Shown here piece after piece: positions 1 to 64,000 of a stretch of 64,000 bases of DNA (the first letter of the stretch is position 1; each line of letters starts with the position of its first letter). The position numbers were made by a program, and so were the translations under genes. Below the pieces are notes generated by a model. That model was not told where the DNA came from and made no database searches. It worked only from the letters and a program-made list of their open reading frames with translations. The DNA is from Chloroflexota bacterium (GTDB lineage: Bacteria > Chloroflexota > Anaerolineae > Anaerolineales > Anaerolineaceae), in contig JAAYZW010000016.1 of NCBI GenBank assembly GCA_012514645.1, positions 17,498 through 81,497 of the forward strand, in the 5' to 3' direction.

Positions 1-47
1 AAATATATAAAGCGCAGCCTGGTGATGGTGCCAGGTTAATTTAGCAT

Positions 48-824
48 TTACCAAATTTTGTTTGTTTTTGACTTGATCGTCTGATCCAGACCATCAATTG
101 CCCTGGTAATAGCTTCGAGCTTCTCTGCCACCTTGCGTGTTATAACTTCACTATCCTCTTCGGTTTCTTTTTCGGAATCATCGGTTAATTTTCCCAATTG
201 GGTGGTGACCCTTTTTAGATCATCAGAGATTCCCGAGAGGTTTCGAGGGATATCTTCGACCGCATGTGTCAGGTCGGTCAGGCTGCTTTTGTGACTTTCC
301 CAGATGCCATGAAACATGTTCAGGTCGAGCAAGTAGTTAATTTCCCTGAGTCTGTCATTGAGCCCCCCGGAAAAAGTTACCTTAACCTGGTACAGTTTAG
401 GCAAATCGCTGGTTCCCAATCGGGTTTCCAATCGATCGAATGAAGTCCGCAATTCGAAACCGGGTGGAATCGCTGGGATGACCTGGTGGAGCATTGATAA
501 CTCGTTCAGTTTGTAATTTTTCAGCGAAGTTTGTAGTGGTGGGTTAAACTCCACCTTCACATTGTTAGCGATAGTCTTGCCGGTGTTCGTAATCACCAGG
601 TCAAAAATCGGCGAGTCAGTTTGAGCATCAAAGTAGACCACCACATAGGGAGCAAACTCCATATTGCGGTCTTCGACCATTTCTTCAATGCTTTTTTCAG
701 TGGCAGCCGCAGACTTTTTTGTCTCGCGCGCCATCTCGGCAGTCTTCACCACGTACATAATCAAGGCAAGCAGGCTGCAAACCTGGACGATCAATAAAAT
801 GGTCTCCCGCAGGCTCTCTGTCAT
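48..824 (-). CDS. hypothetical protein with N-terminal TM helix and C-terminal coiled coil
   Basis: ORF; hydrophobic N-terminus (LLIVQVCSLLALIMYVV), charged C-terminus; no family recognised. Confidence 0.6.
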   Translation of the reverse strand: MTESLRETILLIVQVCSLLALIMYVVKTAEMARETKKSAAATEKSIEEMVEDRNMEFAPYVVVYFDAQTDSPIFDLVITNTGKTIANNVKVEFNPPLQTSLKNYKLNELSMLHQVIPAIPPGFELRTSFDRLETRLGTSDLPKLYQVKVTFSGGLNDRLREINYLLDLNMFHGIWESHKSSLTDLTHAVEDIPRNLSGISDDLKRVTTQLGKLTDDSEKETEEDSEVITRKVAEKLEAITRAIDGLDQTIKSKTNKIW

Positions 825-839
825 ATTTTCTCCCTTCAG

Positions 840-1166
840 TTACTTTCTCGGCTTCTTAGGTTTCGGAAAAGGTATTTGCTCCCACGATGCCCTAAAGACC
901 TGGACCACGAAATCCTGGTCGTCCAGGTTTTCAAATACATAGGATGCTTTCGCGCCTGGATAAGCAAAACCCTCTTCGGCTTCGTCGCCCAGAAGGTCAG
1001 CGGCAGCTTCAGTCTTTTTAAGAAAAACCTGGTTGTCACAGATCAGACCGATGACTTTACCATCCATGTAGAGACCGTATTCGCCAAACATTTTTCGAGC
1101 GCTTACTTCACCTGCCGGGCTCAACTGTTCCAGGACATATTGGATATATTCATCTGTACAAGCCAT
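840..1166 (-). CDS. TfoX/Sxy N-terminal domain family protein
   Basis: SARKMFGEYGLYMDGKVIGLICDNQVFLK is the typical TfoX-N motif region. Confidence 0.85.
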   Translation of the reverse strand: MACTDEYIQYVLEQLSPAGEVSARKMFGEYGLYMDGKVIGLICDNQVFLKKTEAAADLLGDEAEEGFAYPGAKASYVFENLDDQDFVVQVFRASWEQIPFPKPKKPRK

Positions 1167-1357
1167 TAGCTCCTCCGGTGGTGATTTCGGTTAATTGTAA
1201 CCAAGATTTAGTACCATCAGGAGATGAATGTGAATAGTGGTGGAATTGTGAACGGTCAGTGTCTGTTCGCTGTAAGTGATATCATGACTTCGATTGGTGA
1301 AGCTCTTATGACCCAACGATAAGAACAGGAATTGCCAAAAGGGCTATAATAAGTGCG

Positions 1358-1870
1358 ATGAAAAAATTGGGCTTATTCTTAATCATTGCCATCCTCTGCC
1401 TGGTCCCGCTCACAAAGGTGAGCGCCAGCCAACAAGCGGTGATCGTCTCCACTCCGCAGGCAGACGGCGCCATCTATCACCATGTAGTGGAAGGCGACAC
1501 GCTCTACGACATCGCCGAAGCCTATGGCATGACTCCCAGCGAAATCATGACCCTGAACGGCAACAGCCCCGAGGCAATCGAGATATATAGCGGAGATTTT
1601 CTACTAATCAAACTCGGAACAGTCGCGACTGCCACCCTCGAACCCAGCGCCACGATCGCCCCTTACACCCCACAGCCAACCGTGGTTGTGCCTTCCCGCA
1701 CACCCATCCCGAGCAAAACCCCACTCCCCAGTCCGACAGCAACCACCCCTCCCAGCACCACCCAACTGCTTTTTGGCGATAGTCAACGCATCGGACTGAC
1801 GATGATTGCGATCAGTTCTGCTGGCATCGTCCTGGTGGTGATCTTTGGCTTCCTGCGCAGACCTAAATAA
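1358..1870 (+). CDS. secreted/membrane LysM domain protein
   Basis: signal peptide, LysM motif (YHHVVEGDTLYDIAEAYGMTPSEIMTLNG), Pro/Thr-rich linker, C-terminal TM. Confidence 0.85.
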   Translation: MKKLGLFLIIAILCLVPLTKVSASQQAVIVSTPQADGAIYHHVVEGDTLYDIAEAYGMTPSEIMTLNGNSPEAIEIYSGDFLLIKLGTVATATLEPSATIAPYTPQPTVVVPSRTPIPSKTPLPSPTATTPPSTTQLLFGDSQRIGLTMIAISSAGIVLVVIFGFLRRPK

Positions 1871-1900
1871 ACAATAGCCCTTAAAGTATCTTTATAAATT

Positions 1901-2084
1901 ACCACACATAAGCGTAGGAGGAGTCCCCAATGTGAGCACTCAATGAACGCTTACATTGTCAGACCTACTCTGATCAATAAGGCAGGAAAGGTATTGAAAA
2001 CCGTGATTCCAGCAGGATGGGTTTGGCCGATTAAAAAAATTCAGCTCTGCTCACATCCTGAGCCCCCCTACCGTTATCACAATA
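1901..2084 (-). repeat. dispersed intergenic repeat, copy A (inverted relative to other copies)
   Basis: reverse complement contains GGCTCAGGATGTGAGCA..TTTTTTTAATCGGCCAAACCCA..AATCACGG..GGTCTGACAATGTAAGCG..TTGAGTGCTCAC..TACGCTTATGT, matching 57.5 kb copy. Confidence 0.8.
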
Positions 2085-2204
2085 GCCTTGTAGTACTCAC
2101 AAATTCGGAGTGGGATTAACATCTGAAATTTCCCATATCTGGCTTTCTGGGAGATTATGCTCCTGCGTTATCTTCGCTAAAGCAAGTGTATAATTCGATG
2201 ACTT

Positions 2205-2795
2205 ATGGAAAACAAGTTGAAAACAATCACAATTTATGCAGGGTCTGCCGACAATCTCGAGGAAAAATATGTCCAGGCGGCATACAATCTCGGTAAACTC
2301 CTCGCTGCCGAAGACCGCACGATCGTTTTCGGCTCGGGCAAAACCGGTCTCATGGGCGCCGTCGCTCGCGGCTCGTTGGAGAATCATGGGCAGGTGATCG
2401 GCGTGATCAATCATGACCTCAATCTCCCTCATCTTGTCTACGCCAAATTGACCCGAATCGAAAAGGTAGCCAATATCCAGATCAGGCAAGCACGCATGAG
2501 CGAACTGGGAGACGGCTTCATTGCCCTGCCGGGAGGTTTTGGCACGCTTTATGAAGTTCTCGAGGCACTCACACTGGCACAGCTGGGACAGCATCACAAA
2601 CCGATTGGTTTTTTAAACATCGATGGCTATTACGACCCACTTTTCGATCTGTTTAACCATGCCATCGGCTCTGGTTTTATCTACCCTGAACACCGCGGTC
2701 TCTTTGTCGAATCAAGTGACCCGCAGGAGCTGCTGGCATCGATGGATGGTTTCGTGCCCCCACAAAACATGAACAGGTGGCTAACCAGGGAATGA
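2205..2795 (+). CDS. LOG family protein (TIGR00730 Rossmann fold, nucleoside monophosphate phosphoribohydrolase-like)
   Basis: GSGKTGLMGAVARG and ALPGGFGTLYEVLEALTLAQLG motifs. Confidence 0.9.
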   Translation: MENKLKTITIYAGSADNLEEKYVQAAYNLGKLLAAEDRTIVFGSGKTGLMGAVARGSLENHGQVIGVINHDLNLPHLVYAKLTRIEKVANIQIRQARMSELGDGFIALPGGFGTLYEVLEALTLAQLGQHHKPIGFLNIDGYYDPLFDLFNHAIGSGFIYPEHRGLFVESSDPQELLASMDGFVPPQNMNRWLTRE

Positions 2796-3436
2796 GCAAG
2801 CTTAACCTTTTGCTGATTGATCTGGATGACACAGTTTACCCCTCAGACACCGGCGCCTGGGACATCCTTGGTGAGCGCATTTATCAGTTCATTGAGAAAC
2901 ACGTTGGCTTACCCCCTGAGATCATCCATGAGGAGCGTGAGCGTCTCTTTCACAAGCATGGCACCACGATGAAAGGGTTGAGTGACGAATATGGGGCAGA
3001 CATTCACGATTATCTCGATTATGTTCACAACGTCAACCTCTCAGATGTGATCAAAGAAAATCAGGTGTTACGCCAGGCGCTTCTGGACTTGCCGCACGAG
3101 AAATGGATTTTCACGAACGCTTCCAGGCTTCATGCCGAGCAGATTTTGAGACTGGTCGGCATCAGGGATTTGTTTATCGGGATAATTGATGTTTTGGATA
3201 CCTACCCATACTGCAAACCGGATCCGTTGGCTTTTAAGCTGGCTTTGGTAAAGGCTGGTAACCCCGACCCCGAAACTTGCTTATTTGTTGATGACCGCGT
3301 TCCCAACCTCGATTCTGCCCAAGCGCTTGGTATGCGGACAATTTTGGTGCACCCATCGCCGGAAGTCTCGAACAGCCACATCACCATCGCCGAGCTGTGC
3401 GATTTGCCGCAGGTATTGGCGAAGGTTGGTTGGTAA
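2792..3436 (+). CDS. HAD-superfamily hydrolase, pyrimidine 5'-nucleotidase-like
   Basis: LLIDLDDTVYPSD, FTNAS, CKPD, FVDDRVPNLDSAQALGM HAD motifs; ATGA overlap with the preceding gene suggests translational coupling. Confidence 0.85.
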   Translation: MSKLNLLLIDLDDTVYPSDTGAWDILGERIYQFIEKHVGLPPEIIHEERERLFHKHGTTMKGLSDEYGADIHDYLDYVHNVNLSDVIKENQVLRQALLDLPHEKWIFTNASRLHAEQILRLVGIRDLFIGIIDVLDTYPYCKPDPLAFKLALVKAGNPDPETCLFVDDRVPNLDSAQALGMRTILVHPSPEVSNSHITIAELCDLPQVLAKVGW

Positions 3437-3488
3437 AATTTGATTGGTCACTGCTCTCAGCAGTTGAGAACAGACATTGGAGAAAATT

Positions 3489-4769
3489 ATGGATAACAAA
3501 GTATTACGATCTTGCTTGCTTATTTTAGGCGTCATCCTTTTGATGGGTGTCACCTTTTTTAGCGGGTTTGCGGTTGGTGCACTGATTCCCAACAACTCAT
3601 TTCGTCAGGCTTTCGGTATCAGCCAGAGCCCAAGCACACCGGCAACACCGGTTCCAACTGCCCTTCCAGGAGAAACCCCCATACCGACCCCCGTATTTCA
3701 GGCACAAAGCCCGGAAGAACTTGAAGAGTTGTTTTTGCCGTTTTGGGAAAGCTGGGACTTGCTGCACAAAAATTACGTTGACCAGCCCTTGGATGATCTT
3801 GCGCTGATGCGCGGCGCGATCCAGGGCATGCTGGCAGCCACAGGCGACCAGCACACATCCTATATGAACCCCGAACAATTTACCCAGGCAAATGCCGAAA
3901 TGAGCGGAGAAGAATATACCGGCATTGGTGCGTGGGTTAATACTTCCGGTGAATATGTTGAGATCGTCTCTCCAATGAAAGGCTCTCCGGCTGAAAAAGC
4001 CGGCATACGAGCGAAAGACCTTGTCATTGCCATCGATGGAGAAGATATGATCGGTGTGCCCGGCGACCTGGCACTGCAGAAGATTCTCGGTCCGGCCGGA
4101 GAAGCAGTTACCCTGACCATCAGGCGCGGCGATGAGCTCCTGGACATCACCATTGTGCGCGAGATGATCCAGGTGCCGGCAGTTGATTACCAAATGCTTG
4201 AGGGCGATATCGCATACATCGCGCTGTATACCTTCAATGAACTGGCAACTGCCCAGGTTAGGGAAGCACTGAGAGATCTATTGGCGCAAAACCCCAAAGG
4301 GCTCATCTTTGACTTGCGCAACAACGGAGGTGGATTATTGATCACTGCGATTGAGATTACCTCAGAATTTATCAGTGATGGTATTGTCATGTACGAAGAA
4401 TATGGCGATGGCACGCGTGAAAGCTACCGCCCTCAGCCGGGCGGCTTGGCAACCGAAATACCCCTGGTAATATTGATTAATGAAGGCACGGCTTCAGCTT
4501 CTGAGATTACTGCCGGCGCCATCCAGGACTATGGTCGCGGCACAATCATCGGTGTTACCAGCTATGGCAAAGGTTCAGTACAAAACTGGATTCCGCTGCG
4601 CACCGAAGCTGGTGGTGTCCGCATCACCATCGCGCGCTGGCTGACACCAAACGGCAACCAGATTAACGAAGTTGGTCTCACGCCTGACATCGAAGTGCCC
4701 TTTACCCAGGAAGACCTTGACGCAGACCGCGATCCACAATTAGACGCGGCAATAGATTTCTTTAATTAA
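3489..4769 (+). CDS. S41 family C-terminal processing peptidase (CtpA-like) with PDZ domain
   Basis: PDZ (GSPAEKAGIRAKDLVIAIDGEDM), LIFDLRNNGGG, GTASASEI.AGAIQDY, SYGKGSVQ catalytic motifs; ATG chosen over upstream TTG. Confidence 0.92.
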   Translation: MDNKVLRSCLLILGVILLMGVTFFSGFAVGALIPNNSFRQAFGISQSPSTPATPVPTALPGETPIPTPVFQAQSPEELEELFLPFWESWDLLHKNYVDQPLDDLALMRGAIQGMLAATGDQHTSYMNPEQFTQANAEMSGEEYTGIGAWVNTSGEYVEIVSPMKGSPAEKAGIRAKDLVIAIDGEDMIGVPGDLALQKILGPAGEAVTLTIRRGDELLDITIVREMIQVPAVDYQMLEGDIAYIALYTFNELATAQVREALRDLLAQNPKGLIFDLRNNGGGLLITAIEITSEFISDGIVMYEEYGDGTRESYRPQPGGLATEIPLVILINEGTASASEITAGAIQDYGRGTIIGVTSYGKGSVQNWIPLRTEAGGVRITIARWLTPNGNQINEVGLTPDIEVPFTQEDLDADRDPQLDAAIDFFN

Positions 4770-4783
4770 TAAAAACTGTTTAT

Positions 4784-4819
4784 TGTAGGGCGTCAACAAT
4801 TTTGCGCCCTACATTTTTT
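4784..4819 (+). terminator. Rho-independent terminator
   Basis: TGTAGGGCG-loop-CGCCCTACA followed by TTTTTT just after the S41 peptidase gene. Confidence 0.8.
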
Positions 4820-4887
4820 CTTTATATTGTCATCATCGTCTAAATACTTGCACCATATCGATATAATTATGTTCAAAGGAGATTAAC

Positions 4888-6693
4888 ATGACCGAAACTA
4901 TTCCACGATGGGACCTGAGTAATATTTATACCGGGCTGGACGACCCCAAGCTCGCTGCCGATCTTTCCACCCTGAAAGATGAAACCCTTTCATTAACCAA
5001 GCTTTTTGAAGAAGAGCTCCTCCCTGTTGAGCCTGGAAAGACAACCCCCGAAGTTCTCAACGAAAAACTTAATCGCCTGGTTAACCTCAACAACACGATA
5101 TCCACGCGCGCCGGCACGATTGGTTCATATCTTTACGGGCTGACCTCTACCGACTCGTTTGATAAGGCTGCTGAACAACTGCAGTCAAAATTCCAGATTG
5201 GCATGCTGCCGCTCAGAAATGTCAGCTCACGGATTGCCATTTGGCTCGGCAAACTGGGCGCAAGCCTGCCGGAAGCCCTGGCTCTCCCCGGCGCTGCTCA
5301 TGAACATGCCTTCATCCTGTTGGAAGAGGCTGAACAAAGCCAATATCTGATGAGCGAACCGGAGGAAGAACTCGCCAACGAACTCTCACTCTCAGGTGGT
5401 TCTGCCTGGGGTGATTTGCAGGGCACCCTGACTTCGCAAAAACAAGTTGATTTTGAGATCGATGGCAAGGTGGAGAGCCTGCCGCTGCCGGCGCTGATTA
5501 ATCTGCGCAGTCATCCTGTTGCGGATGTGCGCGAACGCGCATATTATGTCGAGCAAGCCACTTTTGAAGACATGAAAGAAGCTCTGGCAGCCTGCCTGAA
5601 CGGCGTCAAAGGCGAGGTCAACACGCTCAACCGCAAGCGTGGGCGTGAAGACAGCCTGCATTCCTCAATCGAAATGTCGCGAATCGACCGCCAGACTCTG
5701 GACGCCATGATCGGTGCAATCCAGGAAGCGCTGCCAATGTTCCGCGATTATCACCAGGCTAAAGCCAAACACTTGGGCACCGAGAAATTGCCCTGGTGGA
5801 GCCTTTTTGCCCCCCTTGGCAAGGTGGACAAAACCTACAGCTTCGAAGAAGCCAAAGCGGTCATCCTAACCAATTTTGCCAGTTTCTCGCAGGAGTTATC
5901 CGATTTTGCCCGCCACGCGTTTGACAACCATTGGATCGATGCGCTCCAGCGACCCGGCAAACGCGGAGGCGCCTATTGCATGGGCGTCGAAGGTGTCAAG
6001 GAAAGCCGGATCATGTCCAATTTTGACGGTTCATTTGACCAGGTGATGACCCTGGCACATGAGCTCGGGCACGCTTTTCACAACTATTGCGCTTTCCAGG
6101 CTGACAAAACCCCGCTGCAAACAGAAACACCAATGACGCTGGCAGAAACTGCCTCGATCATGTGCGAAACAATCGTCTTCAACGCGCTGCTCGAAGAAAT
6201 TGATGATCCACAGGAAGAACTTGCGATCCTGGAGTCATCCATCTCGGGTGATGCCCAGACCATAGTTGACATTTATTCCCGTTTTCTGTTTGAGAAAGAA
6301 GTTTTTGAACGCCGTCTGAGCGCTACGCTCTCGGCTGATGAAATCAGCGAGATCATGCTGCAGGCACAGCGCGATGCATATGGCGACGGCGTTGATCCGG
6401 AAGTGATGAACAAGTTCGCCTGGACCTGGAAACCGCATTATTACAGCACCGGGATATCCTTCTACAACTACCCGTACTCTTTCGGGAGTTTGTTCGCAAA
6501 GGGTCTGTATGCGATCTATAAGGAGCGAGGCGCTGCCTTTGTTGAGGATTATAAGGCGCTGCTTGCCAGCACCGGCGAAGCCTCAGCAGCTGACCTGGCT
6601 GCCCGTTTTGGCATCGACATTCGCAGCAAGCAGTTTTGGGCAGCTTCCCTTGCGCAAATTGCCCCGCAAATTGAGCGGTATAAGCAATTGTAA
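4888..6693 (+). CDS. pepF: M3 family oligoendopeptidase F
   Basis: HELGHAFH zinc-binding motif; overall PepF-like sequence. Confidence 0.92.
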   Translation: MTETIPRWDLSNIYTGLDDPKLAADLSTLKDETLSLTKLFEEELLPVEPGKTTPEVLNEKLNRLVNLNNTISTRAGTIGSYLYGLTSTDSFDKAAEQLQSKFQIGMLPLRNVSSRIAIWLGKLGASLPEALALPGAAHEHAFILLEEAEQSQYLMSEPEEELANELSLSGGSAWGDLQGTLTSQKQVDFEIDGKVESLPLPALINLRSHPVADVRERAYYVEQATFEDMKEALAACLNGVKGEVNTLNRKRGREDSLHSSIEMSRIDRQTLDAMIGAIQEALPMFRDYHQAKAKHLGTEKLPWWSLFAPLGKVDKTYSFEEAKAVILTNFASFSQELSDFARHAFDNHWIDALQRPGKRGGAYCMGVEGVKESRIMSNFDGSFDQVMTLAHELGHAFHNYCAFQADKTPLQTETPMTLAETASIMCETIVFNALLEEIDDPQEELAILESSISGDAQTIVDIYSRFLFEKEVFERRLSATLSADEISEIMLQAQRDAYGDGVDPEVMNKFAWTWKPHYYSTGISFYNYPYSFGSLFAKGLYAIYKERGAAFVEDYKALLASTGEASAADLAARFGIDIRSKQFWAASLAQIAPQIERYKQL

Positions 6694-6810
6694 GATCGAT
6701 GCATTTGGGAAAAAAGTTATCGAATTCGTAGGGTCGAGGCAGGCCTCGACCGGTCATGTAACAGGAACAGGCAGGTCCAGGTCCCTACAACAACACTCTC
6801 AGATCTAAAA

Positions 6811-6836
6811 ACCGACCATCAATCATGATGGTCGGT
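6811..6836 (-). terminator. Rho-independent terminator of fhs
   Basis: perfect 11-bp stem ACCGACCATCA/TGATGGTCGGT with T-rich tail on the minus strand, just downstream of fhs. Confidence 0.8.
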
Positions 6837-6856
6837 CGCTAAAATGTGGTGTTCGA

Positions 6857-8773
6857 TTAATTCAAACCCAAAATTTTACCGGTTTCGAAGTCAATACCGA
6901 TATCATAATACCCCGGGCGGGTGGGAAGCCCTGGCATTGTGCTCATTGTGCCTAAAATCGGGTAGACAAACCCAGCGCCAACCGAGGCGCTCACATCCCG
7001 AATCGGAATGCGGAAGCCTTTTGGCACGCCCTTCAGCTCCGGATCATGACTGATCGAAAGGTGCGTTTTCGCCATGCAAATCGGCAGATTGCCATAACCG
7101 AGCTGTTCATACCGCTCCAGGCGCTGCTCTGCGATCGGGCTGTAATCGACGCCACCGGCACCATATATTTCACAAGCGATGGTTTCGATTTTGTCTTTAA
7201 GCGACATCTCAAGCGGGTAGAGGAATTTAAAATGCGAAGGTAGTTCCGAGGCTTTGACCACGGCTTCTGCCAGCTCTACAGCGCCCGCACCACCCTGGCT
7301 GAAATGATCAGCAACGACAGCATCCACGATGCCCTCATGCTGAAGCGCAATTTTTCTGACCAGTTCAAGCTCGGCATCTGAATCAGTCGGGAAGCGATTA
7401 ACCGCTACCACAACCGGGATGCCAAATTTTTGAGCGATGCTGGCATGCGCAAGCATATTATCGGCACCTTTCTCAACCAGTTCGAGGTTTTCATTGACGT
7501 ATTCTGCCGCCAGTGGTGCCCCTGCGGTCACCTTGGGACCACCACCATGCATTTTTAACGCCCGCACAGTCGCTACCAAAACCACCACATCTGGCAGATT
7601 GCCTGAATAGCGGCACTTGATGTCAAAGAACTTTTCCATGCCCATGTCAGCGCCAAAACCACTCTCCGTGATCACAAAATCAGCCAGTTTCAAGGCGATT
7701 TTGTCTGCCATGATCGAGCTGTTGCCATGGGCGATATTGGCAAACGGTCCGGCATGAACGAAAACTGGTGTCCCCTCCAGGGTCTGCATCAGGTTGGGCT
7801 TGATCGTATCTTTCATCAAAACGGTCAGGGCTCCAGCAATCCCCAGGTCATCTGCGGTTACGGGCTCACCCGCCCGGCTTTGCCCGATTACGATCCTGGC
7901 GATGCGCTCGTGCATATCTTCCAGGCTGGTAGCCAGTGCTAAAATAGCCATCAGTTCTGAAGCGACACTGATGTAATAGTTGGTGTGTAGTTCGAATTGT
8001 TCAGCGGAACCCTGCCCAACGGTAATGCCGCGCAGCATGCGGTCGTTCACATCCACACAGCGCCTCCAGGTAACGGTATCGGGGTCGATATCCAGGCGGG
8101 CAAATTTTGCCTTTTGTTCGTCGGTCAACAGGTCAGGGTCGCGTTCGGTGACGCCCATTTTTTCCAAACGACCGATCATACCGCGGGCGAAACTGCGCTT
8201 GCCTTTTTTGTCTTTGGGGCAAAGGCGGTTGAACAAACCGGTGTCGCTCTGGGTGGATTCGTGGAACATCCGCGTGTCGATCGCGGCAGACAGCAAGTTA
8301 TTGGCAGCTGTGATAGCGTGGATGTCACCGGTCAGATGCAGGTTGAAATCTTCCATCGGAATCACCTGCGAATAGCCACCGCCAGCAGCACCGCCCTTAA
8401 TCCCAAAAGTTGGTCCCTGAGATGGTTGGCGGATGCAGGTGATTACGCTGCGACCGAGGTGAGCGCCCATCGCCTGGCTGAGACCAACGGTTGTAGTGGT
8501 TTTTCCTTCGCCAAGCGGTGTCGGAGTGATAGCGGTAACGTCAATATATTTCCCATCAGGTACATCTGCAAGCCGTTCAAGCACATCCAGTTTGACTTTT
8601 GCCTTGTAATCGCCATAGAGCTCAAGCTCTTCGGGCAGCAAACCCATTTCCTCGGCAACCTGAGTTATTGGCTTGAGTGTCGCCTCTTGGGCGATTTCGA
8701 TGTCTGCTGGAACCGGACTTTTCAATTCGATTCGTGTAGGAATAAACCTGCGTAAACCAGGGTTTAGTTTCAT
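6857..8773 (-). CDS. fhs: formate--tetrahydrofolate ligase
   Basis: [40 protein letters not shown]; conserved throughout; start set at MKLNPG. Confidence 0.96.
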
Positions 8774-8792
8774 AAAAGTATTTTTCTCCTTA

Positions 8793-10154
8793 TTAATTTC
8801 CAAATTCAACGTCTGCTGGCAAGGTCGCGAAAGCAAAAATGCTCAATTCTTCACTGTCGCCCAGGTAAGCAACCGATATTGATGCGCTGGTTGAGCTGCC
8901 AGAGCGAATAAGTTCTGTGTTTGCAGAGCCTCCACCGACAATACGGTTTTCGCTGTCCCGCAGCAGCACATAAACGCGTGAATAACTGATGGAGGCATTT
9001 AAATTATTCACGACGCTCACGCTAACAGTACTGTTATCAATAAAAGCTGCCTGTGAAGCCAGCAATGGGTTGAAATCGGCAGGAAACTGACCGAATTCGC
9101 CAGGAACAACCACCAGGTCAACTTTTTGCCCCAGGCATGAGTCGGGCAGGCGCGATGGGTTTAGTGCATAAAAAATATTTTCATTGGGCCAAATAACATC
9201 AAAATACTCGTTACCGGCAAAACAGACACGGTTTTCGGCATCCGAGACGGTCAGAATGACAAAGGTTTCAGTAAGCACCTGGTCTGTTTCATTTTTGAGA
9301 ACCGCCCCGCCAGTGATATGATTGAACTGGTCAATCGCAAAGTTCCATTCACTCGTGCTGACTGAGTTCCACCAATTGCCGCCTTCGAGTGAAGCAGAAT
9401 AACTGGTAATCCAGGGGCTCACGTCGACATGGTCGACAACCTCTCCGCGCCGGCTGTTGACCAGGATGCTGAAACCGACCTCATCCTCTTCGGGGACGAA
9501 ATCAAAATTCGCCTGCCCGCCGCCCACAATTTGACCAGCTGCATTGTAGGCGATTGCGTTCAGCAGCACCTGGGTGTAGGTGTAGGGGTCAGAGTTTTTC
9601 AGCCAGCCAGTGACGGCGTAGTCATTGCCCACCCGAAAAGCAGAAGTTTGGCTAACGGTCAGGGGCTGGGCGTATTTCAGGGTGCGATCGATCAATCCGT
9701 CAACTACGCGCACTTCAACGCCTGTAATCACCAGACCAGCGTTGAGTTCAAATTTCTGCACCAGGCTGGTAGTCTCGTTTGAGAAGAGGTAGCGGAAAGC
9801 GGTGCGCTGCTGGGCAATGCGATTGCCGCTGGCGTCCAGAGCAAGCACTTCCAGCTGGACATCTCTCAGAATCGCGTCGCTCAAATTATTGAAAAGCTTT
9901 GCCATGATCAACAATTCGGTATCTTCTTGCAGATATTCCAGTTCGGTAATGCGCACCGGGTTGGGGTTTACCAGGTCTGGCGTAGGGGTGGGATTGATCA
10001 GGACGAGTGGATCGTGGGTCACTTCGGCGGTGGCTGGAAAAAAAGATTCTGGGGTGGCTGTAGGATCCCCAGTCTGGCCCACTTCATTACAAGCTGAGAG
10101 CAGCAGTGCTAACAGCATGAATACGAGCAGGAAAGTTTTTCGGTGTTTTCTCAT
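8793..10154 (-). CDS. lipoprotein of unknown function (FxLYD-like repeats)
   Basis: lipobox LLLSACNE; repeated beta-rich segments; 19 nt upstream of fhs. Confidence 0.65.
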
Positions 10155-10249
10155 CGTTCTTAACCCTTAGTATTATAAACGTTTCGAGCAGAAGTATCGG
10201 TGGAATCTTAAGCAAGGTGGGAATTTTCAATATGGAAACTTTAGTCCTA

Positions 10250-10530
10250 AAACCGAATGCACGGATAATCAGGCTCCAAAACGGTAGGGATTGGTTCAGG
10301 ACGTGAGCAGGGAGCATCTGTGGGGGAACCCGCCCGTACGATTGGAAATTGCTTGTCAAAAACCGCATACTGGCTCTGTAGGGCGAGATTGAGGAGGTTG
10401 TGGCGTTGGTATACCGGTGATATTGTCCCTCCTCAATCCGCCGAAATCAATGATCACACACAAACATCGGCTGATTGGGTGGTGATTCTACGTTCGTGAT
10501 TGGGACCTCCCCCTACGCTGCGCCGCGGTT
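10250..10530 (+). repeat. diverged/partial dispersed repeat, copy E
   Basis: GAATGCACGGATAATC..GGTTCAGGACGTGAGCA and CGTGATTGGGACCTCCCCCTACGCT shared with other copies. Confidence 0.5.
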
Positions 10531-10570
10531 ATGGGTCTGTGATTAATTTGCAGATCTATTAAATCAAAGC

Positions 10571-10594
10571 AAAAACTCCCTGCAATGGGAGTCT
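10571..10594 (-). terminator. terminator after tRNA-Leu
   Basis: minus-strand ACTCCCATTGCAGGGAGTTTTTG immediately 3' of the tRNA. Confidence 0.75.
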
Positions 10595-10606
10595 GAGCTG
10601 CTCATA

Positions 10607-10690
10607 TAGGGCGGGTGGGGGTCGAACCCACATAGTGTCACCACCGACGGATTTTAAGTCCGTTGCGTCTGCCTATTCCGCCACCGCCCC
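10607..10690 (-). tRNA. tRNA-Leu(TAA)
   Basis: minus strand GGGGCGGTGGCGGAATAGGCAGACGC..GGACTTAAAATCC..GGTTCGACCCCCACCCGCCC; long variable arm; anticodon TAA. Confidence 0.95.
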
Positions 10691-10938
10691 GGAATATGTA
10701 CGCATTATTTTACCATTATCTGCCGTATTTGCTATCTGTAATTTGATAAAATGATCGTTTGACCACCTTTCGCGTTCGGTCACTGTTTGTTGGATTGACC
10801 GCTCAGAACGGTTGCTGAAAATTGGGGTCTTCGCTGATATCTATCTCGCCCCACATGGTTTTATGATTACGCCCCGGTTTTCTTTCCCGAGGGTAAAATA
10901 GAGGCGAGCTAAGAATAAAAACCACAAACTGAGACACA

Positions 10939-11544
10939 ATGAAAACCAAACAACTGCCCACCCTGATTATTCTCGCTGTTGCCCTGCTGCTCATGGGGGT
11001 TGCCTTCATGGCAAGGCGCGGCAGCGCGATCGAGACCACCAGCCAGGCGCAAACCTTGAGCGATTGGGCTTACGGCAGTTCCGGCACGTTAAAAGTGATG
11101 GCAACTTATCCAACTGAACTGCTCACCAACCAAAACAACATGATCACTCTCACTTTTGAACCCGACGAGACGCTCGAGCAAAACCTGGCAAGTGGCTATA
11201 TTTTCGATGCCCAATTCAATGCTAACAGCAGCGTGATCACCCCCCAAAGACGAATTTTGACACCGCTTGAAAAGGGGCGTCAAACTATTTCGTGGGAAAT
11301 TGTGCCTTTCGGCAAATTCGATATAAATGGTGTTCTCGAAATGGCGCTGGGAGGAAGTGGTCTCAGCGGTACTTACGCAATTTCTCCACAAGTGAGTCTC
11401 GAAATCCCCTTTGAAGTCAGGCAATCGAATGGGCTCAACCCGCAAAACTCCTTTATCATCGGGTTGGTCATGGTAGTGGTGGCATTGTTTTTGCTGCTGT
11501 TCTCGATTTTCAATAAAAAACCTCTCGGGCAAAGGGCTAAATAG
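10939..11544 (+). CDS. hypothetical membrane-anchored protein (two terminal TM segments)
   Basis: N-terminal and C-terminal hydrophobic segments flanking an extracytoplasmic domain; abuts murE. Confidence 0.65.
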   Translation: MKTKQLPTLIILAVALLLMGVAFMARRGSAIETTSQAQTLSDWAYGSSGTLKVMATYPTELLTNQNNMITLTFEPDETLEQNLASGYIFDAQFNANSSVITPQRRILTPLEKGRQTISWEIVPFGKFDINGVLEMALGGSGLSGTYAISPQVSLEIPFEVRQSNGLNPQNSFIIGLVMVVVALFLLLFSIFNKKPLGQRAK

Positions 11545-13113
11545 ATGCGCAGACCTCGACTGAAAAAACTTTCCAACCTGCTTTCCAAAATTCCCGTGAT
11601 CACCACCGGCAATATTCCGGATGTGAAAATCAGGGCAGTCACCAGCGACTCCCGCCAGGTGCAACCCGGAGACGCCTTCGTCGCTATCAAAGGTGAGAAT
11701 TTTGACGGCTTTGATTACATAGCTTCCGCGATTGAGCGCGGCGCAGCCCTGATTGTCGGCAACCGCCCTGCTCCCGGCAACCTGGGCGCGGCTTACCTTG
11801 AAATTGACGATAACCCACGCAAAGCGCTTGCCTGGCTGGCTGCCGCCACCCAAAACTTTCCCGCACGCAAATTGCGCATGATCGGTGTAACCGGCACCGA
11901 CGGCAAGACCACCACTGCCAGCATGATCCACCACATCCTGGCGCAAGCCGGCGTACAGACCGGCATGATCTCGACCGTAAACGCCCTGATAGGCGACCAG
12001 GCGATCGATACCGGCTTCCACGTGACCACGCCCGATTCGCCGGATATCCAGGCTTACCTGGCAGAGATGGTGCGTGCTGGAATGACACATTGCATCCTCG
12101 AAAGCACGTCGCACGGGCTGGCGCAGGAGCGCGCGATTGCCAGCGAGTTTGATATCGCGGTGGTGACCAACATCACCCACGAACACCTTGACTATCACGG
12201 CGATTGGCAGAAATATCTCGAGGCAAAAGGGCGCTTGGTTGAGAGCTTGTGGGCGACCCACCGGAAATCAATCGGCAACCCGCGCCTGGCGATCCTAAAC
12301 AAAGATGACCGCTCATACGGCTATCTGGAGCGGATCTCGCCACCAGGATACCTGGGCTATTCACGAATCAACCAGGCGGATCTCTGGGCTGAAAACATTG
12401 AGAACACCCCCAGCGAGCTCAGCTTTGATTGCCACATCAACGAGGCGACCTATCGGGTTAAGAGCCCGATGGTTGGCATTTACAATGTCTCCAACTGCCT
12501 GGCTGCATTGGCAACCTGCGTCAATGGACTGGGCATTCCAGCCGAACAGGCGGTGGCAGCCCTGGCGACCCAGGCGACTGTTCCGGGTCGTATGGAACGG
12601 ATCGATCTGGGGCAGGATTTTATCGCCATCGTCGATTTTGCGCACACACCGTTTGCCCTGGCTGCGGCGCTCGAAACCGCTCAGGGGCTGATCGATGGCA
12701 AAGTGATCGCGGTGTTTGGTTCGGCTGGGCTGCGTGACCGCGAGAAGCGCCGGATGATGCCGATTGAAGCGATTAAGGGTGCTGACCTGACCATCCTGAC
12801 CGCTGAAGATCCGCGAACCGAGTCTTTGGATGCCATTCTCGAAGACATGGCAAACGCAGCCATCTCGGCTGGCGGTGTGGAGGGGCAGAATTTTCTGAGG
12901 GTCGCTGACCGCGGAGATGCAATTCGCAGTGCAATCTCGCTTGCAGAGCCGGGTGATTTGGTGATCTCGCTGGGCAAGGGTCACGAACAATCGATGTGTT
13001 TCTTTACAACAGAATATGACTGGGACGATCGAACGGCAATGCGAGCCGCGCTGGCAGAACACCTGGGAGTTGAAGGACCGGAAATGCCCTGGCTGCCGAC
13101 GAGAAAAAAATAA
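11545..13113 (+). CDS. murE: UDP-N-acetylmuramoyl-peptide ligase, MurE-type
   Basis: GVTGTDGKTTTASMIHHIL P-loop, MurE-like ST.DSR..PGDAFVA N-terminus, DFAHTPFAL, GSAGLRDREKR. Confidence 0.92.
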   Translation: MRRPRLKKLSNLLSKIPVITTGNIPDVKIRAVTSDSRQVQPGDAFVAIKGENFDGFDYIASAIERGAALIVGNRPAPGNLGAAYLEIDDNPRKALAWLAAATQNFPARKLRMIGVTGTDGKTTTASMIHHILAQAGVQTGMISTVNALIGDQAIDTGFHVTTPDSPDIQAYLAEMVRAGMTHCILESTSHGLAQERAIASEFDIAVVTNITHEHLDYHGDWQKYLEAKGRLVESLWATHRKSIGNPRLAILNKDDRSYGYLERISPPGYLGYSRINQADLWAENIENTPSELSFDCHINEATYRVKSPMVGIYNVSNCLAALATCVNGLGIPAEQAVAALATQATVPGRMERIDLGQDFIAIVDFAHTPFALAAALETAQGLIDGKVIAVFGSAGLRDREKRRMMPIEAIKGADLTILTAEDPRTESLDAILEDMANAAISAGGVEGQNFLRVADRGDAIRSAISLAEPGDLVISLGKGHEQSMCFFTTEYDWDDRTAMRAALAEHLGVEGPEMPWLPTRKK

Positions 13114-13212
13114 ATCCCTTATCTCCACCCCAAGATTTTGGACCAAAGAGTTGATTATGATGGCAGGGGAACGGGCGTCATAGAAACCGCCTCTTACTAT
13201 TTTTCAGTTTGC

Positions 13213-13611
13213 TTACTTTTTCTTCCGTTGGATTTGCTGATACATCTCGCCGAGGGTGCCCCCGTTAATTCCGCCAAAAATCGCCATAAAACCAACCAGC
13301 GCGGAGAGCAAACCGGATTTCCAGGTCATCAATACAATCACGACCAGACCAGCGATACCACCATAAATGCCATAGGTAGGACCGCGGCGGTCTTTTGCCA
13401 GCAGGGTAATCAGGAACCCGATCGTGAGCGAGCCCAGAAAAATCCCCAGCATGAGTGTGGTGTCAACCCCCTGCATCGCCTCGCCAAAACGCAGCATCAT
13501 GGTATCGACCAGGCTGAAGAAAAGCAGTGCCCAGGCGATGTTTAAGACCATGGCTAGCGCCAGGTATGCATATTTGGTTCCGCGGAGGTTAAGCATTCGG
13601 CTTAATTTCAT
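13213..13611 (-). CDS. small multi-TM hypothetical protein
   Basis: four hydrophobic segments; no family recognised. Confidence 0.6.
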   Translation of the reverse strand: MKLSRMLNLRGTKYAYLALAMVLNIAWALLFFSLVDTMMLRFGEAMQGVDTTLMLGIFLGSLTIGFLITLLAKDRRGPTYGIYGGIAGLVVIVLMTWKSGLLSALVGFMAIFGGINGGTLGEMYQQIQRKKK

Positions 13612-13628
13612 ATCCGAATTGTACCGTG

Positions 13629-15899
13629 CTACGGCAAAACTGCATAATAAAGCTGGCCGCCAAACGCCATAAAGATACGCCGGTCGGGGCTGACATAAAA
13701 GGCTGAGACCTTGCTTTGCGGCAATACACCACTACTCACGCCAGAACGAAGCACTCTATTAAGGTTGAGCTTCAAACTAAATTGATACAATTCGGCTCTT
13801 TCGGGCTCAAGGTAATAAATTGAAGGATCCGGCGGCGGTGAGTAGGCAATTTGCTCCAGTTTCAGTGTGGCAAAGTCCACATTTGTCCCGCTCGTGCCAG
13901 CATCGTGGTAAGGATACGGCACTTCGCAGGAGGTGATGCCGGTCACAAAAGAAGTCAGGCAGTGTGAGCTGAGCCCATCTTTGTGCAATACAAACAGCTC
14001 TTCGCCCTCGACCGCAAAATCAATGGCACTTGAAAGATCAACCATCTCCTCGTCAAAGTAAGCAACAGGAGCGTTCGTAAAGTTGGCAGTGAAACCGCGG
14101 TAGATCCACAAAGCGGCGTTTCCCGAGTCGAGCACATAGAGCCTGTTGCTGTCGAAAACGATTTTTGATAAATTTGCCCAGCCGTTATCGGGTAATAGCA
14201 GGTGAACGGAGCTCGGGCTGGTGTTTGGAGAGCAATAGAGCAGGTTTCCGCCGCTATCGATCGCCAGCACCGGTGCCTTGGCGGGGTTATTTAGCGGGAT
14301 GCTGATCAGGTCAACCAATTCTCCTACCTGGATACCGCCATATGTGCCGGGACCACAGGTGAAATCGCTTTCCATGACATAACCGTTCGAATGAAGGCGC
14401 AAATATTTCACTGAACCTGAAGCACGGTCGAGCAAATAGAGATCGCTGCCAAGCGAGACGATAGATCCGATATCCAGATCCGGGTAGAGGGCAGGGGCAA
14501 AGGCTGCGACATAATGCAATCGCCTGGCACCCTCCAGGTCGTCCAAGGCGGTTTGCGCGCGCAGTCGCAGCGCTTGCACTTCGGTTGTGTCCTGATATGC
14601 CGCCGCCTGGTCAAGCCAAAGCAAGGCTTGTTCCCAGCCTTCCCGCTGCAGATCAGCGGTTTGCATCAAGCCGGCATTATTCACAGACGCCTCAGCCTGA
14701 GCGAGAAAATAGGCATATTCGTGGTTCTCACCACGGTTGAAAAACACCATGGCTGTCAAAATCACGATCACCACTGGGACCAGCACAGCGATAAGAATTT
14801 TGGTTAATACCGGAAGTTCCCTGATCGCTACCGATGGGTTCCCGGTCGAAGCAATCGATCCTGCCTTGTCTTCCACCCGGCGCAGCCAGCCGGCACCTGC
14901 GGCAACCCCTTTCAGTGTCTTTGCCTTCAGGACACCAAAATCAGGCTTCTCGAAACTGTTTTCTTCCTGACCCTCAGCAACGTATTGCTCTTGCGGCTCA
15001 TCGGGAAGTGCGATGGCGACTTCAATCGTCTGCGTCTGTTCTTCAACGAGACCAACCGTCAGTTCCTTGGTACCCTCCTCCGGTTCCGACTCGTTATACA
15101 AGACAGCCTGACCAAACAAGTCTTCCGCCAGGCAGGGTTCCTGGGGTTCGGCAGCTTGCTCAGCCTCTCCAATCGGCTCTGGTTCTAAAGTATCTTCGGT
15201 CACTTCAGGCTCTGGACTAACTAGGGCAGGCAGCAACGCCGCAAAATCGAATTCGTCTAAATGTCTTAAAACTGTCTCCCCTGCTCCCGGCTTAACCTGT
15301 AAAATACTCAATGGCTGGTTTTCTTCAGAGCGCAGTTTTAACTCGCCAACCACTGGAGTCAGATCTGTAAAGTCAGATTCTCCATTCTCGTCTGGATTAG
15401 TAAACACGATGGTTTCATTCCCACGCAGGGTCAATTGGTAATATCGGGGGGTTGTTACCGTGGCAACACCAAGACCGCGCTGGTCCAGGCTTTCATCAAA
15501 GTAGCGCTCAACCTGCCCGTTCACAAAAACGAGCGACTGGGTCGCACCAACCTGGGCGAGAAAGAGGGTGCCATGATGAACCACCGCAAGCATCAGGGTG
15601 GCTGTCTGCCAGGATTCCGGTTGGTCGAAATAGTTGTTTTTTTGCAGGAAAAAGCGGTTGATGCCTTCGACAAACACCTTGATCGCTTTGGTAACCGAGC
15701 CGCTGGTCTTATAAAAAGCAGTTGTATGTTTTTCCAGTTCCTTCGCGATCGAAGCAGCATCGTCGGATGGTTTTCGCAGACTCAGAAATGCCACGAGCAG
15801 GTCTTCCTCCCGCCCCCGGGCACGCTGTTTTGAGCGTCCGGTCGATGACATAAACACCTGTTCACCGTCGGGTCGGAACAAAATTAGATCATGTTTCAT
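13629..15899 (-). CDS. PP2C-like (degenerate) domain protein with single TM and extracytoplasmic propeller-like region
   Basis: N-terminus resembles the PP2C fold (LAQVGATQSLVFVNGQVERYF..) without the acidic metal motifs; TM ILIAVLVPVVIVILTAMVFF; repeated beta-rich C-terminus. Confidence 0.55.
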   Translation of the reverse strand: MKHDLILFRPDGEQVFMSSTGRSKQRARGREEDLLVAFLSLRKPSDDAASIAKELEKHTTAFYKTSGSVTKAIKVFVEGINRFFLQKNNYFDQPESWQTATLMLAVVHHGTLFLAQVGATQSLVFVNGQVERYFDESLDQRGLGVATVTTPRYYQLTLRGNETIVFTNPDENGESDFTDLTPVVGELKLRSEENQPLSILQVKPGAGETVLRHLDEFDFAALLPALVSPEPEVTEDTLEPEPIGEAEQAAEPQEPCLAEDLFGQAVLYNESEPEEGTKELTVGLVEEQTQTIEVAIALPDEPQEQYVAEGQEENSFEKPDFGVLKAKTLKGVAAGAGWLRRVEDKAGSIASTGNPSVAIRELPVLTKILIAVLVPVVIVILTAMVFFNRGENHEYAYFLAQAEASVNNAGLMQTADLQREGWEQALLWLDQAAAYQDTTEVQALRLRAQTALDDLEGARRLHYVAAFAPALYPDLDIGSIVSLGSDLYLLDRASGSVKYLRLHSNGYVMESDFTCGPGTYGGIQVGELVDLISIPLNNPAKAPVLAIDSGGNLLYCSPNTSPSSVHLLLPDNGWANLSKIVFDSNRLYVLDSGNAALWIYRGFTANFTNAPVAYFDEEMVDLSSAIDFAVEGEELFVLHKDGLSSHCLTSFVTGITSCEVPYPYHDAGTSGTNVDFATLKLEQIAYSPPPDPSIYYLEPERAELYQFSLKLNLNRVLRSGVSSGVLPQSKVSAFYVSPDRRIFMAFGGQLYYAVLP

Positions 15900-15977
15900 A
15901 TGCATCCTTTAAATCGTAATTCAATATTCCCTGGTACATTCAGTACACAATCCGTGCCAGCGAGTATAATTTCTGGC

Positions 15978-17003
15978 ATGGAATTAAGCCTGATAACCAG
16001 GGTAGATGAGTGGAGAAGCCTGGAGCCTGAATGGAATCAGTTGGTCGCTGGTACTTTTCGCCCTTACCCTTTCCTGGAATTCTGGTATCTGCATACCTGG
16101 TGGGAGACACTCGGGGGTGGTGAATGGTCCCAAGAGGACTCGGAGTTGCAAATTGTAAGCGCGCGCCAAAACAACCGCCTGGTGGGTGTAGCCCCGTTGT
16201 TTTCGTCATCAAAACCGGGAGCCCAGTCGGCACTGCGCTTCATCGGTCAGGTGGAGGTGACCGACTATCTCGATTTCATCTGCCTGCCCGGTGAGCTTGA
16301 AGTCTTTCTGCGTCATTTGCTCCCTTTTCTCGAAAAGGAAGGGCACAACAAGACCAGTCGAATGGAATTAGCCAATTTTCAGTCCGACTCCCCTGCGATT
16401 AGCATATTGGAGTCTCTTTGCATCGAAAACCGACACAGTTTCGAAAAGCGCGTACTTCAGCCATCGCCCAGCATCCACCTGCCGTCAACCTGGGATGATT
16501 ACCTGGGGTCGCTTTCAAAAAAACAGCGTCACGAAATCCGCCGAAAGGAACGCAATCTCGAGCGGGACTACACGGCAGAACTGGTCTTCAGGCAGGACCA
16601 GCCCGATATCGAGGCAGAGATGGCTGCCTTCTTCGATCTCATGCGAAACGAAGAACAGAAAGCCAGGTTTCTAACACCCCAAACCGAGAAGTTTATGACC
16701 ACCCTGGCAACAAAAGCCCAGAGCGCTGGCAGCCTTAATATCGCCAGCCTGCTCCTGGAGGGCAAACAGGCTGCCATCTACCTTAATTTCATCGATGACA
16801 ATAAACTATGGGTCTATAACACCGGCTGGAACCCGCAATTCGCCTCCGCCTCGCCCGGCTGGGCGCTGCTGGTCAAATTAATTCGCTGGGCAATTGAGCA
16901 AGGTCTTGATGAGGTCGACCTGATGCGTGGGGGCGAGGACTATAAGTATCGCTTTGGCGGCATTGACCGCCAGGTTGTCGAAGTCGTTTCTGAACGCTCA
17001 TAA
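15978..17003 (+). CDS. GNAT-type acetyltransferase, BioF2-like/CelD family
   Basis: LSKKQRHEIRRKERNLE and LGWALLVKLIRWAIEQGLDEVDLMRGGEDYKYRFG-type motifs. Confidence 0.85.
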   Translation: MELSLITRVDEWRSLEPEWNQLVAGTFRPYPFLEFWYLHTWWETLGGGEWSQEDSELQIVSARQNNRLVGVAPLFSSSKPGAQSALRFIGQVEVTDYLDFICLPGELEVFLRHLLPFLEKEGHNKTSRMELANFQSDSPAISILESLCIENRHSFEKRVLQPSPSIHLPSTWDDYLGSLSKKQRHEIRRKERNLERDYTAELVFRQDQPDIEAEMAAFFDLMRNEEQKARFLTPQTEKFMTTLATKAQSAGSLNIASLLLEGKQAAIYLNFIDDNKLWVYNTGWNPQFASASPGWALLVKLIRWAIEQGLDEVDLMRGGEDYKYRFGGIDRQVVEVVSERS

Positions 17004-17046
17004 AGCGCTTCTAACACAAAATTAATCATCCCTCGTTATCCTTTTC

Positions 17047-17075
17047 TTGACGAGGAAATTACCGCATGGTAACAT
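17047..17075 (+). promoter_or_regulatory. candidate sigma70-type promoter of the hrcA operon
   Basis: TTGACG-17 nt-TAACAT directly upstream of the CIRCE element. Confidence 0.5.
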
Positions 17076-17088
17076 TAAATTGAAAGAA

Positions 17089-17115
17089 TTAGCACTCTCA
17101 GCTCGAGAGTGCTAA
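17089..17115 (+). promoter_or_regulatory. CIRCE element (HrcA operator)
   Basis: TTAGCACTC-N9-GAGTGCTAA, exact consensus inverted repeat, 12 nt before hrcA. Confidence 0.97.
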
Positions 17116-17127
17116 TTGTGAAAAACA

Positions 17128-18159
17128 ATGACAGAATTAACCGACCGACAAAAAATCATTCTCTCCCTGATTGTGCACGAACACACGCGCACAGCACAGC
17201 CCGTTGCGTCCAAGACCTTAATCACTGTATACAACCTGAAAATTAGCTCCGCAACCGCTCGCAATGAGATGAACTCGCTTACCGAGCTCGGCTACCTGCG
17301 GCAACCGCACACGTCTGCCGGTCGCGTGCCGACCGAGGAAGGCTACCGATTTTTCGTCAGCAACCTGGTGCGGAACACTGCCCTTCCGCCATCGACGCGC
17401 AATACCATCGCACACCAATTTTACCAATCACGCAAGGGACTGGAACACTGGCTGCCCCTTGCGGCTTCGGTTTTGGCAAATCAGGCACAAGCCGTTTCGA
17501 TTGTGACCGCGCCTCACAGCGAAAAAATTGCCTTCAAGCATCTCGAACTGATCGCGACACGCGCAACACAGGTTTTGATGGTGATGGTTTTGGTCGGCGG
17601 TGAGATTCAGCAGCACGTATTGTCTTTGGATGGAGTGCGCTCACAAGAGCAGCTCTCTCAAATTGCGGCGCGGGTGAACCAGGTTTGCACAAACGCCAGC
17701 CTGGAGCAAATTCAAGCGCTCTCACCTACATCAGACCCATTGGTCAATCAAGTGCTTGCTGCCGTCATTGACCAGCTTAAACTGGCAGGTGAGCTGGTGA
17801 CCGGCGAACTTTATCTGGACGGAATTACCCACATGCTCACCGAGCCGGGCTTCATCGACCAAAACGAAAGCTCCCTACTACGCCTGCTTGAAGAACGACC
17901 ACTGCTTGATGACCTGATCTCGCGCACGGTGATGACCGAAGAAATCGGCGGGGTGCAGGTGTTGATCGGTGGCGAGAATTCCTGGCAGGAATTGCAAAAT
18001 TGCTCGGTCATTTTGACCCGCTATGGTGTGGCAGACCAAATCTCCGGCGCGCTTGGGATTCTCGGTCCTATTCGCATGCCTTACGGCCAGACCATCAGCA
18101 CGGTCCGTTATGTCGCGGAACTGATGTCAGGCTTGGTCTATGACAATTTAATTAACTAA
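17128..18159 (+). CDS. hrcA: heat-inducible transcription repressor HrcA
   Basis: SSATARNEMNSLTELGYLRQPHTSAGRVPTEEGYRFFV. Confidence 0.96.
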   Translation: MTELTDRQKIILSLIVHEHTRTAQPVASKTLITVYNLKISSATARNEMNSLTELGYLRQPHTSAGRVPTEEGYRFFVSNLVRNTALPPSTRNTIAHQFYQSRKGLEHWLPLAASVLANQAQAVSIVTAPHSEKIAFKHLELIATRATQVLMVMVLVGGEIQQHVLSLDGVRSQEQLSQIAARVNQVCTNASLEQIQALSPTSDPLVNQVLAAVIDQLKLAGELVTGELYLDGITHMLTEPGFIDQNESSLLRLLEERPLLDDLISRTVMTEEIGGVQVLIGGENSWQELQNCSVILTRYGVADQISGALGILGPIRMPYGQTISTVRYVAELMSGLVYDNLIN

Positions 18160-18177
18160 AAACATATTGAGGAAACT

Positions 18178-18699
18178 GTGACTGAAGAAGAGACAACCAA
18201 ACAAAACGAAGAACAAGATGATGTGTTCCAGCAGGAAGATGATCTCCAGACTGAATTAGAGGCATCAATCGCCAGAGCCGAAGAATACCTGGACAGCCTG
18301 CAGCGTGAGCGAGCCAGCTTCGCAAACTATAAACGCCGCATAGAGCAGGAAAACGCCCAGATGGCAGAACGCCTGCTCGGTGAGCATGTCAAGCTCTTTT
18401 TGCCTGTGATGGATGACCTTGAGCTTGCCCTTAGCCACCCTCCCTCCGATCCTGATTGCACCAGCTGGATTGAAGGTATTGAGCTGATTCGCAAGAAACT
18501 GCTCAAAACGCTTGAAGCGCAAAATGTGACCGTTATCGATTTAAAACCTGGTGACGCATTCAACCCTTTCAACCAGGAGGCTGTCACACATGAAGAAAAT
18601 GACCAGTTTAGTGACGGCGAAATTATTCAAGTCGTTCGTACCGGCTACCAATTAAACGACCGAATTATCAGACCCGCACTTGTTCGGGTAGCAAAATAG
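18178..18699 (+). CDS. grpE: nucleotide exchange factor GrpE
   Basis: GTG start; coiled coil then [46 protein letters not shown]. Confidence 0.94.
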
Positions 18700-18709
18700 G
18701 AGAGAAATA

Positions 18710-20611
18710 ATGACAAAAATTATCGGAATCGACTTAGGAACAACCAACTCAGCAGCCGCGGTGATGATGGGCGGTGAGCCCGTTGTGATCCCTTCGGCTG
18801 AAGGCGAGCGACTGATACCGTCAGTGGTTGCGGTTAACAAGAACGGCGAGCGGCTTGTCGGTCGGGTTGCCCGCAACCAGGCAATTACCAACCCGGAGAA
18901 CACAATTTCTTCAATCAAGCGCTTTATGGGTCGCAAAGCCAATGACCCCGAAGTACAACGCGCGCTCAGCCTGGTTCCCTATAAGATCAACAGCGCCCCA
19001 AACGGAGATGTAAGAGTCTCGATGGCAAACAAAGACTATACCGCCCCGGAAATCTCGGCGATGATTCTCTCCAAAATTAAACACGATGCAGAAGCCTACC
19101 TGGGCGAAACCGTCAGCCAGGCGGTTATTACCGTGCCTGCCTATTTCAACGACGCCCAACGCAACGCCACCATCGACGCCGGAAAGATTGCTGGTTTGGA
19201 AGTGATGCGAATCATTAATGAACCTACTGCCTCTTCACTGGCATATGGGTTGGACAGAAAAGACCGAAGTGAAATTATTGCTGTGTATGACCTTGGTGGC
19301 GGCACATTTGATATCTCCATCCTCGAAGTTGGCGACGGCGTCTTCCAGGTGCGGTCGACTTCGGGCGACACCTTTCTTGGCGGCGATGACTTCGACCAGA
19401 GGATCATGGACTGGCTGGCAGACGATTTCAAAAAGGAACACGGAATCAACCTGAGGGAGGATCGCCAGGCGCTCCAACGTTTAAAAGAAGCCACCGAAAA
19501 AGCAAAAATTGAACTTTCGAGCACAATGCAATCAGAAATCAACCTGCCCTATATTACCGCCGATGCGTCGGGTCCGAAGCACCTGGTTATCACACTGACA
19601 CGCTCAAAACTCGACCAACTAACAGGCGACCTGGTTCAGAAATCGTTGAAACCAGTGCAGCAGGCACTTGATGATGCTGGCTTAAAACCAAGCGATATCG
19701 ACGAAGTTGTCATGGTGGGCGGAATGACGCGTATGCCCGCCGTGCAGGAAGCTGTGCGCCAGTTCTTTAACAAAGAACCCCACAAAGGCGTTAACCCTGA
19801 CGAAGTGGTGGCGATCGGTGCTGCCATCCAGGCTGGGGTGCTCGGCGGCGATGTGACCGATATTTTGCTGCTGGATGTAACCCCCCTGACGCTTTCAATC
19901 GAGACTCTCGGTGGTGTTTCCACACCGCTGATCAAACGCAACACTACGATTCCGACTCGTGCTAATCAGGTTTTCAGCACGGCTTCAGATAGCCAGACTT
20001 CAGTTGAGATCAATGTTTTGCAAGGTGAGCGCACCATGGCTGCAGACAACAAATCGCTGGGTAAGTTTACGCTGGACGGAATCCCGCCTGCTCCGCGTGG
20101 GGTTCCTCAAATTGAAGTGATTTTCGATATGGATGCAAACAGCATCCTGAAAGTCACCGCCCGAGACAAGGCAACCAATCGTGAGCAAAACATCACCATC
20201 ACGGGATCCTCGGGCTTGAGCGATGAGGAAGTCGAGAGAATGCGCCGCGACGCGGAATCTCACGTCGAAGAAGACCGCAAACACCGTGAGTTGATCGAAG
20301 CCCGCAACTCAGCAGATAACGCCGTGTATACAGCTGAAAAGACGCTCAAGGACCTCGGTGACAAGGTGACGGCAGAGGATAAAAGTAAGGTTGAAGATGC
20401 CGCAGGCAGGGTTCGCTCAGCACGAGACCAGAGTGACGCCAGCGTGATCAACAGTGCCGTTGAGGAACTGATGAAAATCCTCCAGGAAGTCGGTCAGGCA
20501 GCCTACGCACAGCAGGGCACCGAGACATCAACTGAGGAACCGTCAACTGAAGAGCCCTCAACATCTGAAGACCCCGATGTGGTCGAAGGTGAATACACTG
20601 AAACGGAGTAA
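18710..20611 (+). CDS. dnaK: molecular chaperone DnaK
   Basis: [47 protein letters not shown]. Confidence 0.98.
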
Positions 20612-20733
20612 CGCTCGCATTTTCCGGTAGAATTTAAACACTTGGGCTGTGTTGGCGAGGTATCCTGACCGAGCCACAGATTAGAAGAATTGCAATGCCA
20701 GGTGTTTAGTGAATTTATTTGAGAAGAAGAATT

Positions 20734-21870
20734 ATGGCAGAAAAACGAGATTATTACGAAGTGCTGGGAATCGCCCGAAGCGCAACCCAGGATGACATTA
20801 AAAAAGCCTTTCGCGACCTTGCCCGACAGTATCATCCCGATGTCAACAAGGCTGCTGACGCGGAAGAAAAATTCAAAGAAATAAACGAAGCCTATGGCGT
20901 CTTGAGCGATCCTGAAAAACGAGCCTCCTATGACCGTTTTGGTTTTTCTGGCGTCAACACCCAGGGCATGCCCGATTATTCTGCTATGGATCTCTCTGAC
21001 CTGTTTGAGACCTTATTTGGCTTCGGTGGTTTCGGCGGTTTTGGTGAGGCATCAAGTTCACGCCGTCGTCATAACCAACCAAGCAGAGGTAGTGATATCA
21101 AGGGTTATGCTAAATTATCTTTCGAGGAAGCCGTTTTTGGCGTGGAAAAGGAAGTCGAAGTAACCCGCAATGAACGCTGCTCGGTCTGTGACGGCAGCGG
21201 CGCTGAGCCCGGCACCCAGCCGGTCACCTGCAAAACCTGCCAGGGTCAGGGTGAGGTACGCCAGATGCAGCAAACCTTTTTGGGTTCGATGGTCCAGGTT
21301 ACGACCTGCCCGACCTGTGGTGGTCGCGGGAAGATGGTGGAGAGCCCCTGCCGTAATTGCCGCGGAAGCGGATTGGAGCGGAAAACCCGCCAAATGAAAG
21401 TCAACATTCCTGCCGGCGTTGATGATGGCAACCAGATCCGCATGGTCGGTGAAGGGCAACCCGGTGCAAATGGCGGACCGAACGGAAATTACTACCTTGA
21501 GCTGGACGTCGCTCCGCATAAGTTTTTCAGGCGAAGTGGCAATGACATTTTGCTGGACATTGATATCAACGTTGCACAGGCTGCCCTTGGCGATGAGATT
21601 AAAGTTCCGACAGTGGACGGCGATGTAAATCTGCGCATTCCGCCCGGAACACAACCTGGTCGTGTTTTTCGGCTGAAAGATAAAGGCGCTCCAGTATTGA
21701 ACCGAAGTGAACGCGGTAACCAAATGGTGACTGTGAACGTGAATATTCCCACCAACCTCTCCAAACAGCAGGAAGAATTGCTGACCTCGCTGGGCAAGAC
21801 CATGGGCACGGATATCAAAATCCAGGAACGCAGCTTCTTTGAAAAATTAAAGGACACCTTCAGTGGATGA
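20734..21870 (+). CDS. dnaJ: molecular chaperone DnaJ
   Basis: J domain with HPD; four CxxCxGxG zinc repeats. Confidence 0.97.
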   Translation: MAEKRDYYEVLGIARSATQDDIKKAFRDLARQYHPDVNKAADAEEKFKEINEAYGVLSDPEKRASYDRFGFSGVNTQGMPDYSAMDLSDLFETLFGFGGFGGFGEASSSRRRHNQPSRGSDIKGYAKLSFEEAVFGVEKEVEVTRNERCSVCDGSGAEPGTQPVTCKTCQGQGEVRQMQQTFLGSMVQVTTCPTCGGRGKMVESPCRNCRGSGLERKTRQMKVNIPAGVDDGNQIRMVGEGQPGANGGPNGNYYLELDVAPHKFFRRSGNDILLDIDINVAQAALGDEIKVPTVDGDVNLRIPPGTQPGRVFRLKDKGAPVLNRSERGNQMVTVNVNIPTNLSKQQEELLTSLGKTMGTDIKIQERSFFEKLKDTFSG

Positions 21871-22822
21871 CGCTGCCGGCTGGCTGGAAGTCTCGCTGGT
21901 TTGCAGCAGTGAGTTGGCTGAGGCTGTAGCAGAGGTGTTTTCACGCTACGCCCCTGATGGTGTGTTGATTAACAGCCTGACAAAATTCAATCACCAGGAA
22001 TACGAAGAACGAGCCACCGGCGAAATGCAGGTGGCAGTTTATTTACCCATGGATGACCAGGTTGAGCAAACCCGACAGGCACTCGAGAAAGCAATTCGCC
22101 ACCTGGGTCAAATAGCGCCCCTGGGCAGTCTCAAATTCAAAGTAATTGCCGATCAAAACTGGATGGATGCCTGGAAAGAGCGCTACCAACCGCTGCTCAT
22201 CGGAGAGAATTTGATTATATTGCCAGAGTGGGTTGACCGGTCGTTGGCTGGAAAACGCTTACCGGTTATTATCTCTCCGGATATGTCCTTCGGGACGGGC
22301 ACGCACCCCTCCACGCAGCTCTGTCTGCTTGCTTTGGAAAAGTATGGATGCCAGGGCAAAGCCGTGCTCGACATTGGCTGTGGTAACGGCATTCTATCGA
22401 TCGCGGCTGTGCGGTTGGGAGCAGGACGGGTATTGGCTGTCGATTTTGACCCCACGACCATCCCATCGTGCGAACGCAATGCTGCCCTTAACGGCATGGC
22501 AGGTCAAATCATCTTCGAAGTTGGTACTCACAGCGATGTCATCGCACGCACAGACGGTCTCAACCAGGCACCCGTTGTGCTGGCAAACATCCTCTCACAT
22601 GTCCTGGTGAAAATGCTGGAAACCGGTTTGGCAGAAACAGTAGCACCAGGTGGCGTGCTCATTTTGGGCGGCATTCTTGATTTCCAGGCAGAAAGCGTGC
22701 TTACCGCAGCGAAAAAAGCTGGTTTAGAACAAATTGACACCCTGGTCGAGCAGGATTGGGTTGCATTGGTGCTTTGCAAACCCAGCTCACTGCTTGTCGC
22801 GAACGATCATCAGCGCCATTAG
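21863..22822 (+). CDS. prmA: ribosomal protein L11 methyltransferase
   Basis: FGTGTHPSTQLCLLALE, VLDIGCGNGILSIAA, LANILSHVL; 8-nt overlap with dnaJ. Confidence 0.94.
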   Translation: MDDAAGWLEVSLVCSSELAEAVAEVFSRYAPDGVLINSLTKFNHQEYEERATGEMQVAVYLPMDDQVEQTRQALEKAIRHLGQIAPLGSLKFKVIADQNWMDAWKERYQPLLIGENLIILPEWVDRSLAGKRLPVIISPDMSFGTGTHPSTQLCLLALEKYGCQGKAVLDIGCGNGILSIAAVRLGAGRVLAVDFDPTTIPSCERNAALNGMAGQIIFEVGTHSDVIARTDGLNQAPVVLANILSHVLVKMLETGLAETVAPGGVLILGGILDFQAESVLTAAKKAGLEQIDTLVEQDWVALVLCKPSSLLVANDHQRH

Positions 22823-22984
22823 CCAGCAGATAGTGAACCAACTGAACGTTTTGTCACAATAGAATTGCAGGCAAAAAACTTACTTGTGTACAATTTGCAG
22901 GGATTTTAGAAAAGTCCATTTACCATTGACCTGTTCTGATAGAATGGTAAAAAAATCGCTCCCAAGCTGCTGTGTGAGGTCTGA

Positions 22985-23536
22985 ATGTTAAAAAGAATTC
23001 CATTAAAAATGAAACGCGCAAACCTGTTACAAATTCCGAAATTTAGTTTGCCCGAAGGGTTCAGCGTAAGGTTTTTTAAAGCTGGAGACGAAAACACCTG
23101 GGCGAGGATCGAAACAGCGGTGGATGAATTTTCCGATGAAGCCGCGGCATTGAGTCATTTCGAGAAAGAGTTCGGTCCTTTTCGCGAAGATATGACCCGG
23201 CGCTGTTTGTTTATTGAGAACGCGGAAGGCGAAGCGATTGGCACCACCAGCGCCTGGTATGGTACGCTGGAAGGCGAGAAAGAGGTCAGCGGTCGGATTC
23301 ACTGGGTGGGCATCGTACCTGCCTACCAGGGAAAGAAGCTCTCGAAACCACTGCTTAGCCTGGCGATGGATGTGTTGGCAAAATATCACCAAACTGCTTA
23401 TCTGACCTCCCAAACCACCAGCTACCAGGCGATCAATTTGTATCTAAATTATGGCTTCGACCCATACATTACCAATGAGACGGATATTGAAGCCTGGAGA
23501 TTGATGGAAGAGGTTTTGGGACGGAAAATTTTGTAG
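22985..23536 (+). CDS. GNAT family N-acetyltransferase
   Basis: GRIHWVGIVPAYQGKKLSKPLLSLAMDVL acetyl-CoA-binding motif. Confidence 0.85.
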   Translation: MLKRIPLKMKRANLLQIPKFSLPEGFSVRFFKAGDENTWARIETAVDEFSDEAAALSHFEKEFGPFREDMTRRCLFIENAEGEAIGTTSAWYGTLEGEKEVSGRIHWVGIVPAYQGKKLSKPLLSLAMDVLAKYHQTAYLTSQTTSYQAINLYLNYGFDPYITNETDIEAWRLMEEVLGRKIL

Positions 23537-23633
23537 GGAATCGCATTGGGTGGTTGTTTTGCCGCACCACCACCGGGGCGAGCGTGGCAGGTCGCCCCTA
23601 CGCGCTTGAAGCAGCGCCCGAACGTACAAACGG

Positions 23634-24614
23634 TTAGAAGAAATGCGACGGGAAATAGCCGGTAACGTTGACAGAGTTGTTTTCGATGATAAACGCCTGG
23701 GGGTCAAGCTCCACGACACCCCGGCGCAGCCGCAGCAGTTCATATTTGGAAACCACCGTATTGATTACCAAAAAATCAGCCCCTGAATAAGCCCCGTGCC
23801 CGCCCCAATAGGTAGCACTTCGGTGGGTTTCGTCGATGATATATTGCAGAATGTCTTTATTTTTGCTGATCACCATCACGCTGATTTTGACATTTTGATA
23901 ATGCACCCGGTCGACAACCAGGCTGTAGATCAAGGTGAAAATCACCGAATAAACCAAAATTACTGGCGGACCTGTGAAAAGAGTGTAGGCATATACCAAC
24001 AGGCTGATGAACAAGCTGACCCTGCCAACACTGAAATCTGGCTTCTTTAGAGTGATCAAGACACCAAGAATATCAACCCCACCAGATGAACCTCCCGCGC
24101 GCAGGCTGAGACCGACGCCAAACCCGCAGAGGATTCCACCAAGTATTGCCAGGGTTAGCATGTCGTCCAGTCCTGGAATCACAGCCTTGACCGGGATAAA
24201 CATCATCACAGCACTAACAGTTACTACGGTAATGATGGTTTTCATAAAAAACTTACGGTTGATGGAATTAAACGCGATTAGCAGCAGCGGCAAGTTAAAA
24301 GCCAACAAGATCAGACCGGTAGCGTCCTGCAGGTTTGGGAAGTATCGCTGGAGCAATTCAAGAACAATTTTCGCAATACCGGTCATGTTGCCTATGTAAA
24401 GTCCAAAAGGCAAGATAAGCGTGTTAATTCCAATGGAATAGATCATTCCACCCAGCATGCAAAGGAAGAAGTCAAGAACATCTTCCCAGAAGGCTTTCTC
24501 TTGGCTTTTTGGCGCCAAAACATCACTTTGCTCATTGGTGAGGTCATCTGATGTTTTGGTTTCTTTTTTTAGCGCTTTTTTTGTGCGTTCAAATGCAAAG
24601 GTTTTTGATGTCAT
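23634..24614 (-). CDS. YitT family membrane protein (DUF161/DUF2179)
   Basis: GLSLRAGGSSGGVDIL, C-terminal DUF2179-like MVISKNKDILQYIIDETHRSAT..G.GAYSG. Confidence 0.9.
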   Translation of the reverse strand: MTSKTFAFERTKKALKKETKTSDDLTNEQSDVLAPKSQEKAFWEDVLDFFLCMLGGMIYSIGINTLILPFGLYIGNMTGIAKIVLELLQRYFPNLQDATGLILLAFNLPLLLIAFNSINRKFFMKTIITVVTVSAVMMFIPVKAVIPGLDDMLTLAILGGILCGFGVGLSLRAGGSSGGVDILGVLITLKKPDFSVGRVSLFISLLVYAYTLFTGPPVILVYSVIFTLIYSLVVDRVHYQNVKISVMVISKNKDILQYIIDETHRSATYWGGHGAYSGADFLVINTVVSKYELLRLRRGVVELDPQAFIIENNSVNVTGYFPSHFF

Positions 24615-24692
24615 GACTCCTATTTTACACGTCTTCTCATTAATCGCGGCAATCTGAATTATGAGATAATAGTAAGGTCATAGGAGGTAAAA

Positions 24693-25055
24693 ATGTCCGT
24701 GAAACATAGTCATGAAATACTCAGTGAGCCACTGCCGGTTGGGCAGGGGGCATTCAAGGCGGTTTTGATATCAGATCAGGAAGGTCCTAATTTTGCTATG
24801 CGCAAATTCACGATAGAGAGCGGTGGGTCAATGCCCTGGCACTTCAACCTGGTCGAACATGAACAATATGTGCTGAAGGGTCGCGCCCGTATTGTGATTG
24901 CCGAGGATGTTTACGAAGTTCAGGCAGGGGATGTTGTCTTCATTCCTGCTGAAGTACCGCATAGTTACGAAGCCTTAGGTGATGAGACTTTTGAGTTCCT
25001 TTGCATGGTGCCAAACCAACCTGACAGGACCATCCTGGTAGAAAAAGGCAGTTAA
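24693..25055 (+). CDS. cupin domain-containing protein
   Basis: MPWHFNLVEHEQYVLKGRARIVI..EVQAGDVVFIPAEVPHSYEALGDETFEFLC. Confidence 0.88.
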   Translation: MSVKHSHEILSEPLPVGQGAFKAVLISDQEGPNFAMRKFTIESGGSMPWHFNLVEHEQYVLKGRARIVIAEDVYEVQAGDVVFIPAEVPHSYEALGDETFEFLCMVPNQPDRTILVEKGS

Positions 25056-25057
25056 TT

Positions 25058-25636
25058 ATGGCTCGGCGAGCAACGCCATTGACGATGGAACACATTATCC
25101 TGGCTATCCTGGACGAAGGTCCGCTGCACGGTTACGAGCTCCATCAACGTCTCAATCATATGCCCGGCGTCTCCAAGATCTGGAACGTAAAACAAGCCTT
25201 GTTCTATTCAAAGCTGGACAAACTGGAAGCTGGTGGCTTCATTCGAAAAGCTCCAGTCCAAATTGATGACAGAGCCTCTGCCAGGGTCGCCTTTGAACTA
25301 ACCAGTGCAGGAAAGGCTTCGTTGATGGATTGGATCTCGACGCCGGTTCGTAAAGCTCGTGAACTTCGCCAGATTTTTCTGGGAAAGCTGATCATCGCCC
25401 GACGTTTTGGGCAGGATGCGGCGATTGAGTTGATTCAAAAGCAGCGCCAGGTCAGCCAGGGCTGGTATGACCACCTGGTCAGCGATTTACAAGCAGTAGA
25501 CGCGCAAGTAATGGATGAGTTGATTGTGCATACCTACCGCCTTTACCGCGACCGTGCCACGCTGCACTGGCTCGATCACCTTGAAGGTCAAATCAGGAAA
25601 GCTGGGGCAGGAGACGAAATAACTTCGTACGATTAA
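25058..25636 (+). CDS. PadR family transcriptional regulator
   Basis: MEHIILAILDEGPLHGYELHQRL..ALFYSKLDKLEAGGFI winged-helix signature. Confidence 0.88.
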   Translation: MARRATPLTMEHIILAILDEGPLHGYELHQRLNHMPGVSKIWNVKQALFYSKLDKLEAGGFIRKAPVQIDDRASARVAFELTSAGKASLMDWISTPVRKARELRQIFLGKLIIARRFGQDAAIELIQKQRQVSQGWYDHLVSDLQAVDAQVMDELIVHTYRLYRDRATLHWLDHLEGQIRKAGAGDEITSYD

Positions 25637-25649
25637 TGCGTCTGCCGGG

Positions 25650-26417
25650 TCACGATACCTGGCGCATTTTCACAATCGCGTCGAATGCTTTTGTAGCGTT
25701 TGTCAGGTTCAGACCGGTAAAGCCGAATAAACCCTGCTCTTCGGGCAATTCTGTTTGATTGACCGCCAGTTCATCGTTGGGGCGCACTTCTTTATCATAA
25801 TTGATCTGCATCCAATCAATTTCATGATGATCGAAATATGCATAGTCAAAACAGTCACAGATGGCTTCCACATAGCGGCTGTTATTGACATGACCGACCT
25901 GGTCAATCGCTGAATAGGCTGCTTTTTGGCTAAAGCGCTGCGTGCCGCCGGCAGGCAGCACAATTTTGTCGAGTTGTTCATCCAGGGCGAATGACCAGGG
26001 GGTTGAAGGCACAGACACTCCTTCCAATCGGCTCGGAGGAACCAAGCGTCGCGCCGCGATATCGATCACCAGCCAGGCAGAGGTTGCCAGGATGAGCGGG
26101 TTTTCCCGGCCATCGAAAACCTCAAACTCACGAATAAAGAATAGTTTTTGCCCGATCATCCGCGGCCAGGTTTTGATGGTCACAACCTCCTTTTGCTGGG
26201 GATAACGTAAAAATTCTATCTTTAAGCGGCTCAACACCCAATAATAACCGTGCGCTCCCATTTCCAGGATGCCAGCGCTAAATTTGTCGGCGTGATTGCC
26301 GGCTGCTTCTGTTATCACCCGGAAAACATTTGCCGGCTTCCAGCGACCATGGAAGTCACATTCGTTCATATTGACCCGTACAGTCTCAATGTGTTTGAAG
26401 CCCTCAGCTTTCATCAT
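25650..26417 (-). CDS. acyl-ACP thioesterase-like protein (hotdog fold)
   Basis: VNMNECDFHGRWKPANVFRVITEAAGNH; YWVLSRLKIEFLRYP; DQVGHVNNSRYVEAICD. Confidence 0.82.
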   Translation of the reverse strand: MMKAEGFKHIETVRVNMNECDFHGRWKPANVFRVITEAAGNHADKFSAGILEMGAHGYYWVLSRLKIEFLRYPQQKEVVTIKTWPRMIGQKLFFIREFEVFDGRENPLILATSAWLVIDIAARRLVPPSRLEGVSVPSTPWSFALDEQLDKIVLPAGGTQRFSQKAAYSAIDQVGHVNNSRYVEAICDCFDYAYFDHHEIDWMQINYDKEVRPNDELAVNQTELPEEQGLFGFTGLNLTNATKAFDAIVKMRQVS

Positions 26418-26544
26418 TCACCTCTGGTTTATTTTATCATTTTGTTTATCTGTAAACTACAACGTTTCAGCTGGTGCGATGATTTTTTTTCGATTTCGCC
26501 ACTATGTTGTAGAATAGACAGGAAACTAACACGAAAGAGTAAAC

Positions 26545-27450
26545 ATGGCATCTGACACTGAATTTAACAAAGAAGAAGTTATTGCTGACAACCAGATAAA
26601 CTCGACCAATTCCTCGGGCAATCCGATTATCGGTTGGGTGGTGCGTTTTTTTAAGGGCTTCCTGGCTGGCATCGGCGCCATCACTCCCGGTTTATCTGGC
26701 GGGGTGATGTTGGTTGTCTTCGGAATTTATGAACCATTGGTGCGTTGGCTGGCAAACCTGCGCCAAAAATTCCTCGAACATCTGCGCTTCTTCCTGCCGG
26801 TTGGTATCGGCGGCGTTTTGGGCGTGATCGCCTTTTCGGCTGTTGTTGATTTCGCTTTTGAAAATTACGCGGTGCAATTTACCTGGATGTTTATCGGGTT
26901 TATTGTCGGAACGCTGCCCACATTGATCAAGACTGCCGGAAAAGAAGGGCGGCAAAACTGGCATTGGCTGCTGTTGGGGCTGGCGGCGGTTGGTATTTTC
27001 TTCTGGATGCGCTGGATGGAGACCATCAGGACTGTTGAAATGCAGCCAAGTTTTCTTGCCTGGCTGCTCAGCGGTGCCCTCACTGGACTAGGGCTGGTCG
27101 TTCCGGGATTGAGCCCTTCGAACTTCCTGATCTATTTAGGCTTATACCAACCGATGGCGAGCGGCATCAAGAGCCTTGACCTCGGCGTGATCATCCCGCT
27201 GATTCTCGGTGTCGTGTTGGTGATCCTGGCTTTCGCGAAACTGGTCAACTGGTTGTTCACAAAGCACTATGCTTTCATGTATCACCTGATCATCGGTGTG
27301 GTTTTGGGATCAACAGCCGCCATTATTCCATCTGGGATGGGCGGTTTTAGAATGCAGCTGGTAAGCGCGTTACTTTTCGTCATCGCAGCTGGCATCTCCT
27401 ACGCCCTGGCAAAGCTGGATGAAAGGAATCCACACGAATCGCTTTTCTGA
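26545..27450 (+). CDS. DUF368 domain membrane protein
   Basis: FLAGIGAITPGLSGGVMLVVFGIYEPL and GLVVPGLSPSNFLIYLGLYQP duplicated DUF368 motifs. Confidence 0.9.
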   Translation: MASDTEFNKEEVIADNQINSTNSSGNPIIGWVVRFFKGFLAGIGAITPGLSGGVMLVVFGIYEPLVRWLANLRQKFLEHLRFFLPVGIGGVLGVIAFSAVVDFAFENYAVQFTWMFIGFIVGTLPTLIKTAGKEGRQNWHWLLLGLAAVGIFFWMRWMETIRTVEMQPSFLAWLLSGALTGLGLVVPGLSPSNFLIYLGLYQPMASGIKSLDLGVIIPLILGVVLVILAFAKLVNWLFTKHYAFMYHLIIGVVLGSTAAIIPSGMGGFRMQLVSALLFVIAAGISYALAKLDERNPHESLF

Positions 27451-27553
27451 TCTGAAGGACGCTACAACTTTATAACTCACAGCCACTGACTGGGGTATCA
27501 TAGGTTTTGCCGGGAAAGCCGGTTTTATTGATCTGTCAGGAAAGCGAGCAGCT

Positions 27554-28897
27554 ATGAGCCTCTTCAACGGAAAACGATTGGACGACCATACTTTTAAACT
27601 TGATATCGAACGGATGCGTATGGGCTGGTACGCGGACAAATATTTCGTCAACATCGCTACGATGCTTCAAAATCTGTCCGAGCAAGGCTATCTCTACCAG
27701 GGGCAGCAGCCACTTTTGCCTGGAGGCATTTCAGCAGATAACATTGCCACCGGTGATATTGAAGTGGAAATGCAGTGGTTCACGCGAAGACCTGGTAAAA
27801 CCGTGGTTGTTGGAGTGGATAAAGCATTGACAATGCTACAACACGCTACCGGCTACTTCAAGGATGGCAAATTCGTTAACACTGCCCAGGATTTAGAGGT
27901 TTGGGCTGTCCAGGACGGCGACGTTGTTAACTATGACGGTGATATCCACAAGGTTCAGCCAGTGATGCGCGTTCGCGGTCGCTATCGTGATTTTGCCGTG
28001 CTCGAGACCTCAACCTTGGGCATTCTCGCCCGTGCCAGCCGCATTGCGACCAACGTTTACAACACCCAAATTGCAGCCAACGGGAAACCACTGATGTTTT
28101 TTCCCGCTCGTTTCGACGTGCACGAAGTCCAGGCAGCCGATGGGTATGCTTACCTGATCGCCGTACAGCGCTACAATCTCGATTATGCTGAAGACACCGA
28201 CACCTATGTTTCCACGGACGCACAGGGCGACTGGTGGGGTGGGTTTGGCGGAGGCACAATCTCGCATTCCGGTATCGCCAGTTTTCTCGGCGACACGGCA
28301 GAAGCCACCCTGGCATTTTCGCGGGTATTGCCCATGAATATCCCTCGCATCGCGCTGGTGGATTTCACCAACAACAGCATTGGCGTGTCGCTGCAGGTTT
28401 GCCAGGCAATGTTCGAAAAGTATTACGAACTGATTCTGCAAGGCGACCATGAGGAAGCCGGGCGATACATTTTGTATGGCGTGCGTTTGGACACTTCCTC
28501 AAGCCTGCGGGATGAAGCTGTGCAACCGCTCGGTGATCCGGTTTTGGACCTGGGTGTGAACCCTCGCCTGGTATTCAAGACCCGCCAGGCGCTTGATTCA
28601 GCCTATCTTGATTGGGATTTACCCGACGAAGCACTGAAAGCCGCCAAACAGTATTGTGAAAATGTAAAGATTGTGGTTTCAGGCGGCTTTAATGTAGAAA
28701 AAATCACGAAATTCGAGACTCTGCACGTACCGGTCGATATTTATGCTGTCGGGTCATCTCTTTTCAGCAACTATGGACCCACGAACACCGACTTCACCGC
28801 CGACGTGGTGCGGGTTAAAGTGCACGGCGAATGGATCGACATGGCTAAGGTGGGTCGCCGCGCGGTTGATAACCCTGACCTGGTGAGGGTTTGGTAA
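27554..28897 (+). CDS. pncB: nicotinate phosphoribosyltransferase
   Basis: YADKYFVN, ETSTLGILARASRIATN, VLPMNIPRIALVDFTNN, VVSGGFNVEKI. Confidence 0.85.
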   Translation: MSLFNGKRLDDHTFKLDIERMRMGWYADKYFVNIATMLQNLSEQGYLYQGQQPLLPGGISADNIATGDIEVEMQWFTRRPGKTVVVGVDKALTMLQHATGYFKDGKFVNTAQDLEVWAVQDGDVVNYDGDIHKVQPVMRVRGRYRDFAVLETSTLGILARASRIATNVYNTQIAANGKPLMFFPARFDVHEVQAADGYAYLIAVQRYNLDYAEDTDTYVSTDAQGDWWGGFGGGTISHSGIASFLGDTAEATLAFSRVLPMNIPRIALVDFTNNSIGVSLQVCQAMFEKYYELILQGDHEEAGRYILYGVRLDTSSSLRDEAVQPLGDPVLDLGVNPRLVFKTRQALDSAYLDWDLPDEALKAAKQYCENVKIVVSGGFNVEKITKFETLHVPVDIYAVGSSLFSNYGPTNTDFTADVVRVKVHGEWIDMAKVGRRAVDNPDLVRVW

Positions 28898-28944
28898 ATT
28901 AGCTAATCAGATCACGGTCGAATACAAGCCAAACCTTCAGCAGG

Positions 28945-29118
28945 TCAGCCCGCGAGTTGACCGACACCAAAAGACGCTACTTCGATGTCTGTCAGCATGC
29001 TCTCGCGGACCAATCTGTGTGAATTCAGCTTGTGATTACAGAGCACAATTACAGCATTGCGACCCTGCATCCTGGCGATAAGCCCGTTAGCCGGGCTTTC
29101 ATCATTGTGAAAGATCAC
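28945..29118 (-). pseudogene. truncated DsrE-like ORF (57 aa, GTG start), not in supplied ORF track
   Basis: hand translation VIFHNDESPANGLIARMQGRNAVIVLCNHKLNSHRLVRESMLTDIEVASFGVGQLAG; resembles the C-terminal half of small DsrE-family proteins. Confidence 0.5.
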
Positions 29119-29143
29119 GCGGCATGGTTTGATAATTCTTCTT

Positions 29144-29479
29144 TTATAAACTGACGACTTTATCCGACTCCTGTAAAGCAGCCAATATTCCGGGCATGCC
29201 GCCCACTTTGCCTACACGTACTTCATCCATCAACCCAAAATATTCCAGGCAAGTTGAACAGACCACCAGCTCCACCCCGTCTTCTTCCAACAATTTTAGC
29301 CAATTGACAACCAAAGAGCCCTCACAGACCAATTTGACGCCATCAGCGTAAAAAAGAATTTTGCTGGGCTTGTCTTCCGACTGGGCGAGCAAACTCAGAT
29401 ATTTTACAACCAGGGTCTGCTGCAACCCTTCCGGGGCTTCCCCCAATCCATTTCGCGTGAAAAGTAAAACGGTTTTCAT
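29144..29479 (-). CDS. DsrE-like protein, similar to the C-terminal domain of YedF (sulfurtransferase-like)
   Basis: ILFYADGVKLVCEGSLVVNWLKLLEEDGVELVVCSTCLEYFGLMDEVRVGKVGGM; start set at MKTVLLF. Confidence 0.8.
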   Translation of the reverse strand: MKTVLLFTRNGLGEAPEGLQQTLVVKYLSLLAQSEDKPSKILFYADGVKLVCEGSLVVNWLKLLEEDGVELVVCSTCLEYFGLMDEVRVGKVGGMPGILAALQESDKVVSL

Positions 29480-29486
29480 ATTCCTC

Positions 29487-32024
29487 CTATGAGTCCCGTA
29501 GGACTGCTCCAATTTCATATGCCAGTGTCTTGACGATCTTTTTGCGGATCGCAGCTGCGTCGGCGACACTCAGTGTGCGGTCAAATGCCTGATACGTCAG
29601 TTGATAAGCAAGACTCTTTTTGCCTGTGCCAATCTTTTCACTGCGAAAGAGGTCAAACAAAGCGACACCCTGCAGTAGTTTCCCACCAGCCCTCCAGATC
29701 AACGCTTCCACCCGGCTGGCAGGCACATCCTCATCCACGATCAGGGCAATGTCTTCCACCATTGCTGGAAAATTTGAGAGCGGCTTACTCTTGAAGCCTA
29801 CCTCCACCAGGGGCATGAGCTGGTCAAGGTAGAGTTCTGCCACCAAAACCGGACCATCCTCGAAGTCATAATTTTGCCGGACCAGTGGATGTACCTCACC
29901 CATGACACCAATGACCACATCATTGACCAGCATGCGCGCAGATTTGCCCGGGTGGAAAGTTATGTGGTTTCCGGCAGCTTCGAAAAGCACACCTTCAAGG
30001 TGCAGTCCGGCGAATAATTCTACCAATACACCTTTCAGGTCAAAGAATCCGTAATCAGCAGTGGTCTCACCTGACCATCCTGTCTGTCGCTTTTGACCCC
30101 AAAGACCTACGGTTAGGCGCTGCGGTTCTTCAGGGAGCAGGCTGCCCTTCACCGGTAAAAATACCGGTCCGATTTCGAAAAATGCCATCCCTGCAGCGTG
30201 GCGGCTGTTGCGCTCGATCAATTCCAGCATGGTTGCGAGACCACTGCGACGCATGACAGTCCGCTCTGGCGAAATCGGGTTGGCTATGCGCACATAATCC
30301 TGCTCAATCGCTTGCCCTCCTGGTAACAAACGGGCTTCCCTTTGAATAGAGGTCATGCGATATGCCAGGGTGTCTTGCAGCCCGATTGAAACCAGCAACT
30401 CCCGAAGTCTCTCTTCAAAAGCCACGCTCTGGTCTCCAGCCTGCGGAGGCAGCTCACCTACCAGGCGTTCAACCGGGATCTTGTCATAACCATGAATCCG
30501 GCTGATTTCCTCGATCAGATTAGATTTCCCAACCAAACCCGTTTCGATATCAGTACGGTTGGGCGGTGTGCTCGCGCTCAGAACGCCCTCTTCAAGCGTA
30601 CAGGTGAAACCGAGTCGTTCAAGGATCGCTCTTGCCTCATCCAAGGGGATAGTCAGCCCCAACAGGCGTTCAATATCTCCGTCGGTTAGCGTGTTTTTGG
30701 TGTCTTCGTGTGGTAGTGGATATTGATCAAGCACACCTGCGACCACATCCCCGCCAGCCCAATCGTGCATTCGCTGAAGGCACAAACTCAAAGCCTGTTC
30801 GGCAAGGGCGGGATGCACATCACGACTGAAGCGATAGGATGCTTCACTGTTCAGTCGGTAGCGCGCGCTGGTCTTGCGAATGTTGATGAAGTTCCAGCTG
30901 GCTGCTTCGAGCAGGACGCTGGTGGTTTGAGCACTGATGCCCGATTCCTCGCCGCCCATGACACCAGCCAAGCTGAGCGGTCCGGCTGAATCGCTGACCA
31001 ATTCAGTTTCTTTGGTCAGGGTCAGTTCGTGACCATCCAGGGTGGTCAGGGTTTCTCCGTCTTCCGCCCTGCGGGTGATAATGGTCGGCTTACCGCCAGC
31101 CCGGGCTGTTAGCAGGTCATAATCAAAAGCATGCAAAGGTTGTCCGGTTTCGAGCATAGTGTAGTTGGTGGCGTCGACCAGCGCATCGATCGGACGCATG
31201 CCCGCCAACGCAAGTCTTCTCCGCACCCAGTAGGGGCTTTGCACAGCCGACACACCTGCCACCATCCCGAGCATAAAACGCGGGTTGAGCTCTGGCTCAC
31301 GAATCTCGAGGGAGACTTTGTCTTCAATCTCTCCTCCTGGTTGGATGTTTAATCCAGTCGGCAGTTTGAGCGGGCGCCGTAAAGCCGCTGAGAGCTCCAG
31401 CGCGATTCCCAAGACCGAAGCGTCCCGCGCCATATTGGGCAGAATGGCAACTTCAAAAATAGCATCGCCCATGTAATCAGCCAGCGCCATGCCCACAGGT
31501 GCATCGTCATCCAGAAAGATCACACCTTCGTGCTCTTCCGAAATGCCCAGTTCTTTTTCAGAGGCAATCATCGAGCTGGATTCAATCCCTCTGATCGTGG
31601 CTTTCTTCAGTTTAGTCAAAACCTGACCGGGCTGGTGCCCGTCATAAAGCTGGGCACCTTCGCGAGCATAGGCAACTTTAATTGGTTTTTCAAGGCGACC
31701 CTGCCCAACAAAAGGGAACAGGTTTGGCGCGCCGGTCAAAGCCGTGACTTCTTTTCCACTGCCGTCGTTGAGCTGGCAGAGTGTCAGCTTGTCAGCGTTA
31801 GGGTGCTGCCTGACTTCCACAACCTCTGCGACCACGAACTTATCCTTTGCCCAGGAGAGCCCGGAATACTTGTTTTGCAAGCGCGTGCCCTCGGGTTTTT
31901 CCAAACCGACCAGGGTGATCTCTTCAACCTCCAGACCGATCATTGTCAGGGTCTGCCCAATCTCTTCCAGGCTCAAATCTTGCAGGTCAACGTAGTCTTG
32001 AATCCAACTTAAAGGTGCTTTCAT
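29487..32024 (-). CDS. pheT: phenylalanine--tRNA ligase subunit beta
   Basis: PheT B1-B5/FDX-ACB architecture; FDYDLL, GGEESGI motifs. Confidence 0.97.
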   Translation of the reverse strand: MKAPLSWIQDYVDLQDLSLEEIGQTLTMIGLEVEEITLVGLEKPEGTRLQNKYSGLSWAKDKFVVAEVVEVRQHPNADKLTLCQLNDGSGKEVTALTGAPNLFPFVGQGRLEKPIKVAYAREGAQLYDGHQPGQVLTKLKKATIRGIESSSMIASEKELGISEEHEGVIFLDDDAPVGMALADYMGDAIFEVAILPNMARDASVLGIALELSAALRRPLKLPTGLNIQPGGEIEDKVSLEIREPELNPRFMLGMVAGVSAVQSPYWVRRRLALAGMRPIDALVDATNYTMLETGQPLHAFDYDLLTARAGGKPTIITRRAEDGETLTTLDGHELTLTKETELVSDSAGPLSLAGVMGGEESGISAQTTSVLLEAASWNFINIRKTSARYRLNSEASYRFSRDVHPALAEQALSLCLQRMHDWAGGDVVAGVLDQYPLPHEDTKNTLTDGDIERLLGLTIPLDEARAILERLGFTCTLEEGVLSASTPPNRTDIETGLVGKSNLIEEISRIHGYDKIPVERLVGELPPQAGDQSVAFEERLRELLVSIGLQDTLAYRMTSIQREARLLPGGQAIEQDYVRIANPISPERTVMRRSGLATMLELIERNSRHAAGMAFFEIGPVFLPVKGSLLPEEPQRLTVGLWGQKRQTGWSGETTADYGFFDLKGVLVELFAGLHLEGVLFEAAGNHITFHPGKSARMLVNDVVIGVMGEVHPLVRQNYDFEDGPVLVAELYLDQLMPLVEVGFKSKPLSNFPAMVEDIALIVDEDVPASRVEALIWRAGGKLLQGVALFDLFRSEKIGTGKKSLAYQLTYQAFDRTLSVADAAAIRKKIVKTLAYEIGAVLRDS

Positions 32025-32038
32025 ATTTTCTCTCCTGT

Positions 32039-33073
32039 TTAGAATTGTTCCAGGAACCGAATATCGTTATTACGCAAATAACGAATGTCATCGATGTGAT
32101 AACGCAGCAAGGTGGTGCGGTCGATTCCGACGCCAGCAGCAAAGCCGCTGTAGATTTCGGGGTCATAGCCGCCATATTCGAGCACACGCGGGTGCACCAT
32201 ACCACAGCCGCCCAACTCAATCCAGCCTGTGCCATGGCAAACGCCGCAGCCCGACCCACCGCAGAAAATGCAAGCCATATCAAGCTCGGCGCTCGGCTCG
32301 GTGAAGGGGAAGTGCGATGGGCGCAGACGGGTGTAAGCGCTGGCACCAAACATACGCTTGGTAAAATCGTCCAGCGTGCCCTTCATGTGCGCAAAAGTGA
32401 CACCTTTATCGACCACCAGCAGCTCAAACTGCATAAACTCAATTTCGTGACTTTGATCTTGTTGTTCATAGCGCATGCAAGCGCCTGGCAAGATCACCCG
32501 CACCGGGTTGGGATAATACTCACGCATCGATCGAATCTGCCCCGGCGATGTATGCGTTCGCAAAACCACGCCCTCGTCTTCGGTATAGAAGGTGTCCCAC
32601 ATATCCCTGGCAGGATGATAAGGCGGGATGTTGAGATAGGTGAAGTTCATGTCGTCCGTCTCAACCTCCGGCGAACTGTAGACCTGGAAGCCCATATCAC
32701 CGAAGATTCGGAAGACCTCGCGCATGGTCAGGTTGATGGGATGCAGTCTGCCGCGTCTCGGCAGAAAACCAGGCAGGGTCACATCCAGCTTTTCGCTCGC
32801 CATACTGCTGAGCAAAGCTTCATGCTTGATGACCTCTTCTTTTTCGGCAAGGGCTGCTTCGAGGGCAACTTTGACGGCGTTGACTGCTCGCCCGATCAGC
32901 GGACGTTCTTCCTTGGAAAAAGTGCCCATCTTACCATAAGTGGTCATGACCAACGATGTCTTGCCAAGGTGGGTTTGTTTCCAGGTATCCAGCGCTTGCG
33001 GGTCGGCGACTCTCTCCAGGCTTGCCAGACCAGCTTGTTGTTCTTCTTGTAATTGGGTTTCGATTTCGTTCAT
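32039..33073 (-). CDS. pheS: phenylalanine--tRNA ligase subunit alpha
   Basis: HP(I/L) motif, DTFY, LLRTHTSPGQIR, GCGMVHPRVLEYGG; ORF extension to 33169 runs into the T-box leader, start set at MNEIETQ. Confidence 0.96.
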   Translation of the reverse strand: MNEIETQLQEEQQAGLASLERVADPQALDTWKQTHLGKTSLVMTTYGKMGTFSKEERPLIGRAVNAVKVALEAALAEKEEVIKHEALLSSMASEKLDVTLPGFLPRRGRLHPINLTMREVFRIFGDMGFQVYSSPEVETDDMNFTYLNIPPYHPARDMWDTFYTEDEGVVLRTHTSPGQIRSMREYYPNPVRVILPGACMRYEQQDQSHEIEFMQFELLVVDKGVTFAHMKGTLDDFTKRMFGASAYTRLRPSHFPFTEPSAELDMACIFCGGSGCGVCHGTGWIELGGCGMVHPRVLEYGGYDPEIYSGFAAGVGIDRTTLLRYHIDDIRYLRNNDIRFLEQF

Positions 33074-33097
33074 ATTCACCTCAAATTTTTGGCGGCA

Positions 33098-33340
33098 GGC
33101 ACAAAAAAACCCGCCCAATAAAGGGACGGGGTAAACCGCGGTACCACCCTTTTTGCTCATGCGAGCCACTCAGGATGCCTTGTAACGGAGGCTGCCGGCG
33201 CGAACTAATAGTTTCTACGCGTTCACTCGCGCGACTCCTGGGCGAACTTCGTTCACTGCTCGGTCGATCTCGCTTTCAGCCTGGGCGAAACCTCTCTGCG
33301 ACGGCTTTGTGAATTACTCTTCCCAATCTCAGTCGATGGG
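33098..33340 (-). promoter_or_regulatory. T-box riboswitch leader of pheST
   Basis: minus strand carries AGGGTGGTACCGCGG (T-box sequence), candidate UUC specifier at 33244-33246, stem I closing pair CGACT/AGTCG, and terminator hairpin CCCGTCCC..GGGCGGGTTTTTTT. Confidence 0.92.
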
Positions 33341-33343
33341 GCA

Positions 33344-33371
33344 ATTATAAGTTTTCCTTTTCGAAAGTCAA
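33344..33371 (-). promoter_or_regulatory. sigma70-like promoter of the T-box/pheST transcript
   Basis: minus-strand TTGACT-16 nt-TATAAT just before the T-box leader. Confidence 0.75.
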
Positions 33372-33584
33372 GTGCTGGCGGTCGCCGCCTGGGCGGTGTC
33401 CACCGATGCCTTAAAAGGTTTTCGCTAAAATGCTTATACAAAATGGGCTTCACTGGCAGCCTTTGACCCAAACGAGACTGATTTTATCCTTTGACGTTCA
33501 GATATTTGCTGACTGCCTTGCTGCTCCCCGGCTTTCCAATCACACTCGCAAGAGGTGGCTATACAGAAGCCATCACAGCCAAAA

Positions 33585-33616
33585 AACACCGCCGGATATT
33601 GGCGGTGTTTCTTTTT
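33585..33616 (-). terminator. terminator downstream of tpiA (likely bidirectional)
   Basis: AACACCGCC-ggatat-tGGCGGTGTT flanked by A-run and T-run. Confidence 0.8.
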
Positions 33617-33626
33617 CTCAATATGA

Positions 33627-34385
33627 CTACACGCCTTGGGTAATTCCCACAAAATCATCCGCTTTCAAGCTGGCACCGCCGATCAAACCACCGTCAATAT
33701 CTGACTGACCAAACAACTCGGCAGCATTGCTCGGTTTGACGGATCCACCATAGAGAATGCGCATGCCATCACCAACCTCCGCGCCAAACATCTCGCGCAA
33801 GATCGGGCGCACAACGTTCTTGTGGATATCGTTTGCCTGGTCTGGTGTAGCGGTTCTACCGGTTCCAATTGCCCAGACGGGTTCGTAAGCCACCACGATC
33901 CTGGATGCTTCCTCGCTGCTGAGCCCTTTTAGCCCTTCGCGCACCATGCGTCCGACAACTTCGTCGGTTTGACCGGCTTCGTTTTCTTCAAGGGTTTCGC
34001 CAACGCAAACAATGGGCTGCAAACCTACTGCCAGGGCGGCTGCGACTTTTTTATTAACCGTCTCATCGTTTTCGCCAAACATCGCCCGACGTTCAGAGTG
34101 ACCGATGATGACATAGTCGCATAAATCTTTCAACATTGGGGCTGAAATTTCGCCGGTGTAAGCGCCTGAGGTCTCCCAGTGCAAATTCTGCGCGCCAACC
34201 TTGATGTTAGTGCCTTCGAGTTTTTCTTTAGCCACCGGGAGATCGATATAAGGAGTACATACGACCAAATCTATATTGTTATACTCCTGCAATCTTGGAA
34301 TCAACGCGTCGATAAGCTCCGCTGCTTCTTCGATGGTTTTGTTCATCTTCCAGTTACCAGCAACCATGGGTCTACGGGTTTTCAT
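33627..34385 (-). CDS. tpiA: triosephosphate isomerase
   Basis: RRPMVAGNWKMNKT, AYEPVWAIGTGRTATPDQA, LYGGSVKPSNA, GGLIGGASL. Confidence 0.97.
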   Translation of the reverse strand: MKTRRPMVAGNWKMNKTIEEAAELIDALIPRLQEYNNIDLVVCTPYIDLPVAKEKLEGTNIKVGAQNLHWETSGAYTGEISAPMLKDLCDYVIIGHSERRAMFGENDETVNKKVAAALAVGLQPIVCVGETLEENEAGQTDEVVGRMVREGLKGLSSEEASRIVVAYEPVWAIGTGRTATPDQANDIHKNVVRPILREMFGAEVGDGMRILYGGSVKPSNAAELFGQSDIDGGLIGGASLKADDFVGITQGV

Positions 34386-34480
34386 TGATTATTTCCTCTC
34401 TCCTGTAATGGAATGGCTAAATTCTAACACGAAGGGACGGTTTTTCGACCGTCCCTCGTAATTAACTATGGCGGAAATCT

Positions 34481-35707
34481 TTATTTCGTCCGATAGATAA
34501 TCGGGAAGAGCCACAGACCACGGTTATTTTGGGTTGAGCCCTCATTCCAAACTACCAGCGTGAAAGTGACCTTCTGACCTGCCAGTGAAGAGAGATCCAC
34601 TTCCACCGAATTCCAGTTATTATCATAGACTTCGTGCCACTGACCCAGCCCCTTGGCAGTGCCGCCTTCGGGCGTATAGTAGAGCTCAAATTTAATGTCA
34701 CAGCCTGTGCTACCGCCCTCACATTGAATCGTGGCACGGAATTTATCGCCATCTTTCACGGTGAACGCGGGGTAAATACCCTGGATGTAGCCATCGGCTT
34801 CCTGGTTCGGTCTGGTGATCAAACCGATTTCATTTTCCTTGCCGCCATTTTCTCGGATAGGGTTGCCCTTGGCGACTGCATAACCATTTCTGACATCTTT
34901 CTCGTCACCAGGGCATTTCAAGGATTGGCGCAGCCCGTTGGTCCATCTCGCGTCACAAATACTTTCAGCAAAGTTATAAATCACGCCCTGCCCGTTAATG
35001 CTTTCCATGCTGACCCAGAAGGTGCCCTTTGAATCACTGCCGGAGCCAAAAGTGACCCCATTGCTGCTCTTCAACAGCCAGTCAGAGCGGTATTTTCCAT
35101 TCACGGAAGGAGCAACCATATTGATGCTAATATCAATATTTGAGCCGGGTTGTACTTCATGCGGAATGTCGTAGACAGCATTTGCACCCAACTGATTGCC
35201 TTTGGAAAAGACGATATCAAAGCCGGAATCCCACTTACAGCTACCTGAATTTTGCAAGCGCCAGGTTTTGGTGAAACCGCTGCCAGCATTCAACCTGGTG
35301 CCATCCGGAATGCTCAGGTCAGCCACAAAGGTAAACTGCAGACAGGGTCGCGGAGTTGGCGTAGGGGGGACGCTGGTTGCCGTCGGCGGAATTGCAGTCG
35401 GCGGTACGGCTGTGTTCGCCGGAATCGTGACAGCGGCAGTTGGAACCGCGGTTCCCTGGGTAGGAATTTGATTAATATTGGTCGGGTCAGGCACAACCAC
35501 GCTTGTCTGGGTAGCCTGGGCGGTTTCCAATTGTGCCACTGCTGTGGCGTAATAATCCTGGGTTGCCTGGGCTTGCAGAGTTTGCATGGCTTGTTCGATC
35601 GGATCTCCTGGCGTAACAGGTGCCACACAGGCGCTGAAAACAAGCAACGCGACAACCAAAAGGCTGCCGAGGACAAAGACGTTTTTTTTCTTTTTATTAG
35701 TGTCCAT
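34481..35707 (-). CDS. lipoprotein with FW/NBR1-Ig-like domain and C-terminal beta-sandwich
   Basis: lipobox VFSACV; T/P-rich linker; LSIPDGTRLNAGSGFTKTWRLQNSGSCKWDSGFDIVF..GKYRSDWLLKSSNGVTFG. Confidence 0.82.
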   Translation of the reverse strand: MDTNKKKKNVFVLGSLLVVALLVFSACVAPVTPGDPIEQAMQTLQAQATQDYYATAVAQLETAQATQTSVVVPDPTNINQIPTQGTAVPTAAVTIPANTAVPPTAIPPTATSVPPTPTPRPCLQFTFVADLSIPDGTRLNAGSGFTKTWRLQNSGSCKWDSGFDIVFSKGNQLGANAVYDIPHEVQPGSNIDISINMVAPSVNGKYRSDWLLKSSNGVTFGSGSDSKGTFWVSMESINGQGVIYNFAESICDARWTNGLRQSLKCPGDEKDVRNGYAVAKGNPIRENGGKENEIGLITRPNQEADGYIQGIYPAFTVKDGDKFRATIQCEGGSTGCDIKFELYYTPEGGTAKGLGQWHEVYDNNWNSVEVDLSSLAGQKVTFTLVVWNEGSTQNNRGLWLFPIIYRTK

Positions 35708-35885
35708 TTCAATTACTCCTTTATCGAAGGACTTCTCGTTTAATGTAGACGGAATATCCGGTAAAAAAGTTCCAGAACCATTCAATCATCCAAGAATCTG
35801 GCTGAATGAGCGATTTTATCTCTCTGACTTTATGTGTTTCAGTTTATCTTGCTCCAATTCTTTGTATACGTGAGGTGATAAATAA

Positions 35886-35914
35886 AAAAAACCGCCAATT
35901 CAGGCGGTTTTCTC
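35886..35914 (-). terminator. terminator hairpin near the end of the second FW-domain lipoprotein gene
   Basis: AACCGCC-aattca-GGCGGTT with flanking A/T runs. Confidence 0.65.
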
Positions 35915-36604
35915 TCATTCATAGGCGACGATGATCTTTATTCCCAACCCCCATTGCTGATTAGGACCATAGCCAAAGCGGCTGCCATAGGGGGAGGCGA
36001 TCAACCAGTAGCTGTAGTAGGTGCCCAACTCTGAGGGGGCTTTTAAGTCGCGGACGGAAAGCTGAACGGTCTCACCAGGTTCAACGGTTTGAGAAAAATC
36101 TACTTTCCCGGAAGAACCAAACAACTCGCCGGCTGAATTGACCAGGTCAAACTGGAGGGTCCAGGTACATACGCCCGAGTTACGCACCCACCATGTTTTC
36201 GTGAAGGTTTCGCCTGGTTTCATGCGGGTATCAGGTGGATTGTTTACATCGCCAAGGAAATCAAACATCAGGCACCGGGGGTCGTTTTGATCGCCAATTG
36301 GTGTAATGATCACGGTGGATGGATTTTCTTCAGTTTCCTGGGTTGGAGCTTCTGTCGGTGTGGGCGTGGCGGGCGGTGGGCAGGTCGGGCAGGCAGGAGA
36401 AGTGGGTTGATTTATGAGCTCTTCATATTTGAACACAAGCGTTTCCACTGAGCTTTGGGTTGAGAGCGCCGAACGAGTACCGGCAACATGCATTGCCAAT
36501 TCCTCTTCAGAAACAGTTGGCACAACATAATAGTCACAAGCACTTAATATCGAAAGTGCCAGTATTGAGGCTAATATTATTATCAGATTTGTTTTTTTCT
36601 TCAT
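35915..36604 (-). CDS. lipoprotein with FW/NBR1-Ig-like domain
   Basis: lipobox LSACDY; NNPPDTRMKPGETFTKTWWVRNSGVCTWTLQFDLV..GTYYSYWLIASPYGSRFG. Confidence 0.82.
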   Translation of the reverse strand: MKKKTNLIIILASILALSILSACDYYVVPTVSEEELAMHVAGTRSALSTQSSVETLVFKYEELINQPTSPACPTCPPPATPTPTEAPTQETEENPSTVIITPIGDQNDPRCLMFDFLGDVNNPPDTRMKPGETFTKTWWVRNSGVCTWTLQFDLVNSAGELFGSSGKVDFSQTVEPGETVQLSVRDLKAPSELGTYYSYWLIASPYGSRFGYGPNQQWGLGIKIIVAYE

Positions 36605-36711
36605 CGTTTATCCCATATCCCTCGATAGTTGGGGATTCCAGTGATGAATTCTATCACGTTCAGAGCAAACGCGGGAACCGCGGTCTGCGATTCCCGTGTA
36701 TTGTATAAGTA

Positions 36712-37887
36712 TTACTTGTTATCTAATGCTGCCAATCCTGGCAGCTCCAACCCCTCAAGCATTTCCAGAGAGGCACCACCGCCAGTCGATATGTGTGTGA
36801 TCTTGTCACCCAAACCAGATTGATTGATTGCAGAGACTGAATCGCCGCCACCGATAATGCTTACGGCATCGCTATCTGCTACTGCCTGGGCAACCCCAAA
36901 GGTCCCCTGGGCAAAGCGTGGAAACTCAAATACGCCCATAGGACCGTTCCAAACCACGGTGCCAGCGTGGGAAATCTCACCGCTAAACAACTCAATGGTC
37001 ATTGGTCCGATATCCAGCATGCGCCAACCGGAGGGCACGTCTCCCAGGGGCTGCGTGAGCATCTCGGCTTCGGCATCAAAAGCGCTGCCTAAAACCATGT
37101 CAATTGGCAGCAATATTTTGCCCGCCGCTCGCGAAAGGAGACCTGCTGCGGTATCGAGTACTTCAGTTTCCACCAGGGAATCAGCCATATCATAACCCTG
37201 GGCTTTCAGAAAGGTGTTCGCCATCCCGCCGCCAATCAGGATCTTATCAGCAGTATTCAGTAAATTCTCGATCACACCGATTTTGTCACTGATCTTGGCG
37301 CCACCCAAAATTGCCACAAACGGTCGAACCGGATCAGCAATGGCATTACCCAGGTATTTAATCTCTTTTTCCATCAAAAAGCCTGCCGCTGCTGGAAGAT
37401 AATCGGCGATTCCTGTGGTAGAACTGTGAGCACGATGAGCCGAACCAAAGGCATCGTTTACAAAAATATCAGCCAGGGAAGCCAGGTCTTCTGACATCTC
37501 AGGGTTGTTTTTGGTTTCCTCCGGATAAAAGCGCGTATTTTCCAGTACCAACACCTCACCGGGCTTTAAAGCCGCGGCAGCTTTTTGGGCAATCTCTCCC
37601 CTGCTGTCGGCTGCAAACTTAACCGGCGCGTCAATCAGGGTGTCGAGGTGTTCAGCGACTGGCCTCAGGCTGAACTGGAGGTCTTCTTTCGTCTTGGGGC
37701 GTCCCAGGTGGGACATCAGAATCACCGCTGCCCCGTGTTCGAGCAAGTAATTGATTGTGGGCAAGGCTGCCGTGATGCGGGTATCATCAGAGATGACACC
37801 GTCTTTGATTGGCACGTTAAAATCCACTCGCACGATTACTTTTTTACCGTTTACGTCCATATCAGTGACCATTTTTTTATTGAACAT
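36712..37887 (-). CDS. pgk: phosphoglycerate kinase
   Basis: [43 protein letters not shown]. Confidence 0.97.
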
Positions 37888-37960
37888 AATTCCTCCTTAT
37901 AAAACAGTGCGCCTTACTGTTAAGCAATGCGCACTGTTATCTTTGTGGGTTTTATTGGGC

Positions 37961-39016
37961 TTAGAGTCTCTCAGCAAGGTATTTCGTCACATCAGCTGTG
38001 CGGGCAGAATAGCCCCATTCGTTGTCATACCAGGTAACGACTTTGACCAGGTTGCCTCCCATGACCATGTTTTTGTCGAGGTCGATTATGGAAGAGCGGG
38101 AATCGCCCTTGTAGTCCATTGACACCAACGGTTGGTCGTATTCACCGGTCGAATAGCCGAGAATGCCTTTCATTGGACCATCAGCAGCTTCGATGAATGC
38201 TGCGTTTAGTTCTTCGATCGTGGTATGGTTCTCGACCTCGGCAACAAAGTCAACAATCGAAACAGTTGGGGTCGGAACGCGCAATGCATAGCCATCAAAC
38301 TTTCCCTTAAGTTCAGGGATCACAAGAGAAACCGCTTTGGCAGCGCCAGTGGTGGTTGGAATGATATTCAAACCGGCAGCGCGGGAACGACGGATATCTT
38401 TCTTATGACCGGTATCCAGGATGACCTGGTCGTTGGTATAAGAATGGATCGTGGTCATCATTGCGTTCTTGATCTTAAATTTGTCATTAACAACTTTGGC
38501 GGCCGGCGCAAGACAGTTTGTGGTACAGGAAGCATTTGAGACGACATGGTGCTTCTCATTGTCATACAGCTCTTCGTTGACGCCCATGACCATGGTGAGG
38601 TCCTCGCCCTTTGCGGGTGCTGAGATGACAACTTTCTTTGCGCCACCGCGAATGATGTGAGCATCGGCGCCAATCTTACCCGTTTCGGGGTCTGATTTAG
38701 CATTGGTGAACACACCAGTACATTCGATGACGATATCGACACCATGCTCAGCCCACGGAATATTACCAGGATCTTTCTCGCCATATACCTGGACGATCTT
38801 GCCGTCAATTTCCAGGTCATTATCGGCATTCACTTTGACTTCACCCGGGAAAATCCCATAGGTTGAGTCATATTTAAACAGGTGAGCATTTTGTTTGACC
38901 TCAACCAGGTCATTAATTGCGACTACCTCGAGAGTGTCGTCAGCACGCTCCAGGATTGCTTTCATTACCAGACGTCCGATTCGGCCAAAACCGTTGATAC
39001 CTACTTTTGTTTTCAT
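37961..39016 (-). CDS. gap: glyceraldehyde-3-phosphate dehydrogenase, type I
   Basis: [24 protein letters not shown], start set at MKTKVGI. Confidence 0.97.
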
Positions 39017-39139
39017 TACTACCTCCGTGTAATTATGAAAAGTTTTCATCACCTATGCAGGTGGAAATATTCAGAATCGTTTTATTCTGTGCTGTATTAT
39101 AAGCGAATTGCCGTCTGACAGCCTATGAAGTTGTAAAAG

Positions 39140-40471
39140 CTAATATAAAGGACCGGTGCGTTCTTCGTAAAGATTGATTATTGCTTTGGCAAGTTTTTTT
39201 GAACTGTGTCGCCAGGGATACAGATCGTCGACCACATCTGCCTCGTATACCCGATAGTTTTCGTGGAGGTAGTGATCAGCTACAACCCAATCGGTATCGT
39301 GCCCCAATTCCCCTTTGAAATTCCGATTGGTCAAGACTAAATTCAAGATACGCTTTTGGATATGCTCTTCCAGCACCGCAACATGATCTGAGGCATTGAA
39401 GCCATCAGTCTCACCGCGTTGAGTGGCAACATTGCAGATGTAGTAGGTTTCTGCCTTGCTGGCGCTGATCGCTTCGGTCAGATCTTTTACCAGCAAGTTT
39501 GGTAAAATGCTCGTATACAGACTGCCCGGACCGATCAAAATCAGATCAGCGTTTAGAATTGCCTGGATTATGGGAGGATACGCAAGCACATCAACCGGCT
39601 CCAGCCAAACCCTCTTGACACTACCTGGCGTGGTGGTGATCTCAGATTCCCCTCGAACAACAAGTGGTTCGCCTTCAGGAGTTTCCTGCAATTCGCCTAC
39701 GAGTTCCACTTGTGTCAGGGTGGAGGGCAGCACCTGACCATAAATCGCCAATACACGCCCCGACTCTGCTACGGCTTCCTCAAAACTACCGGTAATCTCG
39801 CTCATTGCCGTAATCAGCAGGTTTCCAAGCGAATGACCTTCCAGTCCGGCACCAGCGTGGAACCGATATTGGAAAACCTGGGAAAGCAGTGCTTCATCAT
39901 TGCTCAGAGCAGACAGGCAATTACGGATATCGCCGGGAGGCAGCACGCCAAGGTTACGCCTGAGTTCGCCGGAAGAGCCGCCATCATCGGCGACCGTCAC
40001 GATCGCTGTAATGTTATGGGTGTAGGATTTAATTCCCCGCAGAAGTGTCGCGAGCCCATGCCCTCCACCAATAGCAACAACCTTGATCCCTTTTTCACGT
40101 TGGCGATAATTCATCAAGGTGTCCCAAACTGGTCTACCACCAGTCTCAAAAGGTCGTAACAATGAACGGTTGGCACCCCAGATTCCGACCAAAATCAAGA
40201 CAAAGCCTAACCCGCCGAATAGCAGAAAACGAATCGGTCGGTCCAGGAAACGTAAAGAAAGCACAGCTAAGATTGGGGTGAGCACTTCGCTCGTGGTGGT
40301 GCGATAATAGTCCAGGACAACTACAGCCAGCCCCAGCCCAATCAGCATGGCACCAATGATGGTGAGTCCCAGCCAGCGCTTATATCCGGTGCCTGGTGCC
40401 AGCCAGCGTGATTCCAGCTTCAGTCGCGAAAGCAGCCGTCTAAACCAATCATTTTTCTCTTTGGGGGTCAT
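39140..40471 (-). CDS. yvcK: YvcK/CofD-like gluconeogenesis factor with N-terminal TM segments
   Basis: VVAIGGGHGLATLLRGIK, VADDGGSSGELR, PPGDIRNCL, IGPGSLYTSILPNLLV. Confidence 0.93.
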   Translation of the reverse strand: MTPKEKNDWFRRLLSRLKLESRWLAPGTGYKRWLGLTIIGAMLIGLGLAVVVLDYYRTTTSEVLTPILAVLSLRFLDRPIRFLLFGGLGFVLILVGIWGANRSLLRPFETGGRPVWDTLMNYRQREKGIKVVAIGGGHGLATLLRGIKSYTHNITAIVTVADDGGSSGELRRNLGVLPPGDIRNCLSALSNDEALLSQVFQYRFHAGAGLEGHSLGNLLITAMSEITGSFEEAVAESGRVLAIYGQVLPSTLTQVELVGELQETPEGEPLVVRGESEITTTPGSVKRVWLEPVDVLAYPPIIQAILNADLILIGPGSLYTSILPNLLVKDLTEAISASKAETYYICNVATQRGETDGFNASDHVAVLEEHIQKRILNLVLTNRNFKGELGHDTDWVVADHYLHENYRVYEADVVDDLYPWRHSSKKLAKAIINLYEERTGPLY

Positions 40472-40532
40472 GATTAATCTGATAATAGCAGGATTTTAAC
40501 ATATCGTCAACGCGATTTTCAAGTCAGCAGAT

Positions 40533-40848
40533 TTTGAGCTGGGCAGGTCTGACCAGGTAAGCGGTTATTGAGCGCTCACGATTGGGACCTGCCCGTACGC
40601 TTGTGTAACTTGGGTATGAAATGATTACAATCGTAGCGGTGTGGGTTCAGAACTTGAGCAATGCTGAAATTATTAATCAACAAAACCCACCCCGTTGGAT
40701 TCACGGATTGAAGGGAGTGTGTTTGGTTGGTGAAAAAGTGTAAACAATCACCTCAAACAAAGTGTAAACGTTCATGGGCTTGACAGGCAGACATCCACTA
40801 CTTCTTTAGGCAAAGACCATTGTTTGTTTTCACATTGAGAATTACGAC
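40533..40848 (+). repeat. dispersed intergenic repeat, copy B (rearranged module order)
   Basis: GGTCTGACCAGGTAAGCGGTTATTGAGCGCTCACGATTGGGACCTGCCCGTACGCTT, then GTGGGTTCAGAACTTGAGCA..AACCCACC..TCACGG, then AGGCAAAGACCAT..CATTGAGAATT. Confidence 0.8.
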
Positions 40849-40959
40849 TTAAGCTTGGATATCTTTTTGTGCTAAGACTTGCTGGGGTAAAATTGGTATA
40901 ATAATAAAAACTCAGTACACTTATCTTTGATTACAAGTGATTAGTTACCAGGAGTAAAC

Positions 40960-41550
40960 ATGGCTGAAACAAAACCTCAAATCGTTATGCGTTCTGGTCC
41001 TATTCCCGGGTCCAGCTATTACCTGGAAAAAGCGGAGGTCACCCTCGGTCGCGACCTTTCCAACGATATTCCGGTACCTGATGCCGAAATCTCACGCCGA
41101 CATGCCCGTTTTATTGTCAAGCCTGACGGCGTTTACATAGAAGATCTCGGATCCACGAATGGCACCTTTCTCAATGGCGTCCGGCTGAGCTCTCCCAAGC
41201 GTCTTACTCATGGAGATTTGGTCACGCTTGCTGAAAGCACCGTGATGAGCTTCGAGTGGGAAGGCGCCAGGGAAGCAGCGGGATACACCCCGACCTACCA
41301 TGCCGAACCGCCCAGACCTGAGCCGGTTCAACCGAGACCAGAGCCTGTTTACCAAACGGTTGAGCCCCCGGTTCCCCAACGAATGCTGGCACCAGAGCCA
41401 ACCCCGGCAGCAAAACCACGCAAGCCCTGGTACATGAATTTTTTCCTGGTTCTTTTGATCATCCTGATTATCATCGGACTGGTTCTGACCTTTATGCCGG
41501 CTTCATGGTGGTGTTTCCTGACCTTCAACCGACTACCCGGTTGTTTCTAA
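40960..41550 (+). CDS. FHA domain protein with C-terminal TM helix
   Basis: TLGRDLSNDIPVPDAEISRRHARFIV..IEDLGSTNGTFLNG; C-terminal hydrophobic segment. Confidence 0.9.
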   Translation: MAETKPQIVMRSGPIPGSSYYLEKAEVTLGRDLSNDIPVPDAEISRRHARFIVKPDGVYIEDLGSTNGTFLNGVRLSSPKRLTHGDLVTLAESTVMSFEWEGAREAAGYTPTYHAEPPRPEPVQPRPEPVYQTVEPPVPQRMLAPEPTPAAKPRKPWYMNFFLVLLIILIIIGLVLTFMPASWWCFLTFNRLPGCF

Positions 41551-41570
41551 CAACTTCAGTTTTAACGATT

Positions 41571-41602
41571 AGCCTGGCTGAATCAGTCGGGCTTTTAATT
41601 TT
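41571..41602 (+). terminator. terminator after the FHA gene
   Basis: AGCCTGGCTG-aat-CAGTCGGGCT (G-U tolerant stem) followed by TTTTAATTTT. Confidence 0.65.
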
Positions 41603-41742
41603 AAGCGGCGTTAACAATAAAACTAATATTTCCATATGATTTTTGGCTCTGGCGCGATTTATTGTAAAATGTGGCGATTTGGGTTATAATTATAAGGTTG
41701 CCAAAATACGAAAAATAGCCGTTTTTTTGGCTGAAAGATCAT

Positions 41743-44394
41743 ATGACTGAAGAAAATGTAATACCCGAAAATACTGAAATTCCCCTGGTAGACCTCCCTC
41801 AAGCCGGCTTGAAAACTATCGGCATTGATCAGCAAATGCGCTCCGCCTACCTCGATTACGCTATGAGCGTGATCGTATCGCGCGCGCTTCCTGATGTTCG
41901 TGATGGTCTTAAGCCCGTCCACCGTCGGATCCTCTATGCTATGAACGATATGGGAATCCGCGCGAATACGCCTTTCAAGAAATCTGCCCGTATTGTCGGC
42001 GAAGTACTTGGCAAATATCATCCCCATGGTGATTCGGCAGTGTACGATGCCATGGCTCGCATGGCACAGGATTTCTCGATGCGTTACATGCTGGTGCAGG
42101 GGCAGGGCAACTTTGGTTCCATTGATGGGGATTCCCCGGCAGCAATGCGATATACCGAAGCCCGCCTGGCAAAGATTTCCGATGAAATATTGACTGATCT
42201 CGATAAGGACACAGTAGATTTTGTCGACAACTTTGACGGGTCTCTGAAAGAGCCTGAGGTCCTGCCCGCCCGGGTGCCCACGCTTTTGATGAACGGCTCC
42301 AATGGTATTGCGGTTGGCATGGCGACCAACATTCCCCCTCACAACCTGCGCGAATTAGTTAATGCTCTCAATATGCTCATCGACCGCTATGACGATATTG
42401 ATGAAGTCAGTGTCGAGGAATTGATGGAGTATATTCCCGGGCCAGATTTCCCCACTGGCGGCATTATCGTTGGTCGCGAGGGAATAAGGCAGGCATACAG
42501 CACCGGACGCGGTCACCTGATGATTCGCGGCAAAGCAACGATCGAAGAAGTCCGTGAAGGGCGTTATGCGATTATTATTGATCAAATTCCATACCAACTG
42601 AACAAAACCAGCTTGATCGAACGCATCGCCGAATTGCACCGTGAGGGTAAGATCGATTCGATATCTGATATGCGCGATGAATCAGACCGGGATGGCATGC
42701 GTATCGTGGTTGAATTGAAGCGCGGCACGCAACCCAAAAAAGTATTGAACCAACTCTACAAATTTACGCCGCTCCAATCTACCTTCGCAGTTCAATTGCT
42801 GGCACTGGTAAACCAGGAGCCGCGCATGTTGACACTTAAGCGGACTCTGCAGCTTTATCTCGAGCATCGCCAGGTGGTTATCACTCGCCGCACACTCTTC
42901 GATCTGGACAAAGCCAAAAAACGCGCTCATATTTTGGATGGTTTGTTAATCGCGATTGCCAATCTGGATGCCGTGATCAAAACCATTCGTGAATCACCGG
43001 ATGCCGAGGTTGCAAAAATTCGCTTGATCGAACGCTTTGACCTGACTGAAGTTCAGGCACAGGCAATTTTGGATATGCAGCTGCGTCGACTCGCCGCGCT
43101 CGAGCGCCAGAAAATCGAAGACGAATACAAGCAATTGATGACCCTGATCGAAGAATTGGAAGATCTGCTGGCAAACCCACACAAGATCCTCGAAATTATC
43201 CGCACCGATCTAAACGAAGTTGCCGATAAGTATGGCGACCCACGCCGAACGCGGATCGCGCCAGACGCAGAAATGGACCTTTCGGATGAATCTTTGGTGC
43301 AGGACGAACCGGTCTTTATTTCAATCACCAACCGCGGCTACATAAAGCGTGTTTCTGACGGCGCCTACCGCCGCCAGGGCAGAGGCGGGCGCGGTGTTAT
43401 TGGGCAAAGCATGCGCGGAGAAGATGAAGTCAGTTTCTTCGTCAGGGCTGGCACGTTGGATACGATCTTGTTCTTCACGGATAAGGGCAAAGTTTACTCA
43501 GAGCGTGCCTATGAACTGCCTGAAGAGAGCCGCCAGGGGCGTGGAATCCCCCTGGTCAATATCATCAACCTCGAACCTGAAGAGACCGTCACTGCCGTTT
43601 TGCCTGTTGAGAATTTTGGACAAGGCAAGTATTGCGCAATGGCAACCCGTTTAGGGCGGGTTAAACGTGTGCCCATTACTGATTTTGAAAACGTGCGTCC
43701 TTCTGGGTTAATCGCCATTCATCTGAATGCTGGCGATGATTTAGGCTGGGTGCGCGTCACCACTGCTCAAGACGACCTCCTGATGGTTACGCGCGAAGGG
43801 AAAGCGCTGCGCTTTAGCGAGAGCGATGTGCGCCCTACTGGTCGCACGACCATGGGCGTTACCGGAATCCGCCTGCGTGGAACCGACCGCGTCGTCTCGA
43901 TGGATGTGGTTGAGCCGGATAGCTACCTGTTAATCATCACCGATAAGGGGCAAGGTAAGCGGACACCAGTGGATGAATATTTGGCAAAATCCCGCGGGAC
44001 GCTCGGCGTCACCACAATCAGCCAGGAAGCCCGACCCGAAATTGGCGACATCGCCCAGGCAATGGTGGTTTTGGACGGTGAAGACATCACGACCATAACC
44101 CGGTCAGGGATCGTTTTGCGCACGAAGGTCTCCGATATTTCCATCCAGGGCAGGGCGACGCAGGGTGTCAGGATCATGGATATTGATGAAGGTGACACAC
44201 TGGCTGCCATGGTGCGAATCTCTGCCCAGGAGGTTGAAACCGCAGCCAAAGCCCACGAACAAGCCCAGGCTGAAGAAGCAGGTTTCACCCAGTTTGTTCA
44301 ACCAATTACTGAATTAACGGAGCCGGATGATGATCAGCCTGAAGCCGGTACAGACGGGGATGAGGCTGAGGAAGACGATGTTTCGGCTGACTGA
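41743..44394 (+). CDS. gyrA: DNA gyrase subunit A
   Basis: [36 protein letters not shown]; GyrA-box-like QGRGGRG in C-terminal domain. Confidence 0.96.
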
Positions 44395-45101
44395 ACCGTC
44401 AGCCGGTTTCCAGCCCGATCGCGCACGTTCAGCGATCCGTCTGGATTGATTGATACCGGGCAAAGCAATTTTGTTTTGCCCAGGTATTGTTTAAAAGACA
44501 GGAATTCACCTCTGAACGCCAGCCTTTGGTTCCACTCTTCCATGAAAAGTTCACTGCCTACCTGTCTTCTCCACTCCTGGATAGCAAGCAGGATTTTTTC
44601 CATAAAATCCTGGCGGGACTGCAAATCGATCCCTTCCGATTTAAGGCTGGTAGCTGGAAAGCGGAGCTTTGCTTCATCAGCATAAGCTTCGTCGCTGAGA
44701 TTGATGCCAATCCCCAGCGCTAATCCATCCAATTGTGAACCATTCCATACTGATTCGGCCAATATTCCGCTGACTTTTTTTCTGCCAACCAACACATCAT
44801 TGGGCCACTTTATCTCTGCGGTCAGACTGTATTGGTTGATCAGAACATCAGTGATCGCAAGAGCACCCAATGCAGTAAATTGAGTTAGGAATTGACCCTC
44901 TTTCGCGGTTGGACGAAACAACACTGTAAAAGTGAGTGAATCATTTTCAGTGCTGTGCCAAACACGATTCTCACGCCCCCGACCAGCTGTTTGGTTGTGT
45001 GCCCAGACAACAAACTCCCCGGCGTATTGATCAGCAAGCAGCCTGGCATCATCATTTGTTGAACCAGTTTCAGCTAAAAAAAAGATGCGCCAATCGGACA
45101 T
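44334..45101 (-). CDS. birA: biotin--[acetyl-CoA-carboxylase] ligase
   Basis: [48 protein letters not shown]; 3' end overlaps gyrA. Confidence 0.93.
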
Positions 45102-45127
45102 TGTTTTCTATTCTCTATCGATAGTTT

Positions 45128-46672
45128 TTAACAGCTTACCGGTAACGTGAAACAAACCCTGGCGCCAGCACTGTAACTTTCGTCTATCCAGATGCGCCCA
45201 TTGTGAGCCTGAACAATCGATTTACAGAGATACAACCCCAATCCGGTCCCCTTGATATGTTTTGACTTCCCCTCTGACCGATAAAAACGGTCGAAAACAA
45301 ATGGAATGTCCTTTGGATCGAAACCTTGCCCATGGTCACTGACACAGATCATCACTTCATCAATCAAATTCTGACCCCTGATCACAACCTCACCACCGTC
45401 ACTGTATTTCAAGGCATTGACAATCAGATTGGTTAACAACAGCTTGATTCTTTCTTCATCAGCCGCGATCAATGGGAAACCTTCACTGAATTCCAACAGC
45501 AATTCGTGTCTGGAGCTTTCAGGCTGAAACCGTTTTACCTGCTCTTTTACCATGGAAGGCAAATCGACTGTTGATTTTTTGAGTACTACATCGCCAGATT
45601 GCAGCTTGGTGGCATCGAGCAGATCATCAACCATGGCTGCCAGGTGATCAGCTTCGTCCTCGATCACCTTAAGACTCTCTTGCACCATCTCGGCATCCCA
45701 GCGCACATCCTTGCGTCGAAGTGTGCTGGCATAACCTTTGATCAACGAGAGCGGCGTGCGTAGTTCATGGCTGATCACCGAGATAAAGTTCGTTTTCATC
45801 TCTTCCGCCTCGCGGTAGCGGGTGATATCACGGACCGAGGCGATCACATTGAGCAGCTTTCCATCGCTCGAAAAAAGCGGCGCGTAGGTAATCGCAACCG
45901 GTACTGGCTCCAGACCGCCCTGCCGGATCATATCCCCTTCAATAAACAACTCACCAGGTTGGTAATCTCCCCAACCTGACTCTGTCAGTTCCCTGATTTT
46001 GAGACCAATCGGTTCACCTTTCCACTGGACAATATCCTGGAATGGTTCCCCGACCAACGAGCCCAGAGGAATGTTAATCAAACGAGTAAATGCCTGGTTG
46101 GCAATCTGTATCTGTAAATCAGGGTTGAGGATTAATATGCCGTCTGCCACCGAAGCTAACAAAGTCGTAATGCGCAAGTTTTGTTCACGTACTTGCTGGT
46201 AGAGCCGGGCATTGCGCACCGCAATGGCTGCCTGGTTTGCAAAATTGTTGAGAATGCTGTGATCGTTGGCGGTGAATGTGCCGCGATAGTTGCGAAAGAC
46301 AAAAATCTGCCCAATCGCTTTTCGCTGCACCAGCAGAGGCAGCCCCACACCGGTGATCATACCCATGCTGATATCACCAAGCATTTTGTTGATTTCAGGG
46401 ATATATTGGCTGTCTTCGGTCAAATCATCCGGTAAGGATTGCAGCCAGTTTTCAAGATATTCTGAAAGCGCTCCGGGAATGCCCTTGGTGACTGCCAGGT
46501 GCCAGCCCTTGCTTCCAGACGTAAGCGCAATAAAGCCAGCATGCCCGCTGAGCATCTCGATCGAAATCTGCAAGATGCGCCCAAGCAGGGTGTTGAGGTC
46601 CAGCTCTTCAGTCAGCGCGCGGGAAATTTCGAGCAGATACTCCCGCTGCCGCACGCGATAGTCAGGTAACAT
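45128..46672 (-). CDS. sensor histidine kinase with GAF and PAS domains
   Basis: GAF-like N-terminus, PAS (LLASVADGILILNPDLQIQIANQAF), SVISHELRTPLSLIKGYA H-box, DHGQGFDPKDIPFVFDRFYR, GTGLGLYLCKSIVQAHNGRIWI. Confidence 0.94.
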   Translation of the reverse strand: MLPDYRVRQREYLLEISRALTEELDLNTLLGRILQISIEMLSGHAGFIALTSGSKGWHLAVTKGIPGALSEYLENWLQSLPDDLTEDSQYIPEINKMLGDISMGMITGVGLPLLVQRKAIGQIFVFRNYRGTFTANDHSILNNFANQAAIAVRNARLYQQVREQNLRITTLLASVADGILILNPDLQIQIANQAFTRLINIPLGSLVGEPFQDIVQWKGEPIGLKIRELTESGWGDYQPGELFIEGDMIRQGGLEPVPVAITYAPLFSSDGKLLNVIASVRDITRYREAEEMKTNFISVISHELRTPLSLIKGYASTLRRKDVRWDAEMVQESLKVIEDEADHLAAMVDDLLDATKLQSGDVVLKKSTVDLPSMVKEQVKRFQPESSRHELLLEFSEGFPLIAADEERIKLLLTNLIVNALKYSDGGEVVIRGQNLIDEVMICVSDHGQGFDPKDIPFVFDRFYRSEGKSKHIKGTGLGLYLCKSIVQAHNGRIWIDESYSAGARVCFTLPVSC

Positions 46673-46822
46673 GGCTTAATTATGCCAGTGTTTTAGGTTT
46701 ATGGGGAAAGAAAGTTATAGTACGTTTTTTTTGTGGATAAGGCTTGGAGCGATCTGATTATCCTATCTATATAAAGACCCTGCCTTTAGATTGGATTTTG
46801 CCAATTACTCGCTTTTGGAAAT

Positions 46823-47329
46823 TCAGATCATGGCTTCAATAATTCCGCTAAAACTGATCCAGCTATTTATTTCCAGAAATTGAATCAATATAGTCAGCAA
46901 AATAATAAAGGCAAGAAGGATGATCAAGACAAACAGAATGGAAAGTTTGCGCACCTCCTTCAACCGTATTGATAATAAATATGCAACGGCAGCAGTAATA
47001 TTAACCTTTCGATTTCTGACATTAATTATCGGCAGGTCGTCCTGGAGGATAATAAATTTGACTGTATGCATAACTTGAACAATGGATAAAAGAATCCAGG
47101 ATAGAGTGGTTAAACCATAAAGAATGAACCTCAACTTTCCATCGACAAAAATCATTTCAGAAAATCTTAGGGTGTATTCGACTGTAAAAGACAGTGTGAT
47201 TCCGACCAAGATTATGAATAAGTTTTGGTTAAGAATAGAAACCATCGAAATGCTTAAACGGTCGATTCTACACAATCCTAAGAACTGATTTCGTTCACTT
47301 TCTTCTAGTAATTCTGATATCTTCCTCAC
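46823..47329 (-). CDS. small multi-TM protein of unknown function (third gene of island operon)
   Basis: about 3-4 hydrophobic segments; 12 nt downstream of the ATPase gene, same strand. Confidence 0.65.
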   Translation of the reverse strand: MRKISELLEESERNQFLGLCRIDRLSISMVSILNQNLFIILVGITLSFTVEYTLRFSEMIFVDGKLRFILYGLTTLSWILLSIVQVMHTVKFIILQDDLPIINVRNRKVNITAAVAYLLSIRLKEVRKLSILFVLIILLAFIILLTILIQFLEINSWISFSGIIEAMI

Positions 47330-47341
47330 GATGAGGTGCCC

Positions 47342-48664
47342 TTAAACATTATCCAGGAAAGCTCTGCATTCTCCAATTTTCTGCTTCCAGAGATTTATTT
47401 CCTCATCCGTAAGGTCGGACAGCAGAAAAGCGTTCAGTTCGCTTAGTTCGAGCTCATAATTCATTTTTATTTTTATTGCCTGCAAATCGCGTCTGTGGCA
47501 AGTAACAGTAGTAGAAATTCTGGAAGCAGCCTGCCCTCTTCCAAATAGAGCTACCAATTTCGAATCACAATCCTGGATCAAACTATCAATTATTGGCGCA
47601 AGATCACGTAACTCAGACAGATCAATGTTTGCGTCTGGCTTTTTAAAGAGGAAATCCTTTAGGTATGGCTGTGTTAATGTTTTATCGGTCCACGATATGA
47701 CGCCATATGAGTTTAAACTGCGAAACCCATTCTTATCTAAATTCTTCTCTCCAGAGGTTATCGCTTTTATGAATGTTTTCAGATTGCCCAACTCCCCCAG
47801 TCGTTTTAGCGCCTCACATTGATAGAAGAGAAAATCGTCGGTCTGGGGTATGCAGGTTTCTTCAATCTCTTCAATCACAGAATTCACGTCAAGTTCATTG
47901 CCATGTTCTTTAACGACATTCAGGTATGCATTACACCAAAACGCCAGACAAAACGGAGAGGTTCCGGAAAAATACCGGATCCTTCCCCAAACGTTGTCAT
48001 TTACCCTATCGTCGGACTTGACATTCAGCTTATCTCGAAATCTGTCCACATCGGCAGTGGCAAAACCCTTCAGAGGATAATGGATAAATACACCTTGAAA
48101 GACAGAACCACCTCCAACCAGGGGAAACAATTTCACTAAAGATGTCCTCGAGACAGTAAGCGCGTTGATGCTCTTCGAAGCAGAAATTAATTGCCTTAAT
48201 GTCATTAAATATTTATGGAACACATCAGGAGCGTAATCAAATTCATCAAATATCAGTAAAAACCGAATTCCTTTCTGGTCAAACATAAGCTTGCTAAGTT
48301 CGATCACTCGTTCGGCATCAATGCTATCATTTTCCAATTCACTTAGAATAATCTTAGCCTCATCAATTAATTGATTATTGTGAAGATTATTTGCAACATC
48401 TAGCATTCTTTGGAAGAGTCGGGAAAAAACTACCTTTTCTCGAGTGCTTGGTGTTAACGAAAATTCGACAACCTCGATATTACCCGAGGTTATCGATTCT
48501 GACTCACGAATCAACAGCTCCTTTATCAATGAACTTTTCCCGACACGTGATAATCCAGTTAATGAGTAATTATTGCTTCCAGAAAAGAAATTCTTAAGAT
48601 ATTGAAGTTCTTTCTCTCTACCAATAAAGTTATCACCGGTTGCAATCGGACCTGCAATGAACAT
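47342..48664 (-). CDS. ORC/STAND-like P-loop ATPase
   Basis: FIGREKEL, Walker A GLSRVGKSSLIKEL, Walker B FLLIFDEFDY, winged-helix-like tail. Confidence 0.8.
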   Translation of the reverse strand: MFIAGPIATGDNFIGREKELQYLKNFFSGSNNYSLTGLSRVGKSSLIKELLIRESESITSGNIEVVEFSLTPSTREKVVFSRLFQRMLDVANNLHNNQLIDEAKIILSELENDSIDAERVIELSKLMFDQKGIRFLLIFDEFDYAPDVFHKYLMTLRQLISASKSINALTVSRTSLVKLFPLVGGGSVFQGVFIHYPLKGFATADVDRFRDKLNVKSDDRVNDNVWGRIRYFSGTSPFCLAFWCNAYLNVVKEHGNELDVNSVIEEIEETCIPQTDDFLFYQCEALKRLGELGNLKTFIKAITSGEKNLDKNGFRSLNSYGVISWTDKTLTQPYLKDFLFKKPDANIDLSELRDLAPIIDSLIQDCDSKLVALFGRGQAASRISTTVTCHRRDLQAIKIKMNYELELSELNAFLLSDLTDEEINLWKQKIGECRAFLDNV

Positions 48665-48671
48665 AATTCCC

Positions 48672-51600
48672 TCAAATTTTCCCTAATAGATAATTTTGAT
48701 AAAGTTTTACCCGTATTTCGTATTCTTCTGAATCGTGTTTATCAATCACCCATCGCGATTCGAGGCTTTCTAAAATTCTATTAATGCGCTCCTCTGATAA
48801 ACTGGCATCGATTTCAACAGCCTCGTTAATGACATCTTTTTTTAATGCCAACCCATTTGTTCTTTCACTCGCTCTAGCAATTGCTTTTAGAATATTCTTC
48901 GCATCATCATCACTTACCGGGTCATCCCCTCTTTCACCTGACATGAACAGCGGATGAAAGAGGAGGTTGAGTGTCTCGTTGTCAGTATCGAACCATTTTT
49001 TGATGATCACTTTAACCTGGTTGGCGTTCACCTTATTTAACCTTTCATCATTCATGGAAGCTACTACTTGGAAGCATATATGCTGAATGTAAAAAGCATT
49101 GCCAGCAGTCAATTCGTAAATATACTTCACAGCATCTTGCTTAAATCGATTTCCGATTGTTTTTGAACGAATTGGGTTTTGAATAAGCCGAATAGCGCTA
49201 TCTTCTGGCAGGTAATTAAGCTGGTGGAGTGAAAAAGCGGCGAACTCATTTCGGTTTTCTCTCATTTGCTGTGTCAAAACATCGTGTCCTACTACAATCG
49301 CATCAATTGAACCAATCGACATTATTTGTTTCCAGTATTGCATAAAATTACCAGGCATGTTACCAGAAAAGATTCTGCCGAATTCATCGATTGTTACAAG
49401 CATGTGAAATGGTTTTATTTCTTCCTTCAATAGCTCCAAAAAATCACACAGGAAGTCAGCTGGTTTTAGTTTCAACATCTCATTTGATACATCATCATAT
49501 TCATTAAGCTTTTTGTGTTTTTCATCGTCAATTTTCCCCTTTGTGCTTCTACAGATTTGATGAATTAAAGAATAAACAAAATCCGATAAATTGCCGCTTT
49601 CATCGATCTCTAAGTTCGCGACAATTACATATTGATCCTTGCTTTTTATTTTAGAAATGACATAGTTTTTCAGAGAAGTTTTCCCACAACGGAATTGACC
49701 ATAAATCGCGATGGATGTCCCCTGGGAATGTCCTCGAGCCAACATGTTTGAGATTATATCTATGTCGCGCTCCCGGCCAAAAAAAATCGCATCGTCTTCA
49801 CCTGGCCTCAGTTCGCTGCCCACTTTATAGGGGATTGGGTCAATCTTGTGGTAACCATCTACGCTCTGTGTCTTGATAGTTATTACCTTGGCTTCAGTCT
49901 CTAAAATTTGGTTTTGTACGGTTTTATAAGAAACAGTAAAACTTAAATCCATGGGTGACCCGGGTGTTTTGCCTAAGTTCGTCAACCGTAGTCTCACAGG
50001 AACAATTTGGCTTTCTCCACCTGGGAGCGAAAACTCGGTGTATAGTGGGTTCTCATCAATGAAATAATATAGTCTTGTTTCATCATTCTGAAAGAATTTA
50101 AATGTAATATCACTGGGAGTAGTTTTTCTGTCAGCGTTACTAATGCGCAACTGAACTACGATACTGGCATCATCAGCAGGAGAATACCCTTCGTCTGCTT
50201 GATCATCAGAAACCTCGATTTCGGGCAAATGTTTCTGGATCAATTTTTCGATGTGCGATGATAAATAATTTATCAACGCATCGATTCGGGGGAGAACATC
50301 GCTAAAAGACAATGATGTAGGATTAGCCAAAATCTCAGTCCTCAATTGGTTTATTTTTTGAAGGTTTCTTTCAGCGGAGGCACGAGCTGTGTCGTAAATG
50401 TCCTCATCAAACATTTCGCATACTGCTAATAATGTGTCAGATACTTCTTCCAGGACTGTTTTATCACGGGTTCGTAAGAACGGGTTCCCCAACTTGCTTT
50501 TTAGATCCCAAACAACTGTCCTCACTTGCTCAGGGTCTTGGTTATTGATCAGGTTGTCAATAGCTTGACCTAATGAAAAAACAAGCCTTTGTTGATAAGA
50601 ATTAAAATCTCTTACAGAGTGTTCCAAGACAACATCGATCGAGCCCTTAGCCCAAGAATTGATAGGCGAGTCTGAAAAAGATTCCAAGATAGAAACGAAA
50701 TCATTGTCCAGCTTAAATTTTGAGATTAACTCGCACAAAAAAGGTTTAAGGTACTCCGACACATCACCTGCGTCTGAAAGCACCTGAACAAACGCTTTGC
50801 TGAGTAGATATGGAGAAGTTGGGGAGAGGTTCCAAGCTTTTCTAAAATTGGTAACTGTTTTCGTAGAAAGATCATTCTTTCTTTTATTATTGAACTGCTC
50901 ATAACTTTCAGATTTGTCGTTCTCTATCTTCGATCTCCAGAATATCATGCTGCTATTATTACCAAGCTCTTTGCTCACAGAGAATAATACATAGGCGTTA
51001 AATGCAGTATAAAACTCCGGAACATTTAAGAATAAGTTTTCCTTACTTTCATCCAACGAAATTGTTTGCATTCTCGCTAATAGAATTATGCACTCACTGA
51101 AAATCATACGAAGAAAATCAACTTCAACGGCAGCTCCCTTCATAATGCTCCTTGCCTTTGCAATAAGCATTTTAGCGGAATGAGTAAAAAAATATTTACT
51201 CGCAACTTTAATCTGATCTTCATTCGCATCTTCCGAGCTTAGACAATATTGTGCCAGCCAGGCAATCGTAAGGTTCCTGTGCGAAACAGCTTTTTGATCT
51301 CCTTGAGCATCTGTCATGTAAGTTTCTTTGGCACGGGCAATCTGCCGAGATTTTGCTAATGCCTCCTTAGCGCTCCCAGGATCGTAGTAATTTTTCCCAT
51401 CTTTCCCCACAGTAACATCCCTAATACCAATAAATTCACATTCATCCAAGAGATGCTTCAAATACTTAGTGGTAAACTCAGCCACAGAAAAAGCTGTCAG
51501 ATCTGGAATATAATTTTCAGCCTCAAGTTGGGTATCTAATTGAATAGTAGATTCCTCTGGGTTGAGTCTGCCCTGTTTGACACTCTCAATTGTCGCTCTA

Positions 51601-53504
51601 ACATCCGCAATACCAACACTGTTAGGCAACCTTGCTATATATTCTGCAAAGAAATTTTCAGCTGATTCTACATCGCCGATGTTTAAATAAGAATAAATCA
51701 GAGTAGGGTACGCCGCTCCAACTGTAGGTGAAATAATGGGATACTCAGTAACTTTACGAGCAAAAAGTATCGCGTTATGAAAATCTCGCTTTTTGTAATA
51801 ACACCAGGCAATGCTATTAATGTTGATCACGTTGGGCGATATTTTTTGAATATAATTAATACTCGCTATTGCCTGGTCATACCTCTCTGTTTTGACAAAA
51901 ATCGGAATGCACATGCGCACAAACGGGATTCTTTCTTCCCCTGAGAAAATTTTGTCATATTCTTCGATAATACTAAGAGCATCACCAACATGTTCAGACA
52001 TAAACTTCCTGCCATATATTTCGAGAATATCTTTTACAGCAGTGAGCTGTTTAGGGTGTTTAGCATTTTTAGCAATCGAAATTAGACCTTCAATTACCTG
52101 CAGACATTCTTTTGTCGTAGTAGCTTTTACTTTACTCCTTTGTAAGCTGGCATAGTCATTGTTCTGTCGACTATATAAGAGCGTTTTTTGATTATTTGCG
52201 GGGTCTACTGGATAATTTTGTGAGGCGGGAGACCTTAGAGTAATTTTGGAATCAAACAAGAGTCTCTTGTTGTTTAGTGTTAATACTACTTCACGTTGAG
52301 CTAAGAACTTATCGATAAATGATTGATATTCTTGTTGTGTAAATTCATGCGATTTAAATTCAGCTATCTTAGCTTCCATGGTTTCGCTATCAACCAAGAG
52401 GTTGAAATAGTCGCCGGCATGTAGTGAACTTCCATCCGATCTGTCAAATCCAAAGACATCCAGGTCATCAGTAATTAAATGATAACTTTTTCCGGTCTTT
52501 GTAACATGAATATAAGCAAATCCTTGGATCGCGATTTTAGAGAAGGCAGCTTCAAGCGCCTTTAATAGCTCCTCTTTAGTGTGGTTAGATTCTTGTTGGA
52601 AACCAGCAAATTCTAAAGCCATTTTGGGATTGATAGTCTTCAAGAGAGCGTAAAAGATTCCATTAATGGACGAGATTGTGGCGGGTTTTGACGATTGGCT
52701 TACATCTCTTATTAACTTCAAAATCCCGAACTTCTCACGAGCAGATCGAAAACCGCTACATATAATATAAATAAGTACTTCGGGCTTAAAAATATAATGT
52801 TTCCACAACTTTAGTGCGTCTGGAATAGAACCATCCATCGCCAGTGCCATTTCAGAAATTTCCACATTATACCTGTTCGTAGTAGCGATTCCATCCGTGA
52901 ATAACGATGCCTGATTGGAACTTTCAGCACTCCGAATTCTACAAAGAAATGTGTAAATTAATAAGACCTCTTTGGGGGCTTTATTTTGATGGTACAGCTC
53001 GAGAATTTTTCTTGCATGTGGCTGGAGTCGTCCGAATTTGTCATCCGTCTCGTGCATATTCTGGGCATAATTAATCGCCTGCAACATTTGCAGCAACTCA
53101 GTGTGTGTCCGCGGATCTATCTTTTCTTTCAGGTCCATAACCAAGGAGCTTGCAGAATTAAAATCAAAGGAGGAGTAAGACGAAAAAACGGACGACTCTT
53201 TTTCCATTCTTTCGTACCATGCCTGAAGTGAATGCTCTGGATTATTGTTTTCGGGTTCAGCTGGTTTCTGAACAGGGTTTCCACTATCACCCGAAAGCGC
53301 AGAGCCTTTTTCAGATGCCTGAGCGAGTTCTATTGTTTCAATGCCTTTGGTTGTGATAAAAACCGGTCGATCGTTTCCTTCCACAATCAATACCAAAGCG
53401 GTGGAGGTAATTTGGTCAATTTTTCCAATTCGCTCAACACCAGAAGCTAAAACTTTAACAGTGTCTCCGATGTTATAGTAAGAAGAGATATCGATAGCAG
53501 ACAT
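48672..53504 (-). CDS. 1610-aa multidomain protein: SH3/KOW-like N-terminus, TPR-like helical region, Ig-like beta domain, C-terminal ORC/STAND-like ATPase
   Basis: GDTVKVLASGVERIGKIDQI; YDQAIASINYIQKISPNVININSIAWCYYKKRDFHNAILFARKV; RPGEDDAIFFGRERDIDII, Walker A IYGQFRCGKTSLKNYV, Walker B MLVTIDEFGRIF. Confidence 0.78.
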   Translation of the reverse strand: MSAIDISSYYNIGDTVKVLASGVERIGKIDQITSTALVLIVEGNDRPVFITTKGIETIELAQASEKGSALSGDSGNPVQKPAEPENNNPEHSLQAWYERMEKESSVFSSYSSFDFNSASSLVMDLKEKIDPRTHTELLQMLQAINYAQNMHETDDKFGRLQPHARKILELYHQNKAPKEVLLIYTFLCRIRSAESSNQASLFTDGIATTNRYNVEISEMALAMDGSIPDALKLWKHYIFKPEVLIYIICSGFRSAREKFGILKLIRDVSQSSKPATISSINGIFYALLKTINPKMALEFAGFQQESNHTKEELLKALEAAFSKIAIQGFAYIHVTKTGKSYHLITDDLDVFGFDRSDGSSLHAGDYFNLLVDSETMEAKIAEFKSHEFTQQEYQSFIDKFLAQREVVLTLNNKRLLFDSKITLRSPASQNYPVDPANNQKTLLYSRQNNDYASLQRSKVKATTTKECLQVIEGLISIAKNAKHPKQLTAVKDILEIYGRKFMSEHVGDALSIIEEYDKIFSGEERIPFVRMCIPIFVKTERYDQAIASINYIQKISPNVININSIAWCYYKKRDFHNAILFARKVTEYPIISPTVGAAYPTLIYSYLNIGDVESAENFFAEYIARLPNSVGIADVRATIESVKQGRLNPEESTIQLDTQLEAENYIPDLTAFSVAEFTTKYLKHLLDECEFIGIRDVTVGKDGKNYYDPGSAKEALAKSRQIARAKETYMTDAQGDQKAVSHRNLTIAWLAQYCLSSEDANEDQIKVASKYFFTHSAKMLIAKARSIMKGAAVEVDFLRMIFSECIILLARMQTISLDESKENLFLNVPEFYTAFNAYVLFSVSKELGNNSSMIFWRSKIENDKSESYEQFNNKRKNDLSTKTVTNFRKAWNLSPTSPYLLSKAFVQVLSDAGDVSEYLKPFLCELISKFKLDNDFVSILESFSDSPINSWAKGSIDVVLEHSVRDFNSYQQRLVFSLGQAIDNLINNQDPEQVRTVVWDLKSKLGNPFLRTRDKTVLEEVSDTLLAVCEMFDEDIYDTARASAERNLQKINQLRTEILANPTSLSFSDVLPRIDALINYLSSHIEKLIQKHLPEIEVSDDQADEGYSPADDASIVVQLRISNADRKTTPSDITFKFFQNDETRLYYFIDENPLYTEFSLPGGESQIVPVRLRLTNLGKTPGSPMDLSFTVSYKTVQNQILETEAKVITIKTQSVDGYHKIDPIPYKVGSELRPGEDDAIFFGRERDIDIISNMLARGHSQGTSIAIYGQFRCGKTSLKNYVISKIKSKDQYVIVANLEIDESGNLSDFVYSLIHQICRSTKGKIDDEKHKKLNEYDDVSNEMLKLKPADFLCDFLELLKEEIKPFHMLVTIDEFGRIFSGNMPGNFMQYWKQIMSIGSIDAIVVGHDVLTQQMRENRNEFAAFSLHQLNYLPEDSAIRLIQNPIRSKTIGNRFKQDAVKYIYELTAGNAFYIQHICFQVVASMNDERLNKVNANQVKVIIKKWFDTDNETLNLLFHPLFMSGERGDDPVSDDDAKNILKAIARASERTNGLALKKDVINEAVEIDASLSEERINRILESLESRWVIDKHDSEEYEIRVKLYQNYLLGKI

Positions 53505-53859
53505 TCATACTCCTGGTGATGAACTCCTCGGAATGAGGTTCAATAGCATTGTTCGAAACATTTTTGCAGCCCTTGGCATGCTAACTCTTCTTGGGATATT
53601 CGTTGTTTTCAGAATTTTACTGGTCTTATTTAGTATCATTATGACCCAAAAAATAATATTGACATGCACAATCGATTCAACTGACCCTCAATTGTTCTGC
53701 TGCTCAAGTGTAACAAACAACAGACAAATCGTAAATAACAAAAGCTGAGTAGTTTTGTTAAACCTTCAAAAACAGAAGGAAATTGTTTCTATTAAGATAT
53801 AGGACCCAGAGCCAACCAACGATGTCCTTTCGGAGAGTTAAATAGAAACTTGGTTGCTG

Positions 53860-53979
53860 GAGGACAGTGCGAAGCCTCACTTTATGGGTTGATCGTGAGT
53901 GGCGGATATCCTGTTCATTTCCATGGACGGACTGACCGGTTTTTCAGAAGCCATCGAGGCGGAATATCCAAAAACTTAG
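53860..53979 (+). mobile_element. degraded IS256-family (mutator-type) transposase fragment
   Basis: VADILFISMDGLTGFSEAIEAEYPKT* (53899-53979) matches the conserved GV.DILI..VDGL.GFPEAI...FP.T motif; frameshifted upstream and truncated. Confidence 0.65.
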
Positions 53980-54119
53980 CTACAGCGCTGAACAGAACCG
54001 GCTGCCACGTTCAGGTGACCGGAACCCCTGCTGCGGATCTTCGATTCTAACGGTGCCCTGGAAAATTTCAACCGATAATTGCGGAGACCAGCTTTCTTTG
54101 TGCTGGTGCCCTTTCTGCT

Positions 54120-54165
54120 TTTATCCGTGCTGTCTGAAGCTGTTTATCCGTGCTGTCTGAAGCTG
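54120..54165. repeat. perfect 23-bp tandem duplication (2 units)
   Basis: TTTATCCGTGCTGTCTGAAGCTG x2. Confidence 0.9.
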
Positions 54166-54202
54166 TTTTTTTTCAAATTCTCCTCGTTGAGAGGGGGCAA
54201 AG

Positions 54203-54277
<75 letters not shown>

Positions 54278-54437
54278 CAGAGTGTCAGGATTATAGCAAA
54301 ACAAGACTTTTTTGTCCACTAATTCAGGCTTGTTATAACCTGAGAAACGGCGCCTTTGCGCTTCCTGTTACAATTTAGGCATTCAGGCTGTTGCAAGCCG
54401 TGGCAGCTTACATTCGCTTCAGAAATGAGGATAACCT

Positions 54438-55436
54438 ATGAAGAGAATTGTTGTGTTTCTAATAATCGCCCTGGTGGTGCTGAGCGCGTGCGAACCGCTG
54501 CAGACGCCTCCTGCAGAGGCTGAGACTAAAATCATCGTTTTTGATCCCACTGAGACACTGAAGCCTCAACCCACGACCACCAGCGAAGATATTGCCCCTG
54601 CCGAAGAGGCTTCTCCAACGGAAACTGCAGCGCCCAGACCAACCGCGACCGCGCTTGCGACCAATCCGCCTCCCCCCGCTCCGCTTGGAGATATTATCAT
54701 CGGCGAACAGGTAGAGGTGCCTGAGGGCTCATTCATCATGGGTTGTGACCCCCAGCAAAACGGTGGATTTAACTGCCTGGGTTCTGAATTACCCGGGCGG
54801 GCAGTTACTTTATCAGCTTTCCTGATTGACAAATACGAGGTCACCAACACTCAATATCGCAATTGCGTGGCTGATGGCGGATGCCGCGAGCCGCGATCGA
54901 TGAATTCGCAAACTCGCACTGACTATTACACAAATCCGGAATACGATCTTTACCCGGTGGTTTTTGTAAGCTATCAGGATGCCCAAGACTTCTGCGAATG
55001 GGCTGGAATGAGACTGCCAACTGAAGCTGAATGGGAAATAGCAGCCAGTTCAGAAGGACATCTCGCCTATCCTTGGGGGAGTGAAGACCCAGATTGCACC
55101 CTGGCAAACAGCCGCAACAACTTGAACGCGACTGCCTGTGTGGGTGATACGACCGCGGTCGGCTCTTACCCACAAGGGGCAAGCGCCTTTGGCATAATGG
55201 ATATGGCTGGAAACGTTTGGGAGTGGGTGGCTGACTATTATGACGCCGATTACTACAGCGTCAGCCCGGCTGAAAACCCCCAGGGTCCGGAGAGTGGCTC
55301 TGAACGGGTGGTCAGAGGTGGTGGCTGGTCGGGTGGTTGGAGGTATCTGCGAAGTGCTTCACGCGCATTTGACCTGCCATTTTACAGCGGGGCAGACCTC
55401 GGTTTCCGCTGCGCGGCAGACCTGCCACAGGATTGA
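54438..55436 (+). CDS. lipoprotein with FGE-sulfatase (SUMF1/EgtB-like) domain
   Basis: lipobox LSACEP; EVPEGSFIMGCDP, DKYEVTNTQYRNCV, RLPTEAEWEIAA, GNVWEWVADYYDADYY, RVVRGGGW..GFRCA. Confidence 0.9.
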   Translation: MKRIVVFLIIALVVLSACEPLQTPPAEAETKIIVFDPTETLKPQPTTTSEDIAPAEEASPTETAAPRPTATALATNPPPPAPLGDIIIGEQVEVPEGSFIMGCDPQQNGGFNCLGSELPGRAVTLSAFLIDKYEVTNTQYRNCVADGGCREPRSMNSQTRTDYYTNPEYDLYPVVFVSYQDAQDFCEWAGMRLPTEAEWEIAASSEGHLAYPWGSEDPDCTLANSRNNLNATACVGDTTAVGSYPQGASAFGIMDMAGNVWEWVADYYDADYYSVSPAENPQGPESGSERVVRGGGWSGGWRYLRSASRAFDLPFYSGADLGFRCAADLPQD

Positions 55437-55517
55437 GCTTCACAGGTTTTTGCACTCAATGAGACTGCCGGCTTAACTTTTTCTGGCATTCCGCATCGGT
55501 TTGACGTTCTCTGTTGG

Positions 55518-55561
55518 TTTGTCATCCTGAACGACTAAGTCTTTGTCATCAGGATGACAAA
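55518..55561. repeat. 13-bp inverted repeat in intergenic region
   Basis: TTTGTCATCCTGA (55518-55530) / TCAGGATGACAAA (55549-55561). Confidence 0.8.
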
Positions 55562-55659
55562 ATCACAATTGCTGAGGATGGCGGAACCAATTACCCAAGA
55601 TTATCTATTGTGGGATATTGATTTTTCTGATTTAATATCCTAAAGAAAGAGGTGAAAAT

Positions 55660-56523
55660 ATGTTCGACGGAAACTTTTCGACAACGAATACAGCAGGAAC
55701 CAACCGATTCAAAGGGTTCAAAATCGGGAGCAAAGTCTTCTTGGGGATATTGATTGCCCTACTTTTGCTCATTGTGCTTACATCCGCGTTATACGAAGTG
55801 CCGGCTGGTAACATTGGCGTGGTGACACGCTTTGGAGCCGTAAACCGGGTGGCATACCCTGGAATCAACGTCAAGATTCCCTTCGTCGAGAAGGCAGTCA
55901 TGCTCAACGTGCGCACTCAAAAAGACGAGGTCGACGCAACCGCAATGTCAGAAAACCTGCAGGTGGTAACCTCACTGATCGCGGTCAATTACCACTTGGA
56001 CGGCGCCCACGCCAAAGAGGTTTATCAGAACGTCGGTCCCAATTATGCTGATATCATTGTCGCCCCTGCGATTCAGAACACTTTCAAAGCGGTTACTGCC
56101 CGGTTTTCAGCGGAGGAGTTGATCACCAAGCGAGATGATGTGCGCGAACAATCAGAAGTGGAATTATCCAAGCAGCTGGAACCGTATTTCATCGTGGTCG
56201 AAAACTTCAATATCGTGAATTTTGACTTTTCTGACGAATACCAGAACGCAATTGAAGCCAAACAGGTGGCACAACAGCAGGTGGAAACCTCTAAGCAGAT
56301 GCTCGCCCAGGCAGAGATCGATGCGCAAACCGTGATTGCCCAGGCGCAGGGTCAAGCCGATGCTCAAAAAGCGCTTGCGGAAACTGGCGCACTGACCGAT
56401 GAATACTTGCAATACCTTTTCCTGACAAAGTGGAATGGCATTTTGCCCCAGGTGATGACAAGCGGTACAGATACGATGATCGATGTCTCGCGGTTTATGA
56501 ATTTCCCACAGCAGGAGCCATAA
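55660..56523 (+). CDS. prohibitin/SPFH (Band 7) family membrane protein
   Basis: VPAGNIGVVTRFGAVNRVAYPGINVKIPFVEKAVMLNVRTQ; KQVAQQQVETSKQMLAQAEIDAQTVIAQAQGQADAQKALAE. Confidence 0.92.
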   Translation: MFDGNFSTTNTAGTNRFKGFKIGSKVFLGILIALLLLIVLTSALYEVPAGNIGVVTRFGAVNRVAYPGINVKIPFVEKAVMLNVRTQKDEVDATAMSENLQVVTSLIAVNYHLDGAHAKEVYQNVGPNYADIIVAPAIQNTFKAVTARFSAEELITKRDDVREQSEVELSKQLEPYFIVVENFNIVNFDFSDEYQNAIEAKQVAQQQVETSKQMLAQAEIDAQTVIAQAQGQADAQKALAETGALTDEYLQYLFLTKWNGILPQVMTSGTDTMIDVSRFMNFPQQEP

Positions 56524-56633
56524 ATCTTCGACAAAAAATCGAAACACGGCAAGAAATTTGTATAATGGAAGCAGAAATACAAATATGAACTACCATTATT
56601 TATTGACAGTTATTACTTGAACAGGAGAGTAAA

Positions 56634-57086
56634 ATGGCAAAATTTGAAAGAGAAGTAGAGATTGATGCCTCAGTCGACAACACATGGCTGGTGCTTACAG
56701 ATGCGAGCCACTGGCCAAAATGGCTGCCGTTCATGGACAGTGTCACCCCAACTGGTCCCCTGAGCAAAGGCTCAGTTGTCGGCTGGGCAGACAAAGACAA
56801 AGCCGGCACGGCAACGGTTACGATTTATGATCAGGGAAAAGAATTTGAGATCGTTACCGATCTGGATGGCGATAAAGACCGGCACAACTTCACCTTACGC
56901 AGCAGCGGTGGCTTTTTTGGTCTGAGCGATGATGAAGTAAAAGTTGAATACAAGCTGGATACGTTATCTGGCGGCGGCATCATTGGTCGCTTCTTATCCG
57001 CTGGTAACCCGCGCGATATGATTCGGGTTAAAAGCACAACAACTGCTCTGCGCAAACTGGTCGAAGAGCAATTTTCTAACAATTAA
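56634..57086 (+). CDS. SRPBCC family protein (polyketide cyclase/START-like)
   Basis: FEREVEIDASVDNTWLVLTDASHWPKWLPFMDSV. Confidence 0.85.
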   Translation: MAKFEREVEIDASVDNTWLVLTDASHWPKWLPFMDSVTPTGPLSKGSVVGWADKDKAGTATVTIYDQGKEFEIVTDLDGDKDRHNFTLRSSGGFFGLSDDEVKVEYKLDTLSGGGIIGRFLSAGNPRDMIRVKSTTTALRKLVEEQFSNN

Positions 57087-57104
57087 TATAAAGGAGCATG
57101 AATT

Positions 57105-57359
57105 ATGGGTTTACTAACATCAATACTCGTAGGTCTTCTTGCCGGCATGGCAGCATCATTTCTGATGAAGGTCAATCACAAGTGGTATATGGACATTCTT
57201 ATCGGCATCGGCGGAAGCATTTTGGGCGGCTGGATTACCAGCTTATTGACAGGGACGAACCTGGTGACCGGTTTCAACCTGACCACCTTGTTGGTCTCAA
57301 TCGGCGGCGCGGTTTTGGTTTTGCTGATCTACAATTGGCTTATCAGCCGTAAGAGATAA
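57105..57359 (+). CDS. GlsB/YeaQ/YmgE family small membrane protein
   Basis: three short TM segments; IGIGGSILGGWI glycine-rich motif. Confidence 0.8.
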   Translation: MGLLTSILVGLLAGMAASFLMKVNHKWYMDILIGIGGSILGGWITSLLTGTNLVTGFNLTTLLVSIGGAVLVLLIYNWLISRKR

Positions 57360-57370
57360 TCGATACCCTG

Positions 57371-57402
57371 AAAGGTCGGCGACTCGTCGACCTTTCTTTA
57401 TT
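57371..57402 (+). terminator. terminator after the GlsB-like gene
   Basis: AAAGGTCG-loop-CGACCTTT then CTTTATTTATTTT. Confidence 0.75.
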
Positions 57403-57479
57403 TATTTTCGGCAGTAAATTAGCGGGAATATAAATTGTGTCGAAGAGCATCAAGATTACTGCAATTCTATTGTGGATGA

Positions 57480-57745
57480 GATTGTAACAACGGTAGAAGT
57501 GGGTTCAGGATGTGAGCATAGGTGAGTTTTTTTAATCAGCCAAACCCACCTTGTTGAAATCACGGTTAATTTTCAGTTTTCAACGCCGGTACGAAGTTCT
57601 TGAGCAGCGGAGATCTGACGATGTAAGCGGTAATTGAGTGCTCACGATCGGGACCTCCCCTTACGCTTATGTATATATATCGATTTTGGCAAAAAATGTT
57701 AAGGCAAAAAACGATCGCTCATTATCTCGTCGAGAATTGCTGGTA
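57480..57745 (+). repeat. dispersed intergenic repeat, copy C (long, module order 1-2-3)
   Basis: GTGGGTTCAGGATGTGAGCA..TTTTTTTAATCAGCCAAACCCACC..AATCACGGTTAATTTTC..GATCTGACGATGTAAGCGGTAATTGAGTGCTCACGATCGGGACCTCCCCTTACGCTTATGT..AGGCAAAAAACGAT..GAGAATTGCTG. Confidence 0.85.
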
Positions 57746-57847
57746 AAGATTAATTTCTGATCACTTTTTCCCGGATATCGGCTAAAATTCGAAACAGCAG
57801 CGCTCGTTTAATAAAGCAGGGTAAACCCCAAGAAATGGAAGGTCATT

Positions 57848-60376
57848 ATGTCAGACGATATCCCCGAAGTAAATGCAAGACGACGACGCAGAGGTTCGCA
57901 ACCTACCAATCAGGCATCCCGACCGGTGCGCAGGCAAACCCCATCTAGCCCGTCAACCAGCAGTGGCGGGATTGGCATGACCCCACCACCAACCTCTGGC
58001 GGCGGTCTGGGCGGTTCATCATCTTCCGGAGCGAGCCCTCTTGGCGGCAGCGGTGGTTTGGGCGGGCTTGGCAGTCTCCTGGGCGGCTTAGGCACTGGCA
58101 CTTCTGGCAAACGAAGTGGCTGCGGCGGCATTGTTGGCGTCATCATCCTGCTTTTAGTGATCTTTTTCGTTTTCCGAATGTGCTCAAGTGGGGGCGGTTC
58201 GCTCCTGCCCGGTCTGGATCAGAACGAGCCATTCGTTTCTCAACCAACCGAAGACACCAGCTTTGTCCAGCCGATTGGTCCAACGGCTACGCCCTGGCCA
58301 ACCGCGCTGCCATCAGATAATTCTGGTCAGACCTGGCTGGTGATGTTGTACCATAATGCCGATGATTCGGCTTTGGAACGGGACATTATGATCGACTTCA
58401 ACGAAGCAGAGTTGATCGGCTCAACTGACCAGGTAATCATCGTCAGCCAGCTTGACCGCTACCGTGGAGGTTACGGAGGCGATGGCGACTGGTCGTCGAC
58501 CCGGCGCTATCTGATCACTTACGATGACGATCTTAATCGCATTGGCTCGGAACTGATCGCCGATATTGGTGAAGTCAACATGGGCGACGGCCAAACGCTG
58601 GTAGATTTCGTTAGCTGGGCTGCCAATGCCTACCCGGCAGACAATCACGTCTTAATCATGTCTGACCATGGCATGGGTTGGCCCGGCGGTTGGTCTGATC
58701 CTGCCCCCGCGCAACGCGACAACAGCTCAAACGCACCACTGACCAATGCGATTCAGGATGACATCCTTTACCTCAACGAATTGGAGGATGCACTCAAGCA
58801 GATCCAGGCTACCACGAAAATCGAAAAGTTTGAGTTGATTGGGCTTGATGTCTGCCTGATGAGCATGATGGAAGTTTATAGCGCTCTCGCTCCATACACA
58901 AAGTATGCGGTAGCGTCAGAAGAAACCGAACCTGGTGTCGGTTGGGCGTATTCAGCCTTCCTCAGCTTGTTGGTCTACGACCCCGATGTTTCCACTGCCG
59001 ACCTGGCAGCGAATATTGTTGAAACCTATATCACCCAGGATCAGCGTGTCGTTGATGACCAGGCGCGGGCGGAGTTTTTATCTCAAAACTCAAGCGGTGG
59101 CGGGTGGTTCGTCAACCGGATGAGCGCCCAACAGCTCGCCCAACAATTAGGACAGAACATAACACTCACTGCCGTGAATCTCGAGAGTTTTCAAGTCTTA
59201 GTCGATGCGGTGAACCAGTTTTCTTATCAGCTCCAGCGCATGGATCAGCGAGTGGTCGCCCAGGCACGCAACTACGCACAATCGTACACATCAATTTTCG
59301 GCAGCAACGTGCCGGCTTCGTTTATTGACCTTGGTCATTTCGCACAGTTGGTTTACAAGAACACAAATGAAGCGAATGTGCGCACAGCTGCTGAAAACGT
59401 AATTGGTGCGCTCAACCAGGTGATTGTTGCCGAAAAACATGGGGCTGGAAAACCAGGCTCAACTGGCATCGCAATTTATTTCCCAAATTCGCAGCTATTC
59501 TCCACCGCCACCACTGGCATGCAGTCTTACACCGTGATCGCCGACAGTTTCAGCCGCTACTCCTTGTGGGATGATTTTTTGGCATATCACTACGCCGGGC
59601 GGCAATTTCAACTAAATGCGACCCAGCCTGTGGTGGTTGAACGTGCCAGCCAGATCCCCGGTTTGGGCGATATCCAGGTTGGCACGATCCAGGCTTCAGC
59701 AAATGTGGTCAGCCCGGGGGGTTCAATTGAACTGAGCACCGTTATTGATGGAGAAAACATCGGTTATATCTATTTCTTTACCGGGCTTTTTGATGAAACC
59801 TCAAACAGTATCTATGTCGCCGATACCGACTACCTCGAAAGCCCACAGACCGGGCAGGAGTCAGGGGTTTATTACCCTATCTGGCCTAACGGCGAATTCC
59901 GACTCAACTTTGTTTTCGAGCCAATTCTGTTTTCCATCACAGACGGCAGCCAGGAAGTGTTGGCACTATTCAACCCAGAAACTTACGGTCGCGATTACTC
60001 CGAAGCAACCTATTATGTAGACGGCATCTATACCTACCAGGATACTGGTGAAAGCCATACCGCCAGGCTGCTTTTCCGTGACGAGAAACTTTATAAAACG
60101 CTTGTTTTCGTTGGCGGTGATACAGCCGGCGCGCCTTACGAAATCGCCCCAAATGTTGGCGACAGCTTCACCGTCAACCGCCGCTGGCTTGACCTCGACA
60201 ATAGCGGCAATGTTAGCGGGATTTCGTTTGACCAGGGCGATACGATCACTTTTTCAGGAGCCGCGCTACAGTGGGGCACTCAATATCTTCCCGATGCCAC
60301 CTACCTGGTGGGCTTCCTTGTCGCTGATATGGACGGCAATATTACACCTGCATACACGCGGATAACTGTGAGATAG
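57848..60376 (+). CDS. clostripain-related (C11) cysteine peptidase, membrane-anchored
   Basis: G/S/P-rich N-terminus, TM (GIVGVIILLLVIFFVF), VLIMSDHGMGWPGG (His) and LIGLDVCLMSMMEVYSAL (Cys) clan-CD motifs. Confidence 0.88.
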   Translation: MSDDIPEVNARRRRRGSQPTNQASRPVRRQTPSSPSTSSGGIGMTPPPTSGGGLGGSSSSGASPLGGSGGLGGLGSLLGGLGTGTSGKRSGCGGIVGVIILLLVIFFVFRMCSSGGGSLLPGLDQNEPFVSQPTEDTSFVQPIGPTATPWPTALPSDNSGQTWLVMLYHNADDSALERDIMIDFNEAELIGSTDQVIIVSQLDRYRGGYGGDGDWSSTRRYLITYDDDLNRIGSELIADIGEVNMGDGQTLVDFVSWAANAYPADNHVLIMSDHGMGWPGGWSDPAPAQRDNSSNAPLTNAIQDDILYLNELEDALKQIQATTKIEKFELIGLDVCLMSMMEVYSALAPYTKYAVASEETEPGVGWAYSAFLSLLVYDPDVSTADLAANIVETYITQDQRVVDDQARAEFLSQNSSGGGWFVNRMSAQQLAQQLGQNITLTAVNLESFQVLVDAVNQFSYQLQRMDQRVVAQARNYAQSYTSIFGSNVPASFIDLGHFAQLVYKNTNEANVRTAAENVIGALNQVIVAEKHGAGKPGSTGIAIYFPNSQLFSTATTGMQSYTVIADSFSRYSLWDDFLAYHYAGRQFQLNATQPVVVERASQIPGLGDIQVGTIQASANVVSPGGSIELSTVIDGENIGYIYFFTGLFDETSNSIYVADTDYLESPQTGQESGVYYPIWPNGEFRLNFVFEPILFSITDGSQEVLALFNPETYGRDYSEATYYVDGIYTYQDTGESHTARLLFRDEKLYKTLVFVGGDTAGAPYEIAPNVGDSFTVNRRWLDLDNSGNVSGISFDQGDTITFSGAALQWGTQYLPDATYLVGFLVADMDGNITPAYTRITVR

Positions 60377-60392
60377 TTTTTATTTCTTCCTC

Positions 60393-60425
60393 AAAGAGGC
60401 CTGAACAAAATTCAGACCTCTTTTC
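60393..60425 (+). terminator. terminator after the C11 peptidase gene
   Basis: AAAGAGGcCTGAA-caaaa-TTCAGaCCTCTTTT. Confidence 0.75.
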
Positions 60426-60625
60426 AATTTGACCAACTTGTCGGGCACAGTCACTGTGAGACGCGTTGCGATTATGCCGCCAGGGTACAGGAGTGTCGTA
60501 TTCTGGCAATGCGTCCTGCCAGTCTGCCTTTGGTTTGGCATTTGACCAACGCGCGATCATTCGGACATGCTCTCTCACACAAGCGCTGCTTTTAGACCCC
60601 AAAATAAAAATCTGCTTTACAATCA

Positions 60626-61933
60626 ATGCCTGCCATGGAAACCAGATCAGAAAAAACCTTTTCTCTAAAAGATGTCCTCATCCTGCTTGGCTGTGTGCTG
60701 ATCATGGCGACCACCATGGGGATCGTCAATGTGGTTCTGAGCATCTTCTACCCAGCTGTTTCGGGTGATCTCGGAGTCAGCCGGGCATCATTTGCTCTGA
60801 CCGGCACCATCACGGCACTCTCCACCATGGTCGCGGCTTTGTTTTGGGGTTATCACTATTCAAAACGAGCGTTGAGAACAACCATGCTGATCAGCACAAT
60901 TATTTTTGGGCTTGCCTTCCTTGGAATGAGCCTGGCAAAAAACCTTTTCCATTTTTATGCCCTCGCGCTCGTGATCGGGGTCACCTTCGGTGGCATTTCG
61001 ATCATTCCAGTCTCAATCATTATTACCCGCCACTTTACAAAAAATACTGGCTTCATACTCAGCGCCGCTTTGGCTGGAAGCGGGCTGGGCGCAATGGTGC
61101 TTAACCCGATTATTAATACGATCATTAACAACGCCGGTTGGCAAGCCGGCTATCGGCTTATCGCTGTGGTTGTTTTTGCAGCCACCTTGCCATGCGCTAT
61201 CATGGTTACTTCCCTGACCAGCGGCGAGACACAGACCGACAAGCAATCTTCTGATGTCAGCGCAAAAACAACCGAAAGTAAATCGCCCTTCAAGCAAGCC
61301 TGGCTATGGGCTTTTCTTTCGGCTGCTTTTCTGGCGGGGCTGACCGGAGGCGGGGTTTTGGCAAATTTGCCCACCTATCTGAACGACCTGAAATTTTCGG
61401 TCAGCCATGTTTCATTCGTTACTTCTGCCTATTCCGCTTCATTAGTCTTGGGTAAATTCGTGCTCGGTTTCCTCTACGACCGGCTGGGCGCAAAAATTGC
61501 CAGCGCGATTGCAGGTTTATTGATGGCTTTAAGCCTTGTGCTGATGATGGTCATCGAGTTACCGGTAATGCTTATTCTCATGCTTATCGCAATTGGGGTC
61601 GGGCTTGCCATCGGCACCGTATCGATTACCTGGTTGGCGAACTTTTTCTTTAGCAAGGAAGATTACAGCAAATATTACGGCACCGTCCAATTCGCAAACA
61701 GTTTTGGCATTGCTGTCGGTGTGCCCACAATTGCATCAGCGCTTGAGACTCTGGCGAATACCAACGTGCTATGGATTGCGCTGGCAGTTTTGAGCATGGC
61801 AATGGTAGCACTATTCTTGATTAGCATTCGTGGAAATCAGAAAATGAAGGCAGCCAGGCTCAGTTCCAGCGATAAAGCTGCGGACACCCCGGAAACCGAA
61901 GAGCTGTTGACCACTTCAAACCCCTATGCATAA
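60626..61933 (+). CDS. MFS transporter (oxalate/formate antiporter-like subfamily)
   Basis: 12 TM-type hydrophobic profile; SRASFALTGTITALSTMVAALFWGY; FLYDRLGAKIASAIAG. Confidence 0.85.
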   Translation: MPAMETRSEKTFSLKDVLILLGCVLIMATTMGIVNVVLSIFYPAVSGDLGVSRASFALTGTITALSTMVAALFWGYHYSKRALRTTMLISTIIFGLAFLGMSLAKNLFHFYALALVIGVTFGGISIIPVSIIITRHFTKNTGFILSAALAGSGLGAMVLNPIINTIINNAGWQAGYRLIAVVVFAATLPCAIMVTSLTSGETQTDKQSSDVSAKTTESKSPFKQAWLWAFLSAAFLAGLTGGGVLANLPTYLNDLKFSVSHVSFVTSAYSASLVLGKFVLGFLYDRLGAKIASAIAGLLMALSLVLMMVIELPVMLILMLIAIGVGLAIGTVSITWLANFFFSKEDYSKYYGTVQFANSFGIAVGVPTIASALETLANTNVLWIALAVLSMAMVALFLISIRGNQKMKAARLSSSDKAADTPETEELLTTSNPYA

Positions 61934-61988
61934 TTCCTGTCCCCTCAGCGAATGATATAATGCCAGGTCTTGATTAAACGGACTTAAC

Positions 61989-62348
61989 ATGCGGCGCAGC
62001 TTCTTCTTATTTGTTGGCTTCCTGGCTCTGGGGCTTGGTATCTTAGGCATGGCATTACCGGTCTTGCCGACCACACCTTTTTTGCTGGTGGCTGGTGCCA
62101 TGTTTGTTCGCAGTTCGGACCGCATGGCAAACTGGCTTTTCAACCACAAGCTCTTTGGTCCCCCGGTGCGAAACTATATGGAACACCGCACAGTCGACAA
62201 GCGCAGCAAAATTCTCGCGTTGGCGCTTTTGTGGCCCACGATCTTAATCTCTGCATTCGTTGTAGAGCAAACCTGGCTGAAAGTGCTGCTGATCGTTATC
62301 GCCCTTGTAGTGAGCTTGCATATCTTGAGCCTGAAATCCAGCAGCTAA
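61989..62348 (+). CDS. YbaN family (DUF454) membrane protein
   Basis: GLGILGMALPVLPTTPFLLVAGAMFVRSSDRMANWLFNHKLFGPPVRNYMEHRTVDKRSKI. Confidence 0.9.
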   Translation: MRRSFFLFVGFLALGLGILGMALPVLPTTPFLLVAGAMFVRSSDRMANWLFNHKLFGPPVRNYMEHRTVDKRSKILALALLWPTILISAFVVEQTWLKVLLIVIALVVSLHILSLKSSS

Positions 62349-62399
62349 AAGTAACCTTTAGTGTAAATCTTCAAATACCACACCTAGACAATTGTAAGG

Positions 62400-63053
62400 C
62401 TACATTGAAAGTGCGATCACCAAAATCCACAAAATGAATGCGAAGAATATTGACCACTCCGAAATTGCAAATTTTGACACCCGTGGGCGGGTTTTTTCGG
62501 TGGTGTCGAGTGTGTGGCGATCCTGATCGCGAACTGACCACATTAGACCAAGAAAGATCCCAAAAGCAAGCACCGGCAGCATTCCGACCAACCCGAGAGC
62601 TCGCGGCACAACCTGGTTGTCAGCATTTTGCAGTGCGATTGCCAATGAGAATAACAGGACCATCAAAAACCCTCCTCTGAAGAAGGCGACTGCAACGGCG
62701 ATATGCTCTTTCATTTTTTCCATGGGAAAAACACCAACCATGCTCAACGCGACGCCTGTGGCTGTTCCTAAAACCATGCCTGCCTTAGCCCAAAAACTGG
62801 GCAGAATCAATCCCAGTGAGAGGCTCACGATTACGATACAAATGCCTGCCAGGATCATCCCAAGGTTGAAGACCCAGGCAAGCCGCGAGACGCTGACTTC
62901 ACCAAGCTCTGAAATAAAATGGTTGAGAAATGAGTATTTTTGTCCTTCGGTGCCTCGATAGGCAAGGCTTGGAACAATCACACCGATCAAACCAAAAAAC
63001 ACTCCAATCAAACCGGCAATTTTGAGTGTCGTGGGGTTAGCGAGTAGGTTCAT
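62400..63053 (-). CDS. DUF998 family membrane protein
   Basis: NHFISELGEVSVSRLAWVFNLGMILAG; multi-TM profile; start set at MNLLANP. Confidence 0.75.
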   Translation of the reverse strand: MNLLANPTTLKIAGLIGVFFGLIGVIVPSLAYRGTEGQKYSFLNHFISELGEVSVSRLAWVFNLGMILAGICIVIVSLSLGLILPSFWAKAGMVLGTATGVALSMVGVFPMEKMKEHIAVAVAFFRGGFLMVLLFSLAIALQNADNQVVPRALGLVGMLPVLAFGIFLGLMWSVRDQDRHTLDTTEKTRPRVSKFAISEWSIFFAFILWILVIALSM

Positions 63054-63169
63054 GGCGCACCTCTGTTTGTTGATAACAAGCTCTAACATATAGTATAACA
63101 TCGCTGGCGGCTTGTTTTTAAGCTACAAGCTATTTAACATAACAATTCTGAACATGGACGATTTGGATA

Positions 63170-63472
63170 TAGAATGCACGGTTAATCGGACTCCCATTTT
63201 GAGGCTGCTGCATTGCTATTGCAACACCTGTAAGAGTGGGTTCAGGACGTGAGCAAGGAGATCTTTTTTAATCAGGCAAACCCAACCCCTTGGGATGACG
63301 GTTAATTTTCGGTTTTCATTGCTTGTCCGCGGTTCTTGAGCTGGTGAGGTCTGACTAATTAAGCGGTTATTGAGTACTCACGATTGGCACATTCCCCTAC
63401 CCGATGAAAATATAGATTTTGCAAATTAACCAGGCAAAGAACCATAGTCTATTTTCTTATTGAGAATTGCTG
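63170..63472 (+). repeat. dispersed intergenic repeat, copy D
   Basis: GAATGCACGGTTAATC..GTGGGTTCAGGACGTGAGCA..TTTTTTAATCAGGCAAACCCA..GACGGTTAATTTTC..GGTCTGACTAATTAAGCGGTTATTGAGTACTCACGATTGG..AGGCAAAGAACCAT..TATTGAGAATTGCTG. Confidence 0.85.
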
Positions 63473-63684
63473 TTATTCAACGAATCGAGGTTGATTAATG
63501 TCAATTCTACTTGTTTTGTTTGCCTGTTCCTCTCGCTTATGTTATACTTTTCACAAGTATAAATAGGTGCCAAAACCTACAGTTTTTCCAACAACTAAGC
63601 TGACCAAGTCTTTACAGAAAATGCCTTACACCGTTGAAGGCATACAATTACTCAAAGCTCTCAAATCGAAAGGAGAATATAGCA

Positions 63685-64000
63685 ATGGAAGAAACCAGAC
63701 CTTATGTATCATGGGAATTGATGGATGCATTCCTCACCGATGCCTTCGTCGGCTACGGGGTTCCCCGTGAAGAAGCCGCAATCTGCGCAGACGTACTGCT
63801 CGAAAGCGACCGTAGAGGTATCGAAAGTCACGGCTGTAATCGCTTCAAACCAATTTATATCGACCGCATCGTAGCAGGAATACAAAACCCGGTAACCAAG
63901 ATTGATATCCTCAAAGAAACCGCCACAACAGCCGTACTGGACGCCAACGATGGCATGGGCATGATCGCCAGTCACCGCGCGATGGAGATGGCAATCGACA
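63685..64000 (+). CDS. Ldh family oxidoreductase (malate/L-lactate dehydrogenase type), truncated by window end
   Basis: hand translation MEETRPYVSWELMDAFLTDAFVGYGVPREEAAICADVLLESDRRGIESHGCNRFKPIYIDRI..; RBS AGGAGAA; open to the window end. Confidence 0.85.
   Translation, partial: MEETRPYVSWELMDAFLTDAFVGYGVPREEAAICADVLLESDRRGIESHGCNRFKPIYIDRIVAGIQNPVTKIDILKETATTAVLDANDGMGMIASHRAMEMAID

What the first reader, a model, noticed from the sequence alone, without database searches (positions are those of the whole stretch)
46823..53504. Three-gene operon with two distinct ORC/STAND-like ATPases plus a small membrane protein: candidate undescribed defence/conflict system
Seen: three minus-strand genes with 7-nt and 12-nt gaps, more AT-rich by eye than their neighbours (birA, histidine kinase, FGE lipoprotein), encoding (1) a 1610-aa multidomain ATPase, (2) a 440-aa ATPase with FIGREKEL / GLSRVGKSSL / FLLIFDEFD, and (3) a ~168-aa multi-TM protein. 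Both ATPases have the F(F/I)GRE entry motif before Walker A. Established: GRE-type STAND/ORC-like NTPases with TPR repeats and TM effectors are common in bacterial immune systems (Avs-type and others). Inference: the large protein is sensor/scaffold, the small ATPase a partner, and the TM protein a possible membrane-damaging effector. Adjacent transposase debris suggests an accessory locus. Function is unproven.
Basis: partly seen in the sequence, partly recalled or inferred. Interest (0 to 1): 0.78.

Follow-up and report, generated by a model that had tools for sequence, protein, structure and literature searches.

The report
Two-ATPase immune-type operon, swapped effector
A three-gene cassette inserted beside a tRNA gene belongs to a widespread but apparently unnamed bacterial two-protein alarm system whose large part starts with a predicted RNA-binding domain; most relatives carry an RNA-cutting toxin domain, but here that domain is missing and a small membrane protein stands in its place.

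Summary
In detail: three tightly spaced minus-strand genes (168, 440 and 1610 aa), 38-40% GC against about 46-55% around, both ATPases with FxGRE, Walker A and Walker B. Both are STAND/ORC-type NTPases. Of 28 congeners only one has a relative. In another congener the syntenic site is empty, beside a tRNA-Val.

The two ATPase genes are a conserved unit: of 42 homologous loci from many phyla and one archaeon, 38 have the small ATPase gene directly after the large one. Large matches large and small matches small at 20-29% identity. In about 32 loci the small ATPase ends in a Swt1-type HEPN domain with an RNx3H motif. The window lacks it and has a TM gene instead. A Bacteroidales locus shows the same swap with an unrelated TM protein. 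Two Actinomadura loci lack HEPN and have EACC1 plus caspase-like genes next door.

The large protein begins with a confidently modelled Hfq/Sm-like fold, followed by TPR-like helices and a degenerate cold-shock-like region.

Best reading: RNA- or infection-sensing large STAND, small STAND relay, swappable killer effector. Defence is inferred. No PADLOC or NCBIfam system model fits. New variant; this exact trio seen once.

The parts
48672..53504 (-). Large STAND/ORC-like NTPase, 1610 aa (proposed sensor)
   Evidence: ORF; ATPase_2 9.6e-9; co-linear homologues
53319..53504 (-). Hfq/Sm-like domain, residues 1-62 of the large protein
   Evidence: AF2 pLDDT 82-91, one helix and five strands; Foldseek top hits nearly all Hfq; relative L090 weakly matches SM-ATX/LSM in Pfam
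52380..52520 (-). Degenerate cold-shock/OB-like region, about residues 329-375
   Evidence: aligned with Pfam CSD of relatives (11 of 19 match CSD; alignments); strands at low confidence; not detected by Pfam in the window protein itself
52539..53162 (-). TPR-like helical repeats, about residues 115-322; further helical repeats follow to about residue 1000
   Evidence: helix pairs in AF2 model; TPR models match 16 of 19 relatives, only weakly the window protein
48675..49799 (-). STAND NTPase with C-terminal helical/winged region, residues 1236-1610
47342..48664 (-). Small STAND/ORC-like NTPase, 440 aa (proposed relay)
   Evidence: AF2 residues 10-300 mostly pLDDT 80-94; Foldseek 2qen, ORC1/Cdc6; small-to-small homology over residues 5-340
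47345..47629 (-). C-terminal helical extension (residues 346-440) where relatives carry HEPN_Swt1; no HEPN detectable
   Evidence: hhalign against 8 HEPN domains probability 0.15%; no RNx3H motif
46823..47329 (-). Multi-TM protein, 168 aa (proposed membrane effector)
   Evidence: three strong TM segments; no family match; no relative in 248 other genomes of the class
54202..54277 (-). tRNA-Val (CAC), right border of the variable site

Best explanation
The locus is a TM-effector variant of a horizontally moving two-ATPase conflict (probably anti-phage) system. Proposed mechanism: the large STAND protein stays off until its N-terminal RNA-binding-type region (Hfq/Sm-like plus cold-shock-like OB) and helical repeats meet an infection-derived ligand, perhaps RNA. 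It then assembles through its STAND domain and recruits the small ORC/STAND ATPase. The activated small ATPase switches on the effector. In most relatives this is a C-terminal HEPN RNase on the small ATPase itself; here it would be the separate 168-aa membrane protein, which would depolarise or breach the membrane and stop the infected cell. Shown: gene order, conserved ATPase pair, domain content, absence of HEPN, empty site. Inferred: ligand, assembly, membrane damage, defence.
For: Pair conserved in 38 of 42 loci across many phyla, junctions -38 to +21 nt. Large hits large, small hits small, cross hits marginal. HEPN_Swt1 on small relatives with RNx3H in about 32 loci, absent here. Parallel HEPN-less loci: L086 with TM ORF overlapping the small gene by 4 nt; L079 and L087 with caspase and EACC1 genes next door. 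Patchy: 1 of 28 congeners, few full-length hits among 298 class genomes, 1 of 396 in the phylum of L086. Empty site in G025, 580 bp in place of 7.5 kb, beside tRNA-Val. AT-rich. Hfq-like N-terminus; CSD in relatives.
Against: No functional data. Nearby known defence genes are sparse, with a few cases such as type I-E cas1 and a CRISPR array near L057. The TM protein has no detectable relatives and is not homologous to the L086 TM protein (z 0.4), so its effector role rests on position only. The window proteins are very diverged (22-29% identity, long branch). The CSD is not detected in the window protein by Pfam. The L086 contig ends inside its TM ORF.
Confidence: 0.6

Rival explanations
1. 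A regulatory or stress-signalling device, not immunity: the paired ATPases sense RNA or stress and remodel RNA or membranes.
For: Other adjacent large/small GRE-NTPase pairs in Anaerolineae have the small one fused to a Ser/Thr kinase or a Trans_reg_C winged helix; weak defence neighbourhood; Hfq and CSD domains are common in ordinary RNA regulation (general knowledge).
Against: Very patchy distribution across phyla, insertion beside a tRNA, HEPN and caspase/EACC1 outputs are conflict-type effectors (PMC3710099, PMC7159879).
Confidence: 0.22
2. Two-gene ATPase system as proposed, but the TM protein is a membrane receptor, anchor or unrelated cargo gene rather than the effector; the 95-aa C-terminal extension of the small ATPase or the ATPases themselves act.
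For: TM gene is an orphan; the small protein has a helical extension of unknown fold.
Against: 12-nt spacing in the same operon; an independent HEPN-less locus also has a TM ORF directly after the small ATPase.
Confidence: 0.25
3. A decaying copy: HEPN was lost, the system is inactive and the TM gene is leftover.
For: Small genes are broken in several relatives (L066, L070, L075, L085); transposon debris nearby.
Against: All three ORFs are intact, with complete Walker motifs.
Confidence: 0.1

Closest known systems
Swt1-HEPN fused to STAND-ATPase, TPR, S1 (one table entry: Npun_F6454, MED222_16016, Desac_1927; PMC3710099)
   Same: STAND ATPase, TPR and an OB-type RNA-binding domain linked with a Swt1-type HEPN; resembles the HEPN-bearing relatives
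   Different: Listed as domain fusions without a two-gene system or mechanism; the named proteins were not compared here. The window lacks HEPN and has a TM gene.
Avs (AVAST) STAND immune proteins
   Same: STAND NTPase with repeat-rich sensor-type region
   Different: Avs carry effector, STAND and sensor on one protein in N-to-C order (general knowledge); here the STAND is C-terminal and a second STAND gene is involved; no Avs model hit
EACC1-caspase two-gene conflict system (PMC7159879, System 4)
   Same: Adjacent, on the opposite strand, to HEPN-less pairs in two Actinomadura loci
   Different: Not present in the window; no ATPase pair in its definition
ORC1/Cdc6 and archaeal ATPase 2qen
   Same: Fold of the small ATPase
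   Different: Accessory, no replication context; TM-scores modest (about 0.4-0.5)
Hfq
   Same: Fold of residues 1-60 of the large protein
   Different: Fused to a 1600-aa STAND protein; E-values only 0.03-0.13, the matched domain being small

Membership tests
STAND/ORC-like P-loop NTPases | Walker A, Walker B (hhhhDE) and GRE entry motif in an ORC-like AAA+ fold | tested here: met
Two-gene Sm-CSD-TPR-STAND + STAND(-HEPN) family defined here | Large and small STAND genes adjacent, same order and strand, each homologous to its counterpart | tested here: met
Two-gene Sm-CSD-TPR-STAND + STAND(-HEPN) family defined here | HEPN_Swt1 domain with RNx3H on the small ATPase | tested here: not met
   absent in the window; so filed as a variant, not as a HEPN system
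Two-gene Sm-CSD-TPR-STAND + STAND(-HEPN) family defined here | Hfq/Sm-like N-terminus of the large protein | tested here: met
   fold prediction only
Two-gene Sm-CSD-TPR-STAND + STAND(-HEPN) family defined here | Cold-shock OB domain of the large protein | tested here: inconclusive
   aligned but degenerate; low model confidence
Avs (AVAST) | Match to Avs models | tested here: not met
   no PADLOC hit for the large protein at E<=1
Any system in PADLOC-DB 2.0.0 | Significant model match | tested here: not met
   best are PDC-S01 0.0066 and mad8 0.04, NTPase part only
Anti-phage defence | Protects cells from phage | not testable with these tools
   needs experiment

The most novel reading that the evidence does not exclude
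A prokaryotic RNA-sensing, NLR-like two-ATPase immune relay: an Hfq/cold-shock-headed STAND sensor activates a second, ORC-like STAND relay whose effector slot is interchangeable between a HEPN RNase, membrane proteins and perhaps EACC1-caspase modules.
Probability: 0.35. Interest if true: 0.82.

Novelty: new variant of a known kind. Interest (0 to 1): 0.6.

Why it matters
If true, it adds a widespread immune-type system whose sensor has an Hfq/Sm plus cold-shock head, pointing to RNA sensing, and a second dedicated ATPase as relay. Effector exchange at the relay would give a clean handle for testing how STAND signals reach different killers. The common HEPN version makes this directly testable in laboratory hosts.

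Tried and rejected
Single-sequence pattern scans of genome and viral contigs found nothing; the profile worked for genomes but not viral contigs. No hit in plasmid or phage records. Chance adjacency of two ATPases rejected. A degenerate HEPN in the small protein: no support. Homology between the window and L086 TM proteins: no support. The L077 6-TM neighbour as effector rejected: it matches GT87, although the L077 HEPN motif is lost. Universal housekeeping locus rejected. A tRNA-derived direct repeat (att site) at the far border was sought and not found in the window. Comparison with one Mutator transposase did not recover the debris; only a weak Pfam match did. Literature searches found no description of the pair beyond the table entry in PMC3710099 (one search was uninformative).

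Full report
Observation. The three genes exist at the stated coordinates with 12- and 7-nt gaps. The block is clearly more AT-rich than its surroundings, also at third codon positions: 0.37-0.40 against 0.47-0.65 in nine other window genes. Both ATPases carry FxGRE, Walker A and Walker B, and the 168-aa protein has three strong hydrophobic segments. Pfam places the large C-terminus in ATPase_2 and the small protein, just below cut-off, in AAA_16/ATPase_2; PADLOC and NCBIfam give only weak, non-specific matches.

Site. The genome is a fragmented MAG of 2.03 Mb, but the flanks are syntenic with congeners, which speaks against a misplaced contig. In G025 the gyrA-birA-histidine kinase block (74% DNA identity) is followed after about 580 bp by tRNA-Val and then the FGE-like and prohibitin-like genes; the window has 7.5 kb there. 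In other congeners the tRNA-Val/kinase interval holds different genes, and three contigs begin at the tRNA. This is a variable site next to a tRNA. Of 28 congeners only G028 has relatives of the pair, on another contig than its birA gene and beside a Mutator transposase gene.

Family. With an alignment of the window and five relatives, 42 loci were found in Poribacteria, Latescibacterota, Chloroflexota, Cyanobacteria, Bacteroidota, Bacillota, Actinomycetota, Spirochaetota, Thermodesulfobacteriota, Acidobacteriota, Pseudomonadota and a Theionarchaeon. In 38 of them a small ATPase gene follows directly (L101 is weak and not counted, L098 is weak but counted), with junctions of -38 to +21 nt in 31 measured loci. 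By BLAST the window large protein matches the large ones at about 22-29% identity, the small one matches the small ones over residues 5-340, and cross matches are marginal. So two distinct ATPases have travelled together for a long time. The neighbours differ between loci and only a few look like known defence genes; a type I-E cas1 with a nine-repeat array lies 6-8 kb from the pair in L057.

Effector slot. Typical small relatives are about 500 aa and end in HEPN_Swt1 with R-N-x3-H, of the HEPN motif type Rx4-6H (PMC3710099). By my count about 32 loci keep it, a few of them in split genes; two have lost the motif (L064, L077). The window small protein has instead a 95-aa helical extension without detectable relation to HEPN (hhalign 0.15%), and the TM gene follows. 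In L086 (Bacteroidales), whose large protein is 42-44% identical end to end to HEPN-type ones, the small protein stops at 389 aa and a TM ORF overlaps it by 4 nt; that contig ends inside the ORF. The two TM proteins are not detectably related. Two Actinomadura loci have short small ATPases without HEPN and, on the opposite strand, caspase-domain and EACC1 genes, the parts of a published conflict system (PMC7159879). The pattern suggests that the output module is exchanged while the ATPase pair is kept; for the Actinomadura loci, mere neighbourhood is not excluded.

Sensor. Residues 1-60 of the window large protein are modelled at pLDDT 82-91 as one helix and five strands, and Foldseek returns almost only Hfq (E 0.03-0.13, target TM mostly 0.6-0.76). 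L090 shows weak independent SM-ATX/LSM matches. Cold-shock domains are called in 11 of 19 relatives; in the window the aligned segment is degenerate and poorly modelled. TPR models match 16 of 19 relatives. An RNA ligand is therefore plausible but inferred.

Mechanism and doubts. I favour: ligand binding by the large protein, STAND-driven assembly, activation of the small ATPase, release of the effector; here the TM protein. Shown are gene order, homology, domains, the missing HEPN and the site; inferred are ligand, assembly, membrane damage and defence. The strongest rival is a regulatory role, since other large/small GRE-NTPase pairs in the same order have kinase or DNA-binding outputs on the small partner.

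Novelty. One table line in PMC3710099 lists Swt1-HEPN with STAND, TPR and S1; no paper found describes the pair or its effector exchange, within an open-licence library only. PADLOC-DB is of 2023, so newer names may exist.

Noticed in passing
L018, L020, L023, L022, L025, L021: Other adjacent large/small GRE-NTPase pairs in Anaerolineae whose small partner ends in a Ser/Thr kinase, a Trans_reg_C winged helix or a CHAT domain; a wider class of paired STAND systems.
   Followed up: partly
L057:13090-14975: Type I-E cas1 and a nine-repeat CRISPR array 6-8 kb from the HEPN-type pair in an Ardenticatena genome.
   Followed up: partly
L066, L070, L075, L085: Small (HEPN-bearing) gene frameshifted, split or partly deleted while the large gene region remains; could be loss of a costly effector or MAG sequence errors.
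   Followed up: no
L095:6533-11488: Distant large relative with beta-propeller/FG-GAP and HEAT repeats before the STAND domain and no small partner.
   Followed up: no
G356 (Theionarchaea), near L098: Two divergent large-protein copies about 6 kb apart on opposite strands.
   Followed up: no
window 54120-54165: Perfect tandem duplication of 23 bp just outside the tRNA-Val 3' end.
   Followed up: no
L106:5714-5931: tRNA-Val 3' part duplicated beside the intact tRNA in the empty-site congener, perhaps a scar of earlier insertions.
   Followed up: partly
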